From Sorangiineae bacterium NIC37A_2 (lineage in GTDB: Bacteria; Myxococcota_A; Polyangia; Polyangiales; Polyangiaceae): a DNA stretch of 64,000 nucleotides. The notes beneath the pieces were generated by a model. It saw only the letters and a program-made list of their open reading frames with translations. It searched no databases and had not been told where the DNA came from. Made by a program: the position numbers and the translations under genes. The first letter of the stretch is position 1; each line of letters opens with the position of its first letter. Where the stretch lies: assembly GCA_002085155.1 (NCBI GenBank), contig NASX01000002.1:83992-147991 (forward strand). Reading direction: 5' to 3'. Positions 1 to 64,000 of the stretch are shown piece by piece.

Positions 1-621
1 GTCTGTCTCGTCCCCTATTTCGTGGCGGAGGCCGCGCGGATGCTCGAAGGAACGGACGTAGGGGTATGTTCCGTGGTCGGTTTTCCTCACGGCGTGACGA
101 GCGCTGCCATGAAGGCGAAGGAGGCAGAGCTGCTCCTGCAAAGTGGGGCGAATGAGCTCGACATGGTCGTGAACATCTCCCTCGTGAAGAGCGGCGACTT
201 TCTCTCGGTGCGACAAGAGCTGCGTTGGCTGCGCGACGTGACGTCGTCGGCGGGCGCCAAGATCAAACTCATCTTCGAGACCTGTTACTTAGACCAGTAC
301 GAAAAGGAGATGCTCTGCGACTTGGCGAGCGAGTACTCCTTCGATTGGGTCAAGACGTCGACGGGCTTTGGGTCCGCGGGAGCGACTCTCGATGACGTTC
401 GCTTGATGCGCGCTCGCGCCGAACCCCACGTCCAGGTCAAAGCGTCCGGAGGCATTCGGACGCTGGATGACGTCCTTGCTTACCGAGCGGCCGGAGCGAC
501 CCGCATCGGAACCAGCGCCACCGTCCAAATCTTGCGAGAAGCGCGCGCTCGAGAAGGACTGCCTCCCCTCGAGCTCGGGGCGGACGAACCGGCCTTCGAC
601 TACGGCGGCCGTCCCACCTGA
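1..621 (+). CDS. deoC: Deoxyribose-phosphate aldolase (5' end outside window)
   Basis: DeoC splits 2-deoxy-D-ribose 5-phosphate into glyceraldehyde 3-phosphate and acetaldehyde in deoxynucleoside breakdown. The frame is open from base 1, so the N-terminus is missing and about 206 residues remain of a usual 220-260. The Schiff-base lysine lies in DWVKTSTGF (codon 352-354) and the second catalytic lysine in VKASGGIRT (codon 439-441). The phosphate-binding end reads RIGTSA. A GTG at 22 is in frame but internal to the fold, so it is not the true start. The stop is followed 41 bp later by the LsrG-like gene and then an alcohol dehydrogenase, suggesting one operon. The family is secure; the physiological substrate in this operon is not. 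Confidence 0.93.
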   Translation, partial: VCLVPYFVAEAARMLEGTDVGVCSVVGFPHGVTSAAMKAKEAELLLQSGANELDMVVNISLVKSGDFLSVRQELRWLRDVTSSAGAKIKLIFETCYLDQYEKEMLCDLASEYSFDWVKTSTGFGSAGATLDDVRLMRARAEPHVQVKASGGIRTLDDVLAYRAAGATRIGTSATVQILREARAREGLPPLELGADEPAFDYGGRPT

Positions 622-662
622 CCCTCGACCTCGCGGCGACGTGGTGGTCTGATGGGCGGGCC

Positions 663-968
663 ATGTTGATCGTCATTGTGGACGTGCTCGTCAAACCTGG
701 GTCTCGTGAGGAATTCATCGCCATTACGGAGGAGAACGCCCGAGAGAGTCGGAAGGAGCCGGGGATTGCCCGGTTCGACGTGCTCGCGGACGAGGCGGAC
801 CCTGACCACTTTCAGCTCATTGAGGTCTACCGGACCAATGACGCGCCCGCCGCTCACAAACAGACGGCTCATTACAATCGCTGGCGTGAGCTCGCTGAGC
901 CATTGATGCAGCGGCCCCGTTCGAGTCAGCGCTTTACGAACATCTCCCCGGACGACAGCGGCTTCTGA
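663..968 (+). CDS. LsrG-like antibiotic biosynthesis monooxygenase (ABM) fold enzyme
   Basis: This 101-residue protein has the dimeric ferredoxin-like ABM fold (PF03992). It most resembles LsrG, which isomerises phospho-AI-2 breakdown intermediates in enteric bacteria: it shares KEPGIARFDVLAD, an AAHKQTAHY block and the LAEPLMQRPRSSQRF tail. LsrG-type proteins have no heme or flavin. The start is ATG at 663, with only a weak purine-rich site upstream. It sits between deoC and an iron-type alcohol dehydrogenase, with 12 bp to the latter, so all three are probably cotranscribed. No lsrK, lsrF or lsr transporter is visible. It could also be a generic quinol or aldehyde-modifying ABM enzyme; the fold is sure, the substrate is not. 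Confidence 0.8.
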   Translation: MLIVIVDVLVKPGSREEFIAITEENARESRKEPGIARFDVLADEADPDHFQLIEVYRTNDAPAAHKQTAHYNRWRELAEPLMQRPRSSQRFTNISPDDSGF

Positions 969-980
969 GCGGAGGCGAGG

Positions 981-2129
981 GTGGATTTCTCCTTCGAGAC
1001 GGCGGGGCGCATCCTGTTCGGAGCCGGGCGGCGGCGTGAGCTCCCCGAGCTCGCTTTGAGTCTCGGCAAGGCGCCGCTGGTCCTGGCCGGGCGCGACCAG
1101 GCTCGAGTCGAGTTCTTGATCCAGGCGCTCTCGGAGCGCGGCGCAAAGCCGGAGGTCGGTTCGGTGAGCGGGGAGCCCAGCGTTGCTCGCGTGCTTGAGC
1201 TCACCGAGCTCGCCCGCTCCGCGGAGCGAGATGTCATCATCGCCGTTGGAGGCGGGAGCGTCATCGACGCTGCCAAGGCGGTCGCGGCGCTCCTCGCGAA
1301 CCCCGGACATCCGCTCGACTACCTCGAGGTCGTAGGCGCCGGAAAGCCACTCAAAAACCGCTCCCTTCCTGTCATTGCTGTCCCGACTACGGCGGGGACG
1401 GGCGCCGAAGTGACGAAAAATGCCGTCATCGACGTGCCCGAGAGAGAAGTCAAAGTCAGCCTGCGCAGCGCGACGATGTTGCCCCCCGTTGCGCTGCTCG
1501 ATCCTGAGCTCACGCTCAGCGTGCCTCCGGACATCACACGCGCGACAGGCTTCGACGCCTTGACCCAGGTCATCGAACCTTTCCTTTCTTCCGCCCGGAC
1601 TCCGATGACCGACGCGCTCTGCCGCGAGGGAATCAGACGTGGCGCTTCAGCGCTGCCGCGAGTGCTCCGGGATGGCTCCGATCTCGAGGCGCGTTCAGAG
1701 ATGATGCTCACGAGTTTGTTCGGAGGCATGGCGCTCGCCAACGCCAAGCTGGGCGCGGTCCACGGGTTCGCGGGCCCTCTCGGAGGCCTCAGCCACGCGC
1801 CCCACGGAGCCTTGTGCGCGGCGCTGCTGCCAGCGTCTTTGCGCGTCAACCTTCGGGCGCTTCGGGCGCGGGGAGAGGCCTGTCACCTCGAGCGATTCCG
1901 GGAGCTCGCAGCTCTCCTCACCGGAAAAGAGGACGCTCAGCCGGAGGATGCCGTCTCTCGGATCGAGGAGTTGACCAAGGAGCTCCGGGTTGTGCCGCTC
2001 TCTGGACTTGGGGTGTCGCGAGAGCTCGCCTTGCGTTCGGTCCCGATGGCGCGCCGCGCGAGCAGCATGAAAGGCAATCCGATCGAGCTCACCGACGAAG
2101 AGCTCGAAGAGCTCGTCACGTCGGCTTAA
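981..2129 (+). CDS. Iron-containing (group III) alcohol dehydrogenase
   Basis: This 382-residue NAD(P)-dependent dehydrogenase belongs to the PF00465 family. The dinucleotide-binding GGGSVIDAAK lies at about 90-99 and PTTAGTGAE at 135-143. The metal site is D192, H261 and H275, but the usual second ligand in the DALTH motif is glutamine here (Q196, FDALTQVIEP). That is a known sequence variant whose metal use may differ. The start is GTG at 981 with a GAGGCGAGG ribosome site immediately upstream. It could reduce the acetaldehyde or another aldehyde released by the DeoC aldolase two genes upstream (inference). Its stop shares the palindrome TTAA with the stop of the convergent transporter gene. 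Confidence 0.9.
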   Translation: MDFSFETAGRILFGAGRRRELPELALSLGKAPLVLAGRDQARVEFLIQALSERGAKPEVGSVSGEPSVARVLELTELARSAERDVIIAVGGGSVIDAAKAVAALLANPGHPLDYLEVVGAGKPLKNRSLPVIAVPTTAGTGAEVTKNAVIDVPEREVKVSLRSATMLPPVALLDPELTLSVPPDITRATGFDALTQVIEPFLSSARTPMTDALCREGIRRGASALPRVLRDGSDLEARSEMMLTSLFGGMALANAKLGAVHGFAGPLGGLSHAPHGALCAALLPASLRVNLRALRARGEACHLERFRELAALLTGKEDAQPEDAVSRIEELTKELRVVPLSGLGVSRELALRSVPMARRASSMKGNPIELTDEELEELVTSA

Positions 2130-3097
2130 GTAGATTCGCTGACAGCCTGTTCGGCTCGCTCGGCGTACTTCTGCGCGATGAAGGCGCAGACGAAGAGCTG
2201 GAGCTGATGGAAGAGCATGAGCGGGACCACGATCGCGCTCAGAGAGCTCGCAGGGAAAAGCACTTTGGCCATGGGGATCCCGCTCGCCATGCTCTTCTTC
2301 GATCCACAAAAGACGACAGCGATCTCTTCACCTCGCGGCAGGCCCAAGGCGCGGCTCACGAAGAACGTGAAGGCGAGCACGATACCAAGCAAGATCCCGC
2401 TCAAGAGCAGCAAGAGAGCGATCTCGAGCAGGCTCACATCCTGGAAGACGCCGCTCCGAGCTCCCTCACTGAAGGCGGAATAGACGATGAGCAGGATCGA
2501 GCCGCGATCGAACCAGGAGACGACGCGCTTTTTTCGCTCGAGCAGGCTGGAGAGCCAGGGGCGAGCCAGCTGGCCGAGACCAAAGGGAACGAGGATCTGC
2601 AGCGAAATGGCGAGGACAGCGCCTTCATTGGTGGGGACATCGTCGCCGACGCCGAGCACCAGGGAGGTCAACAGTGGCGTGAGGAAGACCCCTAGGAGAT
2701 TCGAGATCGTCGCGCCGGAAAGGGCAGCGGCGACATCACCGCGCGCAATCGAAGTGAACGCGATCGACGACTGAACGGTCGACGGCAGCACACTCAAATA
2801 GAGGATCCCGATCTTCCAAGGTCCATCGAGGACAGGACCGAGCAGCCAAGCCGTGAGCACACCGAGCAAAGGGAAGACGAGATAAGTCGTCAGCAGCATC
2901 AGGAGCTGCGGCGGGTAGCGGCGCATGGCGTCCAGTACCTCGCGCGCACGCAGGCGTGCTCCGTAGAGGAAGAAGAGGCCGAAAATCGCGGCATCGACGC
3001 CGAACTCGATCGCGACGTGCGCGGCTCCTTCGGCGGGAAAGAGGAACGCGAGCGCGACCATTCCCCCCAAGAGGGCGAGGTAGGGATCGATCTTCAT
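2126..3097 (-). CDS. SBF-like (bile acid:sodium symporter / YfeH-type) transporter
   Basis: A 323-residue polytopic inner-membrane protein with about nine or ten hydrophobic helices. It matches the SBF-like CPA transporter family (PF13593, E. coli YfeH): a central SVLPSTVQSSIAFTS stretch is followed by SNLLGVFLTPLL, the characteristic crossover region of this fold. A second GSKKSMASGIPMAK segment lies near residue 270. Members are related to bile acid/sodium symporters and Acr3, but the substrate of this branch is unknown. The start is ATG at 3097. It is the only gene on its strand here, convergent with the alcohol dehydrogenase and 30 bp downstream of the PTPS-family gene, with which it may be cotranscribed. 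Confidence 0.85.
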   Translation of the reverse strand: MKIDPYLALLGGMVALAFLFPAEGAAHVAIEFGVDAAIFGLFFLYGARLRAREVLDAMRRYPPQLLMLLTTYLVFPLLGVLTAWLLGPVLDGPWKIGILYLSVLPSTVQSSIAFTSIARGDVAAALSGATISNLLGVFLTPLLTSLVLGVGDDVPTNEGAVLAISLQILVPFGLGQLARPWLSSLLERKKRVVSWFDRGSILLIVYSAFSEGARSGVFQDVSLLEIALLLLLSGILLGIVLAFTFFVSRALGLPRGEEIAVVFCGSKKSMASGIPMAKVLFPASSLSAIVVPLMLFHQLQLFVCAFIAQKYAERAEQAVSEST

Positions 3098-3127
3098 CTC
3101 GGGCGTCCTCGGCTGGACGGGCGCTTG

Positions 3128-3676
3128 TCAGCGGGGCACGAAGTATTCTGCGGCGCTCTCCGTCGGATGGAGAGTCTCGACCACGCGTGCTGAGACGACT
3201 CGCACGCGCTCGTCCCCGACGGTCTCCGCCGCGGCAGCAGCGAGCCACTCAGCGAGGCGTTCGGAGGTCGGCGTGAAGGGAAACACAGCCACCTTGATGT
3301 TCGCGGGCCAGTGATTCCGAGCGCCGGCGAGACCGCGCTCGTCTTCTCCGAAGCCGGGCTGACGCTCCCCTTGGGTGCCCTGGACTTTCTCGCGGGAGGC
3401 AAAAAGGATCGAGCCGAGGTTCGCAAGGGCCTCACGGCTCTCGTCGAAGCTCTCTTGACCGAGCGCGAGGCTGTGATCGAGCAGCCTGTGACAGGGGGTG
3501 AGCAACCGGTCGTGCAGGACATCGAAATCGATGACGAAACCTTGATGGTCCAGGGTTTTCGCCTCGAGGGTGACCTGAAAAAGCCAGGTGTGCCCGTGGA
3601 GGGAAATGCAAGGACCGAGGTGACCCCGGACGTGGTGCGCGAAGTGAATGAAGATACCGTCTGTGACGCGGTACAC
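3128..3676 (-). CDS. 6-pyruvoyl-tetrahydropterin synthase / QueD family enzyme
   Basis: This enzyme family acts on dihydroneopterin triphosphate. QueD makes 6-carboxy-tetrahydropterin for queuosine, while eukaryote-like PTPS makes pyruvoyl-tetrahydropterin. The zinc histidines are in FAHH (14 or 15) and LHGH (H27, H29). The catalytic cysteine is C23 in GPCISLHGH, so the motif is CxxxHGH, as in QueD and not the ExxxHGH of the folate-making PTPS-III. The acidic C-terminal ETLHPTESAAEYF closes the site. At 182 residues it is about 60 longer than E. coli QueD, with a polar, Gly/Glu-rich insertion at about 92-128. The GTG start at 3676 has an AGGAG site 7 nt away. It diverges from thyA. Confidence 0.85.
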   Translation of the reverse strand: MYRVTDGIFIHFAHHVRGHLGPCISLHGHTWLFQVTLEAKTLDHQGFVIDFDVLHDRLLTPCHRLLDHSLALGQESFDESREALANLGSILFASREKVQGTQGERQPGFGEDERGLAGARNHWPANIKVAVFPFTPTSERLAEWLAAAAAETVGDERVRVVSARVVETLHPTESAAEYFVPR

Positions 3677-3847
3677 TGAAATCTCCTGCTCCGGTCCCTA
3701 GCAGAACTGACCGCAACCGCCAATTTCGCCTCTTCTCCTCGGCTTTCCTCGGACGACAACAGGACTACACTCCCGGCGCGCGCAGCTCCTTTTCGGCTCC
3801 TCGTCGACGAGCGAGCGAGCGAGAGCGGCCTCCCCGAGAGCGAAACG

Positions 3848-4642
3848 ATGCGTCAATACCTCGAACTGCTTGAGCTTCTGCTCGAGACCGGAACTCGCAA
3901 AGAAGATCGAACGGGCGTCGGGACCTTGAGCCGTTTTGGTCACCAGATGCGCTTCGACTTGAGCCAGGGATTTCCGCTCCTGACGACGAAGAAGCTCCAC
4001 ACCCGCTCGATCATCGTAGAGCTCCTCTGGTTTTTGCGCGGCGACACGAACGTCCGCTACCTGCAGGAAAACAAGGTCACGATCTGGGACGAGTGGGCGC
4101 GGGAGGACGGCGAGCTGGGGCCCGTGTACGGGAAACAGTGGCGCTCTTGGAGCGCTCCCGACGGCCGCAGCATCGATCAGATCGAAAACCTCGTCCGCAT
4201 GCTCCGGACCAATCCGGATTCGCGGCGCCTGATCGTGAGCGCTTGGAACGTCGCCGACATCGAGCAGATGGCGCTGCCCCCTTGTCACTGCCTGTTCCAG
4301 TTCTACATAGCGGGGGGACGCCTCTCCTGCCAGCTCTATCAAAGGAGCGCGGACGTCTTCTTGGGCGTTCCGTTCAACATCGCTTCCTACGCGCTCCTGA
4401 CGATGATGCTCGCGCAGGTCACGGGACTATTGCCCGGTGAATTCGTTCACACCTTCGGCGACGTGCACCTCTATTTGAACCACATCGAGCAGGCCAAGGA
4501 GCAGCTCTCCCGAGAGCCGAAGGAGCTCCCAACCCTCAAGCTCAACCCGAACGTGAAGGACATCTTCGGGTTCCGTTTCGAAGACTTCACAATTGAGGGT
4601 TACGATCCGCACCCTGCGATCAAGGCTCCCGTCGCGGTGTAA
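3848..4642 (+). CDS. thyA: Thymidylate synthase
   Basis: ThyA methylates dUMP to dTMP using methylene-tetrahydrofolate and releases dihydrofolate. The protein is 264 residues, the same length as E. coli ThyA. The nucleophile is C146 in the ALPPCHC motif. The dUMP-binding [20 protein letters not shown] follows, and the RTGVGT phosphate loop is near residue 21. The start is ATG at 3848 behind a GAGAGCGAA stretch. Dihydrofolate reductase begins 2 bp after the stop, so the two enzymes of the thymidylate cycle form a tight operon. It diverges from the PTPS-family gene at 3676 across about 170 bp that must hold both promoters. Confidence 0.97.
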
Positions 4643-4644
4643 CG

Positions 4645-5166
4645 ATGCTCGTCAGTTTGATCGCGGCGGTAGCGCAAAACGGCGTCATTGGACGTGACAA
4701 CCAGCTTCCGTTTCGACTGGCCGATGACATGCGCCATTTCGTCCGCACGACGCGTGGTCACACGGTGATCTCGGGTCGACTGAATTTCGACGCGATGGGC
4801 CGAGCGCTGCCCGGACGAACGAACCTCGTGGTGAGTCGCGACCCGAGCTATGCGCGCCCGGATGCCGTCACTGTTCCGTCCCTCGAAGACGCCCTCCATC
4901 GGGCGAAGGCGGGGGGTGAGACGGAAGCGTTTGTGATCGGAGGTGGCCAGATTTATGCGCTCGCGCTCCCTTACGCGGACCGGTTCTATCGGACGCGGGT
5001 CCTCGCGGACGTGCCCGGTGACGTCTTTTTCCCGGAGTTCGATGAGTCCGAGTTTGAGCTCGAGGTCCTGAGCGAACACGAGCGGGATGAGAAAAACGAA
5101 CACCCCTTTCGCATCGAGCTCCTTACGCGTCGCGGGCCGGCCCGTCCGCTGTCCAGCTCTCAATAG
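4645..5166 (+). CDS. folA: Dihydrofolate reductase
   Basis: FolA reduces the dihydrofolate made by ThyA back to tetrahydrofolate with NADPH. This 173-residue protein begins with the family signature IAAVAQNGVIGRDNQLPFRL. The catalytic acid is one of the two aspartates in LADDMRHF (near residue 28). The nucleotide-binding FVIGGGQIYALALPYADRFY lies in the second half, followed by the usual RTRV strand and DVFFPEFD. The start is ATG at 4645, directly behind thyA, so translation is probably coupled. The last 7 bp overlap the convergent DMT permease gene. Confidence 0.95.
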   Translation: MLVSLIAAVAQNGVIGRDNQLPFRLADDMRHFVRTTRGHTVISGRLNFDAMGRALPGRTNLVVSRDPSYARPDAVTVPSLEDALHRAKAGGETEAFVIGGGQIYALALPYADRFYRTRVLADVPGDVFFPEFDESEFELEVLSEHERDEKNEHPFRIELLTRRGPARPLSSSQ

Positions 5167-6053
5167 ACGAGCAGGACGACGCCGAGGAGCACGAAAGCGA
5201 GAGGACGGAGTTTCGCTCGAAGCAGCTGCTCCCGGAAGAGCCATCCCCCGACAGCAAAGCTGACGAGGACGCTCGCGCGCCTGGTCACCGAGATCACAGA
5301 GATGAGCGCATGTGGATCGGAGACCGCGTGAAGGTAGAGTTGATCCGCGAGGACCAGGAGAACTCCGGCGAGCGGCGCTGCCAAGCTGAAGCGGAAGGGG
5401 CGCTTTTTCCGGTCACGCCGGTGCAAGGTCAAGACGAGGAGGAGCTGCAGCAGCGCGTTGTCGAAGGTGAACCAGAACTGGACCGAGGTGACGGGGAGAG
5501 CGGCCTGTTGCAGAAGGTACTTGTCATAGAGCCCGCTGAGCGAGCCGAGCAGCGTTCCGCTGAAGAGCAGCCAGACTGCGCGATTCTTTCGAAAGACGAT
5601 GCCCTCCTGGGCGCTCACAGTTGCGAGGCTCAAGTAGCCATAGATGAGCACGGCGATCCCGAGCCATTTGAGGGGCGTCGGACGTTCCGCGAATAAGAGA
5701 ACCGCGAAGATGGCGGTGAAGAGAGGGGAGGTGGCGCGAACGGGTCCGGCCGTCGAGATCGGGAGCGAGCGAACGGCGCTGTACGAAAAGGCCCAGCTCG
5801 CCGTAACCAAGAGGGACTTGTAGAAGATGAGCAGCTGCTCGCGAGGTCCGAACAAGACAATATCGAGCCCCAGAGAGCGGAGGAGCTCACCGTGGGAAAT
5901 CGAGAGGATCGCGAGAGGAAGAAGGCTCGCGAGTCCGCCCAGCGTGGCGGCGAGCAGCGTCGGAAGGGCTGCGCTGTCAGTGACTGCAGCCTTCCGAGCG
6001 ACCTCGTAGAGCCCAATGAAGGCGGACGAGGCGAGGGCCAGATAGATCCACAT
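5160..6053 (-). CDS. EamA/DMT-superfamily permease
   Basis: A 297-residue integral membrane protein of about ten helices arranged as two EamA halves (roughly 1-145 and 155-297). Each half begins with a glycine-rich helix, such as MWIYLALASSAFIGLYEVA. A PVRATSPLFTAIFAVLLFAE block closes the first half, which is typical of drug/metabolite exporters with unknown substrate. The start is ATG at 6053. It lies 23 bp downstream of the large TPR gene on the same strand, so it may be the second gene of that transcript. Its 3' end overlaps folA by 7 bp in convergent orientation. Confidence 0.85.
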   Translation of the reverse strand: MWIYLALASSAFIGLYEVARKAAVTDSAALPTLLAATLGGLASLLPLAILSISHGELLRSLGLDIVLFGPREQLLIFYKSLLVTASWAFSYSAVRSLPISTAGPVRATSPLFTAIFAVLLFAERPTPLKWLGIAVLIYGYLSLATVSAQEGIVFRKNRAVWLLFSGTLLGSLSGLYDKYLLQQAALPVTSVQFWFTFDNALLQLLLVLTLHRRDRKKRPFRFSLAAPLAGVLLVLADQLYLHAVSDPHALISVISVTRRASVLVSFAVGGWLFREQLLRAKLRPLAFVLLGVVLLVY

Positions 6054-6076
6054 CGGGGGGGCGCCCGACGTAGCGA

Positions 6077-8539
6077 CTACTTTCCGGCTTTGTCGAGATC
6101 TTGGAGCAACTTCTTCGCCGCCCAGAGATCGGGGCGGACCTTGAGAGCCCGCTCGAGCTCCTTCCTTGCCCGCGGGATGTCGCCCTCGGCCTGTGCAATC
6201 TCGGCGAGGGTCACGTACGCATCGGGAAGGTAGGACTCGCGAGCGATCGCTGTCTCAGCGAGGAACGCGGCTTTTCTGTACTCCTTCTTCTTGAGCAGGA
6301 CCTCCGCCATCGTCGAGAGGGCGAGAGGGTGATCGGGGGCGAGGACGAGCGCGCGCCGAAGCAGACGCTCGGCGCGCGGGATGTCACCGCGCTTGAGATG
6401 TTGTTTGCCGACGTTGATGTCCTCGATGGCGTTGCCTTGGCGTCGGCCCGTCTCGTCGGCGGTGAGGTGGAGAGCGCGGAACCAGACCTCCCGAGCTTCG
6501 TCGATGCGTCCGAGCTGAGTCAGAGCTACAGCCCGGAGATCGAGCGTCTCACGCACGCCGGGGCGAACTGCTTCGGCCTTGTCGAGCCAAATCAGCGCCT
6601 CTGTCGGCGCGTCTTCGGTCACGTAGAGGAGCGCCAGCGCTTCAAGAGCAGGGCTCGACGTATTGATGAGCGCGGCCTCACACATGCCGGTCTTCGCTGC
6701 AACGAGATCGCCCTTCACAATGGCCTTGCGAGCGGCGTTCCAGGAAGGACTCGCCTGAGCTGCGGGATCGCGGCCGATCGGGGGCGGGTTCGGGACCAGG
6801 TCCTCGCAAGTCTGCGTCTTGCGCGCGGTGACCGTGAGAGCAGCGGCGAGGTCCTTTGCGCTGGCGGTGGAGGGAGCGGGGGCCGGCTCCGCCGGTTTCG
6901 GGTCTTCGGAGGGACTCCCTAGAGCGGGAGCGTTCTCGTCGGCTCCGCTCGCCTCTTCGGTAGGAGCAGCGGGGGCTTCCGCGGCAGGCTCCGCGGACGG
7001 CGCGTCGGCAGGCTCCGCGGACGGCGCGTCGGCGTTTGTTGCGGGCTCGTCTTGTTGCTCGGTGAGCGGGGCCTTCTCCGCGGTCGGGGCGGGAGCGGAG
7101 CTGGGGCCGGACGCCGAAGAGATCAGGTACGCGGCACCGAGGCCACCGAGCAGGACGAGGAAGAGGCCCGCAGCGGGCGAGCTCTTCTTTCCTGACGGGG
7201 TTAAGCTCGTGCGCGGCTCAGGAGAAAGGCGGGGTTCAGGCGCGGAGCGTTTCTCCGGGAGAATGTCGGCGAGAGTTTTCTCCGGGGTCTTCGCCTCGGG
7301 CTCGATCGAATCGAAGAACGGCGCATCGGTTTCGAGCGGAGCGACGGAGATCGATCCATGGGGCGTGCTCTCGCTCTCTGGCTTCTCTTTGCGCTCATCG
7401 TCCGAGGACCCCTCGGTGGCGTCTGCTTCGAGCTTCTCGAGAGCAGTCTCGGGACTCTCCTCTGGCTTGATCTCTACGGCGGCAGCGCCCGGGCTCGATT
7501 CAGCGAGTGCAAAGGGCTCACTCGTCGGTCCCTCGAGGGGAACGTCGCTGAGTGGATCGGACTTGTCCTTCTCTTCCGACTCTTTCGAGGGCGCCGACTC
7601 TGACTTCTCGTCGGAGGCGTTCTTTTCGACCGTCTCGGGAGGACGGGCCGTGACGCTCTCATATTGTGATGTGATCTCGAGATCCCAGCTCGCGTCTGCC
7701 GGAGAAGCGGAAGCGGGCGGAGGGTCGGTCGGGGCCTCGCTCTTTCCTAGCTCGGGTTCGGGAGGGGCCTGAAGCTTCGGCGCCGCTTGTTTCGCCGAGA
7801 GGCGCAGGTTTTCAGGCAGGCCGAGCCCGATGCGGGTATGGGCCATCGAAGGCAATGACTTTTCCGGCGCTGGCGGGCGGTCGGACTCGAGCAGATCGCT
7901 GTCGAGCTCGGTCACATCACTCGGTAGGGTCACCTGAGGCATCGAGGGCGCAGCGGCTGCGGGCGCTTCTTTCGGGCCTGCCGGGGCCGCCGGCGACGCA
8001 GCCGAAGAGCCGGGGGGCACAGGGGCTTCGGCACGCTCTACCTTCTGGCCTTGTTTGACGAGCTGAATCGCGGCGACAGCTTGAGGTGCCATCGTGGTGA
8101 GCGCATCGCTCGGCAAGCGTGGCTCGAGGGAGACGCTTGCCCCCGCGATCGGCTCGAGGACCTCACCGCGTTTCTTTGCAGCTTGACGCGCGAGCGCGTC
8201 GAGTCGACCGGCGACGACCTTGTCACCCATTTCGGTAGCGAGCAGTGAGATGACGACGTCGCGATTGAGTCCCCACAAACGTGATAGGTCGCGGCGTGCG
8301 GCGATCACCGCGACGCGCGGCGAGGAAGCGCGATCTTGATCTTCGAGCAACGTCGAGAGCTCCATGGCGCCTCGAATCCCTGAGAGAGCGATGAGGTGGG
8401 GGTCTTGGCTCTCGACCAACTCTTCGACGTCAGCGACTTCTCCCTTGGTCACGTCGACGCCTCGCTTCTCTAGCTCGTAGATCAACCCAGCGGGCGCCTG
8501 GCCAAAGGCGATGACGGAGATGCGCGGCCTACGATTCAT
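6077..8539 (-). CDS. Pseudo-receiver, membrane-anchored TPR protein
   Basis: An 820-residue protein in four blocks. Residues 1-130 look like a degenerate CheY-type receiver fold (RISVIAFGQAP..., HLIALSGIRG, PRVAVIAARR) without a convincing phospho-acceptor Asp/Lys set. Residues 150-450 are low-complexity Pro/Ala/Glu/Ser. Near 455-475 lies one hydrophobic helix (AAGLFLVLLGGLGAAYLISS). A second Ala/Pro/Glu linker follows, encoded partly by a perfect 24-bp tandem repeat. The C-terminus (about 600-820) has several TPR-like helical pairs, such as DAYVTLAEIAQAEGDIPRARKELERAL. Two tails on opposite sides of the membrane suggest a scaffold or sensor role (inference). No exact family name can be given. 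The start is ATG at 8539. Confidence 0.8.
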   Translation of the reverse strand: MNRRPRISVIAFGQAPAGLIYELEKRGVDVTKGEVADVEELVESQDPHLIALSGIRGAMELSTLLEDQDRASSPRVAVIAARRDLSRLWGLNRDVVISLLATEMGDKVVAGRLDALARQAAKKRGEVLEPIAGASVSLEPRLPSDALTTMAPQAVAAIQLVKQGQKVERAEAPVPPGSSAASPAAPAGPKEAPAAAAPSMPQVTLPSDVTELDSDLLESDRPPAPEKSLPSMAHTRIGLGLPENLRLSAKQAAPKLQAPPEPELGKSEAPTDPPPASASPADASWDLEITSQYESVTARPPETVEKNASDEKSESAPSKESEEKDKSDPLSDVPLEGPTSEPFALAESSPGAAAVEIKPEESPETALEKLEADATEGSSDDERKEKPESESTPHGSISVAPLETDAPFFDSIEPEAKTPEKTLADILPEKRSAPEPRLSPEPRTSLTPSGKKSSPAAGLFLVLLGGLGAAYLISSASGPSSAPAPTAEKAPLTEQQDEPATNADAPSAEPADAPSAEPAAEAPAAPTEEASGADENAPALGSPSEDPKPAEPAPAPSTASAKDLAAALTVTARKTQTCEDLVPNPPPIGRDPAAQASPSWNAARKAIVKGDLVAAKTGMCEAALINTSSPALEALALLYVTEDAPTEALIWLDKAEAVRPGVRETLDLRAVALTQLGRIDEAREVWFRALHLTADETGRRQGNAIEDINVGKQHLKRGDIPRAERLLRRALVLAPDHPLALSTMAEVLLKKKEYRKAAFLAETAIARESYLPDAYVTLAEIAQAEGDIPRARKELERALKVRPDLWAAKKLLQDLDKAGK
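6983..7030. repeat. 24-bp perfect tandem repeat inside the TPR gene
   Basis: Two identical 24-bp units (6983-7006 and 7007-7030) encode the repeated Ala/Asp/Pro/Ser/Glu linker of the pseudo-receiver/TPR protein. The unit length is a multiple of three, so copy-number change would keep the frame. Confidence 0.9.
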
Positions 8540-8742
8540 ATGGCTAAGGTAGGTAACTCTCGAGCTTTCGTCACCGCTCGCGGGCGCGATCTGGCGAATT
8601 TTGGGCAGCGAGGGCTGCGCAGCTCACCTATTGAAGTGCGGAGTTTTCGTCCCATGCTGCTCTTCGTGCTCGGCCCCGACGCGGGGAGGCGAGCGTCGCT
8701 CCGGTCCCATGGCGGAAAGCACACAGGCTCGCCGGTCGAACT

Positions 8743-9198
8743 TCAGTAGCGAAGCTGAACGGGGACGACCTGCGTGCCCGCTTCGAAGCTTGCCTCGTCG
8801 AAGCTCGGGACGCGCAGCGGAGACAGCCTACTGAAGCCGAATCCCTCCTTGGGCAGGCCGAGCCAGTTCGTGTCCACGACGCCATTTTTGTTCTCGTCGT
8901 GGAAGACGGCCACCGCGTAACGTCCCCGGCTAAGTCCCGGGATTGTCACGGTGAGCTCTCCCGTGCGCGCGCGTACGGTTCGGTAAGTCTTGAACTTACC
9001 CGGAACCAGCCAACCGGAACGATCGTAAACAGCGACGAAAACGTTGCCCTGAGCGCTTCGAACCTTCGAGATCGCCAGGCGAGTCGACAGAGTTCCCTGG
9101 GGTTCGGCGGTCGCCTGCGACGCCGCCGTGAGCCAAAGGGCAGCTCCGAGCGCGGCCCCGAGCCGGAGAGTCCTCGACAATGGGAGGAAACGCGCCAT
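8743..9198 (-). CDS. DUF2141 secreted protein
   Basis: A 151-residue exported protein with an N-terminal signal peptide ending near TAASQATAEP. The mature part matches DUF2141: a beta-rich core with GNVFVAVYDRSGWLVPGK, then the family hallmark GRYAVAVFHDENKNGVVDTN and GLPKEGFGFS. The 'HDEN.NG..D.N' stretch resembles a calcium-binding turn. Function is unknown; members are periplasmic or surface proteins often beside lipoproteins. The start is ATG at 9198 and the upstream gap of about 100 bp to cmoB is AT-richer than its surroundings, so it probably holds its promoter. Confidence 0.88.
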   Translation of the reverse strand: MARFLPLSRTLRLGAALGAALWLTAASQATAEPQGTLSTRLAISKVRSAQGNVFVAVYDRSGWLVPGKFKTYRTVRARTGELTVTIPGLSRGRYAVAVFHDENKNGVVDTNWLGLPKEGFGFSRLSPLRVPSFDEASFEAGTQVVPVQLRY

Positions 9199-9303
9199 GA
9201 CTCTGATTGTAGCAGATTGTCTTTGTGCGCCAGGGTGGTGTCACTGAAACATGCGTAAGATGCGGAAATGATGGCGTAATGTCAGCTTACAAAGTTTTAC
9301 AAT

Positions 9304-10236
9304 TCAGCGGGGCTCGGCGACGGCGATGACCCGCTGCGGCGCGGGATACCCCTCGACCGTCTGTCCTTGAGCGTCGGGCGCCAGGGCGTCCACGAGAGAC
9401 GGGCCCGTCGCGAACACTGTGGCCCGCTGTTCCTCTGGAGTGGTCGGAACGAGAGGGCCGAGGTCCCGCAGGCGGAACCCTGAGCGCTCGAGCCAATGGA
9501 CGAGGGTGTTGGGCGTAGGGATGAACCATACATTGCGCATCCCTGCGTAGCGATCCTTCGGTGTGAGAGAGTGATGATTGTCACTCTCGAGAGCAAGGGT
9601 CTCGATCACAGCGAGCCCTTTCGATCGCAGACGCGCGCGAATGAGCGCGAGATGATCGAGCGGTGAGCGAACATGATAGAGAACCCCCATGGAAAACACC
9701 ACGTCTGCTCTCGGGAAACTCACGGGGAGCTCTTCGGCGCGCAGCGTAAAGAAGGTCGTGTTCTCGAGGGGATCGAGCGCTTGCAAAGCCATAAACTGGG
9801 CTGCGCTTCGTACGCTTTGTTCGACGGCAAAGACGCGCCGGGCGCGGGCCTTCTCGAATTGCCGCGCGTAGAAGCCATTGCCGGATCCGATATCGACAAC
9901 TGTGCGGCCCTCGAGAGGAACATCCATCTGAAGGACTCGGTCCCATTTCATGTGACAGTCCCACTCGGCATCGATCTTCACCCCGGCCACATCGAAGGGG
10001 CCTTTCTTCCAGGGGCCGAGCGCTTGCAGGGCATCCGTCAGTGCGCCTTGGTCACCCCGCTCCCTCGCTTGTCGTGCGGCTTCGATCGCAAGAAGGAATG
10101 TGTGGAGGTCCCCGTGGCGCATGATGCGTTCGAGAGAGCGGGCGGCGGCTTCGAACGCTGGGGCCCGTTCCGTTTCTGGCAGATCGGAGAGCAGCTCCTG
10201 ACCGAGGAGGGCGGCTGTGAGGGATTCGGCGGCCAT
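9304..10236 (-). CDS. cmoB: tRNA U34 carboxymethyltransferase CmoB
   Basis: CmoB transfers the carboxymethyl group of carboxy-SAM to 5-hydroxyuridine-34 of tRNA, giving cmo5U. The signature PWKKGPFDVAGVKIDAEW near the N-terminus contains the lysine matching E. coli K91. The SAM loop reads VVDIGSGNGFY, followed by VVFSMGVLYHVRSPLDHL and MRNVWFIPTP. The C-terminus TVEGYPAPQRV keeps the arginine matching E. coli R315. These residues read the carboxylate of the cofactor in the known enzyme. I chose ATG 10236 because a GAAGG precedes it; in-frame ATGs at 10278 and 10335 would add 14 or 33 residues. Its partner CmoA is at 48152-48904. Confidence 0.92.
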   Translation of the reverse strand: MAAESLTAALLGQELLSDLPETERAPAFEAAARSLERIMRHGDLHTFLLAIEAARQARERGDQGALTDALQALGPWKKGPFDVAGVKIDAEWDCHMKWDRVLQMDVPLEGRTVVDIGSGNGFYARQFEKARARRVFAVEQSVRSAAQFMALQALDPLENTTFFTLRAEELPVSFPRADVVFSMGVLYHVRSPLDHLALIRARLRSKGLAVIETLALESDNHHSLTPKDRYAGMRNVWFIPTPNTLVHWLERSGFRLRDLGPLVPTTPEEQRATVFATGPSLVDALAPDAQGQTVEGYPAPQRVIAVAEPR

Positions 10237-10458
10237 GTGGTTCGGACCTTCGGTCGAGGAGGCAGGGACTTGTGTCATGGGCGAGGGGAGCGCAAAGGAA
10301 GAGGGAGCCAAATTGCCACGAACTGGCGTGCACACGAACCGGGACGCGAAAAGGGAGGGAAGATGCGGGAGCCTCGAAGCGTAGGGCGCGCCTGGTGCGC
10401 GCGGGGGCCTGCTTGGCCACCCTCACGGGCGCCCCAGATTCCGTGATATCGAGGAGAA

Positions 10459-13400
10459 ATGGACCCGAAGCATGCGCGCGCCCGAGCCTGGACGCAGAGT
10501 TTTGGCCTCAGATCGTCCGTTTTCGCGAGCGCACTTCTGCTCGCCTGCGGCCAGAAGCAAAGTGAAGTCCCTCGCGTCAGCCCTTCGGGGGTCCTCGAGC
10601 TTCCGAACACCGCGGAAGGGACGCGACAGCCGATGCGGGTCGTGCATAGCGGCCCAGAGGGGCAGGCTCTGAGTCGCCCCACGGTTCAGATTTTATTCAG
10701 TCAACCGCTTCGCGAGCTCGACGCTGAGGTGCCGCTCCCGAGCGGTCTTTCGATTTCTCCGGATCCAGGCGGACACTTCGAATGGCTCGGGACGCGAGCG
10801 ATTGTCTACGTTCCGAACGAGGGGGAGCTCCCGCTCGCGACCCGTTTTCGCGTGAGGGTGCCGGCGGGCATCACGTCGGTGTTCGGCGACAAGACCCCGG
10901 AGGCTCACGAGTTCGAGTTCATGACGCCTCTGCCTGAGGTGATCGGTTCCTCACCGCGCTCGTACAACGTGGGCGAGGGCCGTCAGCAAGAGATTCGACT
11001 CACCTTCTCTCAGGCCGTCGATCCCGCACACATTGCCGAGTCTTTCCGGGTGACAGCTCAGGGCGAGCCTCAAGGGGTGCGAGCGCTCGCCGGGAGCAGT
11101 GACCACGAGGTCGTGTTTCGTCCCGTCACTCCTTGGCCCCTCGACGCGCGAGTCGAATATGCCCTTCTGCCAGGCTACCGCGGCAAGACAGGCGAGCTCG
11201 TCGCGACCCAGAGTTATTCCGAGTCGTTCAAAGTGTACGGCCCGCTGATCGCTCGCGTGGAGTGCGACCGGGATGATTTCGATCGCTGCCGCCCCGGAAG
11301 CTACATGAGCGTGAGCCTCTCGAACCCTGTCCCGGCGCTGCGTTTCTCGGAAGGCCTCTCGGCGGGGGACTATCGCCTGAACGTCGATCGCTCCTTTGGC
11401 CCCGAAGATCGGACCTATTCGCTCTACATGTCTCCGAAACTCGAGCCTGGCCAGAGCTTCGAGGTGAAACTGGCTCCCGGCCTGCGGGATGTCTACGGAC
11501 AACCACTCTCCTTCTTTGCTCACTCCAAGGTGGTCGTGGGCGACTATCGTCCGAGCGTGCAGATCGGCTTCTCCGGGAACTCGATCCCTGCGCGCGAAAA
11601 ATCGATCGCGGTCCTGTCGCAAAACGCGCCCTATACGCTCTTCTACGCGCCTCTCGACGAGAAAGCGGTGGCGGAGCTCGACGCTGGACGCAGTAGGCTC
11701 AGCCTTCTCGAGAAGAACCCCCGTGTCATCAAGAAGACGATTCCTCTGCGCACGAAGAACAAAGCGCAGTCTGAGGTGATCGATCTCGAAGCGTTGCTCT
11801 CGGCGAGCGGCGGGCGAGGGGCCTTTGCGGTGGGCGTTCGTTACAAGGACGAGCGAGGGAACGTGCGCGAGTCAGTTCGCTGGGCGCAGCGCACGGGGCT
11901 CGGGGTCACTGCGAAGCTCGGCCGGGGCCAGTCGCAGGTCTGGGTGACGGACCTCTTGAGCGGCGCGCCTGTCCAGGGCGCGACGATCTCCGTTGTCGGT
12001 GGTCCCCAAGCTGTGGCTCACACGGACCCGCGGGGGCTCGCGTCCCTTCCTCCTGGCACCTGGGTGAGCTCCGCCTCGCAGAGGGAAGCGGCACGTTGGG
12101 TGCGCGTCGAGCACGGGGCGGACGTCGTCCTGCGCTCGAGTCACGAGACGGTGGAAGGCTATTTCCTTCCTGTCGCGACGGACTTCGAAGGAGAGAGGCA
12201 CGATCGAGTCTTCCTGTTCCCCGAGCGCGAGATCTTGCGCCCGGGAGATGCCTTCTGGGTCAAAGGCTACGTGCGCCAGACGGGCGCGGAGGTGAGCAGT
12301 CCGCGAGCCGGGGCGCCATTCAAGGTGGTCCTGATGAGCCCCGAAGGAACGGAGATTCAGGCCCTCGACGTGCGCACGAACGAGTTCGGCGCGCTCTCGA
12401 CGCGGCTGCAGATCCCGCTCTCGGCGCCCCTCGGCTATTTCCAGGTTGCGCTGCGCGAAGGAAAAAAGCTCCTTGGTCAGGCGGGCGTGCAGGTCGCGGA
12501 GTACGTGCCCGCTGAGTTCAAGACGAGCGTCACGCCGAAGGCCCATGAGCTCACCCGAGGAGATACCGGGAAGGTCGAGGTGTCCGCCTCCTACCTCTAC
12601 GGGGCACCGATGGCTGATGCTCGGACCCACGTGACGGTCTTCCGTTATCCGGCGTTCTATTCACCGCCCGGCCGCGACGCGTTGGTGACGAGCGACAGCG
12701 ACTACCAGAGCCTGAGCGACCGAATTTACCAGTCTCCTTACATGACCGATCTGGACGTCAGCCTCTCGGAGGAAGGGCGTTACGAAATCGAGCTTCCACT
12801 CAAGCTCGAGAACATGGTCGGACCTGAGCGGATCGAGACCGAAGCCGAGGTCGTCGATTTGTCGAACCGAGCCCAGTCGGCGCGCGGCGCATTCCTCGTG
12901 CATCCGGCGTCCTACTACCTGGGGCTCGAGCGACCTGAGAGTTACTTCGTCGACAGCGGAGCCAGCGTGACGCCCAAGCTTCTCGCTCTCACCCCCAAGG
13001 CAGAGGTTGTCAGCGGTCGCAGCGCTGAGCTCACGCTCTATCGGATCAGATACGCGGAGGTCACTCGGAAGGGCAGCGACGGCGAGCCCTACTCGATCAC
13101 CGAGCGCGTGCAGGAAAAGGTCGGGAGCTGCGCGGTGCGGACGGAAACTGCCGCGCGGGGCTGCGCTCTGACGACCAAATATCCCGGACTCCACGTCGTC
13201 CGCGCCACGAGCAGCGACGAGCGCGGTCGCCCGGTGGCGGCTTCTTATTCCTTCTACGCTGTCGGCAGCGGCGCGGCGGGCTTTGCTCACTCGAGCCACA
13301 GCCAGGAGGTTGAGCTACAGCTGGACCGCGAGACCTACCGCGTGGGTGATACCGCGAAGGTCTTGATCAAGTCTCCGTTCAAGAAGGCCCGCGCTTGGGT

Positions 13401-16032
13401 CACGATTGAGCGGGAGGACGCCATGGAGTCTTTCATCGTCGATGCGTCCGGGTCGACGCCGACCTTTTCTTTCCAGGTGAAGGATCGTCTCCGGCCGAAC
13501 GCTCACGTGGGCGTTGTGCTCATCGAAGACCGAGCCCAGGCGCCTTACACGGCGAAGCTCCTCGGGGACTCCTATCGGATCGGATACGTGGAGCTTCGGG
13601 TCGACCCCGAGGAACAGCGCCTCGCCGTCGACGTCCGGCCTGATCGGGAAAGTTATCGTCCTGCCGATCAGGTGACCCTCGATTTCACGGTCAAGGACGC
13701 GAAGAACCGCCCGGTCGCGGCAGAGGTCAGTGTCTTTGTCGTGGATGAAGGCGTGCTGCTTCTGAGCGGCCAAGGCCTTCCGGATCCGCTGAGCGTCTTT
13801 ACGGCTCCCGAGCCCCTGCGCGTTGAGACTCTCGAAGGGCGAAGGTGGCTCGCGCACTTGTTCGGGTTCGACCCGGCGGACTACTCCGCGAAGGGCGATC
13901 CGGGAGGTGGCGGAGAAGATGGGCGTTCGAACTTCCTCACCACCGCTTACTTCAACCCGAGCCTCGTGACGGATTCCTCTGGGCGCGCTCGCGCCACCTT
14001 TACGCTCCCGGACAACGTCGGACAATTCCGCGTCACCGCCATCGCGGTGAGCCGGGCCGATCAGTACGGGAGCGGGCGCGGCGACTTGATCGTCAACCAA
14101 GAGCTCATGGTTCGGCCGCAGCTCCCACGGTTCGTTCGCGCGGGCGACGAGTTCTCGGCCAGCGCCCAGATCAGTTCTTTGGCGAAGGACGCGCTGGACG
14201 TGAAGGTCTCTCTCGAGACGAAAGGCGCAGAGAAACAGGCGGGCGGATCGAAGATGGCTCGCGTTCTAGCGGGCAAGACGGCGCGCGTCGATTTCCCAGT
14301 GATCGCAGGTTCCGTCGGTGAACTCGCCTTCGACTTCCAAGGTCAAGCGCAGGCGCTCAAAGACCGAGTGCGTCTCACCCGCCCCATCCGGGCTCCGTCT
14401 GTCTTCGAGGCGGTCGCCGCCTACGGTAACACCGAGGATGCAGCCGCGGAGCGCCTTGGATCTTTGAGTCAGGTTCGGCCGGATGTGGGTGAACTGACGG
14501 TGACGCTCTCCTCGACGGCCCTCGCGGGTCTTCGGTCGAGCTACGAGGCGCTCATCGACTATCCCTATTTCTGTACGGAGCAGCTCACGAGCCAAATTTT
14601 GCCGCTCCTTGCGCTTCAAGATCTCGAGACACGGCTCGACTTGCCGGCTCCGAAAGATCGAAAGACCCGGATCGGCAAGGCTGTTCAACAGATCTTGAAG
14701 CGGGAGCACGGAAACGGCAGCTTCGGCATGTGGTCCGACTCGACGCGGAGCGATCCGTTTGTGAGTGCTTACGCGTATCTCGGGCTCGATCTCGCCAAGA
14801 AGAAGGGCTACTTCGTGCCCGAGGGGGTCTTGGACCGGGCTGAGCGCTACCTCGCTCGGGTCGCGAACGGAAAAGATTCGGTCTCTCTCTCGGAGAGCGT
14901 CTTCGCGAACTTTGTTCTGACGCGCACCGGGCGCGGCGACGCCGCACGCCTCAACTCACTGTATGAGAAGCGCGAGACGATGAGCATTTCGGAGCGGGCG
15001 CTCTTGCTCTGGGCAGCGGCTCAGGCGGGTCAGAAGGCGCTGGTTTCGCCGCTCGAAAAGACGGTCGAGGCAGCGCTCGTTCCTCGTGGGGCGCGGACGG
15101 AGCTCTCCTTGGGGCCTGGGGCTTTTGAGGCTTCTCCCTTCGCTTCGCCCACCCGGACGCAAGCGTTTGTTCTCGGGGCTCTGGTCGCGGCCAACCCGAA
15201 ACACCCACTGGTCCCGGGGCTTGTCTTGTCGCTCCTCGATCAGCGAAAGAACGGCGCCTTTGGGAGCACTCAAGAGTCAGCTTTTGCTCTGCTCTCGCTC
15301 GCGGATTTCCAGCGCAAGTCAGAGCCAGAGCCAGCGCGCTTTGACGCTCGCTTATTCGCGGGGGAGCGCGAGGTGTTCCGTCGCGCCTTCCATGTGGGCA
15401 CTTCGCAGAGCGTGACCGCGACCTTCCCGATGAAAGATCTGCTCGCGGGGTCCGATCTCGTGTTCGCCAAGAGCGGTCAAGGAAACCTCTACTACGAGAC
15501 GCGCCTCCGCTACGCGCGGGCGGACCTTCCGAGGTCGCCGAGCGAAGCGGGATTTGCTGTCGAGAAGAAGATGCGCCCGATTTCGCGGCAGGAGCTCTTG
15601 AGTCCCGGGAGCCTCCGGTCTGAGGGGCGATCGTCTTTGACCACGTTCCAAGAAGGAGACCTCGTGCTCGTCGAGGTGATCGTTCTGGCGCCCGATGAGC
15701 GTCGCTTCGTGGTGATCGACGATCCGCTGCCGGCTGGGTTCGAGGCGATCGACTTCTCGCTCGCCACGTCGAGCTCTCACCTCGCCGAGCGAGGCCTGTG
15801 GCAGGATGGCTTCTCGAGCGCTTGGTATCGTCGGGAGCTCCGCGACGAACAGGTGTTGCATTTCGTCGACGAGATGCCGGCTGGTCTCTACCGGTATGCA
15901 TATCTCGCGCGCGCTACGAGCTCGGGAAGCTTCGTCGTTCCCCCGACGAGCGCGAAGGAGATGTACCAGGAAGAGGTGTTCGGACGGACGGCTGCGACCA
16001 AGGTGAAGATCGCTCCGGCCGAGGCGCGTTAA
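10459..16032 (+). CDS. Bacterial alpha-2-macroglobulin lipoprotein
   Basis: A very large (1857-residue) periplasmic protease trap. The signal peptide ends in the lipobox LLAC with lipidated C30. The long MG-domain region contains a bait-like segment and the A2M middle domain (FLTTAYFNPSLVTDSSGRA, TFTLPDNVGQFRVTA). The intramolecular thioester is intact as C-T-E-Q at residues 1372-1375 in YPYFCTEQL. A helical TED domain and receptor-binding-like beta domains follow. Bacterial A2M is thought to snare foreign proteases that reach the periplasm when the wall is breached. It is followed after 3 bp by pbpC, the typical partner that repairs peptidoglycan. The ATG at 10459 has a GAGGAGA site 3 nt upstream. 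Confidence 0.96.
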   Translation: MDPKHARARAWTQSFGLRSSVFASALLLACGQKQSEVPRVSPSGVLELPNTAEGTRQPMRVVHSGPEGQALSRPTVQILFSQPLRELDAEVPLPSGLSISPDPGGHFEWLGTRAIVYVPNEGELPLATRFRVRVPAGITSVFGDKTPEAHEFEFMTPLPEVIGSSPRSYNVGEGRQQEIRLTFSQAVDPAHIAESFRVTAQGEPQGVRALAGSSDHEVVFRPVTPWPLDARVEYALLPGYRGKTGELVATQSYSESFKVYGPLIARVECDRDDFDRCRPGSYMSVSLSNPVPALRFSEGLSAGDYRLNVDRSFGPEDRTYSLYMSPKLEPGQSFEVKLAPGLRDVYGQPLSFFAHSKVVVGDYRPSVQIGFSGNSIPAREKSIAVLSQNAPYTLFYAPLDEKAVAELDAGRSRLSLLEKNPRVIKKTIPLRTKNKAQSEVIDLEALLSASGGRGAFAVGVRYKDERGNVRESVRWAQRTGLGVTAKLGRGQSQVWVTDLLSGAPVQGATISVVGGPQAVAHTDPRGLASLPPGTWVSSASQREAARWVRVEHGADVVLRSSHETVEGYFLPVATDFEGERHDRVFLFPEREILRPGDAFWVKGYVRQTGAEVSSPRAGAPFKVVLMSPEGTEIQALDVRTNEFGALSTRLQIPLSAPLGYFQVALREGKKLLGQAGVQVAEYVPAEFKTSVTPKAHELTRGDTGKVEVSASYLYGAPMADARTHVTVFRYPAFYSPPGRDALVTSDSDYQSLSDRIYQSPYMTDLDVSLSEEGRYEIELPLKLENMVGPERIETEAEVVDLSNRAQSARGAFLVHPASYYLGLERPESYFVDSGASVTPKLLALTPKAEVVSGRSAELTLYRIRYAEVTRKGSDGEPYSITERVQEKVGSCAVRTETAARGCALTTKYPGLHVVRATSSDERGRPVAASYSFYAVGSGAAGFAHSSHSQEVELQLDRETYRVGDTAKVLIKSPFKKARAWVTIEREDAMESFIVDASGSTPTFSFQVKDRLRPNAHVGVVLIEDRAQAPYTAKLLGDSYRIGYVELRVDPEEQRLAVDVRPDRESYRPADQVTLDFTVKDAKNRPVAAEVSVFVVDEGVLLLSGQGLPDPLSVFTAPEPLRVETLEGRRWLAHLFGFDPADYSAKGDPGGGGEDGRSNFLTTAYFNPSLVTDSSGRARATFTLPDNVGQFRVTAIAVSRADQYGSGRGDLIVNQELMVRPQLPRFVRAGDEFSASAQISSLAKDALDVKVSLETKGAEKQAGGSKMARVLAGKTARVDFPVIAGSVGELAFDFQGQAQALKDRVRLTRPIRAPSVFEAVAAYGNTEDAAAERLGSLSQVRPDVGELTVTLSSTALAGLRSSYEALIDYPYFCTEQLTSQILPLLALQDLETRLDLPAPKDRKTRIGKAVQQILKREHGNGSFGMWSDSTRSDPFVSAYAYLGLDLAKKKGYFVPEGVLDRAERYLARVANGKDSVSLSESVFANFVLTRTGRGDAARLNSLYEKRETMSISERALLLWAAAQAGQKALVSPLEKTVEAALVPRGARTELSLGPGAFEASPFASPTRTQAFVLGALVAANPKHPLVPGLVLSLLDQRKNGAFGSTQESAFALLSLADFQRKSEPEPARFDARLFAGEREVFRRAFHVGTSQSVTATFPMKDLLAGSDLVFAKSGQGNLYYETRLRYARADLPRSPSEAGFAVEKKMRPISRQELLSPGSLRSEGRSSLTTFQEGDLVLVEVIVLAPDERRFVVIDDPLPAGFEAIDFSLATSSSHLAERGLWQDGFSSAWYRRELRDEQVLHFVDEMPAGLYRYAYLARATSSGSFVVPPTSAKEMYQEEVFGRTAATKVKIAPAEAR

Positions 16033-16035
16033 AAG

Positions 16036-18132
16036 GTGAGCTGGCTTTCGGACGCTACTCGGCGGCGGCTTCGGCTCGCCGCCATCGGCCTCTTGGGCTT
16101 GGCCCTGGCCCTCGGGATTGGTCTTCTGCTGACGAAAGTGCCGAGCCAGCTCGAAGAGCGCACGGGGGCTTCGGCTCGCGTTTACGATCGGAATGGGCTC
16201 TTGCTCGCGCGCACGCGCGGGAGCGGTGGAGATTGGTATCTCCCTCTCGAGTTCGAGGAGTTCGGTCCCCACGTCGCGTCCGCGCTGTTGGCCGCGGAAG
16301 ACGCGCGGTTCTGGAGTCACCCGGGGGTCGATCCTCTCGCGATCACACGGGCCTTGGGGCAAGCCCTCACCACGGGCCGGATCGTCTCTGGGGCGAGCAC
16401 GATCACGCAGCAGCTCGTGCGCACCACATTGCCTCCACTTCCGCCTTGGGTGCGCAAAGTCGTCGAGGCTTGGCTGAGCCTTCGGGTGGAGCTCTCTCTC
16501 TCGAAACAGCAGATCCTCGAGCTCTACGCCAATCGCGTGCATTTTGGCCCGCAGGTTCTCGGGCTGCGGGCGGCGGCGGAGCGTTACTTCGGCAAGGAGC
16601 CGAGTGAGCTCGATCTGTCTGAAGCCGCGACGCTTGCTGGGCTCGTGCGCGGACCGAGTTTGTACGATCTTGAGCGACGTCCCGAGCTGGCTCGGCGTCG
16701 TCGAGATCGGGTGCTCGAGCGAATGCAAAGGCGCGGCTTCATATCGGAAGACGCTCTCGGGCGAGCCCGCCTCACACCTATCTCACTCAAGGGATACGGA
16801 CCAATGCTGGGCGCGGAGCACTGGGTCCGCTTCGTCAGACGCAAGATTCCGGGTCAGGAGGTCCTTCACACGACTTTGGACCTGCCCTTGCAGAGGGAGC
16901 TCGAACGCCTCGCGCTCGGACATAGAAAACGGCTCGAGAATTATCAGGCGAGCGCGCTCGCGGTGATTGTCTTGGATCTCGAGACGATGGATGTGCTCGG
17001 ATACGTGGGGTCTCCGGATTTTCAGGACGAAGCCTCCCAGGGCCAAAATGACGGGGTGCGCGCCCTTCGGCAACCGGGTTCGACCCTGAAGCCTTTTTTC
17101 TATGCGGCGGCGGTGGACCTTCTGGGCATGAACGAGGACACGCAGCTCTCCGACGAGGCTGAGTCCTTCGCGGCGGTCGGCGGACACTTCATGCCCGTCA
17201 ACTATGATCGCCGCTTTCGCGGCAAGGTGAGCCTGCGCCGAGCGCTCTCGAACTCGCTGAATGTTCCAGCGGTGGGGGTTCTGGAGCGGGTGGGGCTCGA
17301 GAGAAGCCTCGAGTTCCTCCATCGCTTTGGCTTCGCCTCTCTGGATCAGCCGGCGACAGTTTACGGCCCTGCGCTCGCGCTCGGTGCGGGAGAGGTGACG
17401 CTGCTCGAGCTCATTGAAGGTTATGCGGCGCTTCCGAATGAAGGAGTTTTTCGAAGAGCCCGCTTTGACAAGGACGGGCCCGTGGAGCCTTCGAGTCGCG
17501 CCTGTTCGCCCCACGCTGCGGACTTGATCACGCGGGTTCTGAGCGATCCTGCGTCGCGCCGAGAGGCATTTGGGGCGACGCAGAATTTTGAGTTTCCTTT
17601 TCAAGTTGCGGTCAAGACGGGGACCTCAACGGGTTTTCGCGATGCCTGGGTCGTGGGCTACAGCCACTCGGTCGCCGTTGCCGTTTGGGTCGGCAACTTT
17701 GATGGACGACCCATGCAAAGGGGCACCGGCGCGGGCAGCGCGGGGCCGCTGTTCCATGACGTGATGATCAGGAGTGAGGCCCGCGCGCTCGAACTCTGGC
17801 CGAAGCGAGCGGGGAGACGGGAGCGATGGGGGTCGGCGTTTCAAGGCGCACCCGCGGAGGCGGGGGCTGCTTCTCCCCACGCGGTCATGCCACGCATCAT
17901 CTTCCCGAAGACAGGGATGCGGTTCACCCACGCTCCTCGCTCGACCGCTCCGGAACTTGTGTTGCGCGCCGCCGATCTGGGACCAGGGGGGTACTTCTTG
18001 GTGGGGACACGACGCCTCGAAGCGGGCCCGGAGGGGACCGCCGTGCTCGCGGCGGAGCCAGGAGAGCTCTCGATTGTCGCGGTGCGAGCAGACGGGACGC
18101 GATCGGAGAGCGTCTACGTCACCTTTGAGTGA
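16036..18132 (+). CDS. pbpC: Penicillin-binding protein 1C
   Basis: A bifunctional class A PBP of 698 residues. An N-terminal membrane anchor (about 12-32) is followed by the GT51 glycosyltransferase (AAEDARFWSHPGVDP, then GASTITQQLVR). The transpeptidase has S349-x-x-K352 (GSTLKPFFYA), an S407-L-N409 motif and K527-T-G (VAVKTGTSTG). The last 100 residues resemble the BiPBP_C domain that identifies PBP1C. The start is GTG at 16036, only 3 bp behind the A2M stop, so the two are cotranscribed and probably coupled. The A2M-PBP1C pairing is widely conserved and is read as an envelope defence-and-repair unit. Confidence 0.95.
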   Translation: MSWLSDATRRRLRLAAIGLLGLALALGIGLLLTKVPSQLEERTGASARVYDRNGLLLARTRGSGGDWYLPLEFEEFGPHVASALLAAEDARFWSHPGVDPLAITRALGQALTTGRIVSGASTITQQLVRTTLPPLPPWVRKVVEAWLSLRVELSLSKQQILELYANRVHFGPQVLGLRAAAERYFGKEPSELDLSEAATLAGLVRGPSLYDLERRPELARRRRDRVLERMQRRGFISEDALGRARLTPISLKGYGPMLGAEHWVRFVRRKIPGQEVLHTTLDLPLQRELERLALGHRKRLENYQASALAVIVLDLETMDVLGYVGSPDFQDEASQGQNDGVRALRQPGSTLKPFFYAAAVDLLGMNEDTQLSDEAESFAAVGGHFMPVNYDRRFRGKVSLRRALSNSLNVPAVGVLERVGLERSLEFLHRFGFASLDQPATVYGPALALGAGEVTLLELIEGYAALPNEGVFRRARFDKDGPVEPSSRACSPHAADLITRVLSDPASRREAFGATQNFEFPFQVAVKTGTSTGFRDAWVVGYSHSVAVAVWVGNFDGRPMQRGTGAGSAGPLFHDVMIRSEARALELWPKRAGRRERWGSAFQGAPAEAGAASPHAVMPRIIFPKTGMRFTHAPRSTAPELVLRAADLGPGGYFLVGTRRLEAGPEGTAVLAAEPGELSIVAVRADGTRSESVYVTFE

Positions 18133-18200
18133 TCGAAATCGACGAAAGGCGGCCCACGCATTTTGCATGAGGTGGGGGGCGTTGTGTACGATGCAGCGCC

Positions 18201-18812
18201 TTGGGAGAGATTGACAGCGAGGAGCCGCCTGTTTCGGAAGCCGGTGAGGAGGAGCAGGGAGCTCCCGACTATATCGGTGCATTTCTTGCGCTCTCTCGGC
18301 GCGCCAAGATCAGAGTGCTGATCCCGGTGAGTTTCGTCTTGTGGCACGTGGCCGTGGTGCTTCTTTGGGGAGCGGGAGAGCGAGTGCGCGAAGTGGTCCG
18401 GCCGGTGGTCGGTTTCTACGCTGGCGGCCTGAAGCTCGCCGGCACCTGGGGCATGTTTTCGTCACCATCCCGGATGCACGTGACCTTCGTCTACGGCGTC
18501 AAGGAGGACGGCCAAAGGATCATGATTTCCCCCGATCCGGAGTCGACCTTATACCAGTCGCTGGTCGATATGCGTGAGCGGAAGATGAGGACACGTCTCG
18601 ACGACGAAGGACAACGGAACGCTTGGGGGAATCGATATCTCGATTCGTTCTGTCAGCGTCCGGACGGGAGCTGGTTCCAGCGAGTCGAGCTGGAGTCCGC
18701 AGAACATGACGAACAGCGTCGCTGGGGGACGCGGAAGGTCGTCTTGAGCCGACCTTGTTTCTTTGCTCACAAAAAAGCCCAAGAGGCGAAGCAGAAGGAG
18801 CAATCCCCGTGA
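18201..18812 (+). CDS. Small membrane-anchored protein paired with HTTM protein
   Basis: A 203-residue protein I cannot assign to a named family. An acidic N-terminus (about 1-25) is followed by a basic patch and one hydrophobic helix (about 38-58, IPVSFVLWHVAVVLLWGAG). A soluble domain rich in aromatic and charged residues follows (TWGMFSSPSRMHVTFVYGV, NRYLDSFCQRP), ending in a lysine-rich tail. The only possible start in the frame is TTG at 18201, because the frame closes at 18168. The stop overlaps the GTG of the next gene (GTGA), and the AAGGAG for that gene lies inside this one. The pair is therefore translationally coupled, implying that the two proteins work together. Confidence 0.75.
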   Translation: MGEIDSEEPPVSEAGEEEQGAPDYIGAFLALSRRAKIRVLIPVSFVLWHVAVVLLWGAGERVREVVRPVVGFYAGGLKLAGTWGMFSSPSRMHVTFVYGVKEDGQRIMISPDPESTLYQSLVDMRERKMRTRLDDEGQRNAWGNRYLDSFCQRPDGSWFQRVELESAEHDEQRRWGTRKVVLSRPCFFAHKKAQEAKQKEQSP

Positions 18813-19777
18813 GGCTCTCCCCCCGCGTCCGCCGCGAGCTCAACGAGATCATTGGATTTTTCTGCGAGCGAACTGATGGCTCTCCGATCGCGCTCCTTCG
18901 TATTCTTTACGGAGCCTTGGCGGTCTGGACGTCTCTGTTTTTGCTCCCGAACTACGAGCGCTACTACACAGAGAGCGGGCGGCTGCCTTGGGACAAGGTG
19001 AAACACTTTCCCGAGCACATCTACTCAATCTTGCAGTTTGCGCCGCAGAGCAGCGCTTTCGTCTATGCCGTCGTCTGGACGGCGATCATCGCCTCCTTCT
19101 GTCTCCTGCTCGGAGTGATGTCGCGGCTCGCGGCGTTTGTGCTGTTCGCGATTCAGGTCGCGCTCCAGCATCGGAACCCCTTCATTCTGAACAGTGGCGA
19201 TCACCTCTACCTGATCATCGCCTTCCTCCTCTCGTTGACCCCCTCCGACCGCAAGTGGTCGCTCCGTTCTTACTTTGCGCACCGACGGGGCAAAGGGGAG
19301 TCGAGCCCTATTTTTGCCTGGTCCACGCGCCTGATCGGCCTTCAGATTTGCTACGTGTACCTCTACGCGTTCGCCGCGAAGATCAACAGCAAGCCTTGGA
19401 TCAACGGCACGGCCATGTACGACGTGTTCGCGTCACCGTCGCTTGCTCGCTGGCCGGCGGAGCTCGACTACCCCGTACTCTTGGCGCTGATCACGTGGGG
19501 TACGCTGGTTTTCGAGCTCTTCTTCCCTCTCTTTGTTTGGCAAAAGGAATACCGCCGCTACGCTATCCCTGCGGGCATCCTTTTTCACCTCGGGATTGAA
19601 GTGACGATGGTACTACCGATGTTCAGCGCGCTCATGATGATCAGCTACGCATCCTTCCTCGATGACGAGGAAGCGCGGGCGATCCTGAGCTTCCCTCGCC
19701 GGTTTATCGATCGTCTCCGGGGCAAGACCAGCCCCTCCCCCGCAGAAGTGGAGGCGCATGTTTCCCCTTCCGATTGA
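18809..19777 (+). CDS. HTTM domain membrane protein (vitamin K-dependent carboxylase-related)
   Basis: A 322-residue polytopic protein with the HTTM fold (horizontally transferred transmembrane domain), the membrane core shared with gamma-glutamyl carboxylase. Visible marks are LRILYGALAVWTSLFLLPNYE near the N-terminus, HRNPFILNSGDHLYLIIAFL in the middle, and a helix with a lone polar pair in YLYAFAAKINSKPWINGTAM. Bacterial HTTM proteins lacking the lumenal carboxylase domain have no proven reaction. I place the start at GTG 18809, overlapping the previous stop by 3 bases behind an AAGGAG site. The 3' end overlaps manA by 20 bp, extending the run from A2M. Confidence 0.85.
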   Translation: MRLSPRVRRELNEIIGFFCERTDGSPIALLRILYGALAVWTSLFLLPNYERYYTESGRLPWDKVKHFPEHIYSILQFAPQSSAFVYAVVWTAIIASFCLLLGVMSRLAAFVLFAIQVALQHRNPFILNSGDHLYLIIAFLLSLTPSDRKWSLRSYFAHRRGKGESSPIFAWSTRLIGLQICYVYLYAFAAKINSKPWINGTAMYDVFASPSLARWPAELDYPVLLALITWGTLVFELFFPLFVWQKEYRRYAIPAGILFHLGIEVTMVLPMFSALMMISYASFLDDEEARAILSFPRRFIDRLRGKTSPSPAEVEAHVSPSD

Positions 19778-20990
19778 AGGGATCCTCAAGCACTACGCCT
19801 GGGGCAGCGCTCGGGAGCTCGCCGAGCTGCTTCGGCGCGAACCCAGCGGAGAGCCGGAGGCAGAGCTTTGGCTCGGCGCTCATGAAGGAGGACCGGCGAG
19901 GCTCCTCCGGGCGCCTCCCGGGACGTCGGCGGGCGACCTGCTCCAGTTGTTCCGAGAGCGGCCTCTGGAGCTCGTCGGCAACGAAGGAATCAGGCGGGGC
20001 CGGGGGCGCTTTCCCTTCCTGTTCAAGGTCCTGGCGGCGGCGGAGCCCCTGAGCCTGCAGGCCCATCCGGATCTTGAGCAAGCGGAGCGCGGTTTTGCGG
20101 CGGAACAGGCTCGCGGCCTGGACCCTGGGGGCCCCGAAGCCAACTATCGCGACGCGAGTCCCAAGCCCGAGCTTCTTTACGCGCTCAAGCCGTTCTCCTG
20201 TCTGTGCGGATTCTGTGGGTTCGAGGAGAGCGAGCGAAGGTTCTTGGAGATTGGTCTCGGGGATGACGCGGGGCCACTCCGGACGCCACTTGAGGCCTAC
20301 CGAGCGGCTCTCGGACAAGGCGAAGCGCGAGGTCGCGAAGCGTTCTTTCGAGCCTTATTTGAGTTGGGCGCGGAGGAGCGAGCTTCCATCACTGAGCGAA
20401 TGAGGGGCGCTTTGCCCGAGTCGGGGGGCCTTTTTGCGCATCTGCGCTGCGCCGCCGTGAAGTATCCCAATGATCCGGGGCTCGTGGTTGCGCTGCTCAT
20501 GAACTACCTAGAGCTCGCTCCAGGCGAAGCTCTTTTCATGCCCGCGCGGCAGCTGCACGCTTACTTGGGCGGGCTCGGGCTCGAGGTGATGGCTCCGAGC
20601 GATAACGTGCTTCGGGGAGGGCTGACGCCGAAGAAGGTGGACGTCGAGGAACTGGTCCGGGTCCTCGATTTCGGAGCCACGAAACCGCACCTTGTAGCTG
20701 CGGTGGAAACGCGCGCGGAAGACGGGACGATCGTCGAAACGTTCCCTGCGCCGGTCGAAGAGTTCTTGTTTTCGATCGTTACTTTGCCCTCGGGCGGGCT
20801 CCACTGGGTCCGGGGGCCGTGTTTGTGTTTGGTTTTAGAGGGTGAGCTCTTCGTGCAGAGCGAAGGCGACGCGCCGCTTCCCCTTTCGCGGGGAGGGGCG
20901 TGTTTGATCCCTTTTGGGAAGGGAAAGGCGTCGCTCACTGGGCCCTGCCGCGTCGCGCTCGTCAGTTTGCCGGCTGAAACGGGCGCGTGA
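19758..20990 (+). CDS. manA: Mannose-6-phosphate isomerase, class I
   Basis: ManA interconverts mannose 6-phosphate and fructose 6-phosphate, feeding GDP-mannose for polysaccharide. This 410-residue zinc enzyme shows the type I motifs: LKHYAWGS at the N-terminus, Q-x-H in PLSLQAHPDLEQ, the glutamate in PKPELLYALKPF, and the histidine in FMPARQLHAYLGGLGLEVM followed by SDNVLRGGLTPKKVD. Its start ATG 19758 lies inside the end of the HTTM gene, so it is probably the last gene of that run. The 3' end overlaps the convergent lipoprotein gene by 29 bp. Confidence 0.94.
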   Translation: MFPLPIEGILKHYAWGSARELAELLRREPSGEPEAELWLGAHEGGPARLLRAPPGTSAGDLLQLFRERPLELVGNEGIRRGRGRFPFLFKVLAAAEPLSLQAHPDLEQAERGFAAEQARGLDPGGPEANYRDASPKPELLYALKPFSCLCGFCGFEESERRFLEIGLGDDAGPLRTPLEAYRAALGQGEARGREAFFRALFELGAEERASITERMRGALPESGGLFAHLRCAAVKYPNDPGLVVALLMNYLELAPGEALFMPARQLHAYLGGLGLEVMAPSDNVLRGGLTPKKVDVEELVRVLDFGATKPHLVAAVETRAEDGTIVETFPAPVEEFLFSIVTLPSGGLHWVRGPCLCLVLEGELFVQSEGDAPLPLSRGGACLIPFGKGKASLTGPCRVALVSLPAETGA

Positions 20991-22620
20991 TCCAAAGGGG
21001 CCCTTCGAGCCAGCCGTCCTGCTTCTTGGCGCTTTGGAGCACGTCCCCCTCGGGGCTGATGGCGACGGGAGCGCTCTCGAGTCGGCGAGCTCCGTGGATG
21101 GGATGCAGGAGGGTTCGCTCGACGCTGAGGTAGGGGCCAGCGACCAAGAGCGGAGAGAACGGGGAATCTAGCTCGAGGAGCTTCTCTTCTTGGCGAGCGT
21201 CGCCTGAGCCGAGCTGGATAGCTTTGATGGTGCTCCCTTCTCGAAGGAGCGCTGAGCGCCTGAAAGAGGTCATGAAACGCTCCTTGTCGCGGAGGAGCAA
21301 TGGCCTGCGCGCCTTGAGGTCGACGATGAGGGGAGCGCCGCTCGCGGTGAGGGAAATGAGCTCAGGGGACCAGGCCAGTGAAGGGCCGGGCTCGAGATCG
21401 TAACTCGCCCGTGCGTCTTCGGCGCCGAGCTCTCGCACAAGCCCCGGTCCGATCAGGTAGAGCGGGAAGAAATACTGAGGCTTTTTGGGCTTCGTTTTGC
21501 TCTTTTTTGCCTCTGGATCGGGGCGCGGACGGTACTGCTCACAGGCGACGAGCAGGAGTTGTCGCGGAGCATCTGCGAAGCGCACGCGAGCCCCACATTT
21601 CGAGCTCGTGAGCTGTTTTTGAACCTTTCCCGAGACGAGAACTAGACGGCCGTCGTCTTCTCGCCTCACCCAGCCCCCTCCCAGGGTCATCAAAAACCCC
21701 GGGGCCGGCTCAAAGGAAGCTTTGGGATCGCGCCGTCGCCGGAGCTCGACCGTCTTGTGAAAGGCGGCATTCGGTTCACTGTCCTTTGCAAAAGCATCGT
21801 AGACGTGCGGAGGTCTTTCACAGCGGCTCTGGGGTCGAGAAGCAGGCGGGATCGACCAGGCTGCCGTAGGGCCCGCTTCGGCGAGGAGAAATTCTCCCGA
21901 ATAGCGGAGGCGATGGGGAGCAAAGGTGAGCTCGAACGTCTTCGAGGGAGCGCCGGGGTCTTTCAGGCTCAAGACCGTGACGTGCCCAGCCTTTGTGAGG
22001 AGCGCGAACTCCGAGCTGTCTTCTGAGAAGCTGGCGCTGCGGAGGCCAGGGCCCTTGTCCTGGCGAAGGTCGGGAGAATATTGTGAGAGATTTCGTTCGA
22101 TACCGAGCTCGAGATCGAGAAGCCAGAGCGCGCCGGCTTCGAGCGTGAGCAAGAAACGACCGTCTGGGGACCAGTCCAAGAGGGCGTCGATTTTCCGTGG
22201 AATGGAGCCGGAGAGTCCGAGCTCGGCCGCAGCGCGAGAGTCCCTGCCATGGATTCGGACCTCGAGGTGCGTCCCACTTCCGAGACAGAGGGCGACCCAA
22301 CGGCCGCTCGGTCCGAAGGCCTCGAGCCGAAAGGGGCCCTTCTCATCGACACTCCAGTCAACGTGCGCGGGAGGCGCGAATTCTTTTGCGGAGGAAAAAT
22401 TCTCTCCGGAAGGGAACTCTGAAGAGGAAGCCCCTGCCTCTGTTGGCGGCGCGGAACCTTGTGGAGCCGACCCGCCGGGCTCACCCTTGGGACTCGAAGG
22501 AGTCCGAGGCTCCGGGCCCAAGGCGGCAGAAGGCCGGGGCCCAGCGCAGGCAAACACCGTGAAAAGCGAGGCGAGAAGCCAGAAAGGGCCGCCCAGGCAG
22601 GCGGCGACGCGGGCTCGCAT
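20962..22620 (-). CDS. Beta-propeller-like lipoprotein of unknown function
   Basis: The probable start is ATG at 22620, giving 552 residues. A signal peptide then ends in the lipobox VFACAG. The longer open frame to 22812 would bury the signal peptide behind 64 residues and is unlikely. After a Pro/Ser/Gly linker, the mature part holds several WD40/TolB-like strands: LLDWSPDGRFLLTLEAGALW, SFSEDSSEFALLTKAGHVTV and a later ELISLTASGAPLIVDLKARR. This suggests a periplasmic propeller that binds a partner (inference). No enzyme motif is visible. It is convergent with manA (29-bp overlap), and its start codon overlaps the start of a possible small gene on the other strand. Confidence 0.7.
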   Translation of the reverse strand: MRARVAACLGGPFWLLASLFTVFACAGPRPSAALGPEPRTPSSPKGEPGGSAPQGSAPPTEAGASSSEFPSGENFSSAKEFAPPAHVDWSVDEKGPFRLEAFGPSGRWVALCLGSGTHLEVRIHGRDSRAAAELGLSGSIPRKIDALLDWSPDGRFLLTLEAGALWLLDLELGIERNLSQYSPDLRQDKGPGLRSASFSEDSSEFALLTKAGHVTVLSLKDPGAPSKTFELTFAPHRLRYSGEFLLAEAGPTAAWSIPPASRPQSRCERPPHVYDAFAKDSEPNAAFHKTVELRRRRDPKASFEPAPGFLMTLGGGWVRREDDGRLVLVSGKVQKQLTSSKCGARVRFADAPRQLLLVACEQYRPRPDPEAKKSKTKPKKPQYFFPLYLIGPGLVRELGAEDARASYDLEPGPSLAWSPELISLTASGAPLIVDLKARRPLLLRDKERFMTSFRRSALLREGSTIKAIQLGSGDARQEEKLLELDSPFSPLLVAGPYLSVERTLLHPIHGARRLESAPVAISPEGDVLQSAKKQDGWLEGPLWITRPFQPAN

Positions 22621-22822
22621 GGGGGCATGGTACACGAGTTTCCTGGTCCTCCTCGCTTTGGGTGCGGCGCTCGGTTTCTGGCTCTGGGAGGACCGCACCG
22701 GTTCGGGAGCGCCAGAAAAAGGCCGTGGCGGGAGCAATGGGGCCTCGGAAGCGCGGCCCACTGGGGCGGATACCGGCGCACATCGCGGCCCCGGAATTGA
22801 GTCCCAGGCCAATGACGACTAA
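22619..22822 (+). CDS. Possible small single-pass membrane protein
   Basis: A 67-residue frame starts at ATG 22619. A clear hydrophobic helix (about 6-23, TSFLVLLALGAALGFWLW) is followed by a polar Gly/Ala/Glu tail. The start codon overlaps the ATG of the divergent lipoprotein gene in the four bases CATG. No strong ribosome site is visible, and much of the helix lies just upstream of, not inside, the opposite gene. It could be real or an accident of a GC-rich leader; a homologue search is needed to decide. Confidence 0.3.
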   Translation: MGAWYTSFLVLLALGAALGFWLWEDRTGSGAPEKGRGGSNGASEARPTGADTGAHRGPGIESQANDD

Positions 22823-22929
22823 GCGGTGGATCCCGACTCATCAAGGGATAGAAAAATGAGAACTGGTGGTGCTTGTGTTGTGAAGCCCGCCGATCCGATC
22901 TGACCTATCCCTGGTCTAGGAGTTTACGA

Positions 22930-24006
22930 ATGATTCAGACTCACATGAAACGAATGGTTCGCGCCGGCCAAGCGGTGCTTATGACTCTCGCGCTCTCCGC
23001 GGCACTCCCGGCTTGCGTCAAGAAGTCCTCTCCCGAATCCTCTCAGGGTTCGAAGTTGCCCCCGAGCGGTAAGGTCCCCACCGATCCGAACGCGCCGATC
23101 GAAGAGCCCCCGGTGCCCCCGCCCGGTCCCCCGAACCCCCTCGCTGGGGCGACGCTCTTCGTCGATCCCGATTCTCTCGCCATGCTTCGCGCGAAGCACG
23201 CCGATCCCGCCACGGCGGCGATCTTGAATCGTATCGCGCAGCAGCCCCAGGCGCTCTGGATGGGCGGCTGGAACTCGAACATCTTCCGCGCGGTCGAGCA
23301 CTTCGTCGCCCGTGCAAAGGCCGCAGGCGCGGTCCCGGTCATGATCGCTTATAACATTCCGCTCCGCGACTGCGGTCAGTACTCGCAGGGTGGTCTGAAG
23401 ACCCTCGAGGAGTACAAGCGCTGGATCAGCGACGTGGCCGCCGGTATCGGCGACGACAAGGCTGTTGTGATCCTCGAGCCGGACGCTCTTGGTCACTTCC
23501 AGGAGTGTCTGACCGACCAGCAGAAGAAGGAGCGTCTCGAGGCGCTGAACTTCGGCGTGCGCGCTCTCCGCAAGAACCCGAACACGGCAGTTTATCTCGA
23601 CGTGGGCCACGCTCGCTGGCTGAGCGTCGACGAGGCTGTGGAGCGTTTGAAGGAAGCCGGCGTCGAGTACGCGAACGGGTTCTCGCTGAACGTGTCGAAC
23701 TATGTGTCGACCGAGGAGAACATGGCTTACGGCAAGGCGATCTCCGAGCGCATCGGCGGAAAGCACTTTGTCATCGACACCAGCCGCAACGGCGCTGGAC
23801 CTTACGAAGAGGCCAAGACCCCGGAGGAGGCTTGGTGTAACCCGCCCGGTCGTAAGATCGGTCAGGCTCCGACGACCGACACCGGTGAGCCTCTTTGCGA
23901 CGGCTTCCTCTGGCTGAAGCGCCCCGGCGAGTCCGACGGCCAGTGCCAGGGTGGTCCGCCCGCGGGCCAGTGGTTCGAGGAGCGCGCTCTCGAGTTGGCT
24001 CAGTAA
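22930..24006 (+). CDS. GH6 cellulase (endoglucanase/cellobiohydrolase) lipoprotein
   Basis: A 358-residue glycoside hydrolase of family 6 that cleaves beta-1,4-glucan with inversion. The signal peptide ends in the lipobox LPAC (C29), followed by a Pro-rich linker (about 45-70), so the enzyme is probably displayed on the cell surface. The catalytic core has YNIPLRDCGQYS (D147), the general acid in VVILEPDALG (D185), VIDTSRNGAG, WCNPPGRKIG and WLKRPGESDG, all GH6 hallmarks. ATG 22930 has an AGGAG site 7 nt upstream; an internal ATG at 22945 is also possible. Codons such as CGT, GGT and AAG look commoner than in neighbours, suggesting high expression. A hairpin terminator follows. It has no carbohydrate-binding module. 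Confidence 0.92.
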   Translation: MIQTHMKRMVRAGQAVLMTLALSAALPACVKKSSPESSQGSKLPPSGKVPTDPNAPIEEPPVPPPGPPNPLAGATLFVDPDSLAMLRAKHADPATAAILNRIAQQPQALWMGGWNSNIFRAVEHFVARAKAAGAVPVMIAYNIPLRDCGQYSQGGLKTLEEYKRWISDVAAGIGDDKAVVILEPDALGHFQECLTDQQKKERLEALNFGVRALRKNPNTAVYLDVGHARWLSVDEAVERLKEAGVEYANGFSLNVSNYVSTEENMAYGKAISERIGGKHFVIDTSRNGAGPYEEAKTPEEAWCNPPGRKIGQAPTTDTGEPLCDGFLWLKRPGESDGQCQGGPPAGQWFEERALELAQ

Positions 24007-24028
24007 GACCTTCGAGACGAAAAAGGGA

Positions 24029-24054
24029 CGGGCCTGCGCTAGCGCGCTGGCCCG
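24029..24054 (+). terminator. Hairpin terminator of the cellulase gene
   Basis: The arms CGGGCC (24029-24034) and GGCCCG (24049-24054) enclose an inner GCGCT/AGCGC palindrome 23 bp after the GH6 stop. They are followed by a short T-containing stretch (TCTCATTTTGTGAG). Confidence 0.6.
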
Positions 24055-24170
24055 CTCTCATTTTGTGAGCACAGCTTAAGCGCTCTCTCGCCGAAATGGT
24101 GGATCGGGGCCTTTTGCCTGGGGACGAGGTGCTTGGCAGGCGGCCTTGGATACCGCGAGACGCTCGCGAG

Positions 24171-25148
24171 TCACTTCTGGCCGGTGAGGTATTCCTTGGG
24201 CGTCGTTCCGAGCAGATCGCGGAACACGCGGTGGAACTGGGCGTAGCTCCCGAAACCGGCGTCGAGGGCAGCTTGCAGGAGATTTCCTCCGCCGGGTGCG
24301 ACGAGCGTGAAGAAGCGTTCGATGCGGAGACGATTGCGGTATTCGACGATGCTCACGCCCATCTGTTCTCGAAACAGCGCGGTGAGGCGGCTCGGACTCA
24401 GACCGAGCCTCTTGGCGAGCGCGCCAGCGGGCAGACTTGGGTTTCCGTGTAGGGCGTGGACGGCGGTGATGACGATCGACTGGGAGTCGTGTTCGCCGAC
24501 CCGTGGAAGACGCGCGAGCACCGATTGCCAAGGCAGGACGCCGGGTCCTCGTCTGAGGTCGTCGATGATGCCGCCGAGCAGGCGCGAGAGGATGGCGAGC
24601 TGGACCTGTTTGCTCTCGTCGAGGCGCGTTCCGGAACGGGCCGCATCGTTACAGAAAAGGCCGAGCACATTCGACGCGCCGACGATCGGGGTGATCGCGT
24701 TCCACCCGTAGCCGGCGACGCGCGCTTCGCCTTCGATCTGCACGATGAGCGGGACCTCGTCGAAGGTGAGCCAAGGAGAGTCTCCCGCGAGAGCCTGTGC
24801 TTTGGCTTGTCTGTGGTGGAACCCTTCTTCGAAGAAGATGTGATGTTCGTCGGTCGTCTCGCCGGAGAGGCCCGTTCCCCAGGTACCGCAGAGTTTGGTT
24901 CCGGAGTCGTCGTACAGAAAGATCGCTGTGCGCTCGAGGCCAATCCGATCGCGGGCCACCTCGACGGCGCGCTTCAAGACGAGCTCAAGATCGCGGTAGC
25001 TCCGGAGCTCATCGGCGGCCGACAGCACGGAGAGTCCACCCACCGGGCTCGGGAGAGTGCGCGGCGAGGGGAAGTGGCTGCCCGTCAAGAGCGGCCAATC
25101 GACGGCCGTCGGTTTCGGGGGCTTCTGCGCTGCCATCGGCTGCGACAT
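24171..25148 (-). CDS. GAF-domain AraC-family transcriptional regulator
   Basis: A 325-residue regulator. Residues about 45-190 form a GAF-like sensory domain (LVLKRAVEVARDRIGLERTA, AITPIVGASNVLGLFCNDAA). Residues 222-323 are the AraC double helix-turn-helix, with LAKRLGLSPSRLTALFREQM as the first helix pair and AALDAGFGSYAQFHRVFRDL plus GTTPKEYL as the second. The GAF ligand cannot be predicted from sequence. The start is ATG at 25148, 14 bp after the def stop on the same strand, so the two are probably cotranscribed. Its targets are unknown. The GH6 gene lies next door but is convergent, so it is not obviously a target. Confidence 0.88.
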   Translation of the reverse strand: MSQPMAAQKPPKPTAVDWPLLTGSHFPSPRTLPSPVGGLSVLSAADELRSYRDLELVLKRAVEVARDRIGLERTAIFLYDDSGTKLCGTWGTGLSGETTDEHHIFFEEGFHHRQAKAQALAGDSPWLTFDEVPLIVQIEGEARVAGYGWNAITPIVGASNVLGLFCNDAARSGTRLDESKQVQLAILSRLLGGIIDDLRRGPGVLPWQSVLARLPRVGEHDSQSIVITAVHALHGNPSLPAGALAKRLGLSPSRLTALFREQMGVSIVEYRNRLRIERFFTLVAPGGGNLLQAALDAGFGSYAQFHRVFRDLLGTTPKEYLTGQK

Positions 25149-25162
25149 CCTGACTTACCATG

Positions 25163-25720
25163 TTATGATTGAAAGACGCGCAACCGCTTCTCATTTTCCA
25201 CAAATTTGTCGTACTTCTCGGTGAAAGTGAGAGTTTTGGGGTCAGCGCGGTCGACAAAAAGCACGCCGTCGAGGTGATCGAGCTCATGACCCACGACCGC
25301 AGCGAGTGGACCTTTGAACTCGTGTTCGAATGGTTTGCCCTCGCGGTCCATGGCGCGGAGCAGGATGTGGCCGGGGCGCCGGACGAGTCCGCGCAAGCCA
25401 GGTACCGACAGGCAACCTTCGTACATTTCGACTGTGACTCGATCGGAGAGCGGGGTCCAGACAGGGTTGATCCAGATCGACAGCGGGAGCTCGCCCAGGC
25501 CCGGGTAGCGGGGATTGTCACGCACCTCTGCCACAGCGATGCGCACGCTCTCACCGATCTGGGGCGCGGCGAGACCCGCGCCGTGGTGGGCGCGCATCGT
25601 CTCGATCATGTCCTCGATGAGCTCCTGGATCGGAGCAGTCGAGATGGCCTCCAGCGGAAGCTCTTCGGCGCGCTCGCGGAGGGTGGGATGACCGAGTTTG
25701 AGCAAAGGACGGACTCCCAT
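25163..25720 (-). CDS. def: Peptide deformylase
   Basis: Def removes the formyl group from the N-terminal methionine of new proteins. This is a 185-residue enzyme starting at ATG 25720. The three family motifs are intact: GAGLAAPQIG, EGCLSVPG (metal Cys) and HELDHLDG (two metal His and the catalytic Glu). An open frame continues upstream to 25798 but gives a basic tail foreign to the family. It diverges from recQ, whose GTG start is 56 bp away, so the two promoters are packed together. An AraC-type regulator follows 14 bp after its stop. Confidence 0.95.
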   Translation of the reverse strand: MGVRPLLKLGHPTLRERAEELPLEAISTAPIQELIEDMIETMRAHHGAGLAAPQIGESVRIAVAEVRDNPRYPGLGELPLSIWINPVWTPLSDRVTVEMYEGCLSVPGLRGLVRRPGHILLRAMDREGKPFEHEFKGPLAAVVGHELDHLDGVLFVDRADPKTLTFTEKYDKFVENEKRLRVFQS

Positions 25721-25776
25721 GGCTGAAGGGGAGTGTACTCGACGACCCCGGCTTCTGGCGATAAAGGGTTTCAGTC

Positions 25777-27498
25777 GTGCCCTCCGAGGTTTCACCATTT
25801 CGACAGCGCGCGGCGCGCCTCCTGTCCGCGCTGGGCGAGGAGAACTCCCTCGAGACGGTGCGCGCGGCGCAGCTTGAGTTGTCGCGGATGCGAGATGCCT
25901 TCCGTCGAAAGAAACATGTTTTCGACGCGGCGACGCTGGCCATGCTGAAGGACTTGGCGGCGCGGGCGAAAAAACGGAGCGAGGCGGGGCTCGGTGAGGC
26001 GCGGCAGCTCGCGCTCAAGACGCTGCAAGAGACCTTCGGTTATGAGTCGTTTCGCCCCGGCCAGGAGGACTTGATCGCGAGTGTTCTCGCGGGCCGCGAC
26101 ACGATCGGGATCATGCCGACAGGAGCGGGAAAATCGCTCACCTACCAAATCCCAGCGCGCATTTTGGGCGGGACGAGCCTTGTCGTTTCCCCGCTCATCG
26201 CGCTCATGAAAGATCAGGTGGACGCGGTGAGCGAAGTCGGGATCCGCGCGACCTACCTGAACTCGACTTTGTCCTCCGAAGAGCGCAGCGCGCGTCTCGC
26301 CGCGCTCAAGCGCGGCGAGTACGAGCTCCTCTACGCAGCTCCTGAAGGGCTCGAGGGCAGCGTAGGCTCCATCTTAGGCGGGCTTGATCTCAGGTTCATC
26401 GCCATCGACGAGGCCCATTGCATCAGCCAATGGGGACACGACTTTCGCCCCGCCTACCGCAAGCTCTTCGGGCTCAAACAACGCTTTCACGTGCCCATCC
26501 TCGCGCTCACCGCGACGGCGACCGCCGAGGTGACGGCGGACATCCAGAAGCAGCTTTCGATGCACGATCCGTGTCTTCTGCGCGGCTCGTTCTATCGAAG
26601 TAACCTGCGGCTCAGCGCCTACAAGAAGGGCGAATCGCTCGGGATGACGACTCAGAACGCCATCTTGCGCCTGACCCAATCGCGGCCCGGTCAAAGCGGG
26701 ATCATTTACTGTCTCTCCCGGAAGAAGACGGAGGAGCTTGCGTCGTTCTTGCGCAGTCACGGCGTGAGCGCGCGCGCTTATCATGCAGGACTCAGCACCG
26801 AGCAGCGCTCCGAGATCCAAGATGCGTTTCGAGACGATCGCATTGACGTGATCACGGCCACGATTGCTTTTGGCATGGGCATCGACAAGCCGAACGTGCG
26901 CTACGTCATCCATGCGGACATGCCGCGCAGCATCGAGGGCTACTATCAGGAGATCGGCCGCGGGGGCCGCGATGGGCTCGAGAGCGAGTGTGTGCTCTTC
27001 TACTCGTGGAGTGAGGTGCGGGCCTACGACAGGTTTGCGGCGGAAAGTGGGGATGAGCTGCTCGCGGATCGGATTCGCTCCCAGGCCCGTGAGATGTTCG
27101 AGATGGCGGAGGCGACTGAGTGCCGGCACGCGACGCTTGTCGGATACTTTGGCGAGACGATTGGACCCTGTGGCGGAAGCTGTGAGCGTTGTTCGGGCTC
27201 GGACATCCTCCTCTCCGCTCAGGGACGTCGCACGGTGCAGAGAGTTCGTCCGAACGCGGCTCCCCGAGAGTCAGAGATCGACGGGGAGCTCTTCGAAGCG
27301 CTGCGCGCTTGCAGGCGAGCTCTGGCCGAGGAGCGAGATGTGCCCGCCTATGTCGTGTTCAGTGACGCGAGCCTGCTTGAAATGGCTGCGCTCCGGCCGA
27401 CGACCCTCGGTGAGTTGAGCCGAATCCCGGGCGTCGGACCGACGAAACTCGCGCGTTATGGCGAGGCGTTCCTGAAGGTGCTGCGAGCTTCTGGGTGA
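25777..27498 (+). CDS. recQ: RecQ-family DNA helicase without a visible winged-helix domain
   Basis: A 573-residue 3'-5' DNA helicase. The Walker A is MPTGAGKS (113-120), the DEAH box is 211-214, and the aromatic loop is CISQWGHDFRP. Helicase motifs V and VI read TIAFGMGIDKPNVRYVIHAD and YYQEIGRGGRDG. A four-cysteine zinc site (TECRH ... GPCGGSCERC) ends near 473 and an HRDC domain occupies about 495-573. The roughly 110-residue winged helix that normally sits between zinc site and HRDC is absent. A basic helical extension of about 75 residues precedes the helicase. The start is GTG at 25777. It probably acts in recombination and fork repair. Confidence 0.92.
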   Translation: MPSEVSPFRQRAARLLSALGEENSLETVRAAQLELSRMRDAFRRKKHVFDAATLAMLKDLAARAKKRSEAGLGEARQLALKTLQETFGYESFRPGQEDLIASVLAGRDTIGIMPTGAGKSLTYQIPARILGGTSLVVSPLIALMKDQVDAVSEVGIRATYLNSTLSSEERSARLAALKRGEYELLYAAPEGLEGSVGSILGGLDLRFIAIDEAHCISQWGHDFRPAYRKLFGLKQRFHVPILALTATATAEVTADIQKQLSMHDPCLLRGSFYRSNLRLSAYKKGESLGMTTQNAILRLTQSRPGQSGIIYCLSRKKTEELASFLRSHGVSARAYHAGLSTEQRSEIQDAFRDDRIDVITATIAFGMGIDKPNVRYVIHADMPRSIEGYYQEIGRGGRDGLESECVLFYSWSEVRAYDRFAAESGDELLADRIRSQAREMFEMAEATECRHATLVGYFGETIGPCGGSCERCSGSDILLSAQGRRTVQRVRPNAAPRESEIDGELFEALRACRRALAEERDVPAYVVFSDASLLEMAALRPTTLGELSRIPGVGPTKLARYGEAFLKVLRASG

Positions 27499-27609
27499 GC
27501 AGCCAGTGCTATTGCACGAGCGTCTCTGGAGAGGCGTCAAGGCGCGTGAGGGGAGGGGATGTGGCGGCCCTCCATGATTGTCCGATGCAGGCGAAGGGGG
27601 CCAGGCGGC

Positions 27610-29208
27610 TTACGACGATCCCCCTGAGCTTGGACTATCGCTGGCGCGGAGGAGCTTGCTCATCTGGCTCAGCGAGGACGGCTCCATTTCGCGCATCCAC
27701 CAGTTCTCCGCGTCGTAGGCCGTCCAATCGTGGGCGCAGCCGAGCGCGCCGAGCCGAATGGCGAGCTCCCGGGCGGTCGCGGGGCGCGCATCCGGGTACT
27801 TCTCGAGGCAGAGCAGGATCAGCTCTTCGAGGTCGTCGGGGATCGGCTGTTTGGCGACTTCCTTCGGGGAAGGGGGTTTTTCGTGGGCGTGGGCGAGGGC
27901 CATCGCGGTCGGAGGCATGCCTGGGAAAACCAAGCGCCCGGTGACCAAAAAGAACAGGACGCAGCCGAGGGAATAGATGTCGGCGCGGCCGTCGACGGCG
28001 TCACCCCGCACCATTTCAGGAGAGATGAAGGCGGGTGTGCCCGTCATCATCCCCTCACGAGTGATGGTGGAGAGCTCACCGGTGGCTTGGCCGATACCGA
28101 CCAAGCCGAAGTCGAGGACCTTCACGAAGTCGTACTGCTGGCCGGCGCGCACGATCATGATGTTGCCCGGCTTGACGTCCCGGTGGATGAGGCCGGCCTG
28201 GTGGGCTTCGCCGAGCGAATCGGCGACCTGACGGATCAGGTAACAGGCGCGACCGGGTGAGAGCGGACCGTAAATTTGGACGAGGCGCTGGAGGTCAATG
28301 CCGACCAAATGTTCCATCACATAGTAATAGAGACCCGTGTCGGTGATCCCGTAGTCAAACACGCGCACCGTGTGAGGGGACGTCAAGAGCGCGGTGACCT
28401 GGGCCTCGCGCCGGAAGCGGCGGAGCGCCTCGGCTCGCTTCTTTCGGCTCTCGTGACGCGCAGCGGGGATGAGCTTGAGAGCAGCGGGACGGAGCAGGTA
28501 GCGGTGCTCCGCCATCCAGACTTCCCCCATGCCCCCTTCTCCGATCTTCCGCACCAAGTTGTAGCTGCCGGCGTGCCTGGGCTCGTCGGCGCGGATGCGT
28601 CGAATCAGCTCCGAGCACCAATAGCCAGCGGTACCCGCGAAGAGCGCGACCATCGTCGAGCGGAAGATGTATTCAGGATGAATCTCGCGCGTGAGGCTGA
28701 GCCCGAACATTCCGAGCGGCTGAGTCAAAGCCGCCAGAATTGGCATCACTCGGCCGAGGACACCGTGGGGCGGCAGAGTGAGCGGGACGATGATGCTCGC
28801 GAACGCTGCCCAAGAGAGGAGCGGAGGGTCGGGACTCGGTGAAGGAGAGAGGGAGAGCGTGAAGGCTCGGAAGAGCTGATAGGCGAGACCGAACCTGAGA
28901 ACTTGGGTATCGGAGAAGTTCTTGAGGCGAACCACCAAAAACATGCTCATGTCGAGCAGGACGCCGGTCTCGGCGAGCGTGATACCCCAAGGCTCAAAGA
29001 CGAGCGGGCGCGCCAGTGGATCAGGATGAATGGTATTGATCAGGCGCTGGGCGCAGGTCAGCGCAAAAACGGCGAAAGCGATCCATCCGAGCCGGTCACG
29101 ACTTGTCGCGAGCAACTCGGGCGAAGCAGAGACCAAAGCGGGCGTCAGGCGACGGAGTGCGGATTGAGGGCTCTCGTCCGCCCGTCCTTTTCGCCACTTC
29201 AGCCCCAT
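27610..29208 (-). CDS. Membrane Ser/Thr protein kinase with N-terminal membrane domain
   Basis: A 532-residue eukaryotic-like kinase in which the membrane part comes first: about six hydrophobic segments between residues 40 and 200 (GWIAFAVFALTCAQ, LLDMSMFLVVRL, AFASIIVPLTLPP, STMVALFAGTAGYW). The kinase follows at about 215-495 with G-loop IGEGGMGEVW, lysine K245, catalytic IHRDVKPGN (D344), DFG (D366), and GTPAFISPEM in the activation segment. A short C-terminal tail has no extra domain. Most bacterial membrane kinases have the reverse order. It is the last gene of a same-strand run after proS, the PLP enzyme and YqeY, with 28 bp to YqeY. Confidence 0.9.
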   Translation of the reverse strand: MGLKWRKGRADESPQSALRRLTPALVSASPELLATSRDRLGWIAFAVFALTCAQRLINTIHPDPLARPLVFEPWGITLAETGVLLDMSMFLVVRLKNFSDTQVLRFGLAYQLFRAFTLSLSPSPSPDPPLLSWAAFASIIVPLTLPPHGVLGRVMPILAALTQPLGMFGLSLTREIHPEYIFRSTMVALFAGTAGYWCSELIRRIRADEPRHAGSYNLVRKIGEGGMGEVWMAEHRYLLRPAALKLIPAARHESRKKRAEALRRFRREAQVTALLTSPHTVRVFDYGITDTGLYYYVMEHLVGIDLQRLVQIYGPLSPGRACYLIRQVADSLGEAHQAGLIHRDVKPGNIMIVRAGQQYDFVKVLDFGLVGIGQATGELSTITREGMMTGTPAFISPEMVRGDAVDGRADIYSLGCVLFFLVTGRLVFPGMPPTAMALAHAHEKPPSPKEVAKQPIPDDLEELILLCLEKYPDARPATARELAIRLGALGCAHDWTAYDAENWWMREMEPSSLSQMSKLLRASDSPSSGGSS

Positions 29209-29236
29209 TACTTGTTTTCGCCCCCCGTCTCGGCGT

Positions 29237-29674
29237 TCAGGAACGGATCTTTTGGATCGCCTGGGTGACCGTCTTGGCTTCGGCGGTGATGCCTTGGCTC
29301 TTGAGCGCCTTCATGGCAGCGCCCATTGCCGGGCCTTCGCCGGGTGCGCTGCGAATCGCGTCAGCCACGCTCGTGAGGGCCGCGACGAGCTCGTCGACGC
29401 TGAGCGCCTTCGGAAGCAGGCTGAGGAGCACGGACTCTTCGAGCTCGAGGGTCGCGCGACTTTCGGCGTCGGCTTGAGGCAGCGTCTCGCGCACCGACTT
29501 CAGCATCTTGCGCAGGATGCCCTGCACATCTTCGTCCGACAGCTCGCGGGACTCGCGAGCGGCGGTCATGGTGATCTCGCCGGTCGCGACGCGGAGAATC
29601 TCCTTCTCCGCCGTATTGCCCGCCTTCATTGCGGCGAACATGCGCTTCTTGATCTCATCGGCCAGCTGACTCAT
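29237..29674 (-). CDS. GatB/YqeY domain protein
   Basis: A 145-residue helical protein of the YqeY family. The family's start LADEIKKRMFAAMKAGNTAE is clear, followed by RESRELSDEDVQGILRKMLK and the C-terminal GITAEAKTVTQAIQKIRS helix. It resembles the tail domain of GatB, which guides tRNA into the amidotransferase, and is assumed to bind tRNA, though no reaction is proven. The start is ATG at 29674. It stands between a PLP enzyme gene and a membrane kinase gene on the same strand. Confidence 0.9.
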   Translation of the reverse strand: MSQLADEIKKRMFAAMKAGNTAEKEILRVATGEITMTAARESRELSDEDVQGILRKMLKSVRETLPQADAESRATLELEESVLLSLLPKALSVDELVAALTSVADAIRSAPGEGPAMGAAMKALKSQGITAEAKTVTQAIQKIRS

Positions 29675-29746
29675 CAGAAGGCCCTTATAGCGCTGAGGCG
29701 CCTCGGCGCCGAGAGCCCCGAGCGCGCGTGCGGAAAAGGCTCTAGA

Positions 29747-30943
29747 TCAGCCGAGCGCCTGCCTGAGATCGTCGATCAGATCGGCGGCGTCCTCGACGCC
29801 CACCGCGTAGCGGATGAGCGCAGGGGAGATGTCGATCTTCTTCAAATCCTCGTCGGAGAGCTCGAAATAGCTCATCAGCGCTGGTTGCTCGATGAGCGAC
29901 TCGACTCCGCCGAGGGAAGGCGCGATGCGCGGGATCTTGACCCGGTCGACGACCTGCCCCGCAAACTCTCGTCCACCTTTGACGGTGAAGCTGACGACCC
30001 CGCCGAAGCCCGACATTTGTTTCTGGGCGATGGCGTAGGAAGGATGAGTCTCGAGTCCTGCGTAGTACACAGTTTCGACCTTCGGGTGCTCGGCGAGCAT
30101 GCGAGCGAGCGCGAGAGCCGACTCGTTCTGGCGCTGCACCCTGACCCCGAGCGTCTTGAGCCCGCGCGCGACCAAGAAGGCGGCGTGAGGATCGAGGACA
30201 GCACCTGTCACGTCGCGAGCCTCGCGAACGAGCGAAATCACGTGGGAAGGGCCAGCGACCACGCCCGCGAGCACGTCGTTGTGGCCGCTGAAATACTTGG
30301 TCGCGCTGTGCACGACGAGATCGATGCCGAAGGAGTGCGGTCGGCAGTTGATCGGGGTAGCGAAGGTAGAATCGACGAGCGTCTTGGCCCGGCGATTTTT
30401 CTCGCGCACCCGCGTCGCGAGGGCCGCAAGATCCACGCAATAGTTGAAGGGGTTGGTCGGCGACTCGGTGATGACCAGGCGCGTCCGATCGGTGATGGCA
30501 TTGGCCATCGCGTCGAGGTCGCCCGGAGGCACCACGTCATGACTGATCCCGTAGCGACTCAGCCAACCAGACACGAACTGGCGAGTGCGCCTGTAACAGT
30601 CGCGGAAGAGCACGACATGGTCCCCGGACCGGAGCAGCGCAAAGAGGGTCGAAGTGACCGCGGCCATGCCGCTCGAGAAAGCGACGCAATCGTCCGTTTG
30701 CTCGAGGGCGGCCACGCGCAGCTCAAGCTCGCGCACCGAGGGGTTGCCGTAGCGACCGTACTCTTCCCGCTCAGGATCGGGATCTTCACCCCGCATGTAC
30801 TGCTCGAGGTCTGCGGTGCTGTCGAAGACGTAGGTCGCCGTCTGGGCGATGCCAGGGGCGAGCGCATGGTGCGCTCGCCGCCGGGGGATCCCCGCATGGA
30901 CGGCGTCAGTCGAGCTGGCCAGGCGTGATTTGGTCGAGGACAT
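29747..30943 (-). CDS. PLP-dependent Cys/Met metabolism enzyme (MetB/MetC/MegL family)
   Basis: A 398-residue fold-type I PLP enzyme. The internal aldimine lysine is K216 in VVHSATKYFSGH. The tetramer-contributed tyrosine/arginine motif is EYGRYGNPSV, and the phosphate-binding loop is AFSSGMAAV. C-terminal motifs LPHA-like (VLDPHAAFLVARGLKTL) and SLGGVESLIEQPA are typical. Cystathionine gamma-synthase, cystathionine lyase and methionine gamma-lyase share all of these, so the precise reaction cannot be told from sequence alone. The start is ATG at 30943, 18 bp after proS, so the two are probably cotranscribed. Confidence 0.88.
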   Translation of the reverse strand: MSSTKSRLASSTDAVHAGIPRRRAHHALAPGIAQTATYVFDSTADLEQYMRGEDPDPEREEYGRYGNPSVRELELRVAALEQTDDCVAFSSGMAAVTSTLFALLRSGDHVVLFRDCYRRTRQFVSGWLSRYGISHDVVPPGDLDAMANAITDRTRLVITESPTNPFNYCVDLAALATRVREKNRRAKTLVDSTFATPINCRPHSFGIDLVVHSATKYFSGHNDVLAGVVAGPSHVISLVREARDVTGAVLDPHAAFLVARGLKTLGVRVQRQNESALALARMLAEHPKVETVYYAGLETHPSYAIAQKQMSGFGGVVSFTVKGGREFAGQVVDRVKIPRIAPSLGGVESLIEQPALMSYFELSDEDLKKIDISPALIRYAVGVEDAADLIDDLRQALG

Positions 30944-30961
30944 GGCTAAGGGACGCTGAGG

Positions 30962-32692
30962 CTAGCCGCGTTCCGGGGTGCCGGCCAGCTCGTTTCGGAT
31001 CCGGCGGACCAGGGTCGAGGCGGCTTCCTCGAGGGGAAGGAGCGTGACTTGCTTAGGATCGGCCTGCGTGCGCTCCTTGAGCTCAACCTGACCGCTGGCC
31101 AGGCCCCGGTCACCGATCGTGACGCGGAGGGGGATCCCGATCAGATCAGCGTCCTTGAACTTCACGCCTGGACGTTCGTTTCGGTCGTCGACGAGCGCCT
31201 CGATGCCGGCCTCCTTGAGTTCGCGCTCAATGCGGGCGCTCGCTTCGCGGACGGCGTCGCTCTCGCCGACCTGGACGATGTGGACGGGATAGGGAGCCAC
31301 CGAAAGCGGCCAAATGATGCCGCTGTCGTCGTGATGTTGCTCGATAATGGTGGCGACGAGGCGTGAGATGCCGATGCCGTAGCAGCCCATGACGATCGGG
31401 CGTTTTTCGCCCTTATCGTCGAGGAACTCCGCGCCCATCTTCGCGGAATAGTGGGTTCCGAGCACGAAGATGTGTCCGGCCTCAATGCCTCGGAAAATCT
31501 GAACCGGGTTTCCGCAGCGGGGACAGGGGTCCCCCTCGCGCATGGCGCGCACGGAGAGGATCTCTCCCTGGTAGTCGCGACCGAACTGAACATGTTCGAG
31601 GTGGTAGTCGGTCTTGTTGGCGCCGGTGATGCCATCGCTGACGGCTCGAGCGTCTGGATCGACGACGACGCGACCCGAAAAACCGACAGGCCCTGCGAAA
31701 CCCACTGCGGCTCCCGTCTTCTCGCGCACGTCCTCGGGGCTCGCCAGGCGTACATCAGTCACACCGAGCGCGCGGGCCAGCTTGACCTCGCTCACCTCGT
31801 GGTCGCCGCGCAGGACGACCAGGACGAGCTCCTTGTCGGCCCAGTAGAGGAGACTCTTCAGGAACCGCTCGGGACCCGCGCCGAGGAACTCAGCGACGCT
31901 GTCGATGCCGCCCTTGCCGGGCGTGTGGAGCTCTTTGCGCTCCGGGACAGCTGCCAGGGGCTCCTCTGCTCCGCGCACCGGCTCGGCGACCTCGAGGTTC
32001 TCGGCGTATTCGCAGTGATTGCAAGCAGCGAGGAAGTCCTCGCCGCTCTGGACCAGGACCTGAAACTCCGCGCTCTGGCTCCCGCCCATCGCGCCCGAGT
32101 CCGCTCCGACCATCCGGTAACGAAGCCCCATCCGGTCGAAGGCGCGGCGATAAGCAACGCGCATCCGCTCGTAGGACGCGTGCGCTCCTTCGAGATCGGC
32201 ATCGAAGGAGTAGGCGTCCTTCATGATGAACTCACGACAGCGCAAGAGTCCTCCGCGCGGCCGAGGTTCGTCGCGGAACTTCGTCTGAATCTGGTAGAGA
32301 TTTTTGGGCAGGTCGCGGTAGGACTGGATCTCGCGGCGTGCGAGATCGGTGATGATCTCTTCGTGAGTCGGGCCGAGGTGATAGTCGCCGCCTTTTCGGT
32401 CCTTGAGTCGAAGCAGGGTATCTCCGAACCCGTCGAAGCGACCGGTTTCACGGAAGTACTCAGCGGGAAGCAATGCGGGCAGGAGCACCTCCTCGGCGCC
32501 TTGTTCAGCGAGCTCTTCCCGGACGATCTTCTCAATGTTGCGCAGGACCCGGAGCCCCATCGGGAGAAATGAGTAGATCCCGGCGCCGACTCGGCGAATG
32601 TATCCGGCCCGGAGGAGGAGGATATGGCTCGTGCTGATAGCGTCGGCGGGAGCTTCTTTTTGAGTGGGGAGGAGTGCCTTCGTGTACCGCAT
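30962..32692 (-). CDS. proS: Prolyl-tRNA synthetase (bacterial type with editing domain)
   Basis: ProS charges tRNA-Pro with proline. This 576-residue class II enzyme has the bacterial layout: N-terminal LLPTQKEAPADAISTSHILL, motif 2 around TKFRDEPRPRGGLLRCREF, an editing (INS) domain at about 225-405 inserted before motif 3, then ARLVATIIEQHHDD-like motif 3 and an anticodon-binding domain ending near 575. A cysteine pair in GDPCPRCGNP lies in the catalytic part. The start is ATG at 32692. It heads a four-gene same-strand run (PLP enzyme, YqeY, kinase) and diverges from a methyltransferase 69 bp away. Confidence 0.96.
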   Translation of the reverse strand: MRYTKALLPTQKEAPADAISTSHILLLRAGYIRRVGAGIYSFLPMGLRVLRNIEKIVREELAEQGAEEVLLPALLPAEYFRETGRFDGFGDTLLRLKDRKGGDYHLGPTHEEIITDLARREIQSYRDLPKNLYQIQTKFRDEPRPRGGLLRCREFIMKDAYSFDADLEGAHASYERMRVAYRRAFDRMGLRYRMVGADSGAMGGSQSAEFQVLVQSGEDFLAACNHCEYAENLEVAEPVRGAEEPLAAVPERKELHTPGKGGIDSVAEFLGAGPERFLKSLLYWADKELVLVVLRGDHEVSEVKLARALGVTDVRLASPEDVREKTGAAVGFAGPVGFSGRVVVDPDARAVSDGITGANKTDYHLEHVQFGRDYQGEILSVRAMREGDPCPRCGNPVQIFRGIEAGHIFVLGTHYSAKMGAEFLDDKGEKRPIVMGCYGIGISRLVATIIEQHHDDSGIIWPLSVAPYPVHIVQVGESDAVREASARIERELKEAGIEALVDDRNERPGVKFKDADLIGIPLRVTIGDRGLASGQVELKERTQADPKQVTLLPLEEAASTLVRRIRNELAGTPERG

Positions 32693-32761
32693 TTTGGTCT
32701 CGGCGGAGCCATATCACGGCCGGGCTGTTCTTGCCTTCCAGTTTGCGGCAGGCTGAGGGCC

Positions 32762-33835
32762 ATGGGATTTTTGCCTTCGGACGAAAGCGAACGTTCGGAC
32801 GCGGTGCTTTTTGCCGAGCGTCTGGTCTTTGGTCCGCTGCTCTTTCAAGGGGTCGTCTCGTTGCGGCGACGTGGAGTGCTGCAGAAGCTTCTGCGCCGTG
32901 GCGGGGAAGGGGCGACCCTGGAGACGCTCCTCGGGGAGCTGGAGCTGAGTCGTTATGGCCTGACCGTGCTTCTTGAGGCGGGTCTCGCGGCGGGAGTGCT
33001 CCAGGTCGACGACGAGGGGGTGTATCGTCTGGCACGGGTCGGGCTCTTGTTTGAGCGCGATCCGATGACGATCGCGAACCTCGATTTCGTCGCTGACGTC
33101 TGTTACCGCGCGGCAGCGCATCTCGATGCGTCCCTCGACTCCGGAGAGGCTCGTGGTCTCCGGGAGCTCTCCGACGAAGAGAACGTCTATCAGGCTCTCT
33201 CGACGCTTCCTGAGCCCGCTAAGACGAGTTGGTTCGCCTTTGATCACTTCTACTCGGATCGGGCCTTCAAGGATCTAGTTCCGCGCCTCTCGGCGCGCGC
33301 TCCGAAGCAGGTACTCGATGTGGGCGCGAACACTGGACGCTTTGCGTGCGCCCTCCTGGCAGCGGACGAGCGGGTGAGGGTGACCCTCGCGGACCTTCCG
33401 AATCAGCTCGCGGTGGCTCGGAGGGAGCTGGAGGAGCGAGGCCTGAGCGCGCGGGCGCACTTTCACCCCATCGATCTTCTATCGCCGGAGCTGAGTCTGC
33501 CTGAAGGCTTCGACGTGATCTGGATGAGCCAGCTGCTTTGCTGCTTCGGTGAAGAGGACGTGCTCCGGATTCTCAGGGCCGCGGCGCGCGCCCTCGGTCC
33601 AGGAGGAGAGCTCTGGATCGTCGATACGTTCTGGGATCGCCAAAAGCAGCGGGCGGCCGCTGTGACGCTCATGGGGACGAGCCTTTACTTTACGACGGTC
33701 GCGAACGGACGCGGCCGCATGTACGACTCGGCGACCATGCTCCGGCTCGCTCAGGAAGCGGGCCTTTCCGTGAAGTCCGTCGAGGACTCCCTCGGTCTTG
33801 GTCACAGCTGCATCGTCTGCGGGAGCGCCCGCTGA
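32762..33835 (+). CDS. SAM-dependent O-methyltransferase-like protein
   Basis: A 357-residue protein with the layout of small-molecule O-methyltransferases: an N-terminal winged-helix dimerisation domain (about 20-100, LLGELELSRYGLTVLLEAGL) and a class I methyltransferase core from about 170. The SAM loop is VLDVGANTGRFA, followed by the acidic strand end LADLPNQ and post-I motifs GFDVIWMSQLLCCF and LGPGGELWIVDTFW. The acceptor is unknown. I chose ATG 32762, preceded by a GAGGG; the open frame back to 32624 would overlap proS. A 10-bp hairpin spans its stop codon. Confidence 0.82.
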   Translation: MGFLPSDESERSDAVLFAERLVFGPLLFQGVVSLRRRGVLQKLLRRGGEGATLETLLGELELSRYGLTVLLEAGLAAGVLQVDDEGVYRLARVGLLFERDPMTIANLDFVADVCYRAAAHLDASLDSGEARGLRELSDEENVYQALSTLPEPAKTSWFAFDHFYSDRAFKDLVPRLSARAPKQVLDVGANTGRFACALLAADERVRVTLADLPNQLAVARRELEERGLSARAHFHPIDLLSPELSLPEGFDVIWMSQLLCCFGEEDVLRILRAAARALGPGGELWIVDTFWDRQKQRAAAVTLMGTSLYFTTVANGRGRMYDSATMLRLAQEAGLSVKSVEDSLGLGHSCIVCGSAR

Positions 33836-33845
33836 GGGCGCTCCC
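33821..33845. terminator. Hairpin spanning the methyltransferase stop codon
   Basis: The arms GGGAGCGCCC (33821-33830) and GGGCGCTCCC (33836-33845) pair perfectly over a five-base loop that contains the TGA stop. It separates two convergent genes and may work in both directions, although no long T-run follows. Confidence 0.6.
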
Positions 33846-33857
33846 TGAACGTAACCG

Positions 33858-35102
33858 TCAAAAGAGATCACACATGACCGCGACCTGATCGGAGGCTGGT
33901 CCGGGGATGTCGCAGTCCTCGTCGAAGCGGTCTTTCCCGTTTACGAGGTAATAACAGACCGTGTCATCGGTACAGGCCTCGAGACTGGTGCAGCTCCCGC
34001 TTTCGAGGGGGTAACAATTGACGTCACCGTTACCGGGTCCATCCGGCTCTTCCTCTTCGGGCTCTTCTTCTTCCGGCTCCTCCGATCCCTGTTCGTCGCT
34101 CCAATCCGCCGTCGTTCCAGGGAACGGTTTTCCTTCGTCCATCGAGCAATAGGCGAAAGTCGTCACCCCGTCCGCCGACTTGTAGCTTGAGCAGAAATCG
34201 AAGCCGTAGTCGGTACACTTCCTCTGAACCTTCGCGCCAGCGACACAGAACTCGAGCGTCACCCCGTCTTTGGCGCAACCTTCTTCGCAATCCGGCTCGG
34301 GTTCGCACCCATCCACATAACAATCGACGCCAGCCTCACCGTTTCGGCAAGACGTCCCCTTGGCGCATTCGTAGTGGACCAAGACGCCCGGAGCGGCGCA
34401 GAAGTCGATCTTCGAGTCGCTGACGCACTTGATCTCGTTGACCTTGTTGCAGCGTCCCGCATCCGGCAGACACGTAGCGTTACTCTCCGCCTCGAAGCAC
34501 TTGGTGCCGACCTCCCCGCAGTCGTAACCGATCGGACGTCCCTCGGTGCATCCGAGCTGGAGATCTCCTTCACAGAACGGGTTCTTATTCTCACCGGCCT
34601 TGCAGGTGATATGATCCGGGATCCCGCAGGGGTAGGCGCCCGGATCGGCGTCCTCTGTAACGGTGCACACTGAGCCGCGGGCCGAGCAATCTCGCATGTA
34701 GGGGCGACCCTCCCCGCAGTAGAGAGAGGAGCTGCCGTCGGGTGAACAGACCCAACCATTCGGGGCTCCGGCGCAGCTCGAGCGCGGCTCATAGCGGCGG
34801 CCGAGAGCTTCTTCGATCGGCTTGCAGCTCTTCGCGTTGAGGGTCGCTTCCTCTTCCGGAATGACGAGCTGGCTCTTGTAAGTGACGCAGTTCGAGACGT
34901 TGAAGGGAGGGCTGATCGGGTCACAGCTCGCGCGATAGATGCAGCCGTCGACGAGAGCCTTGTCGAGGTTCAGATCGCACTCGCCGCCGGCTGTCTCGGA
35001 GAGCTCGGCCTTTTGGATGCCGAGGATCGAGTTACATCCGATGATCAAGGGAAGCGCCGCGAGGTGGGCGAAGGAGATCAGGGTACGAGCCGATCGATGC
35101 AT
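33858..35102 (-). CDS. Cysteine-rich lipoprotein of myxobacterial type
   Basis: A 414-residue exported protein. The signal peptide ends at the lipobox IIGC and the mature start CNSILGIQKAEL matches the 'GCxxILGI' lipoproteins frequent in Polyangiales. The body has over thirty cysteines in short repeats of the form C....(x)C..G and GYDCG, such as WVCSPDGSSSLYCGEGRPYM, probably disulfide-linked surface modules. An acidic run (residues about 355-375, mostly Glu/Pro/Asp) precedes a last Cys pair. Function is unknown. Its ATG (35102) shares one base with the stop of the upstream TPR-PEGA gene (TGATG), so the two are translationally coupled. Confidence 0.8.
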   Translation of the reverse strand: MHRSARTLISFAHLAALPLIIGCNSILGIQKAELSETAGGECDLNLDKALVDGCIYRASCDPISPPFNVSNCVTYKSQLVIPEEEATLNAKSCKPIEEALGRRYEPRSSCAGAPNGWVCSPDGSSSLYCGEGRPYMRDCSARGSVCTVTEDADPGAYPCGIPDHITCKAGENKNPFCEGDLQLGCTEGRPIGYDCGEVGTKCFEAESNATCLPDAGRCNKVNEIKCVSDSKIDFCAAPGVLVHYECAKGTSCRNGEAGVDCYVDGCEPEPDCEEGCAKDGVTLEFCVAGAKVQRKCTDYGFDFCSSYKSADGVTTFAYCSMDEGKPFPGTTADWSDEQGSEEPEEEEPEEEEPDGPGNGDVNCYPLESGSCTSLEACTDDTVCYYLVNGKDRFDEDCDIPGPASDQVAVMCDLF

Positions 35103-36049
35103 CAGAAGCTCCCGCGATAAGTAAGAAACCCGCCGCCGAGCGTGGGTGTGAAGGTCACCTGTTCCGTCTTCTTCGGGGCAGCGAGCACGATCACGAGCCC
35201 GCCCACCGTGAGCACGCCACCAGCGATGAACGCGACTGTCGCAGCGTCGCCGAAGCCGAGCGCTTCATTTCTGAGGTCGATTCCAGGCTGCTGACAGAGG
35301 TTTGGATCGGAGGGATCGCAGTGCTCTTTGGAAGCGCCGTTCTTACTCATGGCCAGGATGCCGAGGATGGACCCTGCGGCGAGTCCGGCGACGCCTGTCC
35401 CTGCCACCACCCAGCCAGTGGTGCGCAGAGCGGAGCCGGGCGCAGGCGCGGGCGCGGGGCGATCTTCGAGAGGGGGAGGAGCACTGGCGGTGAGCGCGGG
35501 GATGATGACGTTCGTGGTTTGGCCGTCTTCGACGGTCACCTCGACGACGAACGATTCATACCCCGGAGCGCTGGCTTCAATGCGGTAGGAGCGCGCATCA
35601 GCGGGCAGCGGCGTCCCCCAGATCGCGCGGGCAACGATCTCGCCGTCTTTCTTGATCTGAAGGCCTTCAGGGGCGCTCTCGTCGACCTGCAAGGAGATGT
35701 GCCCGAGCGCGGGCTCGAGCTCTGCAGCTTTGTTCTTCGCGTACTCTTCGCGCTCGGTCTGACCGGCGGCGCGGGCGCTGCGGGCCGCGTCGATCCAGGT
35801 AGCCCAGGCGGAGGCGAGCTGGTTCGCCTTCTCATAACAGTCGGCCAGGTTCAGCAGGGTCCCGGTGCCGGGGTCGAGCCGCTGACTTTCCGCGAGTTTG
35901 GGACAGGCTTCGGCGTAGTTTCCTTGTTCCTTCAGCTCGCGAGCCTGATTGAAGAGGGCTTCTGCGGCGGCAGACGAGGCTGCGTCTGCGAAGGCGGGCG
36001 AGGACCAGAGGAGCAAGGGGAGGACGGACAGGAGACGGGGCGAAAGCAT
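35102..36049 (-). CDS. TPR-PEGA membrane protein
   Basis: A 315-residue protein starting at ATG 36049 with a signal peptide (LLSVLPLLLWSSPAFADA). Residues about 25-110 form TPR-like helices (EALFNQARELKEQGNYAEAC, LNLADCYEKANQLASAWATW). Residues about 118-190 form a PEGA-like beta domain (YRIEASAPGYESFVVEVTV). A Pro/Ala linker and two hydrophobic helices (VVAGTGVAGLAAGSILGIL and VAFIAGGVLTVGGLVIVLAA) follow. This architecture is common in myxobacterial envelopes; its role is unknown. The open frame extends to 36250 but the extra 67 residues would mask the signal peptide. Two inverted repeats lie just upstream. Confidence 0.82.
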   Translation of the reverse strand: MLSPRLLSVLPLLLWSSPAFADAASSAAAEALFNQARELKEQGNYAEACPKLAESQRLDPGTGTLLNLADCYEKANQLASAWATWIDAARSARAAGQTEREEYAKNKAAELEPALGHISLQVDESAPEGLQIKKDGEIVARAIWGTPLPADARSYRIEASAPGYESFVVEVTVEDGQTTNVIIPALTASAPPPLEDRPAPAPAPGSALRTTGWVVAGTGVAGLAAGSILGILAMSKNGASKEHCDPSDPNLCQQPGIDLRNEALGFGDAATVAFIAGGVLTVGGLVIVLAAPKKTEQVTFTPTLGGGFLTYRGSF

Positions 36050-36069
36050 GAGCACTATCCGAAGGGCCC

Positions 36070-36147
36070 TTGGTGAGCACCAAACTATATCCCCATAGCA
36101 CGATCCTCTCTGACTCCGATGGTGCGACCGGCATAATCCCGCACCAT
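36070..36147 (-). promoter_or_regulatory. Two inverted repeats upstream of the TPR-PEGA gene
   Basis: TTGGTG-AG-CACCAA (36070-36083) and a second pair, ATGGTGCG (36119-36126) with CGCACCAT (36140-36147), share the GGTG/CACC half-site. The second pair has half-site centres 21 bp apart, two helical turns, which suits a dimeric regulator. They lie 20-100 bp upstream of the start on the coding strand of the downstream gene. No regulator is known; this is a pattern-based proposal. Confidence 0.4.
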
Positions 36148-36283
36148 TTGCGGCAAAGTGGCCGAGAGGATGGAGAAGTGCCGCGGGGGTTCCACCATGA
36201 GTGCACTCGCTCGGGAGCGACCCGTGGGAGGCAGGTCCTCTTAGGGGCATGGCGCCCGGATTCGGCCGGAGTCGCGGGGGGCG

Positions 36284-36898
36284 TCAGCTCGGCTCTGGGG
36301 CGTCTCCCGCGGGGCCGAGTGCCTCGGTGACCAGGCGAGCGGAGCGCTCCGTGAGAGGGAGTCCGAGCGCCAGCGAGTGTCCGCGGGGGCTCATCTTGCG
36401 CCAGGTCTTTTGGATGATGTCGATGACCTTGTCGTCTTCGTGCTTCTTCGCGAAGTCTTCGAGCTCGAACTCAAGGAAGGCGAGACAGAGCGCATCTTCC
36501 ATCGCTTGAGTCTCAGGATCTTCCTTGAGCTCCTGTTTGAGCTGGATCTTTCTGACCTGGGCTCGGATGGCTGGATCGATGCCGAGCTCGACCAGGACCT
36601 TCTCGGCCTCGTCTGCGTGATAACGGGCTAAGTCTTTGCGCCACTTGAGGTAACCGACCCGGTCCCGGGGATAGTTATCCCGGGGCACCCGAAAGCGCAG
36701 GAGATGTTGGCAGCGGGCAGCGAGCCTGAGAGCCGGTGAAGGGTCAGGGACGAGGCGCAACAGCCAGCTCTCGACGCGCTCCGCCTGGAGCAGCTCGTAC
36801 GGCCTCAGGGTTCCGTCGACCGACACTTGGCGCGGGTCGGTCGCGTTCAGCGCGTTGAAGCGGCGGATGGCTTCGGCGACTTGCTCCTCCAAGGTCAT
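36284..36898 (-). CDS. DUF4202 family protein
   Basis: A protein of 204 residues from ATG 36898. A TTG at 36934 in the same frame would add 12 residues, but neither start has a well-spaced ribosome site. It matches DUF4202 throughout: IRRFNALNATDPRQVSVDG, LRLAARCQHLLRFRVPRDNY, GYLKWRKDLARYHADEA, EDALCLAFLEFELEDFAKKH and IIQKTWRKMSPRGH. The conserved H, R and D/E residues in the QH and HADEA stretches resemble an HD-domain metal site, so it may be a phosphohydrolase (inference). It lies downstream of the lipoprotein at 36976 on the same strand, with 77 bp between. Confidence 0.85.
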   Translation of the reverse strand: MTLEEQVAEAIRRFNALNATDPRQVSVDGTLRPYELLQAERVESWLLRLVPDPSPALRLAARCQHLLRFRVPRDNYPRDRVGYLKWRKDLARYHADEAEKVLVELGIDPAIRAQVRKIQLKQELKEDPETQAMEDALCLAFLEFELEDFAKKHEDDKVIDIIQKTWRKMSPRGHSLALGLPLTERSARLVTEALGPAGDAPEPS

Positions 36899-36975
36899 CT
36901 CTCTTTCGATCGCAGAAATGGGCTCGGGCGACAAGCGTTCGTTGGGGGCTAGAGCGACGTGAGAGTGGCAAAAGC

Positions 36976-37599
36976 TCAGCGGCGTAGGGGCACGCCGTTC
37001 GGGTTCGTGTCGATGCTCCCGGACATGCGCGGACTTGCGACGTAGATACGCACCCGAACGCCTTCGCCGAAGGGGAGAAAGCGTCGGGCTACAATCCGCT
37101 CTACGACTCCGTCTTCCGGATCGACTGCGCGCCGGGCGACGTCGAAAGCCTTTCCGATGCCGATGATGTCGAGCTCGCCGGAGGAGAACAAATTGTCTTC
37201 GAGAGCTCCCTGTCCCAAAAGCGGGCTCACGTGAGGGCCTTCGACGCGACCCTCGACGTTCGGGTCATCGCTCTCGAGGTAGACATACTCGTGGATGACT
37301 TCGCCGACCTTTGTCTGCAGAGAAATGGCTCGCGGTGTGGCGCGCAGCTCGAGCAGCTGGGCTCCGTCGCCGAGGCGCTTTTTGAGAGCCAGGGTTCCGC
37401 GCAGCAAAAACTCGGGTTCGAGCGGCGCCTTGGGCATCGGCACCAAGGCGCTCGGATCGTAGGGCTCGACTGCTGGGGTCGGGGGCCTACCGTCTTCGCT
37501 CGAGCGAGAGCAGCCGGCGAGCGAAAGGACGAACGTCAGGCTGAGGAGCGCGCGGCTCCCCGGGAGAGAGGAACGGGAGCTAGGCTCAAACCGAGACAC
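36976..37599 (-). CDS. Lipoprotein of unknown function
   Basis: About 207 residues beginning at adjacent TTG/GTG codons (37602 or 37599) inside the end of dapD. I prefer GTG 37599, which has an AGGGA five bases upstream. The signal peptide ends in the lipobox SLAGC. The mature part is a short Pro-rich stretch, then a beta-rich domain (FLLRGTLALKKRLGDGAQLL, GEVIHEYVYLESDDPNVEG, ERIVARRFLPFGEGVRVRIY). I recognise no family. The 14-bp overlap with dapD implies coupled translation, so it may be a structural or wall-linked protein expressed with diaminopimelate synthesis. Confidence 0.72.
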   Translation of the reverse strand: MSRFEPSSRSSLPGSRALLSLTFVLSLAGCSRSSEDGRPPTPAVEPYDPSALVPMPKAPLEPEFLLRGTLALKKRLGDGAQLLELRATPRAISLQTKVGEVIHEYVYLESDDPNVEGRVEGPHVSPLLGQGALEDNLFSSGELDIIGIGKAFDVARRAVDPEDGVVERIVARRFLPFGEGVRVRIYVASPRMSGSIDTNPNGVPLRR

Positions 37600-38410
37600 C
37601 AAAGTCCCTGAGCGCCTCGTTGAGCGACGTCTTCTTGTCGGTGCTCTCTTTGCGGGTTCCGATGATCAGCGCGCAGGCGACATTGAACTGGCCCGCCGGG
37701 AACTGCTTGGGGCGCATGCCGGGGATGACGACGCTGCGAGCGGGGACACGTCCCCGAAGTTCCTTCGGCTCGGGGCCGGTGACGTCGATGATGGGCGTGG
37801 ACGCGGTGAGCGCGACACCGGCGCCGATGACCGCTTCGGCCTCGACGTGCATGCCTTCCACGATGATAGCGCGGCTGCCGATGAAACAGCCATCCTCGAC
37901 GATGACGGGCCGCGCTCCCGGGGGCTCGAGAACGCCGCCGATGCCCACTCCGCCTGAGAGGTGGCAGTTCTTTCCGATCTGTGCGCAGGAGCCCACCGTG
38001 GCCCAAGTATCGACCATGGTGCCCGCGCCCACGTACGCGCCGATGTTGACGTAGCCCGGCATGATGACGGCGCCGGGCTCGACGTGCGCGCCGTAGCGCA
38101 CTGTGCCCGGGGGCACGACGCGAACGCCAGCCGCCTCGAGGTTCTTTTTGAGCGGGACCTTGTCGTAAAACTCAAAGGGCCCAATCTCCATGACTTCCAT
38201 CTTCTGGATGCCGAAGAAGAGCAACACGGCCTGCTTGATCCAGGCGTGAGTGATCCAGTTGCCCTGCTCGTCTTTGCTCGCAACCCGGATTTTTCCTTGA
38301 TCGAGCAGCTCGATCGTCTCACGGACGGCTTTTTCCGTGGCCTCTTGCTTGAGCAAGGAGCGGTCGGCGTAGGCGGCCTCAACGAGTTCTGCGAGCGACT
38401 TCAGGTCCAT
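37586..38410 (-). CDS. dapD: Tetrahydrodipicolinate N-succinyltransferase
   Basis: DapD succinylates tetrahydrodipicolinate in the lysine/diaminopimelate pathway. This 274-residue enzyme has the N-terminal helical domain (LDQGKIRVASKDEQGNWITH), then the left-handed beta-helix of hexapeptide repeats (PPGTVRYGAHVEPGAVIMPG, IGAYVGAGTMVDTWATVGSC, GKNCHLSGGVGIGGVLEP). The C-terminal ARSVVIPGMRPKQFPAGQFN closes the fold. The start is ATG at 38410. It overlaps the following lipoprotein gene and lies 26 bp downstream of a small helical protein gene after ndk. Confidence 0.96.
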   Translation of the reverse strand: MDLKSLAELVEAAYADRSLLKQEATEKAVRETIELLDQGKIRVASKDEQGNWITHAWIKQAVLLFFGIQKMEVMEIGPFEFYDKVPLKKNLEAAGVRVVPPGTVRYGAHVEPGAVIMPGYVNIGAYVGAGTMVDTWATVGSCAQIGKNCHLSGGVGIGGVLEPPGARPVIVEDGCFIGSRAIIVEGMHVEAEAVIGAGVALTASTPIIDVTGPEPKELRGRVPARSVVIPGMRPKQFPAGQFNVACALIIGTRKESTDKKTSLNEALRDFGVSV

Positions 38411-38436
38411 GGGGGCCGTCTAGCGCGAGCCGCCGG

Positions 38437-38796
38437 TCATGAAAAGTCGGTGGGCTCTCGCTCGAACATGCTGAGCAGCTCGCTGCCCTTCTCGGCCAGG
38501 GTGCGATACGTCCGCTCGGCGTCGAGGCGCTGTTTGGCGCGGAGCGGTGCTTTCGGGGTGGCTCGAGCGGACTCGGCGAGCAGCTCAAAAAACTCCCGGA
38601 CGCGTTCGGGAGCGCGGCCGTCGCGAGCCCCTTCGAGCCAGCCCCGTGAGCTCTCTTCGAGCTCAGTGAGGACCGCACGCAGTTCACGCGGCCCGATGCG
38701 CGAAGAACCCAAGAGTCGAACGAGGTTCATGAGCGCAGAGACCGCTTCGCGGAGCACGCCCAAAGGATAAGAGGCAGACTCGGGTTCAGCTGGCAC
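38437..38796 (-). CDS. Small helical hypothetical protein
   Basis: A 119-residue, largely alpha-helical, charged protein with no signal peptide or membrane segment. Arg/Glu-rich amphipathic stretches (PRELRAVLTELEESSRGWLE, REFFELLAESARATPKAP) suggest a helical bundle or coiled coil. I do not recognise a family. Its GTG start shares a base with the TAG stop of ndk (TAGTG), so it is translationally coupled to ndk and probably cotranscribed with dapD below. Confidence 0.65.
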   Translation of the reverse strand: MPAEPESASYPLGVLREAVSALMNLVRLLGSSRIGPRELRAVLTELEESSRGWLEGARDGRAPERVREFFELLAESARATPKAPLRAKQRLDAERTYRTLAEKGSELLSMFEREPTDFS

Positions 38797-39209
38797 TAAA
38801 GCTCCGAGCCGGGGAAGAAATAGCGCGTCTCGATCTGACCGTTTTCGACCGAGTCGGAGCCGTGGGCGGCGTTCACGCTCACGCTCGTTCCATAGAGCTT
38901 ACGGATGGTTCCGGGGGCTGCGTTCGCCGGATTCGTGGCGCCGATGACGTCGCGCCAGTGCTGCACGGCGTTTTCGCGCTCGAGCGCAAGGACGATGACC
39001 GGTCCGCTCGTCATGAAGTCGACGAGCTCACCGAAGAAGGGGCGCTCGCGGTGCACGGCGTAGAATCCTTCCGCCTCCTTGCGAGTCAAAAGCATCTGCT
39101 TCATGGCCAGGACCTCGAAGCCTTCGTCGAGGATCCGTTGAAGCACGTGGCCCTGCTTCCGCTGCTTCAGAACATCGGGCTTGATGATGGCGAGAGTGCG
39201 CTCGGTCAT
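38796..39209 (-). CDS. ndk: Nucleoside diphosphate kinase
   Basis: Ndk transfers the gamma phosphate from ATP to NDPs through a phosphohistidine. This is a 137-residue protein from ATG 39209, which has an ideal GAGGAG site 3-4 nt upstream; 11 further in-frame codons upstream are not part of the family. The catalytic histidine is H116 in SVNAAHGSDS. The opening ERTLAIIKPDVLKQRKQG and the FYAVHRERPFFGELVDFMTS loop are standard. It heads a same-strand run with the helical protein, dapD and a lipoprotein. Confidence 0.96.
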   Translation of the reverse strand: MTERTLAIIKPDVLKQRKQGHVLQRILDEGFEVLAMKQMLLTRKEAEGFYAVHRERPFFGELVDFMTSGPVIVLALERENAVQHWRDVIGATNPANAAPGTIRKLYGTSVSVNAAHGSDSVENGQIETRYFFPGSEL

Positions 39210-39337
39210 TTCTCCTCTTTTCTCGGGCTGCTTATGGCACACTCTAGCCCACAGGCGAAAAAATCGGGGAAATTCGCCCCTGAAAGATGTGGAATCGGCG
39301 AGAAGTCCGGCCCGGTTCCGCTACACTGCGCCCGGCT

Positions 39338-39961
39338 ATGCGGCTCAATTCGAGGCCCCTTCACTTCCTTTTGGACCGAGGCAGAAGGACCCTGCTCCTC
39401 TCCCTCCTTCCGCTCTCGGTGACCTTCGGCTGCCTGGGAATGCGGGTCGGAGGTTCCCAAGACGATGATTCAAGCATGGGCGGAGCGAAGGCTGACCCGC
39501 GACCGGACGTCGAACCAGGGAGCTGTAACGGCTGGAAGGTGAGCTACTGCGACGCGGTCAAGACATGTCAGTCAAGTCAGGCCGCCGAACGTTGCAAAGC
39601 AACGGTGGGGTACGTGCGCTGTCTGGACGACGCGCCGGTGGGACGGTGCGCGAAGGAGATCGACAAGACAGTTGCGAGTGAGAAGTGTGCTTTGCCCGAG
39701 GACTGTCATCCGGGAGACATCGCAGATCGCCGGCAAGCGGTGGCCGCCTGTCGTGACCTGTACCAGGCCGCCTGTGAGTGGGGATTTTTCTGCGGCTTCT
39801 ACCTCTCGGAAGACTCCTGCCGCGTGCAGTTCGAGTTCCAGCAAACCTGCTCGGAAGCGCTCGCGGTGCTCCCGGACGCGGAGAAATGTCTTCGCGCCTA
39901 CCAGACCCTCGGCTGTTTCGAGCCCCTGCCGGCGGAGTGTCCGGGGATCTTTTTTGAGTGA
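39338..39961 (+). CDS. Cysteine-rich lipoprotein
   Basis: A 207-residue exported protein from ATG 39338 (an in-frame ATG at 39287 is upstream of the signal peptide). The hydrophobic stretch LLLSLLPLSVTFGCLG ends in a likely lipobox at the cysteine. The mature domain has about 16 cysteines, several in C-x3-C and C-x6-9-C spacing (WKVSYCDAVKTCQSSQAAER, CRDLYQAACEWGFFCGF), suggesting a disulfide-rich helical fold. The function is unknown. It diverges from ndk and is separated from the convergent outer-membrane protein by a strong hairpin. Confidence 0.7.
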   Translation: MRLNSRPLHFLLDRGRRTLLLSLLPLSVTFGCLGMRVGGSQDDDSSMGGAKADPRPDVEPGSCNGWKVSYCDAVKTCQSSQAAERCKATVGYVRCLDDAPVGRCAKEIDKTVASEKCALPEDCHPGDIADRRQAVAACRDLYQAACEWGFFCGFYLSEDSCRVQFEFQQTCSEALAVLPDAEKCLRAYQTLGCFEPLPAECPGIFFE

Positions 39962-39974
39962 TGACAACGCCTGA

Positions 39975-40009
39975 GCAGCTCCCCGCCCAAGAGAGGGCGG
40001 GCGAGCTGC
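39975..40009. terminator. Hairpin between convergent genes
   Basis: The outer arms GCAGCT (39975-39980) and AGCTGC (40004-40009) and the inner arms CCCGCCC (39982-39988) and GGGCGGG (39995-40001) form a long stem with small bulges. It lies just after the Cys-rich lipoprotein stop and before the stop of the opposite gene. Confidence 0.65.
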
Positions 40010-40034
40010 AACTGAATCTCTAGGGCCTTGGGCC

Positions 40035-40574
40035 TCAGAAGGCGCCGCCGACGCTCAGATAAGGCCAGGGGAAAATGAGGGCCGAATCTCCGGCGAAGAG
40101 AGCCTGGATGCCGAGGCCCACACGAAACTGAAAGCCCACGCCGCCGACCGGGTGGAGCCGATAGCCGGCGAAGCCCGTGGCACCGTAAGCGGAGCCCGAG
40201 GCAGAACTCGACGTTCCGGCGTTCACCGCGTTCCCTGTCGCGAAGATGAGCGTTGCGCCCGCGCCGGCTTCGAAGCCGTGCGCTCCTTGGCGCAGTCCGA
40301 CGTAGCTGACTGTGATGGGAATGGAGAACTGGGTCGCGGAGGCGCTTGTTGATCCGTCTGATGCCGAGACGCTCAGAACACCGATGCCGATCCGGGGCGC
40401 GACCACATCGGCGATGATGCGCTCGTAGTTCACCGAGTAGAAAACACCGGGGCCGAGGCCCTCGAGATAGACGGCGTTCTTGGCCATAGGCGCACGCGCG
40501 TCTTCGGCCATGGCCAAAGGACAAAAGGATAGTGATGCGGCGACCGCCGCGACGGATAAGAATACTCGTTTCAT
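40035..40574 (-). CDS. Outer-membrane beta-barrel-like protein
   Basis: A 179-residue protein from ATG 40574, with a GGGAG site 6 nt upstream. A clear signal peptide (FLSVAAVAASLSFCPLAMAED) is followed by alternating hydrophobic/polar strands rich in Gly and Ser (LGPGVFYSVNYERIIADVVA, AGAGATLIFATGNAVNAGTS, LHPVGGVGFQFRVGLGIQAL). It ends in a C-terminal aromatic, F (SVGGAF), which suits recognition by the BAM complex. It is likely a small barrel of unknown function. The upstream gap of about 300 bp to sucD holds two hairpins and probably its promoter. Confidence 0.7.
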   Translation of the reverse strand: MKRVFLSVAAVAASLSFCPLAMAEDARAPMAKNAVYLEGLGPGVFYSVNYERIIADVVAPRIGIGVLSVSASDGSTSASATQFSIPITVSYVGLRQGAHGFEAGAGATLIFATGNAVNAGTSSSASGSAYGATGFAGYRLHPVGGVGFQFRVGLGIQALFAGDSALIFPWPYLSVGGAF

Positions 40575-40592
40575 GAACTCTCCCCCACCCAA

Positions 40593-40891
40593 GTCTTGGG
40601 CAGATACTCTTCGAATTCTAAGCGATAGTGCCCGGCTGTCAAACTCGGCCAGGGAGAGGCCGAAAGCGCGTCCCCTTCTAGCTCCCAGGAGTCTCTCCGT
40701 GAGAGCGCATTCATAGTCTCCTCACGCGCGCGGACGCCTGCGGTTACTCTGTCCCCGGGCGAGGCTCTTCTCTGCTCCGCTCCGGCGTAGAGCAGAGCAA
40801 GAAGCTTGGGTTCGGGAACGGCTGCCCAAATGGCAAACGGCCGCTTGCCCCTTTCGGAGCGAGCGGCCGCGTGCCATCGGTGAGTCAGCTC
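40593..40891. other. Intergenic region with two hairpins, no gene seen
   Basis: About 300 bp between the outer-membrane protein start and the sucD stop. I see no tRNA, no credible reading frame and no coding bias. It contains an 8-bp hairpin (arms 40770-40777 and 40790-40797) and the stronger sucD hairpin. The part next to 40593 should hold the promoter of the outer-membrane gene. Confidence 0.5.
40838..40869 (-). terminator. Hairpin downstream of sucD
   Basis: The perfect arms CGGCCGCT (40838-40845) and AGCGGCCG (40862-40869) lie 23 bp beyond the sucD stop on the coding strand. A second stem (40770-40797) follows. No strong T-run is present. Confidence 0.55.
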
Positions 40892-41785
40892 TCAGAGCAG
40901 GCTCTTCAGTGTCACACCGAGCTCAGCGGGGGTCGGCGCGACCTTCACACCAGCCTTCTCGAGGGCGGCGATCTTCTCAGCGGCAGTTCCCTTACCGCCG
41001 CTGATGATGGCGCCAGCGTGGCCCATGCGCTTGCCGGGAGGAGCGGTGCGTCCGGCAATGAAGCCAGCGACGGGCTTCTTCATGTTCTTCTGGATCCATT
41101 CGGCCGCCAGGATCTCAGCGTTGCCGCCGATTTCACCCATCATGATGACGGCGTCGGTTCCCGGATCTTCATTGAACAGCTTGAGGCAGTCGATGAAGTC
41201 CAGTCCCGCGACGGGGTCACCGCCGATGCCGATGCAGGTGGACTGACCCAGGCCGAGGGCGGTGAGCTGTCCTACTGCCTCGTAGGTGAGCGTGCCGCTC
41301 TTCGAGACAACGCCGATCCGACCGGGCTTGTGGATATGTCCGGGCATGATGCCGATCTTGCACGCGCCGGGCGTGATGATGCCGGGGCAGTTCGGACCGA
41401 TCAGCTTCGCCTTCGAGGTCTCGAGGGCGCGGCGGACGCGGATCATGTCCATGACCGGGATGCCTTCGGTGATGCAGACGATGAGCTCACAACCGGCGTC
41501 CATCGCCTCGAGGATCGCGTCAGCGGCGCCGAGGGGCGGCACGAAGATGCAGCTCGTGTTGGCGCCAGCCTTCTGGACCGCTTCGGCGACCGTGTCGAAG
41601 ACCGGCACGCGCACGGTGTCTCCGCTCGGTCCCTTGGCCTCGAAGATCTCTCCACCACGATTCGGGGTGCAACCGGCGACCACGTCGGTTCCGTAAGCGA
41701 TGCACTGCGAGGCATGGAAGGAGCCGGCGGAGCCGGTGATGCCCTGGAAGACTACTTTGGTTTCTTTCCCTACTAGTACGCTCAT
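40892..41785 (-). CDS. sucD: Succinyl-CoA ligase, alpha subunit
   Basis: SucD forms succinyl-CoA from succinate with SucC, making ATP or GTP in the reverse, normal TCA direction. This 297-residue subunit has the CoA-binding N-terminal domain ([20 protein letters not shown]) and the phosphohistidine H256 in KRMGHAGAI. The [11 protein letters not shown] and [20 protein letters not shown] blocks are conserved. The start is ATG at 41785, 21 bp after sucC. The gene is the last of mdh-sucC-sucD and is followed by a hairpin. Confidence 0.97.
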
Positions 41786-41806
41786 TTTAGCCTTCGTCCT
41801 CGCCGC

Positions 41807-43003
41807 TTACGCATTCTTTACGGCTTGCACGATCTTCTGTGCACCGTCGCCCATGTTATCGGCTGCCTGGATGGCGAGGCCGCTCGTCTCCAGGATCTTC
41901 TTACCCGCCTCGACGTTCGTGCCCTCTAGGCGGACCACGAGCGGCACGCGGAGTCCGAGCTCCTTTGTCGCCGCGACCACACCTTCAGCGATCACGTCGC
42001 ACTTCATGATGCCGCCGAAGATGTTCACGAAGATGCCCTTCACCTTGTCGGAGGAGAGGATCATCTTGAACGCCTTGGTGACCTGTTCCTTGTTGGCGCC
42101 GCCGCCCACATCCAGGAAGTTGGCAGGCTCGCCCCCGTAGTGTTTGATGATGTCCATCGTGCTCATCGCGAGCCCTGCGCCGTTGACGAGGCAGCCGATA
42201 TTGCCGCCGAGGGACACGTAAGACAGACCGACCTGCTTTGCCTCGAGCTCGACCGGATCTTCCTCGTCCTGATCGCGGAGCGCGGCCCACTCGGGATGAC
42301 GCGCTTCCGCGTTTTCGTCGAGGTTCAGCTTGGCGTCGAGGGCGACCACGTCTCCGCTGCCGGTGATGACGAGCGGGTTGATCTCGCAGAGCGAGCAGTC
42401 CTCTTTTACGAACAGCTCGCCGAGCGAGATGAGCGTCTTCACGAACTGGGCCACGGTCTTCTTCGGGTCTGGCGAGCCTTCGCCGACCTTCAGGCCGTAC
42501 GCGATCTTACGCGCCTGGAAGGGCGCCAAGCCAAGCAGCGGATCAAGGTGCTCGGTCAAGATTTTTTCAGGGGTCGTCTCAGCAACATGCTCGATCTCGA
42601 CGCCGCCTTCCGTGGAGGCCATCAGGGCAACACGGCGCGACTCACGATCAACCACCATGCCGACGTAAAGCTCACGCTTGATGTCCTGCCCCTGCTCGAT
42701 GTAGATCCGGCGCACCTTCTGGCCCTCGGGGCCAGTCTGGTGTGTCACGAGCTGCATGCCGAGGATCTTCTCGGCCTGCTCTTTCGCAGCGGCTACACCC
42801 TTGGCGACCTTGACGCCGCCGCCCTTGCCGCGACCACCCGCGTGGATCTGAGCCTTGACGACGACCACTTCGCTCTTCGTCTCTTCGATGAGACGAGCCG
42901 CGGCGGCCTCGGCCTCAGCGACCGTAAAGGCCGGGTAACCCTTGGAGATCGGGATCCCGTAGCGGGCGAGGATCTGCTTGCCCTGATATTCGTGAATGTT
43001 CAT
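41807..43003 (-). CDS. sucC: Succinyl-CoA ligase, beta subunit
   Basis: A 398-residue ATP-grasp subunit that holds the nucleotide and succinate sites. The opening [18 protein letters not shown] is typical. Conserved blocks include [20 protein letters not shown] (nucleotide-binding Lys/Gly loop), [23 protein letters not shown] and the C-terminal [18 protein letters not shown] with [14 protein letters not shown]. The start is ATG at 43003, 10 bp after mdh. Codon use looks strongly biased, as expected for a highly expressed TCA gene. Confidence 0.97.
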
Positions 43004-43013
43004 GAGTGATTCC

Positions 43014-43952
43014 TCAGATCGACTTCTTCACAACGTCGACCACGCTCTGCACGCTCTCGACGCTCTTCTGGAGCATTGCCTTCTCGTCGGCGGTCAATGA
43101 AACCTCGACAATCTTCTCGACGCCGCCGCCGCCGATCACGGTCGGCACACCCATAAAGAAGCCGGAATAGCCGTACTGGCCGTCGAGGTAAGCGGCTGAA
43201 GGCAGAAGGCGCTTCTCGTCGTTCAGGTACGCCTCAGCCATAGCGATCGCGCTCGCGGCGGGCGCGTAATAGGCGCTCGTGCCCATGAGCTTCACGATCT
43301 CGCCGCCACCGGTGCGGGTGCGCTTGACGATGGCGTCGAGGGTCTCAGCATCGACGAACTGGCTGACGGGGACGCCGTTGATGGTGCAGGCAGAGAGCAC
43401 CGGGACCATGTCGTCGCCGTGTCCGCCGAGCACCATCGTGCGCAGGTCCTTCACGCTGGCGTCCGCCGCGCGCGCGAGGAAGAGGGAGAAACGGGCGCTG
43501 TCGAGCACCCCGGCCATACCGGCGACCATGCTCTTCGGGAAGCCGGTGACGCGGTGGTACTCGTAGACCATGGCGTCGAGGGGGTTCGAGATGATGATCG
43601 AGAAGGCATTCGGACAGTACTTCTTTGCGTTCTCGGCGACGTCGCGGATGATCGGCAGGTTGATCCCGACCAAGTCGTCGCGGCTCTGACCGGGCTTACG
43701 GGGGACACCTGCGGTCACAATCAGCACATCAGCCCCTGCGACGTCTTCCCAGGACGAGGTCCCGATCACTCGCGCGTCCGATCCGCTCAGCGTGCTCGCC
43801 TGCTCGAGGTCGAGGGCCTTGCCCTTGGCGAACTCTTCCTTGGCCTTGATGTCAAAGAGGACGACATCGCCGAGCTGCTTCGTCATCGCCAGGTTCGCGA
43901 GCTCGCCGCCGATGTTGCCCGCGCCGATCAGACCAATCTTCTTCCGCTTCAT
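43014..43952 (-). CDS. mdh: Malate dehydrogenase (LDH-like type)
   Basis: Mdh oxidises malate to oxaloacetate with NAD+. This 312-residue enzyme starts at ATG 43952 with a GGAGAAGAG site upstream; the open frame to 44156 adds a foreign tail and overlaps the diheme cytochrome gene. NAD binding is [12 protein letters not shown], the substrate loop is [12 protein letters not shown], and the catalytic histidine is H178 in [11 protein letters not shown]. The [10 protein letters not shown] block is typical of the LDH-like MDHs. It heads the mdh-sucC-sucD operon, whose promoter should lie in the 180-bp gap up to 44131. Confidence 0.96.
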
Positions 43953-44131
43953 AGTGCTCTTCTCCGAAATTTTTGGGCCAGATAGGCCCCTGAGCGGTCC
44001 GCGTAGATCACCTTGGGCATGAGGGCAACCTGGCGGCGGGGGTGCTTTATGAAGCGGGAGGACGAAACCTGGCGTATGTGCGTTCGCCCGGCCCCCGCTT
44101 GAGGGAAGGCCGAGCGAAGCTTGTATGTGCG

Positions 44132-44689
44132 TCAGGAGTCGACCTTGGTATGACAACCGAAACAGCCGAAACCTTGGTGCGTCTCGGGATCGTAGACAGG
44201 CTCACCGAGCAGCTTGGCCATCGTCGGCACCACGTGCTCCATCATGAACTTCGTTCCGTTCGGGTGCTCCTTCAGCTCATCAGCGAAGCCATCGGAAGGA
44301 TCGAGCTTCAAGAGCTCGGGGCTCGGCATCTCGAAGTTTCCTTGAGCTGCGCGTGAGCCATGACAGGTCTTACAGCTGAAGTCTTTCGCGCTCTTGCGGT
44401 TGTGCTCTTCGAACAAAGCTTTCATCTCCGGGAGCACGACATTCTTCATGAGACTCATCCGTTCGCCGGGCGTCATGTCGTGGAACGCCTTTCGCTTGGC
44501 GGCGGGCGCTTCGCCTGTGCTCTCCTCTCCGACGCGCTCTGCGGTCACGGAGGGCAACGGCTCCTTCCCCTCGGGTTCGGCTGAGGTCTCACTCGGCGTC
44601 GTCGCCCGATCTCCGGGGGTGACAGTGCAGCCGAGCGCTGCGCCCAGGGCGATGGCGAGCGAACCGAGAACGATAGCGGATTTTTTCAT
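44132..44689 (-). CDS. Diheme cytochrome c lipoprotein
   Basis: A 185-residue exported protein. The signal peptide ends at the lipobox ALGC (C21), then a Glu/Pro-rich linker. Two heme-binding motifs are present: CKTCH (106-110) and CFGCH (176-180), so it is a periplasmic or outer-membrane electron carrier. The region before the first heme (MTPGERMSLMKNVVLPEMKA) recalls the fold of reaction-centre-type cytochrome subunits, where a helix precedes CxxCH, but this is only a resemblance. It stands between a soluble kinase and mdh on the same strand; its redox partner is unknown. Confidence 0.82.
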   Translation of the reverse strand: MKKSAIVLGSLAIALGAALGCTVTPGDRATTPSETSAEPEGKEPLPSVTAERVGEESTGEAPAAKRKAFHDMTPGERMSLMKNVVLPEMKALFEEHNRKSAKDFSCKTCHGSRAAQGNFEMPSPELLKLDPSDGFADELKEHPNGTKFMMEHVVPTMAKLLGEPVYDPETHQGFGCFGCHTKVDS

Positions 44690-44714
44690 GGGCAGATGAT
44701 CTGCCTAGCTTTAT

Positions 44715-45791
44715 CTAACTGTCAAACCGATCCGAGGTCGGTCCGAAGGCGCCGAAGGCCTTCGCCAGGACTCGCGCGGCTCGTGCACCTTTTTCGGAGC
44801 GAGGCCGATAGATCTCATCACGGCCGTCCAGGGGCCCCATGGGGGCTACTCCGTCTGCCAGACCCAGCACCTCATCGAGGGCAGCCCCGAAGCTGGCCAT
44901 ATCCGGATAGCGATCTTCTGGGTTCTTTCGCGTCGCCTTGTAAATCACGGCCTCGAGTCCGGGTAAGAGCTCATCGACGAGCCAGCTCGCCGGCGGAACG
45001 GGACTGAAGAGTTGGTGACGGACGAGATCTTTGGTGTCGGGGGCGTCGAAGGGGAGCTGGCCGGTGACCATGCGGAACAGCATCATGCCGAGGGAGTAGA
45101 TATCGGTTCGTTCGTCGACAGGCTCGACCAAGATCTGTTCGGGTGCCATGTATTGCACGGTCCCGAGGATGCTCATCGACTGTTCGTCGTAGGTCTCGCT
45201 CGAGAGCTGCGCCATGCCGAAGTCGAGGACTTTGACGTGGCTCGGCTCATCAATCGGTCCGACGAGGAAGATGTTGTCGGGCTTGAGGTCTCGGTGGACC
45301 ACACCAGCGGCGTGCACTGCTTCCAGAGCGGTCGCGACTTCACGCATGAGCCGGACCGCGAGCTCGGCGTCGACGAACTGATGGCGCTTGAGGTGGTCCC
45401 CGAGAGACTCCCCTTGAAGCGGCTCGAGGACGAGATAGGGCGGTTCGTCCGGCGGCTCCTCGATCGCGAGGATCTTGATGACCGCTGGGTGAGAGATCAG
45501 TCGGAGCGCTTCGGCCTCGAGCAGAAAACGCTCATGGAGCTCCCGGTTCCGGGCGATGTCCGGGCGAAGGCGCTTGACCACCACGAGCTCGGAGGTCTCA
45601 TTGTCCCTGGTCAAAAAAACGTCCGCTGTGCCGCCGCGTCCCACCAAACCTTTGACGGTGAAGCGACCGCCGATGACCTCTTCTTCCGGCTGAACCGGGA
45701 GCAAAGAGTAACCTCGAAGGGAACCCCCACGGGAAGGCGGAGAAGAATGCATGTTCAGGCCAGGCAGATCGCTACCGAGACCATGGTCCAT
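44715..45791 (-). CDS. Soluble Ser/Thr protein kinase
   Basis: A 358-residue eukaryotic-like kinase without a membrane segment. The G-loop is VGRGGTADVF, the ATP lysine K73 is in VVVKRLRP, the catalytic loop is VVHRDLKPDN (D168), and DFG starts at D190. The activation segment ends GTVQYMAPEQ. A short C-terminal tail follows the kinase. ATG 45791 is used here; ATG 45752 is equally possible and would shorten it by 13 residues. It lies 25 bp upstream of the diheme cytochrome gene on the same strand, so the two may be cotranscribed. Confidence 0.9.
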   Translation of the reverse strand: MDHGLGSDLPGLNMHSSPPSRGGSLRGYSLLPVQPEEEVIGGRFTVKGLVGRGGTADVFLTRDNETSELVVVKRLRPDIARNRELHERFLLEAEALRLISHPAVIKILAIEEPPDEPPYLVLEPLQGESLGDHLKRHQFVDAELAVRLMREVATALEAVHAAGVVHRDLKPDNIFLVGPIDEPSHVKVLDFGMAQLSSETYDEQSMSILGTVQYMAPEQILVEPVDERTDIYSLGMMLFRMVTGQLPFDAPDTKDLVRHQLFSPVPPASWLVDELLPGLEAVIYKATRKNPEDRYPDMASFGAALDEVLGLADGVAPMGPLDGRDEIYRPRSEKGARAARVLAKAFGAFGPTSDRFDS

Positions 45792-45999
45792 CTAACTTGC
45801 GCCGATATCAAAATTCGTCTGCAAGGACCAAGAATTTAGCATTTTTCCGGCCGAGGGTCTCCTGACCTGCTCCAAAGGGGGCGCTTGTGTGTTTGAAGGA
45901 GCCCCCCGGAACCCGCCGAGTCTTCTCGGCGCAAGAGCCAGCTGCTAGAGGAGCAGCCTCGCCGACCGCGACTCGCGGAGAAGCGCCGGCCCTTCGCCT

Positions 46000-46029
46000 C
46001 CGAGGATCTTCCTCGGGAGCGTCTCGGAG
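46000..46029 (+). promoter_or_regulatory. Hairpin leader near the fabF ribosome site
   Basis: CCGAGG (46000-46005) pairs with CCTCGG (46011-46016). Alternatively CTCCGAG (45998-46004) can pair with CTCGGAG (46023-46029), which contains the GGAG ribosome site. The two stems exclude each other. No ligand or control is known. Confidence 0.3.
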
Positions 46030-46032
46030 TGA

Positions 46033-47277
46033 ATGAGCATGCGCAGAGTTGTTGTGACTGGAATTGGGGCGGTGTCGCCCGTTGGCCTCGACGTCGCGTC
46101 CTCCTGGGAGTCCGTGATTCATGGACGGAGCGGCGTCGCCCGCATCACCCGCTTCGACCCGACTGACTATGCGGCGCAGATCGCCGCCGAGGTGAAGGGC
46201 TTCGATCCGACGAACTTCATCGAGAAGAAGCGGATCAAGGAGATGGATACCTTCATCCACTACGCGATTGCGGCGGCGGATGAGGCCGTGAAGAGCTCGG
46301 GTATCAACGAGAGCTCGATCGACAAAGAGCTCATCGGGACCATCATCGGTGTCGGCCTCGGCGGCCTTCCGTTCCTCGAGCAGATGGGGCGAGTGCTGGT
46401 CGAGAAGGGCTCGAAGAAGATGTCGCCCTATTTCATCCCGGCGGTGATCTCGAACTTGGCTCCCGGCCAGCTGAGCATGCGCTACGGCTACAAGGGCTCG
46501 AGTTTCACGACCACGAGCGCCTGTGCTTCGGGGGCCCACGCGATCGGTGAAGCGGCGCGGGCGATCCGTCTCGGAGAGCTCGATGCCTGTCTCGTGGGCG
46601 GCGCGGAAGCGACCGTTACGGGCCTCGGCATTGGCGGTTTCGCCCAGATGCGAGCGCTTTCGACGCGCAATGATGAGCCAGAAAAGGCGAGCCGCCCCTG
46701 GGACCAGGATCGCGATGGGTTCGTCATGGGCGAAGGAGCGGCGATGCTGGTGCTCGAAGAGTACGAGGCGGCGCGCAAGCGCGGCGCGAAGATCTACGCG
46801 GAGGTCGCTGGCTACGGCACGACGGCTGACGCCTATCACATGACCTCACCGTCGCCGGAAGGTGAAGGGGCCCAGCGTTCAATGAAGATGGCGCTCCGGG
46901 GCGCCAAGCTGAACCCGTCGGACATCGGTTACGTGAACGCTCATGCGACCTCGACGGGCGTCGGGGACATCAATGAGCTCCTGGCGGCGCGAGCGGTGTT
47001 CGGTTCTCACGCGACGGATGGCCTCGCGGTGTCGAGCACGAAGTCCATGACCGGCCACTTGCTTGGCGCCGCGGGCGCCCTCGAGAGCGTCTTCTGCATT
47101 TGTGCACTGGAGAGCGGAATTCTGCCCCCGACGATCAACCTCGACCGCCCGATCGAAGAGGCAGCTGGCATGAACCTCATTCCTCATCGCGCTCTCGAGC
47201 GCCGGGTGAATGCGGTGATGAACAACTCCTTTGGCTTCGGTGGCACGAACGCCACCGTCATTTTCACGCGGGTCTAA
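46033..47277 (+). CDS. fabF: Beta-ketoacyl-ACP synthase II
   Basis: FabF extends acyl-ACP by condensing it with malonyl-ACP in fatty acid synthesis. This is a 414-residue KAS enzyme with C164 in TTSACASGAH, H304 in NAHATSTGVGD, K337 in SSTKSMTGH and H342. The gatekeeper region and C-terminal MNNSFGFGGTNATVIF are standard. The start may be ATG 46033 or ATG 46039; the GGAG fits the second better. It is a single gene here, without acpP or fabG beside it. A 9-bp terminator hairpin follows the stop. Confidence 0.96.
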   Translation: MSMRRVVVTGIGAVSPVGLDVASSWESVIHGRSGVARITRFDPTDYAAQIAAEVKGFDPTNFIEKKRIKEMDTFIHYAIAAADEAVKSSGINESSIDKELIGTIIGVGLGGLPFLEQMGRVLVEKGSKKMSPYFIPAVISNLAPGQLSMRYGYKGSSFTTTSACASGAHAIGEAARAIRLGELDACLVGGAEATVTGLGIGGFAQMRALSTRNDEPEKASRPWDQDRDGFVMGEGAAMLVLEEYEAARKRGAKIYAEVAGYGTTADAYHMTSPSPEGEGAQRSMKMALRGAKLNPSDIGYVNAHATSTGVGDINELLAARAVFGSHATDGLAVSSTKSMTGHLLGAAGALESVFCICALESGILPPTINLDRPIEEAAGMNLIPHRALERRVNAVMNNSFGFGGTNATVIFTRV

Positions 47278-47278
47278 A

Positions 47279-47321
47279 GGACCGCTCCCGCAAAAAGGGG
47301 GAACCCGCTCAAGAGCGGTCC
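47279..47321 (+). terminator. Hairpin terminator of fabF
   Basis: The arms GGACCGCTC (47279-47287) and GAGCGGTCC (47313-47321) pair perfectly, beginning just after the fabF stop and lying between convergent genes. Confidence 0.7.
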
Positions 47322-47346
47322 CTGAGCGTGGACCTGAGGTCTCCTG

Positions 47347-48075
47347 TCAAAAGAGGCTCGCGCCGCCAGCGGCGCGGGCTTCGCGTTCTTCAGGCTTCGG
47401 GACGACTCCGTAGAGCGACAAGCGGAACCCGAGCAGGACATGATCGGTGTTCATGCTTTGGCTGAAGGAGTGCAGGTACGAGAGGCTCGGGCCTGCTGAA
47501 AAGTGCCAGAACCGGAGCGGTTCGTAGAAGACGCTGACCCCGAGCGAGGACATGGAGCCACCGTCAGCGAGGGGCTTCTGGTCGTTGCCGCGGTCGGGAT
47601 CGAGCAAGTAGCCGACCCCGAGTCCGCCCTCGAGGGCGATGCCCAGGTCTTGCCAGGTTCCGCCTCGGTAGAAGAGGGGGAAACCCTCTACGTGGAGGAT
47701 GAACGAGGGATTGGCGGCGATGGGATTGCCGGTCAGGGTCGCGGTGGAGCTGAAACCGAGGCCGACGCTGAGCCAATCCCGGAGGGCTCCGCCGAGCCAG
47801 AGGGTGAAGTTGTTGCCGAGCTCGAAGCCAGTGCTCTGTCGATTGTCGGGATCGGAGATGGAAGCGACGGTGTTTTCGAACCCTGTGGCGTGGCTGAGGC
47901 CGAAGCTCGAGCTCATGGCCATCGCGAAGCCGTCCCGCCGGACGCTGGGCGCAGGCTCATAACTGACAGCGTTATCGTCTCCGCCGACGGTCCCTCCTGG
48001 AGGAGCCGCAGCCGCCCCGCCTGCTGAGCTCAGGATCAACAGGGGAAGCGCTCGTCCGAAGGCTCGCACGCTCAT
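47347..48075 (-). CDS. Probable outer-membrane protein
   Basis: A 242-residue exported protein with a signal peptide (ALPLLILSSAGGAAAAP). The mature part is a set of amphipathic, aromatic-rich beta strands with Gly turns (GFELGNNFTLWLGGALRDWL, SFILHVEGFPLFYRGGTWQD, LRFWHFSAGPSLSYLHSFSQ), ending with GASLF. It resembles a small transmembrane barrel but I cannot name a family. The start is ATG at 48075. It is convergent with fabF across the terminator hairpin. Downstream of it in the same direction there is no close partner. Confidence 0.7.
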   Translation of the reverse strand: MSVRAFGRALPLLILSSAGGAAAAPPGGTVGGDDNAVSYEPAPSVRRDGFAMAMSSSFGLSHATGFENTVASISDPDNRQSTGFELGNNFTLWLGGALRDWLSVGLGFSSTATLTGNPIAANPSFILHVEGFPLFYRGGTWQDLGIALEGGLGVGYLLDPDRGNDQKPLADGGSMSSLGVSVFYEPLRFWHFSAGPSLSYLHSFSQSMNTDHVLLGFRLSLYGVVPKPEEREARAAGGASLF

Positions 48076-48151
48076 AACCGCCGGCTAGCATGCCCGGGGG
48101 CCCTGAGCCAAGGGACAGCTCAGGGGAGACACACGAGCACGTGGCGGTCGC

Positions 48152-48903
48152 TCAAACCCAGGCGATCCAGGCGTGGAAGCAGAGGCTCGAGAACAAGGGT
48201 TCAATCCTCTGGAAGCCGACGCTCGCGAGCGCGCGTAGGTTTTCGTCGACGGTCCACGGGAACAGGACTCCCGAAAGACTCCGTTCTTTGGCCAGGATCT
48301 CAGCCTGGGAGAAGCCTTGGGCGCGCTTGAAGGCGTGGTACTCGGCGCGCGCCCGAGCTTCTTCAAGAGGGTCTTTTTCGCGCACTTTCTCGGCGAGGAG
48401 AAGAGAGCCTCCGGGGAGGAGGGCTTCTCGAATTTTTCGAAGCAGCGCCCAGCGCTGGTCCTCTGGGATGAACTGGAGGACGTAGAGAGCAAACACCCCG
48501 TCCCAGCGTCCAAGATCGAACTGCGCAAGGTCAGCGCAAACGTAGTGACCAGTGGGATCGAGGCGGTACGCTTCTTCGATCATCCCGGGTTCCCGGTCGA
48601 CACCCACAACTTCGGCGTTCGGGTAAGCGCTTCGCAGCTTTTGGGTCAGGGTGCCCGTCGAGCAACCGAGATCGAGGAGTCGCCCAGCCTGAGGCAGGGT
48701 CCGCGCATGCTCGAGGCACTTCGCGTGGAGCTCGTCGTATCCAGGGATCGAGCGGCGCACGTGGCGATTGAACACGCGCGGTAGGCCCTCCCCGAACGTC
48801 CACTTCCCGGGCGCGCGAGTGATCCCATCGCCCACCGGGGAAGCAGAGGAGTCCGCGCGCGCACAGCGCGCGCGGACTTGGTCGAGAGACTCGCTCGACT
48901 CCA

Positions 48904-48904
<1 letters not shown>
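48152..48904 (-). CDS. cmoA: Carboxy-SAM synthase CmoA
   Basis: CmoA makes carboxy-SAM from SAM and prephenate, the cofactor used by CmoB. This 250-residue class I methyltransferase fold has the CmoA-specific marks: WTFGEGLPRVFNRHVRRSIP, SAM loop LLDLGCSTGT, YVLQFIPEDQRWALLRKIRE, PGGSLLLAEKV and FKRAQGFSQAEILAKERSLS. R208 in AKERSL corresponds to the arginine that contacts the cofactor carboxylate in E. coli CmoA (R199). The start ATG 48904 shares one base with the stop of the upstream icd (TGATG), so the gene is translationally coupled to isocitrate dehydrogenase. CmoB is 38 kb away. Confidence 0.85.
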
Positions 48905-51267
<2,363 letters not shown>

Positions 51268-51337
51268 TTACGAATGTGAAACATTTCCGCGCGCTTCGAT
51301 TTGACCAGTTCAGGGAACTCAGAATATGAGACGCCAC

Positions 51338-52009
51338 ATGAATCGCGCGGCTTCCTTATTATTGATCGCGCTTCTCGGAGGTCTCGGAGGCTGCCAGGGG
51401 GGCGGCCTCACGGTCGCCGAAACCAACGCAATCCTCACCTCCCGGGATGTTGGACGAGACTTCTCGAAGTACCGGTCCTACGCGCTCAGCGATCACGTCA
51501 AGGCCCTCTGCCTCGTCCCGAGCGAAGTGAAGGACGGAGGAGGAGGAGCAAGTGGTGATGATGGCGCGGCCGGAGCGGCTGGTGCACCCACGGCTCCTGA
51601 CTTCAACAGCAGCAAATGCACCAGGGCGAGCAGCGCGCTCGAAGAGGACATCTTCGAGGCAGTGGCCGAGGGCATGGAGGAAGCGGGTTACGAGCGCGTC
51701 GACTCCCCGAAGAAGGCCGACCTGGCGCTCCTGGTTGCGCGGGTTGCGCGCGATCATTGGTACTTCTCGAGCAGCTACGGAATCTGTGATGAGTTCATCG
51801 ACACGTGCGTCGAGCCTCAGCTCGGGTCGAAGTACTTGATTCCGACCGAGTCGCTGGCCCTGGTGCTGGTGGATCGGAAGAAGAAAAATGAGGTGATTTG
51901 GCTCGCGGCGATCCCGAAGGTGTTTTCCAGCGGCGTCCAGAGAGCCAGCGTTCAAAGAGCCATTGCTCAGGCCTTCGCTCAGTCACCCTACCTGGAGGTC
52001 GACCGATGA
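51338..52009 (+). CDS. DUF4136-type lipoprotein
   Basis: About 223 residues, starting at ATG 51338 (ATG 51326 in the same frame is also possible). A signal peptide ends in the lipobox LGGC. The mature part resembles DUF4136: DFSKYRSYALSD, EDIFEAVAEGMEEAGYERVD, KADLALLVARVARDHWYFSS and VLVDRKKKNEVIWLAAIPKV. A Gly/Ala-rich insertion (about 76-95) and four Cys after the lipidated one are extra. Proteins of this kind sit on the inner face of the outer membrane; the function is unknown. The stop overlaps the next start (ATGA). Confidence 0.8.
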   Translation: MNRAASLLLIALLGGLGGCQGGGLTVAETNAILTSRDVGRDFSKYRSYALSDHVKALCLVPSEVKDGGGGASGDDGAAGAAGAPTAPDFNSSKCTRASSALEEDIFEAVAEGMEEAGYERVDSPKKADLALLVARVARDHWYFSSSYGICDEFIDTCVEPQLGSKYLIPTESLALVLVDRKKKNEVIWLAAIPKVFSSGVQRASVQRAIAQAFAQSPYLEVDR

Positions 52010-52980
52010 GGCTTCCGACCACTTCGCGTTTCCTCCCTCTTATTGCGCTCACCTCGCAGGTTGCGCTCGCTGAGGAGCCCGCTCCGAGTGTGGAGACTCC
52101 CGCTCCGGTTCAGCAAGCGGAGACTCCCGCATCGGCGTCGGATGATGCAGCCCAGGCCGAGGCGGCTCCTGCTCCGGCGCCTGCTGCTGAAGCTGCCCCG
52201 GCGTCTGCTCCTGCTCCGGCGCCTGCTGCTGAAGCTGCCCCGGTGGCGGCTCCCGCTCCGGCAGCTCCCGCTCCGGCGTCTGCTCCTCCGGCCGCCCCTC
52301 AGGCTTCGAGCCCGGCCCCGGAAACGCAGCCTGCCGCGGGAGCGGCCCCCGAAACAGAGCCCGTCGCCCGCGAGACCGAGATCAAGAAACCGAAGGCCCT
52401 CCAGTTTGCGCTCACCTGGGACATCGTGTTCCCGATCCAAATGGCTCTGCCCGCCGGTGCCGGCACCATGTCCGGCGTCGGGTACCAAGGGTTCTCACTC
52501 GATGTCCGCTATTGGATCCGCGATGACATAGCGATCGGTGGTCTCGCTGCTTGGCACTCCGTCGATCACAAGACGACTGTGAGCTTCGAGGATGATCGCG
52601 GCGTGACCCAGACCGGTTCGGCCTACGTCGAAGCCAGCACGAACGAGGTCTTGGGACGTATTCATTATGCAATGGCCGATCGAGCGGCCGTGCGTGCCTA
52701 TTCGCCGCCAGAAGGTCAGAAGGCTGATCTCGGCAAACAGATCATTCCGATGGTCGCGCTGGGCATCGGCACGGGCCGGCTGGTCCAGAGCATCGATACG
52801 GGCATTTCTCGCACCACGACCGAACGTTGGACAGGGGTGATCGCGCCGGAAGTAGGCCTCGAAATTCCTACGCGAATGCTTCCGCTCATTGTCGCCGGGC
52901 GGATCCACTACTTCTTCGGCTCCGAGGAGGGGCCGGACCAGCTTTACGGGACGATCAGTCTCGGCGGTGCCTTCGAGTAG
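52006..52980 (+). CDS. Ala/Pro-rich exported outer-membrane protein
   Basis: A 324-residue protein from ATG 52006, which overlaps the preceding TGA in the bases ATGA, so it is coupled to the DUF4136 lipoprotein gene. A signal peptide (LPLIALTSQVALAEEP) is followed by a 110-residue Ala/Pro/Glu region that includes two 14-residue tandem repeats. A C-terminal domain of about 190 residues is of beta-barrel character (LQFALTWDIVFPIQMALPAG, FSLDVRYWIRDDIAIGGLAA, MVALGIGTGRLVQSIDTGIS), ending in LGGAFE. The Ala/Pro region probably spans the wall. I cannot name a family. Confidence 0.78.
   Translation: MRLPTTSRFLPLIALTSQVALAEEPAPSVETPAPVQQAETPASASDDAAQAEAAPAPAPAAEAAPASAPAPAPAAEAAPVAAPAPAAPAPASAPPAAPQASSPAPETQPAAGAAPETEPVARETEIKKPKALQFALTWDIVFPIQMALPAGAGTMSGVGYQGFSLDVRYWIRDDIAIGGLAAWHSVDHKTTVSFEDDRGVTQTGSAYVEASTNEVLGRIHYAMADRAAVRAYSPPEGQKADLGKQIIPMVALGIGTGRLVQSIDTGISRTTTERWTGVIAPEVGLEIPTRMLPLIVAGRIHYFFGSEEGPDQLYGTISLGGAFE
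52165..52248. repeat. Two 42-bp tandem repeats in the Ala/Pro region
   Basis: Two nearly identical 42-bp units (52165-52206, 52207-52248) encode two 14-residue repeats of Ala/Pro with one Glu. They differ only in the last bases. Confidence 0.85.
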
Positions 52981-53013
52981 CTTTCTCTGTTAGAATTCGC
53001 GGTAGGAGGCTCA

Positions 53014-54078
53014 ATGGCAGACGCGCCGCGGTCGGACAATAACGATTCAAGTCGAGATTCCGGCGACGAACGGTCGGAGATCACGCAGGCCGATACTCGC
53101 GTGCCGGATGATGTACTCGAGAGCGCTCCTCCCGAGAGCGCTCCTGCCGAGAGCGCGCCGACCAAGACCGAAGTCGAAGCTCGCCGAGTTCCGCGCCCCT
53201 CCGCGGCACCGGGGCGCTCCTCGCATGCGCCTGGTCCTCTTCTGACCCCGTCCAAGCCGCCACCTTACGCGTCGGCGCGGCCGGGCCCTTTGCCTCCACC
53301 CCCCGAGCGCCCGCCGAGTGCGAGCGCACCTCCGCCTCGCGCCGAACCTTCGCCGAGCGTGACCCCGCCCAAGGTCAGCTCGAAGTCGGAGTCGCACGCC
53401 GTTGCCGCTCCCGACCTGAAGGATGCGACGGAGCCGGAGCCGGAAGGTCCTCCCATCCAATCCGTCACCGCCGTGCCCGTGCGTGAGCTCGAGCTCATGA
53501 GGAGCGAGCTCGCCGCGCTCAAGGCCCAGACCCAGAAGCAAAGTAGTCTGCTCCGTGCCTCGATCCCGTACGTGGTGCTCGCTCTTGGCGCGACCAGCCT
53601 CGGATACTTGCTCGGGGACACCACCGCCACCCGCCGTCGGAGTGAGGTGCGCAAAGCGGCCATGGAGCGGTACTTCGCGCTCGAGTCCAGAGGGATCGAC
53701 GATCAGAAAGACGCCCTGGACTTCATTCGGCGCGAGCTTGGCAAGGATGATGCCGAGCTTCGGGTTTGGGCGGACACGCAGGTCTCCGTTCTCGAGGAGC
53801 GGCTTGCAGCGCGCGGGGAGCGAGAGGACGCTCTCAAGTCTGAACTGGGAGAGCGCGCCGACGAACTCGCGCGGGCGGAGGAGCAGCTTCGAGCGCTCGA
53901 AGCCGAGAACAAGACGCTCGGCGAAAAAATCCTCGCCTACGAAGTTGTGCAGAAGAAGCTCGATCAGCTCAAAGCCGCGAACATCGTCCTGGTTCTGGCC
54001 AAGACGAACATCGAGCGGCTGAGCAGCCGTCTCTCGGAGATTGAGGAGACCCCCGAGGCGAAGAAGCTCTCGGACTGA
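53014..54078 (+). CDS. Pro-rich, single-pass protein with C-terminal coiled coil
   Basis: A 354-residue protein from ATG 53014, with an AGGAGG site 4 nt upstream. Residues 1-140 are a low-complexity Pro/Ser/Glu stretch (three 15-bp repeats encode ESAP units). One hydrophobic helix lies near 185-203 (SIPYVVLALGATSLGYLLG). From about 205 to the end it is a long charged helix with heptad-like spacing (RADELARAEEQLRALEAENK, KLDQLKAANIVLVLAKTNIE). The shape suggests an inner-membrane protein with a periplasmic or cytoplasmic coiled coil. I recognise no family. It follows the OMP gene by 33 bp. Confidence 0.75.
   Translation: MADAPRSDNNDSSRDSGDERSEITQADTRVPDDVLESAPPESAPAESAPTKTEVEARRVPRPSAAPGRSSHAPGPLLTPSKPPPYASARPGPLPPPPERPPSASAPPPRAEPSPSVTPPKVSSKSESHAVAAPDLKDATEPEPEGPPIQSVTAVPVRELELMRSELAALKAQTQKQSSLLRASIPYVVLALGATSLGYLLGDTTATRRRSEVRKAAMERYFALESRGIDDQKDALDFIRRELGKDDAELRVWADTQVSVLEERLAARGEREDALKSELGERADELARAEEQLRALEAENKTLGEKILAYEVVQKKLDQLKAANIVLVLAKTNIERLSSRLSEIEETPEAKKLSD
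53119..53163. repeat. Three 15-bp tandem repeats (ESAP units)
   Basis: Three consecutive 15-bp units (53119-53133, 53134-53148, 53149-53163) encode ESAPP, ESAPA and ESAPT at the start of the Pro-rich coiled-coil protein. Confidence 0.75.
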
Positions 54079-54232
54079 CGGAAAAAGACGCGACGTTTGA
54101 CGGTCCTAGACGGCGCCCCGGAGCGCCTCCCGCAAACGGTGGGACCCAGCGCGCCGCGGGGCGACGCGCTCGCTATTGCAGATTTGCAGCGCGCTCGGTC
54201 ACACTGTGCGCCTCAATCGGCCGGTGTTCACG

Positions 54233-56533
54233 TTAGGGCCAAGCGGTCGGGACGGCCTCGAAGGTCGCGGTCACGAGCGCGGAGCCATAACAGGTTCCGG
54301 TGAGCGACCAGCCAGCCGTGAAGTTGCTTCCAGAGGTCGAATAGCCAGCGAAGCCAGTGACCTGGTCTGGCTGAAAGGCCTCAGCGACTTCGGTCAGCCC
54401 GATGGGAGTGCCTGAGGCGCCCGGATCGTTGCCTTGAGCTGCCAGGCTGGCCACTGTGAAGCTTCCGGGCGAGCCTACCGTCACCGGGAAACTCACTTCT
54501 CGGGGCGTTCCGCCCATGCAATCGTCCTCCGTGTTGTCGCCTTTCGTCGCGAAGGACGCCTGGTTCACATTTCGAAGTTCGAAGACCGTGACCACTGTTC
54601 CACCCCAAGTGCTTTTCACCGTGATGGTCTTGTTCCCAGCTGCGCCGATGTCCGCATCGGAGACGAACGCGATCTGCGATGCTCCGTTGGTGCCAGGGAT
54701 AGACTCGGAGATGATCGGTGCGATCCCCTCGCCTTGATAGCGAATGGTCGGCGAGCCCATGGAGGCGACGGCGATCACGAGGGCGCGGTTCGCACCGGAG
54801 CCCACGTTGATAGTCACCTCTGCTTGTGCACTTGACATTGCTTTGCCGGTGACCTGTTGGACGATCGTGACGCCCGGCCGGTGCATGCATCCGCTCACCG
54901 GATCGCAGAACGGGTTCGTCCCGCCGCAGGTATCCCCGCACACCTCGCAGTTATTGATGGACTGGCCGAGCCTGACCTCGCAGCCGTTTGTGGCCTTCCC
55001 GTCGCAGTCCGCGTAGCCCGCGTCACAGGCCACGATGCGGCATTCACTGTCCTCGCAGATAGCGTCCTCGACCCTAAGGCTGGCTGTGGTTTCGAGGCCG
55101 ACGCAGCTCACGCCACCGCTGCCCGCGCAGCCGCCGCAGTGCTCCTCGTTGGTGCGAACATCGACTTCGCAGTCGCGGAGATCGGCGTCGCAGTTCGCGA
55201 AGTTCCGGTCGCACTGCTTGATCCCGCAGGATGCGACACCGTCGTTGACCTCACAACTGGGGGTCCCGTTTTGGACGACACAGGTGCCGCCACAGCGGCC
55301 ACAATTCTCCGGGGTCGTCAGACTGTCATTGCAGAGGCCATCGCCATCACAGGCACCGAGTCCAGGGGCTTCAGAACAATCGGTCGTCTCACAGTCGCCG
55401 TCGACGCAGGCGGGGTAGATCCCCATGGCGACGTCGCCTTCGCAGATGTAGGCGTCGTCTTCGTCGCCGCAGCCTCCGCAGTTCCCAGAGTCCTTCCAAA
55501 TGTTGGTTTCGCAGCCGTTCTTGCCCGGATCCTTGTCACAGTCGCGGAAGCCGGGATCGCAGGTGATCCGGCAGGTGCCGCTGACGCAGCTCGCCTCGCC
55601 GTTCTTGTCTGAGCAGGCGACGTCGCAGCTGCCGCAGGTGGCGATGCTGCGCTGGAGATTCGCCTCGCAGCCATTCGCCCATTGACCATCACAGTTAGCG
55701 TACCCGCTGACACAACCATCCGCGCCCGCGCTCGTATCGAATTTGCATTGTCCGGCGTCGCAGAGCGGGGTCACCGTATGGGGGGGATTGCAGACAGCGC
55801 CGCAGGCTCCGCAGTGCTCCGTGCTGGTATTGGTGTTCGTCTCGCAGCCGTTTTTCGCGAGCTCGTCGCAGTCAGAATAGCGCACCGGGCATGTAAGCCG
55901 GCAGCGTTTCTCGTTGACCCCATCGTCCGGATCGTCGTCGACGCAGCGGGCGGTTCCCGTCTCGGGATCGTCGGGCTGCAGGCAGTCACTGTGCGAGCGG
56001 CAGCGTTGACCCGTGTCGCAGGTCGCGCCGCAGATGCTGCCGCCGCAGTCGATGTCCGTCTCACCGCTGTTCTGCTTGTTGTCATTGCAACTCGATTCGA
56101 CGCAGACTCGGCTCCGGCACGCGTTCGTCTCACAATCTTCGTCGACCAGACATCGATCTCCGACGCTGCAGCGCGCCTCGCAGGTCTTGCCACCGCAGTC
56201 CTTGTCGGTCTCGTCCTGATTCTGGGTGTCGTCGCTGCACGTGGGAGCCGCGCAGATCTCGTCGACACAACTATTGTTCTTACAGTCGCGGTTCTCGAGA
56301 CAGCGCTGGCCGATCTCGCAGGGGTCACAGTCGGGGCCCCCGCAATCCCTCGCCGTCTCTCCCCGGTCCGTGACCCCGTTCGTGCAGTGGTCGACGGGGC
56401 GGCCGCCGCCGAGTCCGCCCGAACCACCTCCATCGTCCAGTTTGAACGATGGCGTCAGGCAGGAGGCAGCAAAAAGCGACACCACGCTCAGGGTCGCGAG
56501 CGCCCGGAGGAATCGAAGCTGCGCGTGACTCAT
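54233..56533 (-). CDS. Large Cys-rich modular surface lipoprotein
   Basis: A 766-residue exported protein from ATG 56533. The signal peptide ends at FAASC. Three N-terminal modules follow the pattern 'C.N....GETD.DCGG..C ..C..G.RC....DC....C'. Then come five or more modules of the form 'C..GYADCDG...NGCE......CG.C...C'. The last about 190 residues form a separate beta-rich domain starting VTIVQQVTGKAMSSAQAEVT with GANRALVIAVASMG, which looks like a jelly-roll or Ig-type module. Such disulfide-rich repeats are typical of Polyangiales surface proteins of unknown role. It is convergent with the coiled-coil gene. Confidence 0.82.
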   Translation of the reverse strand: MSHAQLRFLRALATLSVVSLFAASCLTPSFKLDDGGGSGGLGGGRPVDHCTNGVTDRGETARDCGGPDCDPCEIGQRCLENRDCKNNSCVDEICAAPTCSDDTQNQDETDKDCGGKTCEARCSVGDRCLVDEDCETNACRSRVCVESSCNDNKQNSGETDIDCGGSICGATCDTGQRCRSHSDCLQPDDPETGTARCVDDDPDDGVNEKRCRLTCPVRYSDCDELAKNGCETNTNTSTEHCGACGAVCNPPHTVTPLCDAGQCKFDTSAGADGCVSGYANCDGQWANGCEANLQRSIATCGSCDVACSDKNGEASCVSGTCRITCDPGFRDCDKDPGKNGCETNIWKDSGNCGGCGDEDDAYICEGDVAMGIYPACVDGDCETTDCSEAPGLGACDGDGLCNDSLTTPENCGRCGGTCVVQNGTPSCEVNDGVASCGIKQCDRNFANCDADLRDCEVDVRTNEEHCGGCAGSGGVSCVGLETTASLRVEDAICEDSECRIVACDAGYADCDGKATNGCEVRLGQSINNCEVCGDTCGGTNPFCDPVSGCMHRPGVTIVQQVTGKAMSSAQAEVTINVGSGANRALVIAVASMGSPTIRYQGEGIAPIISESIPGTNGASQIAFVSDADIGAAGNKTITVKSTWGGTVVTVFELRNVNQASFATKGDNTEDDCMGGTPREVSFPVTVGSPGSFTVASLAAQGNDPGASGTPIGLTEVAEAFQPDQVTGFAGYSTSGSNFTAGWSLTGTCYGSALVTATFEAVPTAWP

Positions 56534-56751
56534 GACAGGACGCCCGGTGCCACTTTGGACCATGGCACAAACGTAGCACGCCGCAGATGCCCGGAAGAAC
56601 GTCCGGTGAACTCGCTCACAACCGCGGGCAGAGCGTGAGCCCCCGAGCCGGGGAGCCTACCTCCGCAGACCCAATCCAAGTGAAGTAACCACAGAGCTCT
56701 GAGCTCCGTCATTTTCTGTGCGATAAAGCGCGCTTCGTGTAGCCTCATGCT

Positions 56752-58515
56752 GTGACACGTTCTGGTTCGATGTGCGTCAGACACCGCGGTCTCTTGGGTG
56801 GGTGGAAGTCTCTCTTTGCGTTCGGCTGTTTCGCCGCGCTGTTCGGTCATCCGAAGCCCGCTGCAGCACAGTATTTTACGCTCGATCGAGCCATTACTTC
56901 AGGGACACCCGACGACGGCTTCATGGTGTTTCGACCATACGTGTCGAAAGAAGACCGCTTCTATATGAACGGGGCCCTTGGATTCTCCTTGAATCCGCTG
57001 CGATCCGAATCCGTAACAGCCGAACCCTCTGTCCGAAGGGGTATGGAAACCCCGATCCGCGGTCAGTTTCCCCTCTACCTGCAAGGCGGCGTGCAGTTTC
57101 TTGGGCGTTATTCGCTCAATGTCGCGCTCCCGTTTTACCCTTTGCAGATTCCGGGGCGGGACCCGAACTCCTCGGGCGTGGGACGCGGCGGCATTGGGGA
57201 CGCCTATGCGGGAGTCGGTGACCTGAGGCTCGACGCCCGTATGAAAATCTGGGAGTCCGAGAAGCAGCGCGGCCGGATTGGCGCGGCAGCTCTCGTCACG
57301 ATTCCTTGGGGTACGGAGTCGACCTTCGGAGGCGACACGGGGGCCTCGGCGCTTCTACTCGCCAATGCCGAGCACGATTTCGGCCCGTTTTTGCTCTCCG
57401 GTCATGCCGGCGTCCACTTCAAGGCTCCCATGGGCATTGGCGGGACCAACGGGAACCTGTTGATCGGCCACGAGCTCCGCTACGCGATCGGCGCCTATCT
57501 CCCGATGAAGGGCGATCGACTGCGCCTCGGCCTCGAGATCTGGGGCAGCACCAGCATCGAAAATCGGAGTAACCAAAGCCCGTTCTTCGGAGAGCGGAAT
57601 ACGACGGTGGAGTGGCTTGCCCAGGGGCGTTATCTGCTCGACCGAAAGAAGAGGTTTTTCCTGAACTTTGGCGGCGGTACGCGCCTGTCGGCCGGGTACG
57701 GTTCCTCGGACATTCGCCTGCTCGGAAGCATCGGTACCTATTTCCTCTTCTCGGACTTCGAGGAGAAGGCGCCGGCGGCGCCGGTCAAGGTCATCGAATC
57801 GAAGCCCGAGTACTACGATCCCGACACGGACGGTGACGGCTACCCGGACACCATCGACCAATGCCCGAATGAGAAGGAGGACGGCAAAGCTCCGCGGCCG
57901 AGCGACGGCTGCCCCGCGCCTTCCGATCGCGACGGCGACGGGATCTTTGATGTGGACGATAAGTGCCCTGACGCGGCGGAAGACTTCGACGGGTACGGAG
58001 ACCAGGATGGGTGCCCCGAGGTGGACTTCGACGGGGACTCGGTCCCCGACGACGAGGACGATTGTCCCGATGAGCCTGGCAAGCCGAGCGCGAAGGAAGG
58101 TCAGAATGGTTGCCCGACCCTGACGAAGCTCTCTGACGACGGCACTGTTCAGATTCTCACTCCCATCGAGTTCGATCGCGGAAAAACCACGATCAAGGCG
58201 ACGAGCTTGCCGATCCTCGATGAGGTCATCGCCCTCCTGAAGGTGCGCACTGAGTTCCGCGTCGGCATTTACGGGCATACCGACAATCTCGGCTCTCGGG
58301 AGAACAACATCCGTCTCAGCCAAGAGCGCGCCGAGGAAGTGCGTCGCTATATGGTCGACAAGGGCATCGAGGAGGATCGTCTTGAATCCGACGGCTTTGG
58401 CCCTGACAAGCCGATCGACTCGAACGACACCTTCAACGGTCGCGCCCGGAATCGCCGCGTCGAGTTCGTGATCTTGAACCAGCAGGCGAATCTCAAAGAG
58501 CAGTTCACGGAGTGA
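56752..58515 (+). CDS. OmpA-family outer-membrane protein with TSP3 repeats
   Basis: A 587-residue protein starting at GTG 56752 (ATG 56770 possible). A signal peptide ends near PAAAQYF. Residues 40-335 form a transmembrane-barrel-like N-terminal region. Residues about 350-455 hold thrombospondin type 3 calcium-binding repeats (DPDTDGDGYPDTIDQCP, DRDGDGIFDVDDKCPD, DFDGDSVPDDEDDCPD). Residues about 470-580 are an OmpA/MotB peptidoglycan-binding domain: GHTDNLGSRENNIRLSQERA, then VRRYMVDKGIEEDRLESDGF and the RNRRVEF motif. It links outer membrane and cell wall, probably with calcium-dependent stiffness in the stalk. A strong terminator follows. Confidence 0.92.
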   Translation: MTRSGSMCVRHRGLLGGWKSLFAFGCFAALFGHPKPAAAQYFTLDRAITSGTPDDGFMVFRPYVSKEDRFYMNGALGFSLNPLRSESVTAEPSVRRGMETPIRGQFPLYLQGGVQFLGRYSLNVALPFYPLQIPGRDPNSSGVGRGGIGDAYAGVGDLRLDARMKIWESEKQRGRIGAAALVTIPWGTESTFGGDTGASALLLANAEHDFGPFLLSGHAGVHFKAPMGIGGTNGNLLIGHELRYAIGAYLPMKGDRLRLGLEIWGSTSIENRSNQSPFFGERNTTVEWLAQGRYLLDRKKRFFLNFGGGTRLSAGYGSSDIRLLGSIGTYFLFSDFEEKAPAAPVKVIESKPEYYDPDTDGDGYPDTIDQCPNEKEDGKAPRPSDGCPAPSDRDGDGIFDVDDKCPDAAEDFDGYGDQDGCPEVDFDGDSVPDDEDDCPDEPGKPSAKEGQNGCPTLTKLSDDGTVQILTPIEFDRGKTTIKATSLPILDEVIALLKVRTEFRVGIYGHTDNLGSRENNIRLSQERAEEVRRYMVDKGIEEDRLESDGFGPDKPIDSNDTFNGRARNRRVEFVILNQQANLKEQFTE

Positions 58516-58522
58516 GAAAGCC

Positions 58523-58564
58523 CGGATCGTCCGCTCCTCCAACGAGGAGAGAGCGGACGATCCG
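58523..58564. terminator. Strong hairpin terminator between convergent genes
   Basis: The 14-bp arms CGGATCGTCCGCTC (58523-58536) and GAGCGGACGATCCG (58551-58564) are perfect inverted repeats with a short inner CTCC/GGAG stem. They lie 8 bp after the OmpA stop and before the CAP-protein stop. Confidence 0.85.
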
Positions 58565-58584
58565 GCAGGGACTTCGAGATGCGC

Positions 58585-59874
58585 CTAGCGCGAATCGATG
58601 AAGAGCTGTGTCAAAAACAGCGAGCCGTCTTCGCGCCGAGCAATTGCTACGCCGACTTCGTCCCAGCGTGTGAGCAGCAAGTTCTCGCGGTGGGAAGGGC
58701 TGGCCCAGAGCGCTCGATGGAGTCGTAAGGGTGACGGCGCGAGGGCGACGTTCTCTCCGACGGCTTTGGGGGTGAGGGACGCGGCGCGCACCCGATCCTC
58801 GGGAGTACCGTCTCCGCTCGTGTGGCTGATGCGCCCTTCCGCGAGCATGCGCTCCGAGTGGGCCCGAGCGATGCGATCGAGGGTTTTGTTGCGGCGCAGA
58901 GGGCTCTGGCCGAGCGCGCTGCGCGCCCCATTGAGGAGGGCAAAGATGGCTTCTTCAGGGTCCTGGTCGGGATCGTACTGGTCTTCGCCGGGGACCTTTG
59001 CCTCCTTCGGTTCGCTCGGCGGGTCTTGTCCGACGGCGATGAGCGCGAAGGCGACCGGCCTCGGATCGCCGGAGGCTCGAGCCATGACCTGAACTGTCCA
59101 GAGACCTCGGGACAAGAGCGGGAGCTTGCCGGTGCCGATTGAGTCGCGGATGGTGAGCTTGATGTGACGAGCGCGCCCTTCCGGGGAGAGCAATACGAGC
59201 TCGGCGCTGTCGACGTCGCCCAGGAAGCGGAGCTGAACTTCCGGCCTGTCGTCTTCCTCGATACGGGTCAAAATGGGCGCGACGTGCGCGAGCAAGTCGG
59301 CTCGAAGCACGACGACACGCTCAAGTCCGTCCGTCGTCTCGGCGCGCCCAGCGCCGCACCAATATTCGCCGCGGGGCTTTTTCCCTCGGGCCCAGGCGCG
59401 AAATGGCTCCGTGAGCTCCTTGAGATCCATGTTGGGGCTCATCTCGGCGACCCAGACCTCCGGTGTGGTGGCAGCGACCCCCCGCTTTCGCAAGAGGAAG
59501 ACGAGTAGGTCGAGATCAGGCGAGCTCGGCTCGGCGAAGCCGTGGCGCGCGAATTCGCTGGCCACTTCGTGGAGTCCCATGTCTCCACGGCCGCACTCGT
59601 CTGCGAGTTCGCCGAGCTCGTGCTCGGGAACAGAGCCGGGTTCGGGAGAAGAGGTCCACTTTGCCCAGGTGAATCCGTCCAAGACAAAGCGAGGGGATTC
59701 TTCCGCCGTCGTGGGAGCTTGGGGTTTCGTCTGGGCGTCGGGACGTACCGACGGCGAGCGAGCGCACGCGAGCAAGAGGGCGCTCAAGAAGGCGAGAAAG
59801 AGGAGACCAGGTGCGCGGCGCAATCGCGCCGGACCGCCCTTCGGGGGCGGGGCCTGGGTGTGGTCGTCAGACAT
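58585..59874 (-). CDS. CAP/SCP-domain lipoprotein
   Basis: A 429-residue lipoprotein; the signal peptide ends at LLLAC. Residues about 45-290 form an unrecognised N-terminal domain rich in Glu/Asp and Arg. Residues about 305-428 are a CAP (cysteine-rich secretory protein, PR-1) domain: FALLNGARSALGQSPLRRNK, HSERMLAEGRISHTSGDG, VGENVALAPSPLRLH, ASPSHRENLLLTRWDEVGVA. CAP proteins occur in secreted defence and adhesion roles; the bacterial substrate is unknown. The start is ATG at 59874, only 8 bp from the start of the divergent fusion gene, so at least one promoter must lie inside the other gene. Confidence 0.85.
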   Translation of the reverse strand: MSDDHTQAPPPKGGPARLRRAPGLLFLAFLSALLLACARSPSVRPDAQTKPQAPTTAEESPRFVLDGFTWAKWTSSPEPGSVPEHELGELADECGRGDMGLHEVASEFARHGFAEPSSPDLDLLVFLLRKRGVAATTPEVWVAEMSPNMDLKELTEPFRAWARGKKPRGEYWCGAGRAETTDGLERVVVLRADLLAHVAPILTRIEEDDRPEVQLRFLGDVDSAELVLLSPEGRARHIKLTIRDSIGTGKLPLLSRGLWTVQVMARASGDPRPVAFALIAVGQDPPSEPKEAKVPGEDQYDPDQDPEEAIFALLNGARSALGQSPLRRNKTLDRIARAHSERMLAEGRISHTSGDGTPEDRVRAASLTPKAVGENVALAPSPLRLHRALWASPSHRENLLLTRWDEVGVAIARREDGSLFLTQLFIDSR

Positions 59875-59882
59875 GCTATGCC

Positions 59883-61526
59883 ATGATAACCGCTCGCATG
59901 GATCGTCGTCTCCCGGCTCTCCTTTTCGCTACGCTGCTCGGCATTGGCGGCAGCTTGGCCTTCGCCTCCTGTTGCGATTACGGCAAGGGAGCGAGCAGCG
60001 TGGAGACGGCGGCCCGTCCCACGCTCCGGATTTATGCGCTCGGCGCGGCGGCGGGGGCGATCGAGCCCTGCGGCTGCGTGGAGGATATGCTGGGCGGCGT
60101 CGATCACTTGGCGGCGCTTTTGACCGACGAGAAGAAAGTAGCGCCGGCGTCGCTCTTGCTTTCGGCCGGGCCCATGTTCTTCTCTGACCCGACTGTGCCT
60201 GAGGAGCAGCGGGCTCAGGCGATCATGAAGGCGGAGACTATGGCCGAGGCTCTCGGGATTATGGGCCTTACGGCCTTCGCACCTGGGGTCAACGATTTTG
60301 CTCTGGGCCCCCAGGAGTTCGAACGGTTCACGCGTCTGGCCAAGAGCGCTCCCCTTGCCGCAAACCACGCGGGGAGGCAGGGCATCAAGGCACACTCGAT
60401 CGTCGAAGCGGGAGGCCTGAAGGTGGGTCTCGTTGGTGGCGCTGATCTTTCGGAGGCCAAGGCCCTCGGCGCGGAGTCGAACGAGCTGCTTGCGAGTCTC
60501 AAGAGTGCCGTCGAGGCCGCTCAGAAGGAAGGCGCACAGCTCGTGGTGGCATTGCTCGCGCTGCCTCGGGGACCGGCGCTCAGGCTCATTGAGCAGCTCG
60601 ACGCGGTCGACGTTGCGATCGTCGGCAAGAACATCGAAGCCGGAGAAAATAACGATCCGCCGTTTCCGCCTGAGCTGGTCGGCCGGACCCTGGTCGTTCA
60701 AGCTCCCAACCACGTCCAGGGCGCTTCAGTGATCGATTTGTTTGTACCCGAGCCCGGAAGTGGTCTCCAAGACGGCAGTGGTCTCGAGAAGGAGGCGGAG
60801 CTAGCGCGCGCTCGGGAGCGGCTCGAGTCCCTCTCCGAACGTCTCAAGAGCGCAGAGGCGCCTGGCTCCGGCGTCGACGCGGAGGATATCGCGAGCCTCC
60901 GTCGGGAGGTTTCGAGCCTCTCGGACAAGGTCAAGGAGCTCGAGGCGCGTCCGGTTGCGACGCCGAGCGGGAATCACTTCAAGTACGCCTACGTCGAGAT
61001 CCGAGAGAAACTCGGAGCTTCGAAGGTCGTCGAACAGAAGCTTTCAGACTATTACCAGCGGGTCAACGAGCACAACAAGGTTGCCTTCGCAGACCGTCGT
61101 CCGGCTCCCGTAGAGCCGGGGCAAGCGAGCTACGTGGGCGTTCAAGCTTGCGTCGACTGCCACCAGGAGGAGTACGACTTCTGGAAAACAACGCGCCACT
61201 CACACGCTTACCGGACGCTGGTGGACGTGCATAAGGAATACAACCTTGACTGCGTTTCGTGTCACGTGACTGGTTATGAGCGACCGGGCGGCTCCACCGT
61301 GACGCACGTTGAGAAGCTCGACGCGGTCCAGTGTGAGGTTTGTCACGGCCCGGGCTCGCTCCACCTGGCCTCGCCCAGCGATCCGAAGTTGATTGATATG
61401 CCTCGCACCGATCTGTGTGCAGACTCCTGTCACCACCCGCCCCACGTGAAGCCGGATTGGAAGGTGTCCGACGCTTGGCCGAAAATTCTCGGTCCCGGGC
61501 ACGGACTGCCGAACAGCGCTCCCTAG
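59883..61526 (+). CDS. Degenerate metallophosphoesterase-multiheme cytochrome lipoprotein
   Basis: A 547-residue exported protein; ATG 59883 (ATG 59898 possible), lipobox FASC. Residues about 45-285 resemble the UshA/5'-nucleotidase phosphoesterase fold, with the subfamily motif EPCGCVEDMLGGVDHLAALL. The metal-binding D/H/N residues of the catalytic core are missing or replaced: VNDFALG stands where the NHE motif would be, and LSAGPMF where the GD motif would be. A coiled coil (about 300-365) joins it to a C-terminal cytochrome. The heme motifs are CVDCH (423-427), CVSCH (457-461) and CEVCH (484-488), plus a CX3CH-type CADSCH (512-517). Function is unknown; electron transfer is the likely role. 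Confidence 0.85.
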   Translation: MITARMDRRLPALLFATLLGIGGSLAFASCCDYGKGASSVETAARPTLRIYALGAAAGAIEPCGCVEDMLGGVDHLAALLTDEKKVAPASLLLSAGPMFFSDPTVPEEQRAQAIMKAETMAEALGIMGLTAFAPGVNDFALGPQEFERFTRLAKSAPLAANHAGRQGIKAHSIVEAGGLKVGLVGGADLSEAKALGAESNELLASLKSAVEAAQKEGAQLVVALLALPRGPALRLIEQLDAVDVAIVGKNIEAGENNDPPFPPELVGRTLVVQAPNHVQGASVIDLFVPEPGSGLQDGSGLEKEAELARARERLESLSERLKSAEAPGSGVDAEDIASLRREVSSLSDKVKELEARPVATPSGNHFKYAYVEIREKLGASKVVEQKLSDYYQRVNEHNKVAFADRRPAPVEPGQASYVGVQACVDCHQEEYDFWKTTRHSHAYRTLVDVHKEYNLDCVSCHVTGYERPGGSTVTHVEKLDAVQCEVCHGPGSLHLASPSDPKLIDMPRTDLCADSCHHPPHVKPDWKVSDAWPKILGPGHGLPNSAP

Positions 61527-61717
61527 GGGTCCGCTCAGCTCGCCTCGAGCGCCTTGGGAGATCCATGCGTCATTTTGCTACCCCTTGTGCGCTGAGGGAG
61601 GCTCGCCCGTGATGTGCGCCAATGCTTGCACACACATAACAAACACACACGACTCTCTGAGTCGCCCTGAAATGGCTACCATGGCGAGGCGCCTTGGCGC
61701 GGGTACGCTACCGGGCG
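61527..61717. other. Intergenic region with AC-rich tract and hairpin
   Basis: About 190 bp between the fusion gene stop and the next start. It contains an AC-rich tract (61628-61650) and a small perfect hairpin CGACTC-TCT-GAGTCG (61650-61664). I see no gene or recognisable promoter. Confidence 0.4.
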
Positions 61718-63130
61718 ATGCGCTTGGATCTTGAAGGACTCGATGCACAAGGGGTGGAGCTAGCTTTCGACGCGGACGCGTCTCATCCGCGCCGCATTCG
61801 TCTCGGCCGCACTCAAAAGCTCTCAGGCATGCTCACGAAGACGGCGGACTCTCTCCTGCTCACCGATGTTCAGGCCGAGGCGGTTGTCGTCTCTCTCGTC
61901 GAGCTCGTGCTGTCGAGCTTTTCGGTTCAGCTCGGCGCGGAGGGCTCCCTTCGGGGTCTCCAGGGAGGCCTGAGGCGCGAGGAGGCGACGGACGTCGACG
62001 TCATGGCTGCTGTCCTTGACGCTCCGGAGCTGTGCGTACGCTTCTCGAACTTTTCCGTGAAAGGCCACTTGCGCGGGGAGAGCGTGGCGCTTCGGATCTC
62101 GGGCTCAGAAGGCCAGCTCGAGGCGGGCACCGTCGTCGTCGAGGGCGTCGAGTTCGAGGGCGATTTGTCCTCGCGGGCAGAGCGAGTCGTGGGACAGGAC
62201 CTTCGCGTCGCTTGGGGAGCGGACGGTTATCGCGTCACGCTTCGTTGCCTCGAGCTTGACGGGGCGCACGTCGGCTTGGACTTGCGCGAAAAGTCGCAGG
62301 AAGCGGGCGGAGAGGACAAGAGCCGAGGGAGTCGATCGCCGGTTGCTCTCTTCGACTGGCGCACGCTGGACGGCCTCTCGGGGGCGCTCGACGTCGATGT
62401 TCACGTGAACATGAAGGTTCCAGTGATCGCCAGTCGGCGCGCCAAACATCCCTTCCGCATTCAGATTCGAGAGGGGACCGTGAACTACATGGACCTCGAG
62501 CGCTCCCTCTCGGCTCTCGAAGAGTCGATCCTGGATTTTGCTGTGCGCGATGGGAGTTTGGTGCTCGAGCGCGGGATTCCTCTCATTCCGACGCGAGGTC
62601 GAGGCACGCCGCTTGTTCTTTGGCCTCTTGAGGAACGAGATCTCGCCCTCACGAGTGAAGATCGGGTTCGTCTCGCGGTTTTGCCGAGGTATGAGCGAGT
62701 CGAACAGGAGAGCGGCGGGGAAGAACAGGGTGATTCGAGCGTCTCCCTCGAAGAGCTCAGCTTGGTCGACTTGCAGGCGCTCCTTCGGCTGGAGGTACAG
62801 GAGACTCGGGGCACGGCGAGCTCTCTTCGCGCCCTCGGTTTCGAGGAGCTTCAGCTCCAAGGCACCGTTCATCACAGCCCCGGCAAGGAACCTCGACAGG
62901 GGGAGGTGACAGGGAAACTTCGCGCCCTCTGCGGCAGCATTTCCGGCCTCTTTCTGGGCGAGAGTCAGCTCGACATTGGACAGCTCACGCTCAGTGCGCT
63001 CACCGATCTGCGGGCGCGCTTCTTGGACGTGAGACCGGAAAAGGTGAACTTTGCCCTCTCCGATCTTCGTCTCGACTCAGTTTCATTCGGGAACCTCGTG
63101 GAGCCGCCCGAGGGAGTCATAGATTCTTAG
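61718..63130 (+). CDS. Large beta-rich protein of unknown function
   Basis: A 470-residue protein from ATG 61718. TTG 61694 has a better GAGG site and would add eight residues. There is no signal peptide and no membrane helix. The sequence is a long series of short beta strands with repeated Leu/Val-Gly-Glu patterns (VELVLSSFSVQLGAEGSLRG, VRFSNFSVKGHLRGESVALR, IGQLTLSALTDLRARFLDVR), which recalls the AsmA/TamB class of repetitive beta proteins, but no family motif is certain. A central KHPFRIQIREGTVNYMDLER stretch is the most distinctive. It stands alone between the cytochrome fusion and a small intergenic region. Confidence 0.65.
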   Translation: MRLDLEGLDAQGVELAFDADASHPRRIRLGRTQKLSGMLTKTADSLLLTDVQAEAVVVSLVELVLSSFSVQLGAEGSLRGLQGGLRREEATDVDVMAAVLDAPELCVRFSNFSVKGHLRGESVALRISGSEGQLEAGTVVVEGVEFEGDLSSRAERVVGQDLRVAWGADGYRVTLRCLELDGAHVGLDLREKSQEAGGEDKSRGSRSPVALFDWRTLDGLSGALDVDVHVNMKVPVIASRRAKHPFRIQIREGTVNYMDLERSLSALEESILDFAVRDGSLVLERGIPLIPTRGRGTPLVLWPLEERDLALTSEDRVRLAVLPRYERVEQESGGEEQGDSSVSLEELSLVDLQALLRLEVQETRGTASSLRALGFEELQLQGTVHHSPGKEPRQGEVTGKLRALCGSISGLFLGESQLDIGQLTLSALTDLRARFLDVRPEKVNFALSDLRLDSVSFGNLVEPPEGVIDS

Positions 63131-63132
63131 GA

Positions 63133-63279
63133 TCACTCGGGCCCTTGGCCGCCGGCTCCTCCCATGCCCGCGGGGACGCAATAGTACTCTTCGAAGTGGT
63201 CACAATCGAACCGCTTCCCGGCGTGGCGCGAGAATCGCTCCCCTGTGCCTGGTGTGCCGCGTCGGCGAACCTCGGTCAC
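63133..63279 (-). CDS. Possible small Cys-containing protein
   Basis: A 48-residue frame from GTG 63279, with a GGGAG six bases upstream, ending TGA at 63133. It ends FDCDHFEEYYCVPAGMGGAG plus a short Gly/Gln/Pro tail, reminiscent of the C-termini of Gly-rich secreted proteins in Polyangiales. It has no signal peptide and lies beyond the terminator of the sulfatase gene, so it would need its own promoter. It may be the remnant of a longer gene. Confidence 0.25.
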   Translation of the reverse strand: MTEVRRRGTPGTGERFSRHAGKRFDCDHFEEYYCVPAGMGGAGGQGPE

Positions 63280-63326
63280 GGCAGCTCCCGGGAGGGACCG
63301 GGCGCGTCTCTGGAGTGAGAAGTGTC

Positions 63327-63372
63327 AAAAATAAGGGGGCGCCGCTCCTCCCTTCGGGGAGGAGCGGCGCCC
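63327..63372 (-). terminator. UUCG-capped intrinsic terminator of the sulfatase gene
   Basis: The 16-bp perfect arms (63337-63352 and 63357-63372) are capped by the loop TTCG (63353-63356). On the minus strand they are followed by a T-rich run (63327-63335, read as TTATTTTTG). A stable UUCG tetraloop on a 16-bp stem is a textbook intrinsic terminator. Confidence 0.92.
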
Positions 63373-63395
63373 GTATGGGACATAGAACGAGGGGA

Positions 63396-64000
63396 TTAAG
63401 GGAAGTAGGCGGGTCCGTGCACCTTGAGCTCCGCGATCTCGGCCTGAAGAGACGCGAGGACGGCGGCGTGGGCCGGGCTTGAGTACAGGTTGTTCCGTTC
63501 GAGCGGATCGGCCACGAGGTCGTAGAGTCCGCGCTCTTGGAGGTTCACGACGAGCTTGTAGCGAGTATCGCGCAGAGCATAACGACGGTTCGTGGTTCCA
63601 TTGGAGAGCTCGGTGAACGAATGAGTTCGGCCTGTTGAAGCTGATTCGTCGGTGAGGAGCGGCTTCAAGCTGTAGCTGTTGTTGATGTGGCCGACCTGGA
63701 TGCCAGCGAGCTCGAGGATGGTGGCGTAGAGGTCCGTGGAGGTGACGAGAGCGTCCTCACGTCCGCGCCGCGTCACACCCTTGCCCGCGATGACGAGAGG
63801 GACTCGGACTCCTCCTTCGTAGACGCTGGTCTTGCCGTCTCGGACGCCGGACCCTGGATCCTTCAGGCTCGCTACGGTGCCGTTGTCGCCGATGAAGATG
63901 ACCGTGGTCTTCTCCAAGTCGACGTCCTCGAGGAGGCGACCGATCTCCGTGTCGAGGCTCTGGATCGCAGCCTTGTAGACTACAGTTGTGTTCGACTGCT
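63396..64000 (-). CDS. Sulfatase, C-terminal part (5' end outside window)
   Basis: The frame is open to the edge of the window, so only about 200 C-terminal residues of the protein are seen. They show the sulfatase (alkaline phosphatase-like) fold: VIFIGDNGTVASLKD with the metal-binding DNG motif, YEGGVRVPLVIAGKG, DLYATILELAGI, and a late YALRDTRYKLVVNL strand ahead of the DPLERNNL motif. The catalytic cysteine/serine region (CxPSR) lies outside. Sulfatases of this family remove sulfate from carbohydrates or steroids; the substrate cannot be told. It ends with a strong UUCG terminator. Confidence 0.88.
   Translation of the reverse strand, partial: QSNTTVVYKAAIQSLDTEIGRLLEDVDLEKTTVIFIGDNGTVASLKDPGSGVRDGKTSVYEGGVRVPLVIAGKGVTRRGREDALVTSTDLYATILELAGIQVGHINNSYSLKPLLTDESASTGRTHSFTELSNGTTNRRYALRDTRYKLVVNLQERGLYDLVADPLERNNLYSSPAHAAVLASLQAEIAELKVHGPAYFP

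Follow-up and report, generated by a model that had tools for sequence, protein, structure and literature searches.

A probable lipoprotein of Myxococcota joins an UshA-type domain, with a Cys-Gly-Cys pair and no metal site, to a tetraheme cytochrome c554-like domain

The stretch of DNA that we analysed, hereafter the window, is 64,000 nucleotides long and belongs to a genome of 5.0 Mb that is 98% complete and whose closest named relatives, Sorangium cellulosum among them, are Polyangiaceae-type Myxococcota. At positions 59883-61526 of the forward strand lies a coding sequence for a protein of 547 amino acids, composed of an UshA-like domain, a helical hairpin and a tetraheme cytochrome. A preliminary description had reported this open reading frame with a set of short motifs, and we found all of them in place. 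An alternative start at M6 (position 59898, forward strand) gives a signal peptide that is more typical than the one obtained with the annotated start. This signal peptide (59898-59975, forward strand) ends in a probable lipobox, FASCC, with the cysteines C30 and C31. Of the 30 best sequences in our alignments (hereafter the close homologues), 29 have a Cys at the position of C31, as do 103 of the 119 homologues with hemes. Since this conserved Cys follows a hydrophobic stretch, the protein is probably a membrane-anchored lipoprotein of the cell envelope, as had been proposed. The divergent neighbour (58585-59874, reverse strand) encodes a CAP-domain lipoprotein (PF00188, E 3.6e-11), so this part of the preliminary description also stands. 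A PHROGs search with the 547-residue protein returned no match.

The N-terminal half, from approximately residue 46 to 290 (60018-60752, forward strand, as are all following features of the gene), is a domain of the UshA/5'-nucleotidase/SoxB type without the metal site. We modelled the whole protein with alignment-based AlphaFold2 (pLDDT 89, pTM 0.86), and the predicted fold of this domain matches 5'-nucleotidases, CD73, SoxB and UshA with Z scores of 27.3 to 28.9 (28.9 to the 5'-nucleotidase 2z1a, 27.8 to SoxB and approximately 27.5 to UshA). These alignments start at residues 42-46 and mostly have an rmsd of 2.2-3.0 over about 270 residues. A sequence search with the family profile retrieves these proteins as well (2z1a, E 3.9e-24), and both results support the UshA-like scaffold assigned earlier.

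To compare the metal site, we aligned the protein to UshA of E. coli K-12, whose metal ligands we take to be D41, H43, D84, N116, H217, H252 and Q254 and whose catalytic residues we take to be H117 and D120. None of these nine residues is retained. Metal motif I is degenerate, with A55 and A57 standing for D41 and H43 (60045-60053), also in the profile alignment to 2z1a. P97, within LSAGPMF (residues 93-99), stands for the bridging ligand D84 (60171-60173), while V136, N137 and A140, within VNDFALG (136-142), stand for N116, H117 and D120 (60288-60302). A226 takes the place of H217 (60558-60560), and K249 and I251 that of H252 and Q254 (60627-60635). The replacement of metal-binding residues, first described at VNDFALG and LSAGPMF, is thus complete with respect to UshA. 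It is also common to the relatives: among 128 homologues, at most four of six ligands are retained, 51 retain none at all, and N116 and D120 are kept in none. Since no homologue out of 128 has a full site, the absence of this site is, as read from the alignments, a trait of the whole family. Partial remnants are detectable in distant members, such as DVHG in L054, L162, L164 and L170. At E-values up to 1 there was no Pfam match to the 5'-nucleotidase C-terminal domain either, and a cytochrome stands in place of this substrate-binding domain.

The two halves were said to be joined by a coiled coil. The secondary structure of the model places helices there, predicted to form a hairpin (helices 301-324 and 333-355; 60783-60947). 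The C-terminal part, residues 405-547 (61095-61523), is a tetraheme cytochrome c554-like domain, with a score of 55.2 bits to the Pfam family Cytochrome_C554 (PF13435, E 1.4e-14) above the gathering threshold of 20.8. Modelled alone, these 143 residues reach a pLDDT of 91 and match cytochrome c554 (1ft6) over the whole length (Z 12.7, rmsd 2.5, 133 residues), while the next matches outside c554 have Z scores of 7.0 and below. All four heme motifs listed in the preliminary description are present, namely CVDCH (heme 1, residues 423-427, 61149-61163), CVSCH (heme 2, 457-461, 61251-61265), CEVCH (heme 3, 484-488, 61332-61346) and CADSCH (heme 4, 512-517, 61416-61433). The first three are invariant in the homologues, and none of the 30 close homologues deviates at any of the eight heme cysteines or at the heme histidines. 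At heme 4, the CX3CH spacing is found in 28 of 119 homologues and other forms in the remaining 91. In Polyangiales, CX2CH and CX3CH alternate at this site, offering a natural series on the effect of one extra residue on heme attachment.

Four further histidines are probable distal heme ligands. H439 (61197-61199) and H494 (61362-61364) are conserved in 119 of 119 homologues, H521 (61443-61445) in 84 and H540 (61500-61502) in 85, and all four are invariant in the 30 close homologues. Their number matches that of the four hemes, each predicted to be bis-His. The genome contains genes for cytochrome c assembly. It also has more multiheme genes with c554-type stretches, on contigs C111 (approximately 41557-42600) and C109 (59517-60191), whose products are possible electron partners. 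We also observed within the window a short reading frame (44132-44689, reverse strand) for a probable lipoprotein that ends in CFGCHTKVDS and has a single CXXCH at its C-terminus.

The N-terminal domain carries a predicted redox motif, EPCGC, at residues 61-65 (60063-60077), followed by LGG at residues 70-72. The Cys pair sits in the loop that directly follows metal motif I; the model has lower confidence for residues 61-70 (pLDDT 70). EPCGC had been taken for part of the UshA scaffold, and this has to be corrected, because UshA does not have it and the motif is the signature of the (seleno)protein family NF041198. C63, C65, G71 and G72 are identical in 30 of 30 close homologues, and G58, G71, G72 and G96 are invariant across the homologues. 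The pair C63/C65 is more conserved than the remainder of the N-terminal domain and comprises its only invariant reactive residues. In a scan of genomes, P-C-G followed by Cys or selenocysteine (Sec) was kept in all 79 loci that covered the motif. The loci missed by the motif filter that we used for extraction also have PCGC or PCGU, mostly with LGD for LGG, and therefore the conservation of C63 and of C65 or Sec is not an artifact of the filter.

The second Cys codon of the motif (TGC, 60075-60077) aligns with an in-frame TGA in part of the relatives, and every Sec homologue that we translated has TGA exactly there (EPCGU). We counted 31 heme-bearing and 9 heme-less relatives with Sec at this position. 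Nearly all top matches of a phylum-wide search with NF041198 had exactly one in-frame TGA, and the scan of named genomes returned 12 Sec members, some at loci shared with the phylum-wide set. In 39 of 40 Sec genes, compared to 4 of 88 Cys genes, the pentamer GGTCT lies exactly 18 nt downstream of this codon (nominal binomial P-value 1e-31, ignoring the relatedness of the genes), and GGT accounts for only 15% of the other Gly codons in the same genes. The model of the bacterial SECIS element has a spacing of 16-37 nt and a G[G/U] loop (PMC13188914). GGTCT agrees with it in both respects and thus probably represents the SECIS loop. Folding energy alone gave no signal for a SECIS element, either against shuffled sequences or between Sec and Cys genes (z around -0.2 in both). 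SelB scored above the cut-off in 11 of the 13 Sec genomes tested and tRNA-Sec in 7; several of the other 6 are incomplete drafts. Furthermore, L155 and L162, two Cys members that are nested within the Sec part of the tree, retain a remnant of GGTCT and are apparently recent Sec-to-Cys replacements. The placement of GGTCT, the presence of SelB and tRNA-Sec and the remnant in nested Cys members indicate that, at the DNA level, TGA in the EPCGU relatives encodes selenocysteine. L162 comes from the cable bacterium Candidatus Electronema aureum, where the protein also has the UshA-tetraheme fusion.

The protein in the window is the Cys form, as far as its gene and genome tell, since its codon is TGC and the searches of its genome gave no match to SelA and no score above the cut-off for SelB or tRNA-Sec. 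The tree of the 119 heme-bearing homologues separates a Cys side (85 sequences) from a mainly Sec side (31 Sec and 3 Cys). It requires at least 3-4 changes between the two residues, implying that Sec and Cys interchange at the second position. We considered recoding also for the in-frame stops of three close relatives (L018, L020 and L031) and rejected it because all close relatives carry Cys; the stops of L018 and L020 are located at the C-terminus. The heme-less UshA-like class with PCGU (L173-L181) comes from other Myxococcota, and one of its members, L174, has PSGU. This suggests that Sec, or the second Cys, is the more essential residue of the pair. The related L182 and L183 carry EDCGC, and L183 keeps NVHG.

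Homologues occur in 49 of 59 related genomes and are mostly full length. The UshA-tetraheme architecture is found in more than 100 genomes of Myxococcota and in some Desulfobacterota, and hence the fusion is not peculiar to the 547-residue protein. The homologue from a record labelled Comamonas sp. KCTC 72670 (L138) groups inside Myxococcus in the tree, and this record is probably mislabelled or contaminated. When we compared 20 regions, we found no conserved gene neighbour. Among 19 genomes examined, 3 other close ones have a CAP homologue in the vicinity of the gene, and an OmpA protein is found there in close relatives only. We rejected an operon with the CAP gene because the two show merely loose proximity in few close genera, and the CAP neighbour is probably not a functional part. 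TsaD, RsmA, RecN and others near the genes of the Sec lineages, which we named by eye from sequence, were rejected as partners because they are housekeeping genes. Elsewhere in the window (54233-56563, reverse strand), a 776-residue Cys-rich protein has repeated CG.C-type units and only a sub-threshold Pfam match.

A passage of PMC1794560 places selenocysteine in the active sites of oxidoreductases. Given that Sec, typical of redox active sites, occurs in the relatives, the N-terminal domain is more likely to have been repurposed for redox chemistry than to be inert, and on balance we lean towards a redox role. With about the same modest preference, we propose that the protein is a thiol oxidoreductase, and probably a lipoprotein, in which the CxC pair has taken the place of the metal site and electrons pass between this pair and four bis-His hemes. 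A former metallophosphoesterase domain of the UshA/SoxB type would have lost its metal ligands, and the Cys-Gly-Cys pair after motif I would have taken over. The pair would react with a thiol, a disulfide, or a sulfur or selenium compound, either a substrate or part of a partner protein, and exchange electrons with the tetraheme c554-like domain, which may in turn exchange them with other electron carriers of the envelope. The heme fusion, the spread in Myxococcota and the fact that Cys or Sec is retained where the metal site is lost lead to a wider hypothesis, according to which a phosphoesterase fold became a heme-linked thiol or selenol oxidoreductase where CxC or CxU replaces the metal site, with direct electron exchange between this pair and the fused tetraheme domain. 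We regard this as tentative and somewhat more doubtful than probable. The existence of heme-less relatives with PCGU indicates that the redox partner need not be a heme in every case. If true, the hypothesis would define a class of envelope redox enzymes, distinct from thioredoxins, that is widespread in Myxococcota. The Cys form would be the simpler test case, as it can be expressed without selenium machinery.

The preliminary description had seen in the dead phosphoesterase a binding platform. In the form that we considered, the domain only binds a ligand or partner, the hemes carry electrons and EPCGC would form a structural disulfide. The retention of the fold after the loss of every metal ligand and catalytic residue fits, and the loss of the site is indeed what we found. 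The restriction to a mere platform is not supported, because the EPCGC pair is invariant beyond the rest of its domain and the occurrence of Sec at the second Cys, in heme-bearing and heme-less relatives alike, is difficult to reconcile with a structural disulfide. We therefore consider a platform unlikely. The conserved residues could instead handle a metal or metalloid, with C63 and C65 or Sec binding a soft metal, or a selenium or sulfur species, in the old active-site region and the hemes oxidising or reducing it. CxC and CxU pairs can bind soft metals, and the four invariant glycines shape the loop region. However, the N-terminal domain has no third invariant Cys or His across the homologue set, and no gene for metal transport or resistance is conserved next to the gene in the regions compared, which makes such handling rather improbable.

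A further explanation is SoxB-like chemistry on sulfane sulfur, either protein-bound or in small molecules, with the tetraheme domain acting as the Sox cytochrome. SoxB, an enzyme that acts on cysteine-bound sulfur, ranks among the closest fold matches, and these include 4uwq, a disulfide-linked complex of SoxB and SoxYZ. SoxB needs its own metal site, however, which is absent here, and we noticed no sox genes in the compared neighbourhoods, so that we give this explanation little credence. Finally, despite the close fold match to a 5'-nucleotidase, residual phosphoesterase activity through a non-standard site is very improbable with all ligands and both catalytic residues replaced and a cytochrome where the C-terminal substrate domain would be.

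The preferred reading, a thiol oxidoreductase coupled to hemes, can be set against the known systems that the protein resembles. NF041198 is the NCBIfam model UshA_like_PCGU ('UshA-like (seleno)protein'), corresponding to the COG0737 CxU selenoprotein of Zhang and Gladyshev 2008 (PMC2398784). That paper reported UshA-like CxU and noted it as exceptional, the other major selenoprotein families having Cys-based redox motifs; UshA-like CxU is also listed in reviews of 2022 and 2026. In the open-access literature we found no paper on the UshA-heme fusion or on the function of UshA-like CxU selenoproteins. Since the NF041198 model covers the heme part, the architecture is already implicit in the database. 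Our protein matches it at residues 57-521 (E 3.3e-69), and the alignment extends over model positions 33-512 of 519, that is, over the two-part, full-length architecture. The score of 233.8 bits (233.7 in the genome search) lies below the curated cut-off of 275, which 17 of 282 genomes of the phylum reached or exceeded, nearly all with an in-frame TGA. The protein thus resembles NF041198 in length, architecture, PCG followed by Cys or Sec, lost metal site and four hemes, but has Cys instead of Sec, a score below the cut-off and CX3CH at heme 4.

The fold of the N-terminal domain is shared with the UshA/CD73/SoxB superfamily at Z scores of 27-29. In contrast to these enzymes, the protein has no metal ligands, no catalytic dyad and no 5'-nucleotidase C-terminal domain, and possesses an extra loop with EPCGC. 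Similarly, it resembles cytochrome c554 (Nitrosomonas CycA, 1ft6/1bvb) in its fold over the whole chain and in the four heme motifs, but its cytochrome is shorter (143 compared to approximately 210 residues), is fused C-terminally to another domain and has CX3CH at heme 4. The equivalog model of cytochrome c-550 CycA (NF043010) gives 41.6 bits against a cut-off of 400. The UshA-like selenoprotein family 2 (NF049981), listed with CxxU in a review table (PMC13188914), also combines an UshA-like domain with Sec, but its model is shorter, with 262 positions, and had no match in the window's genome at E 0.001. Taken by its sequence, the protein is a Cys-form relative just outside NF041198, and the functional reading would be the new part.
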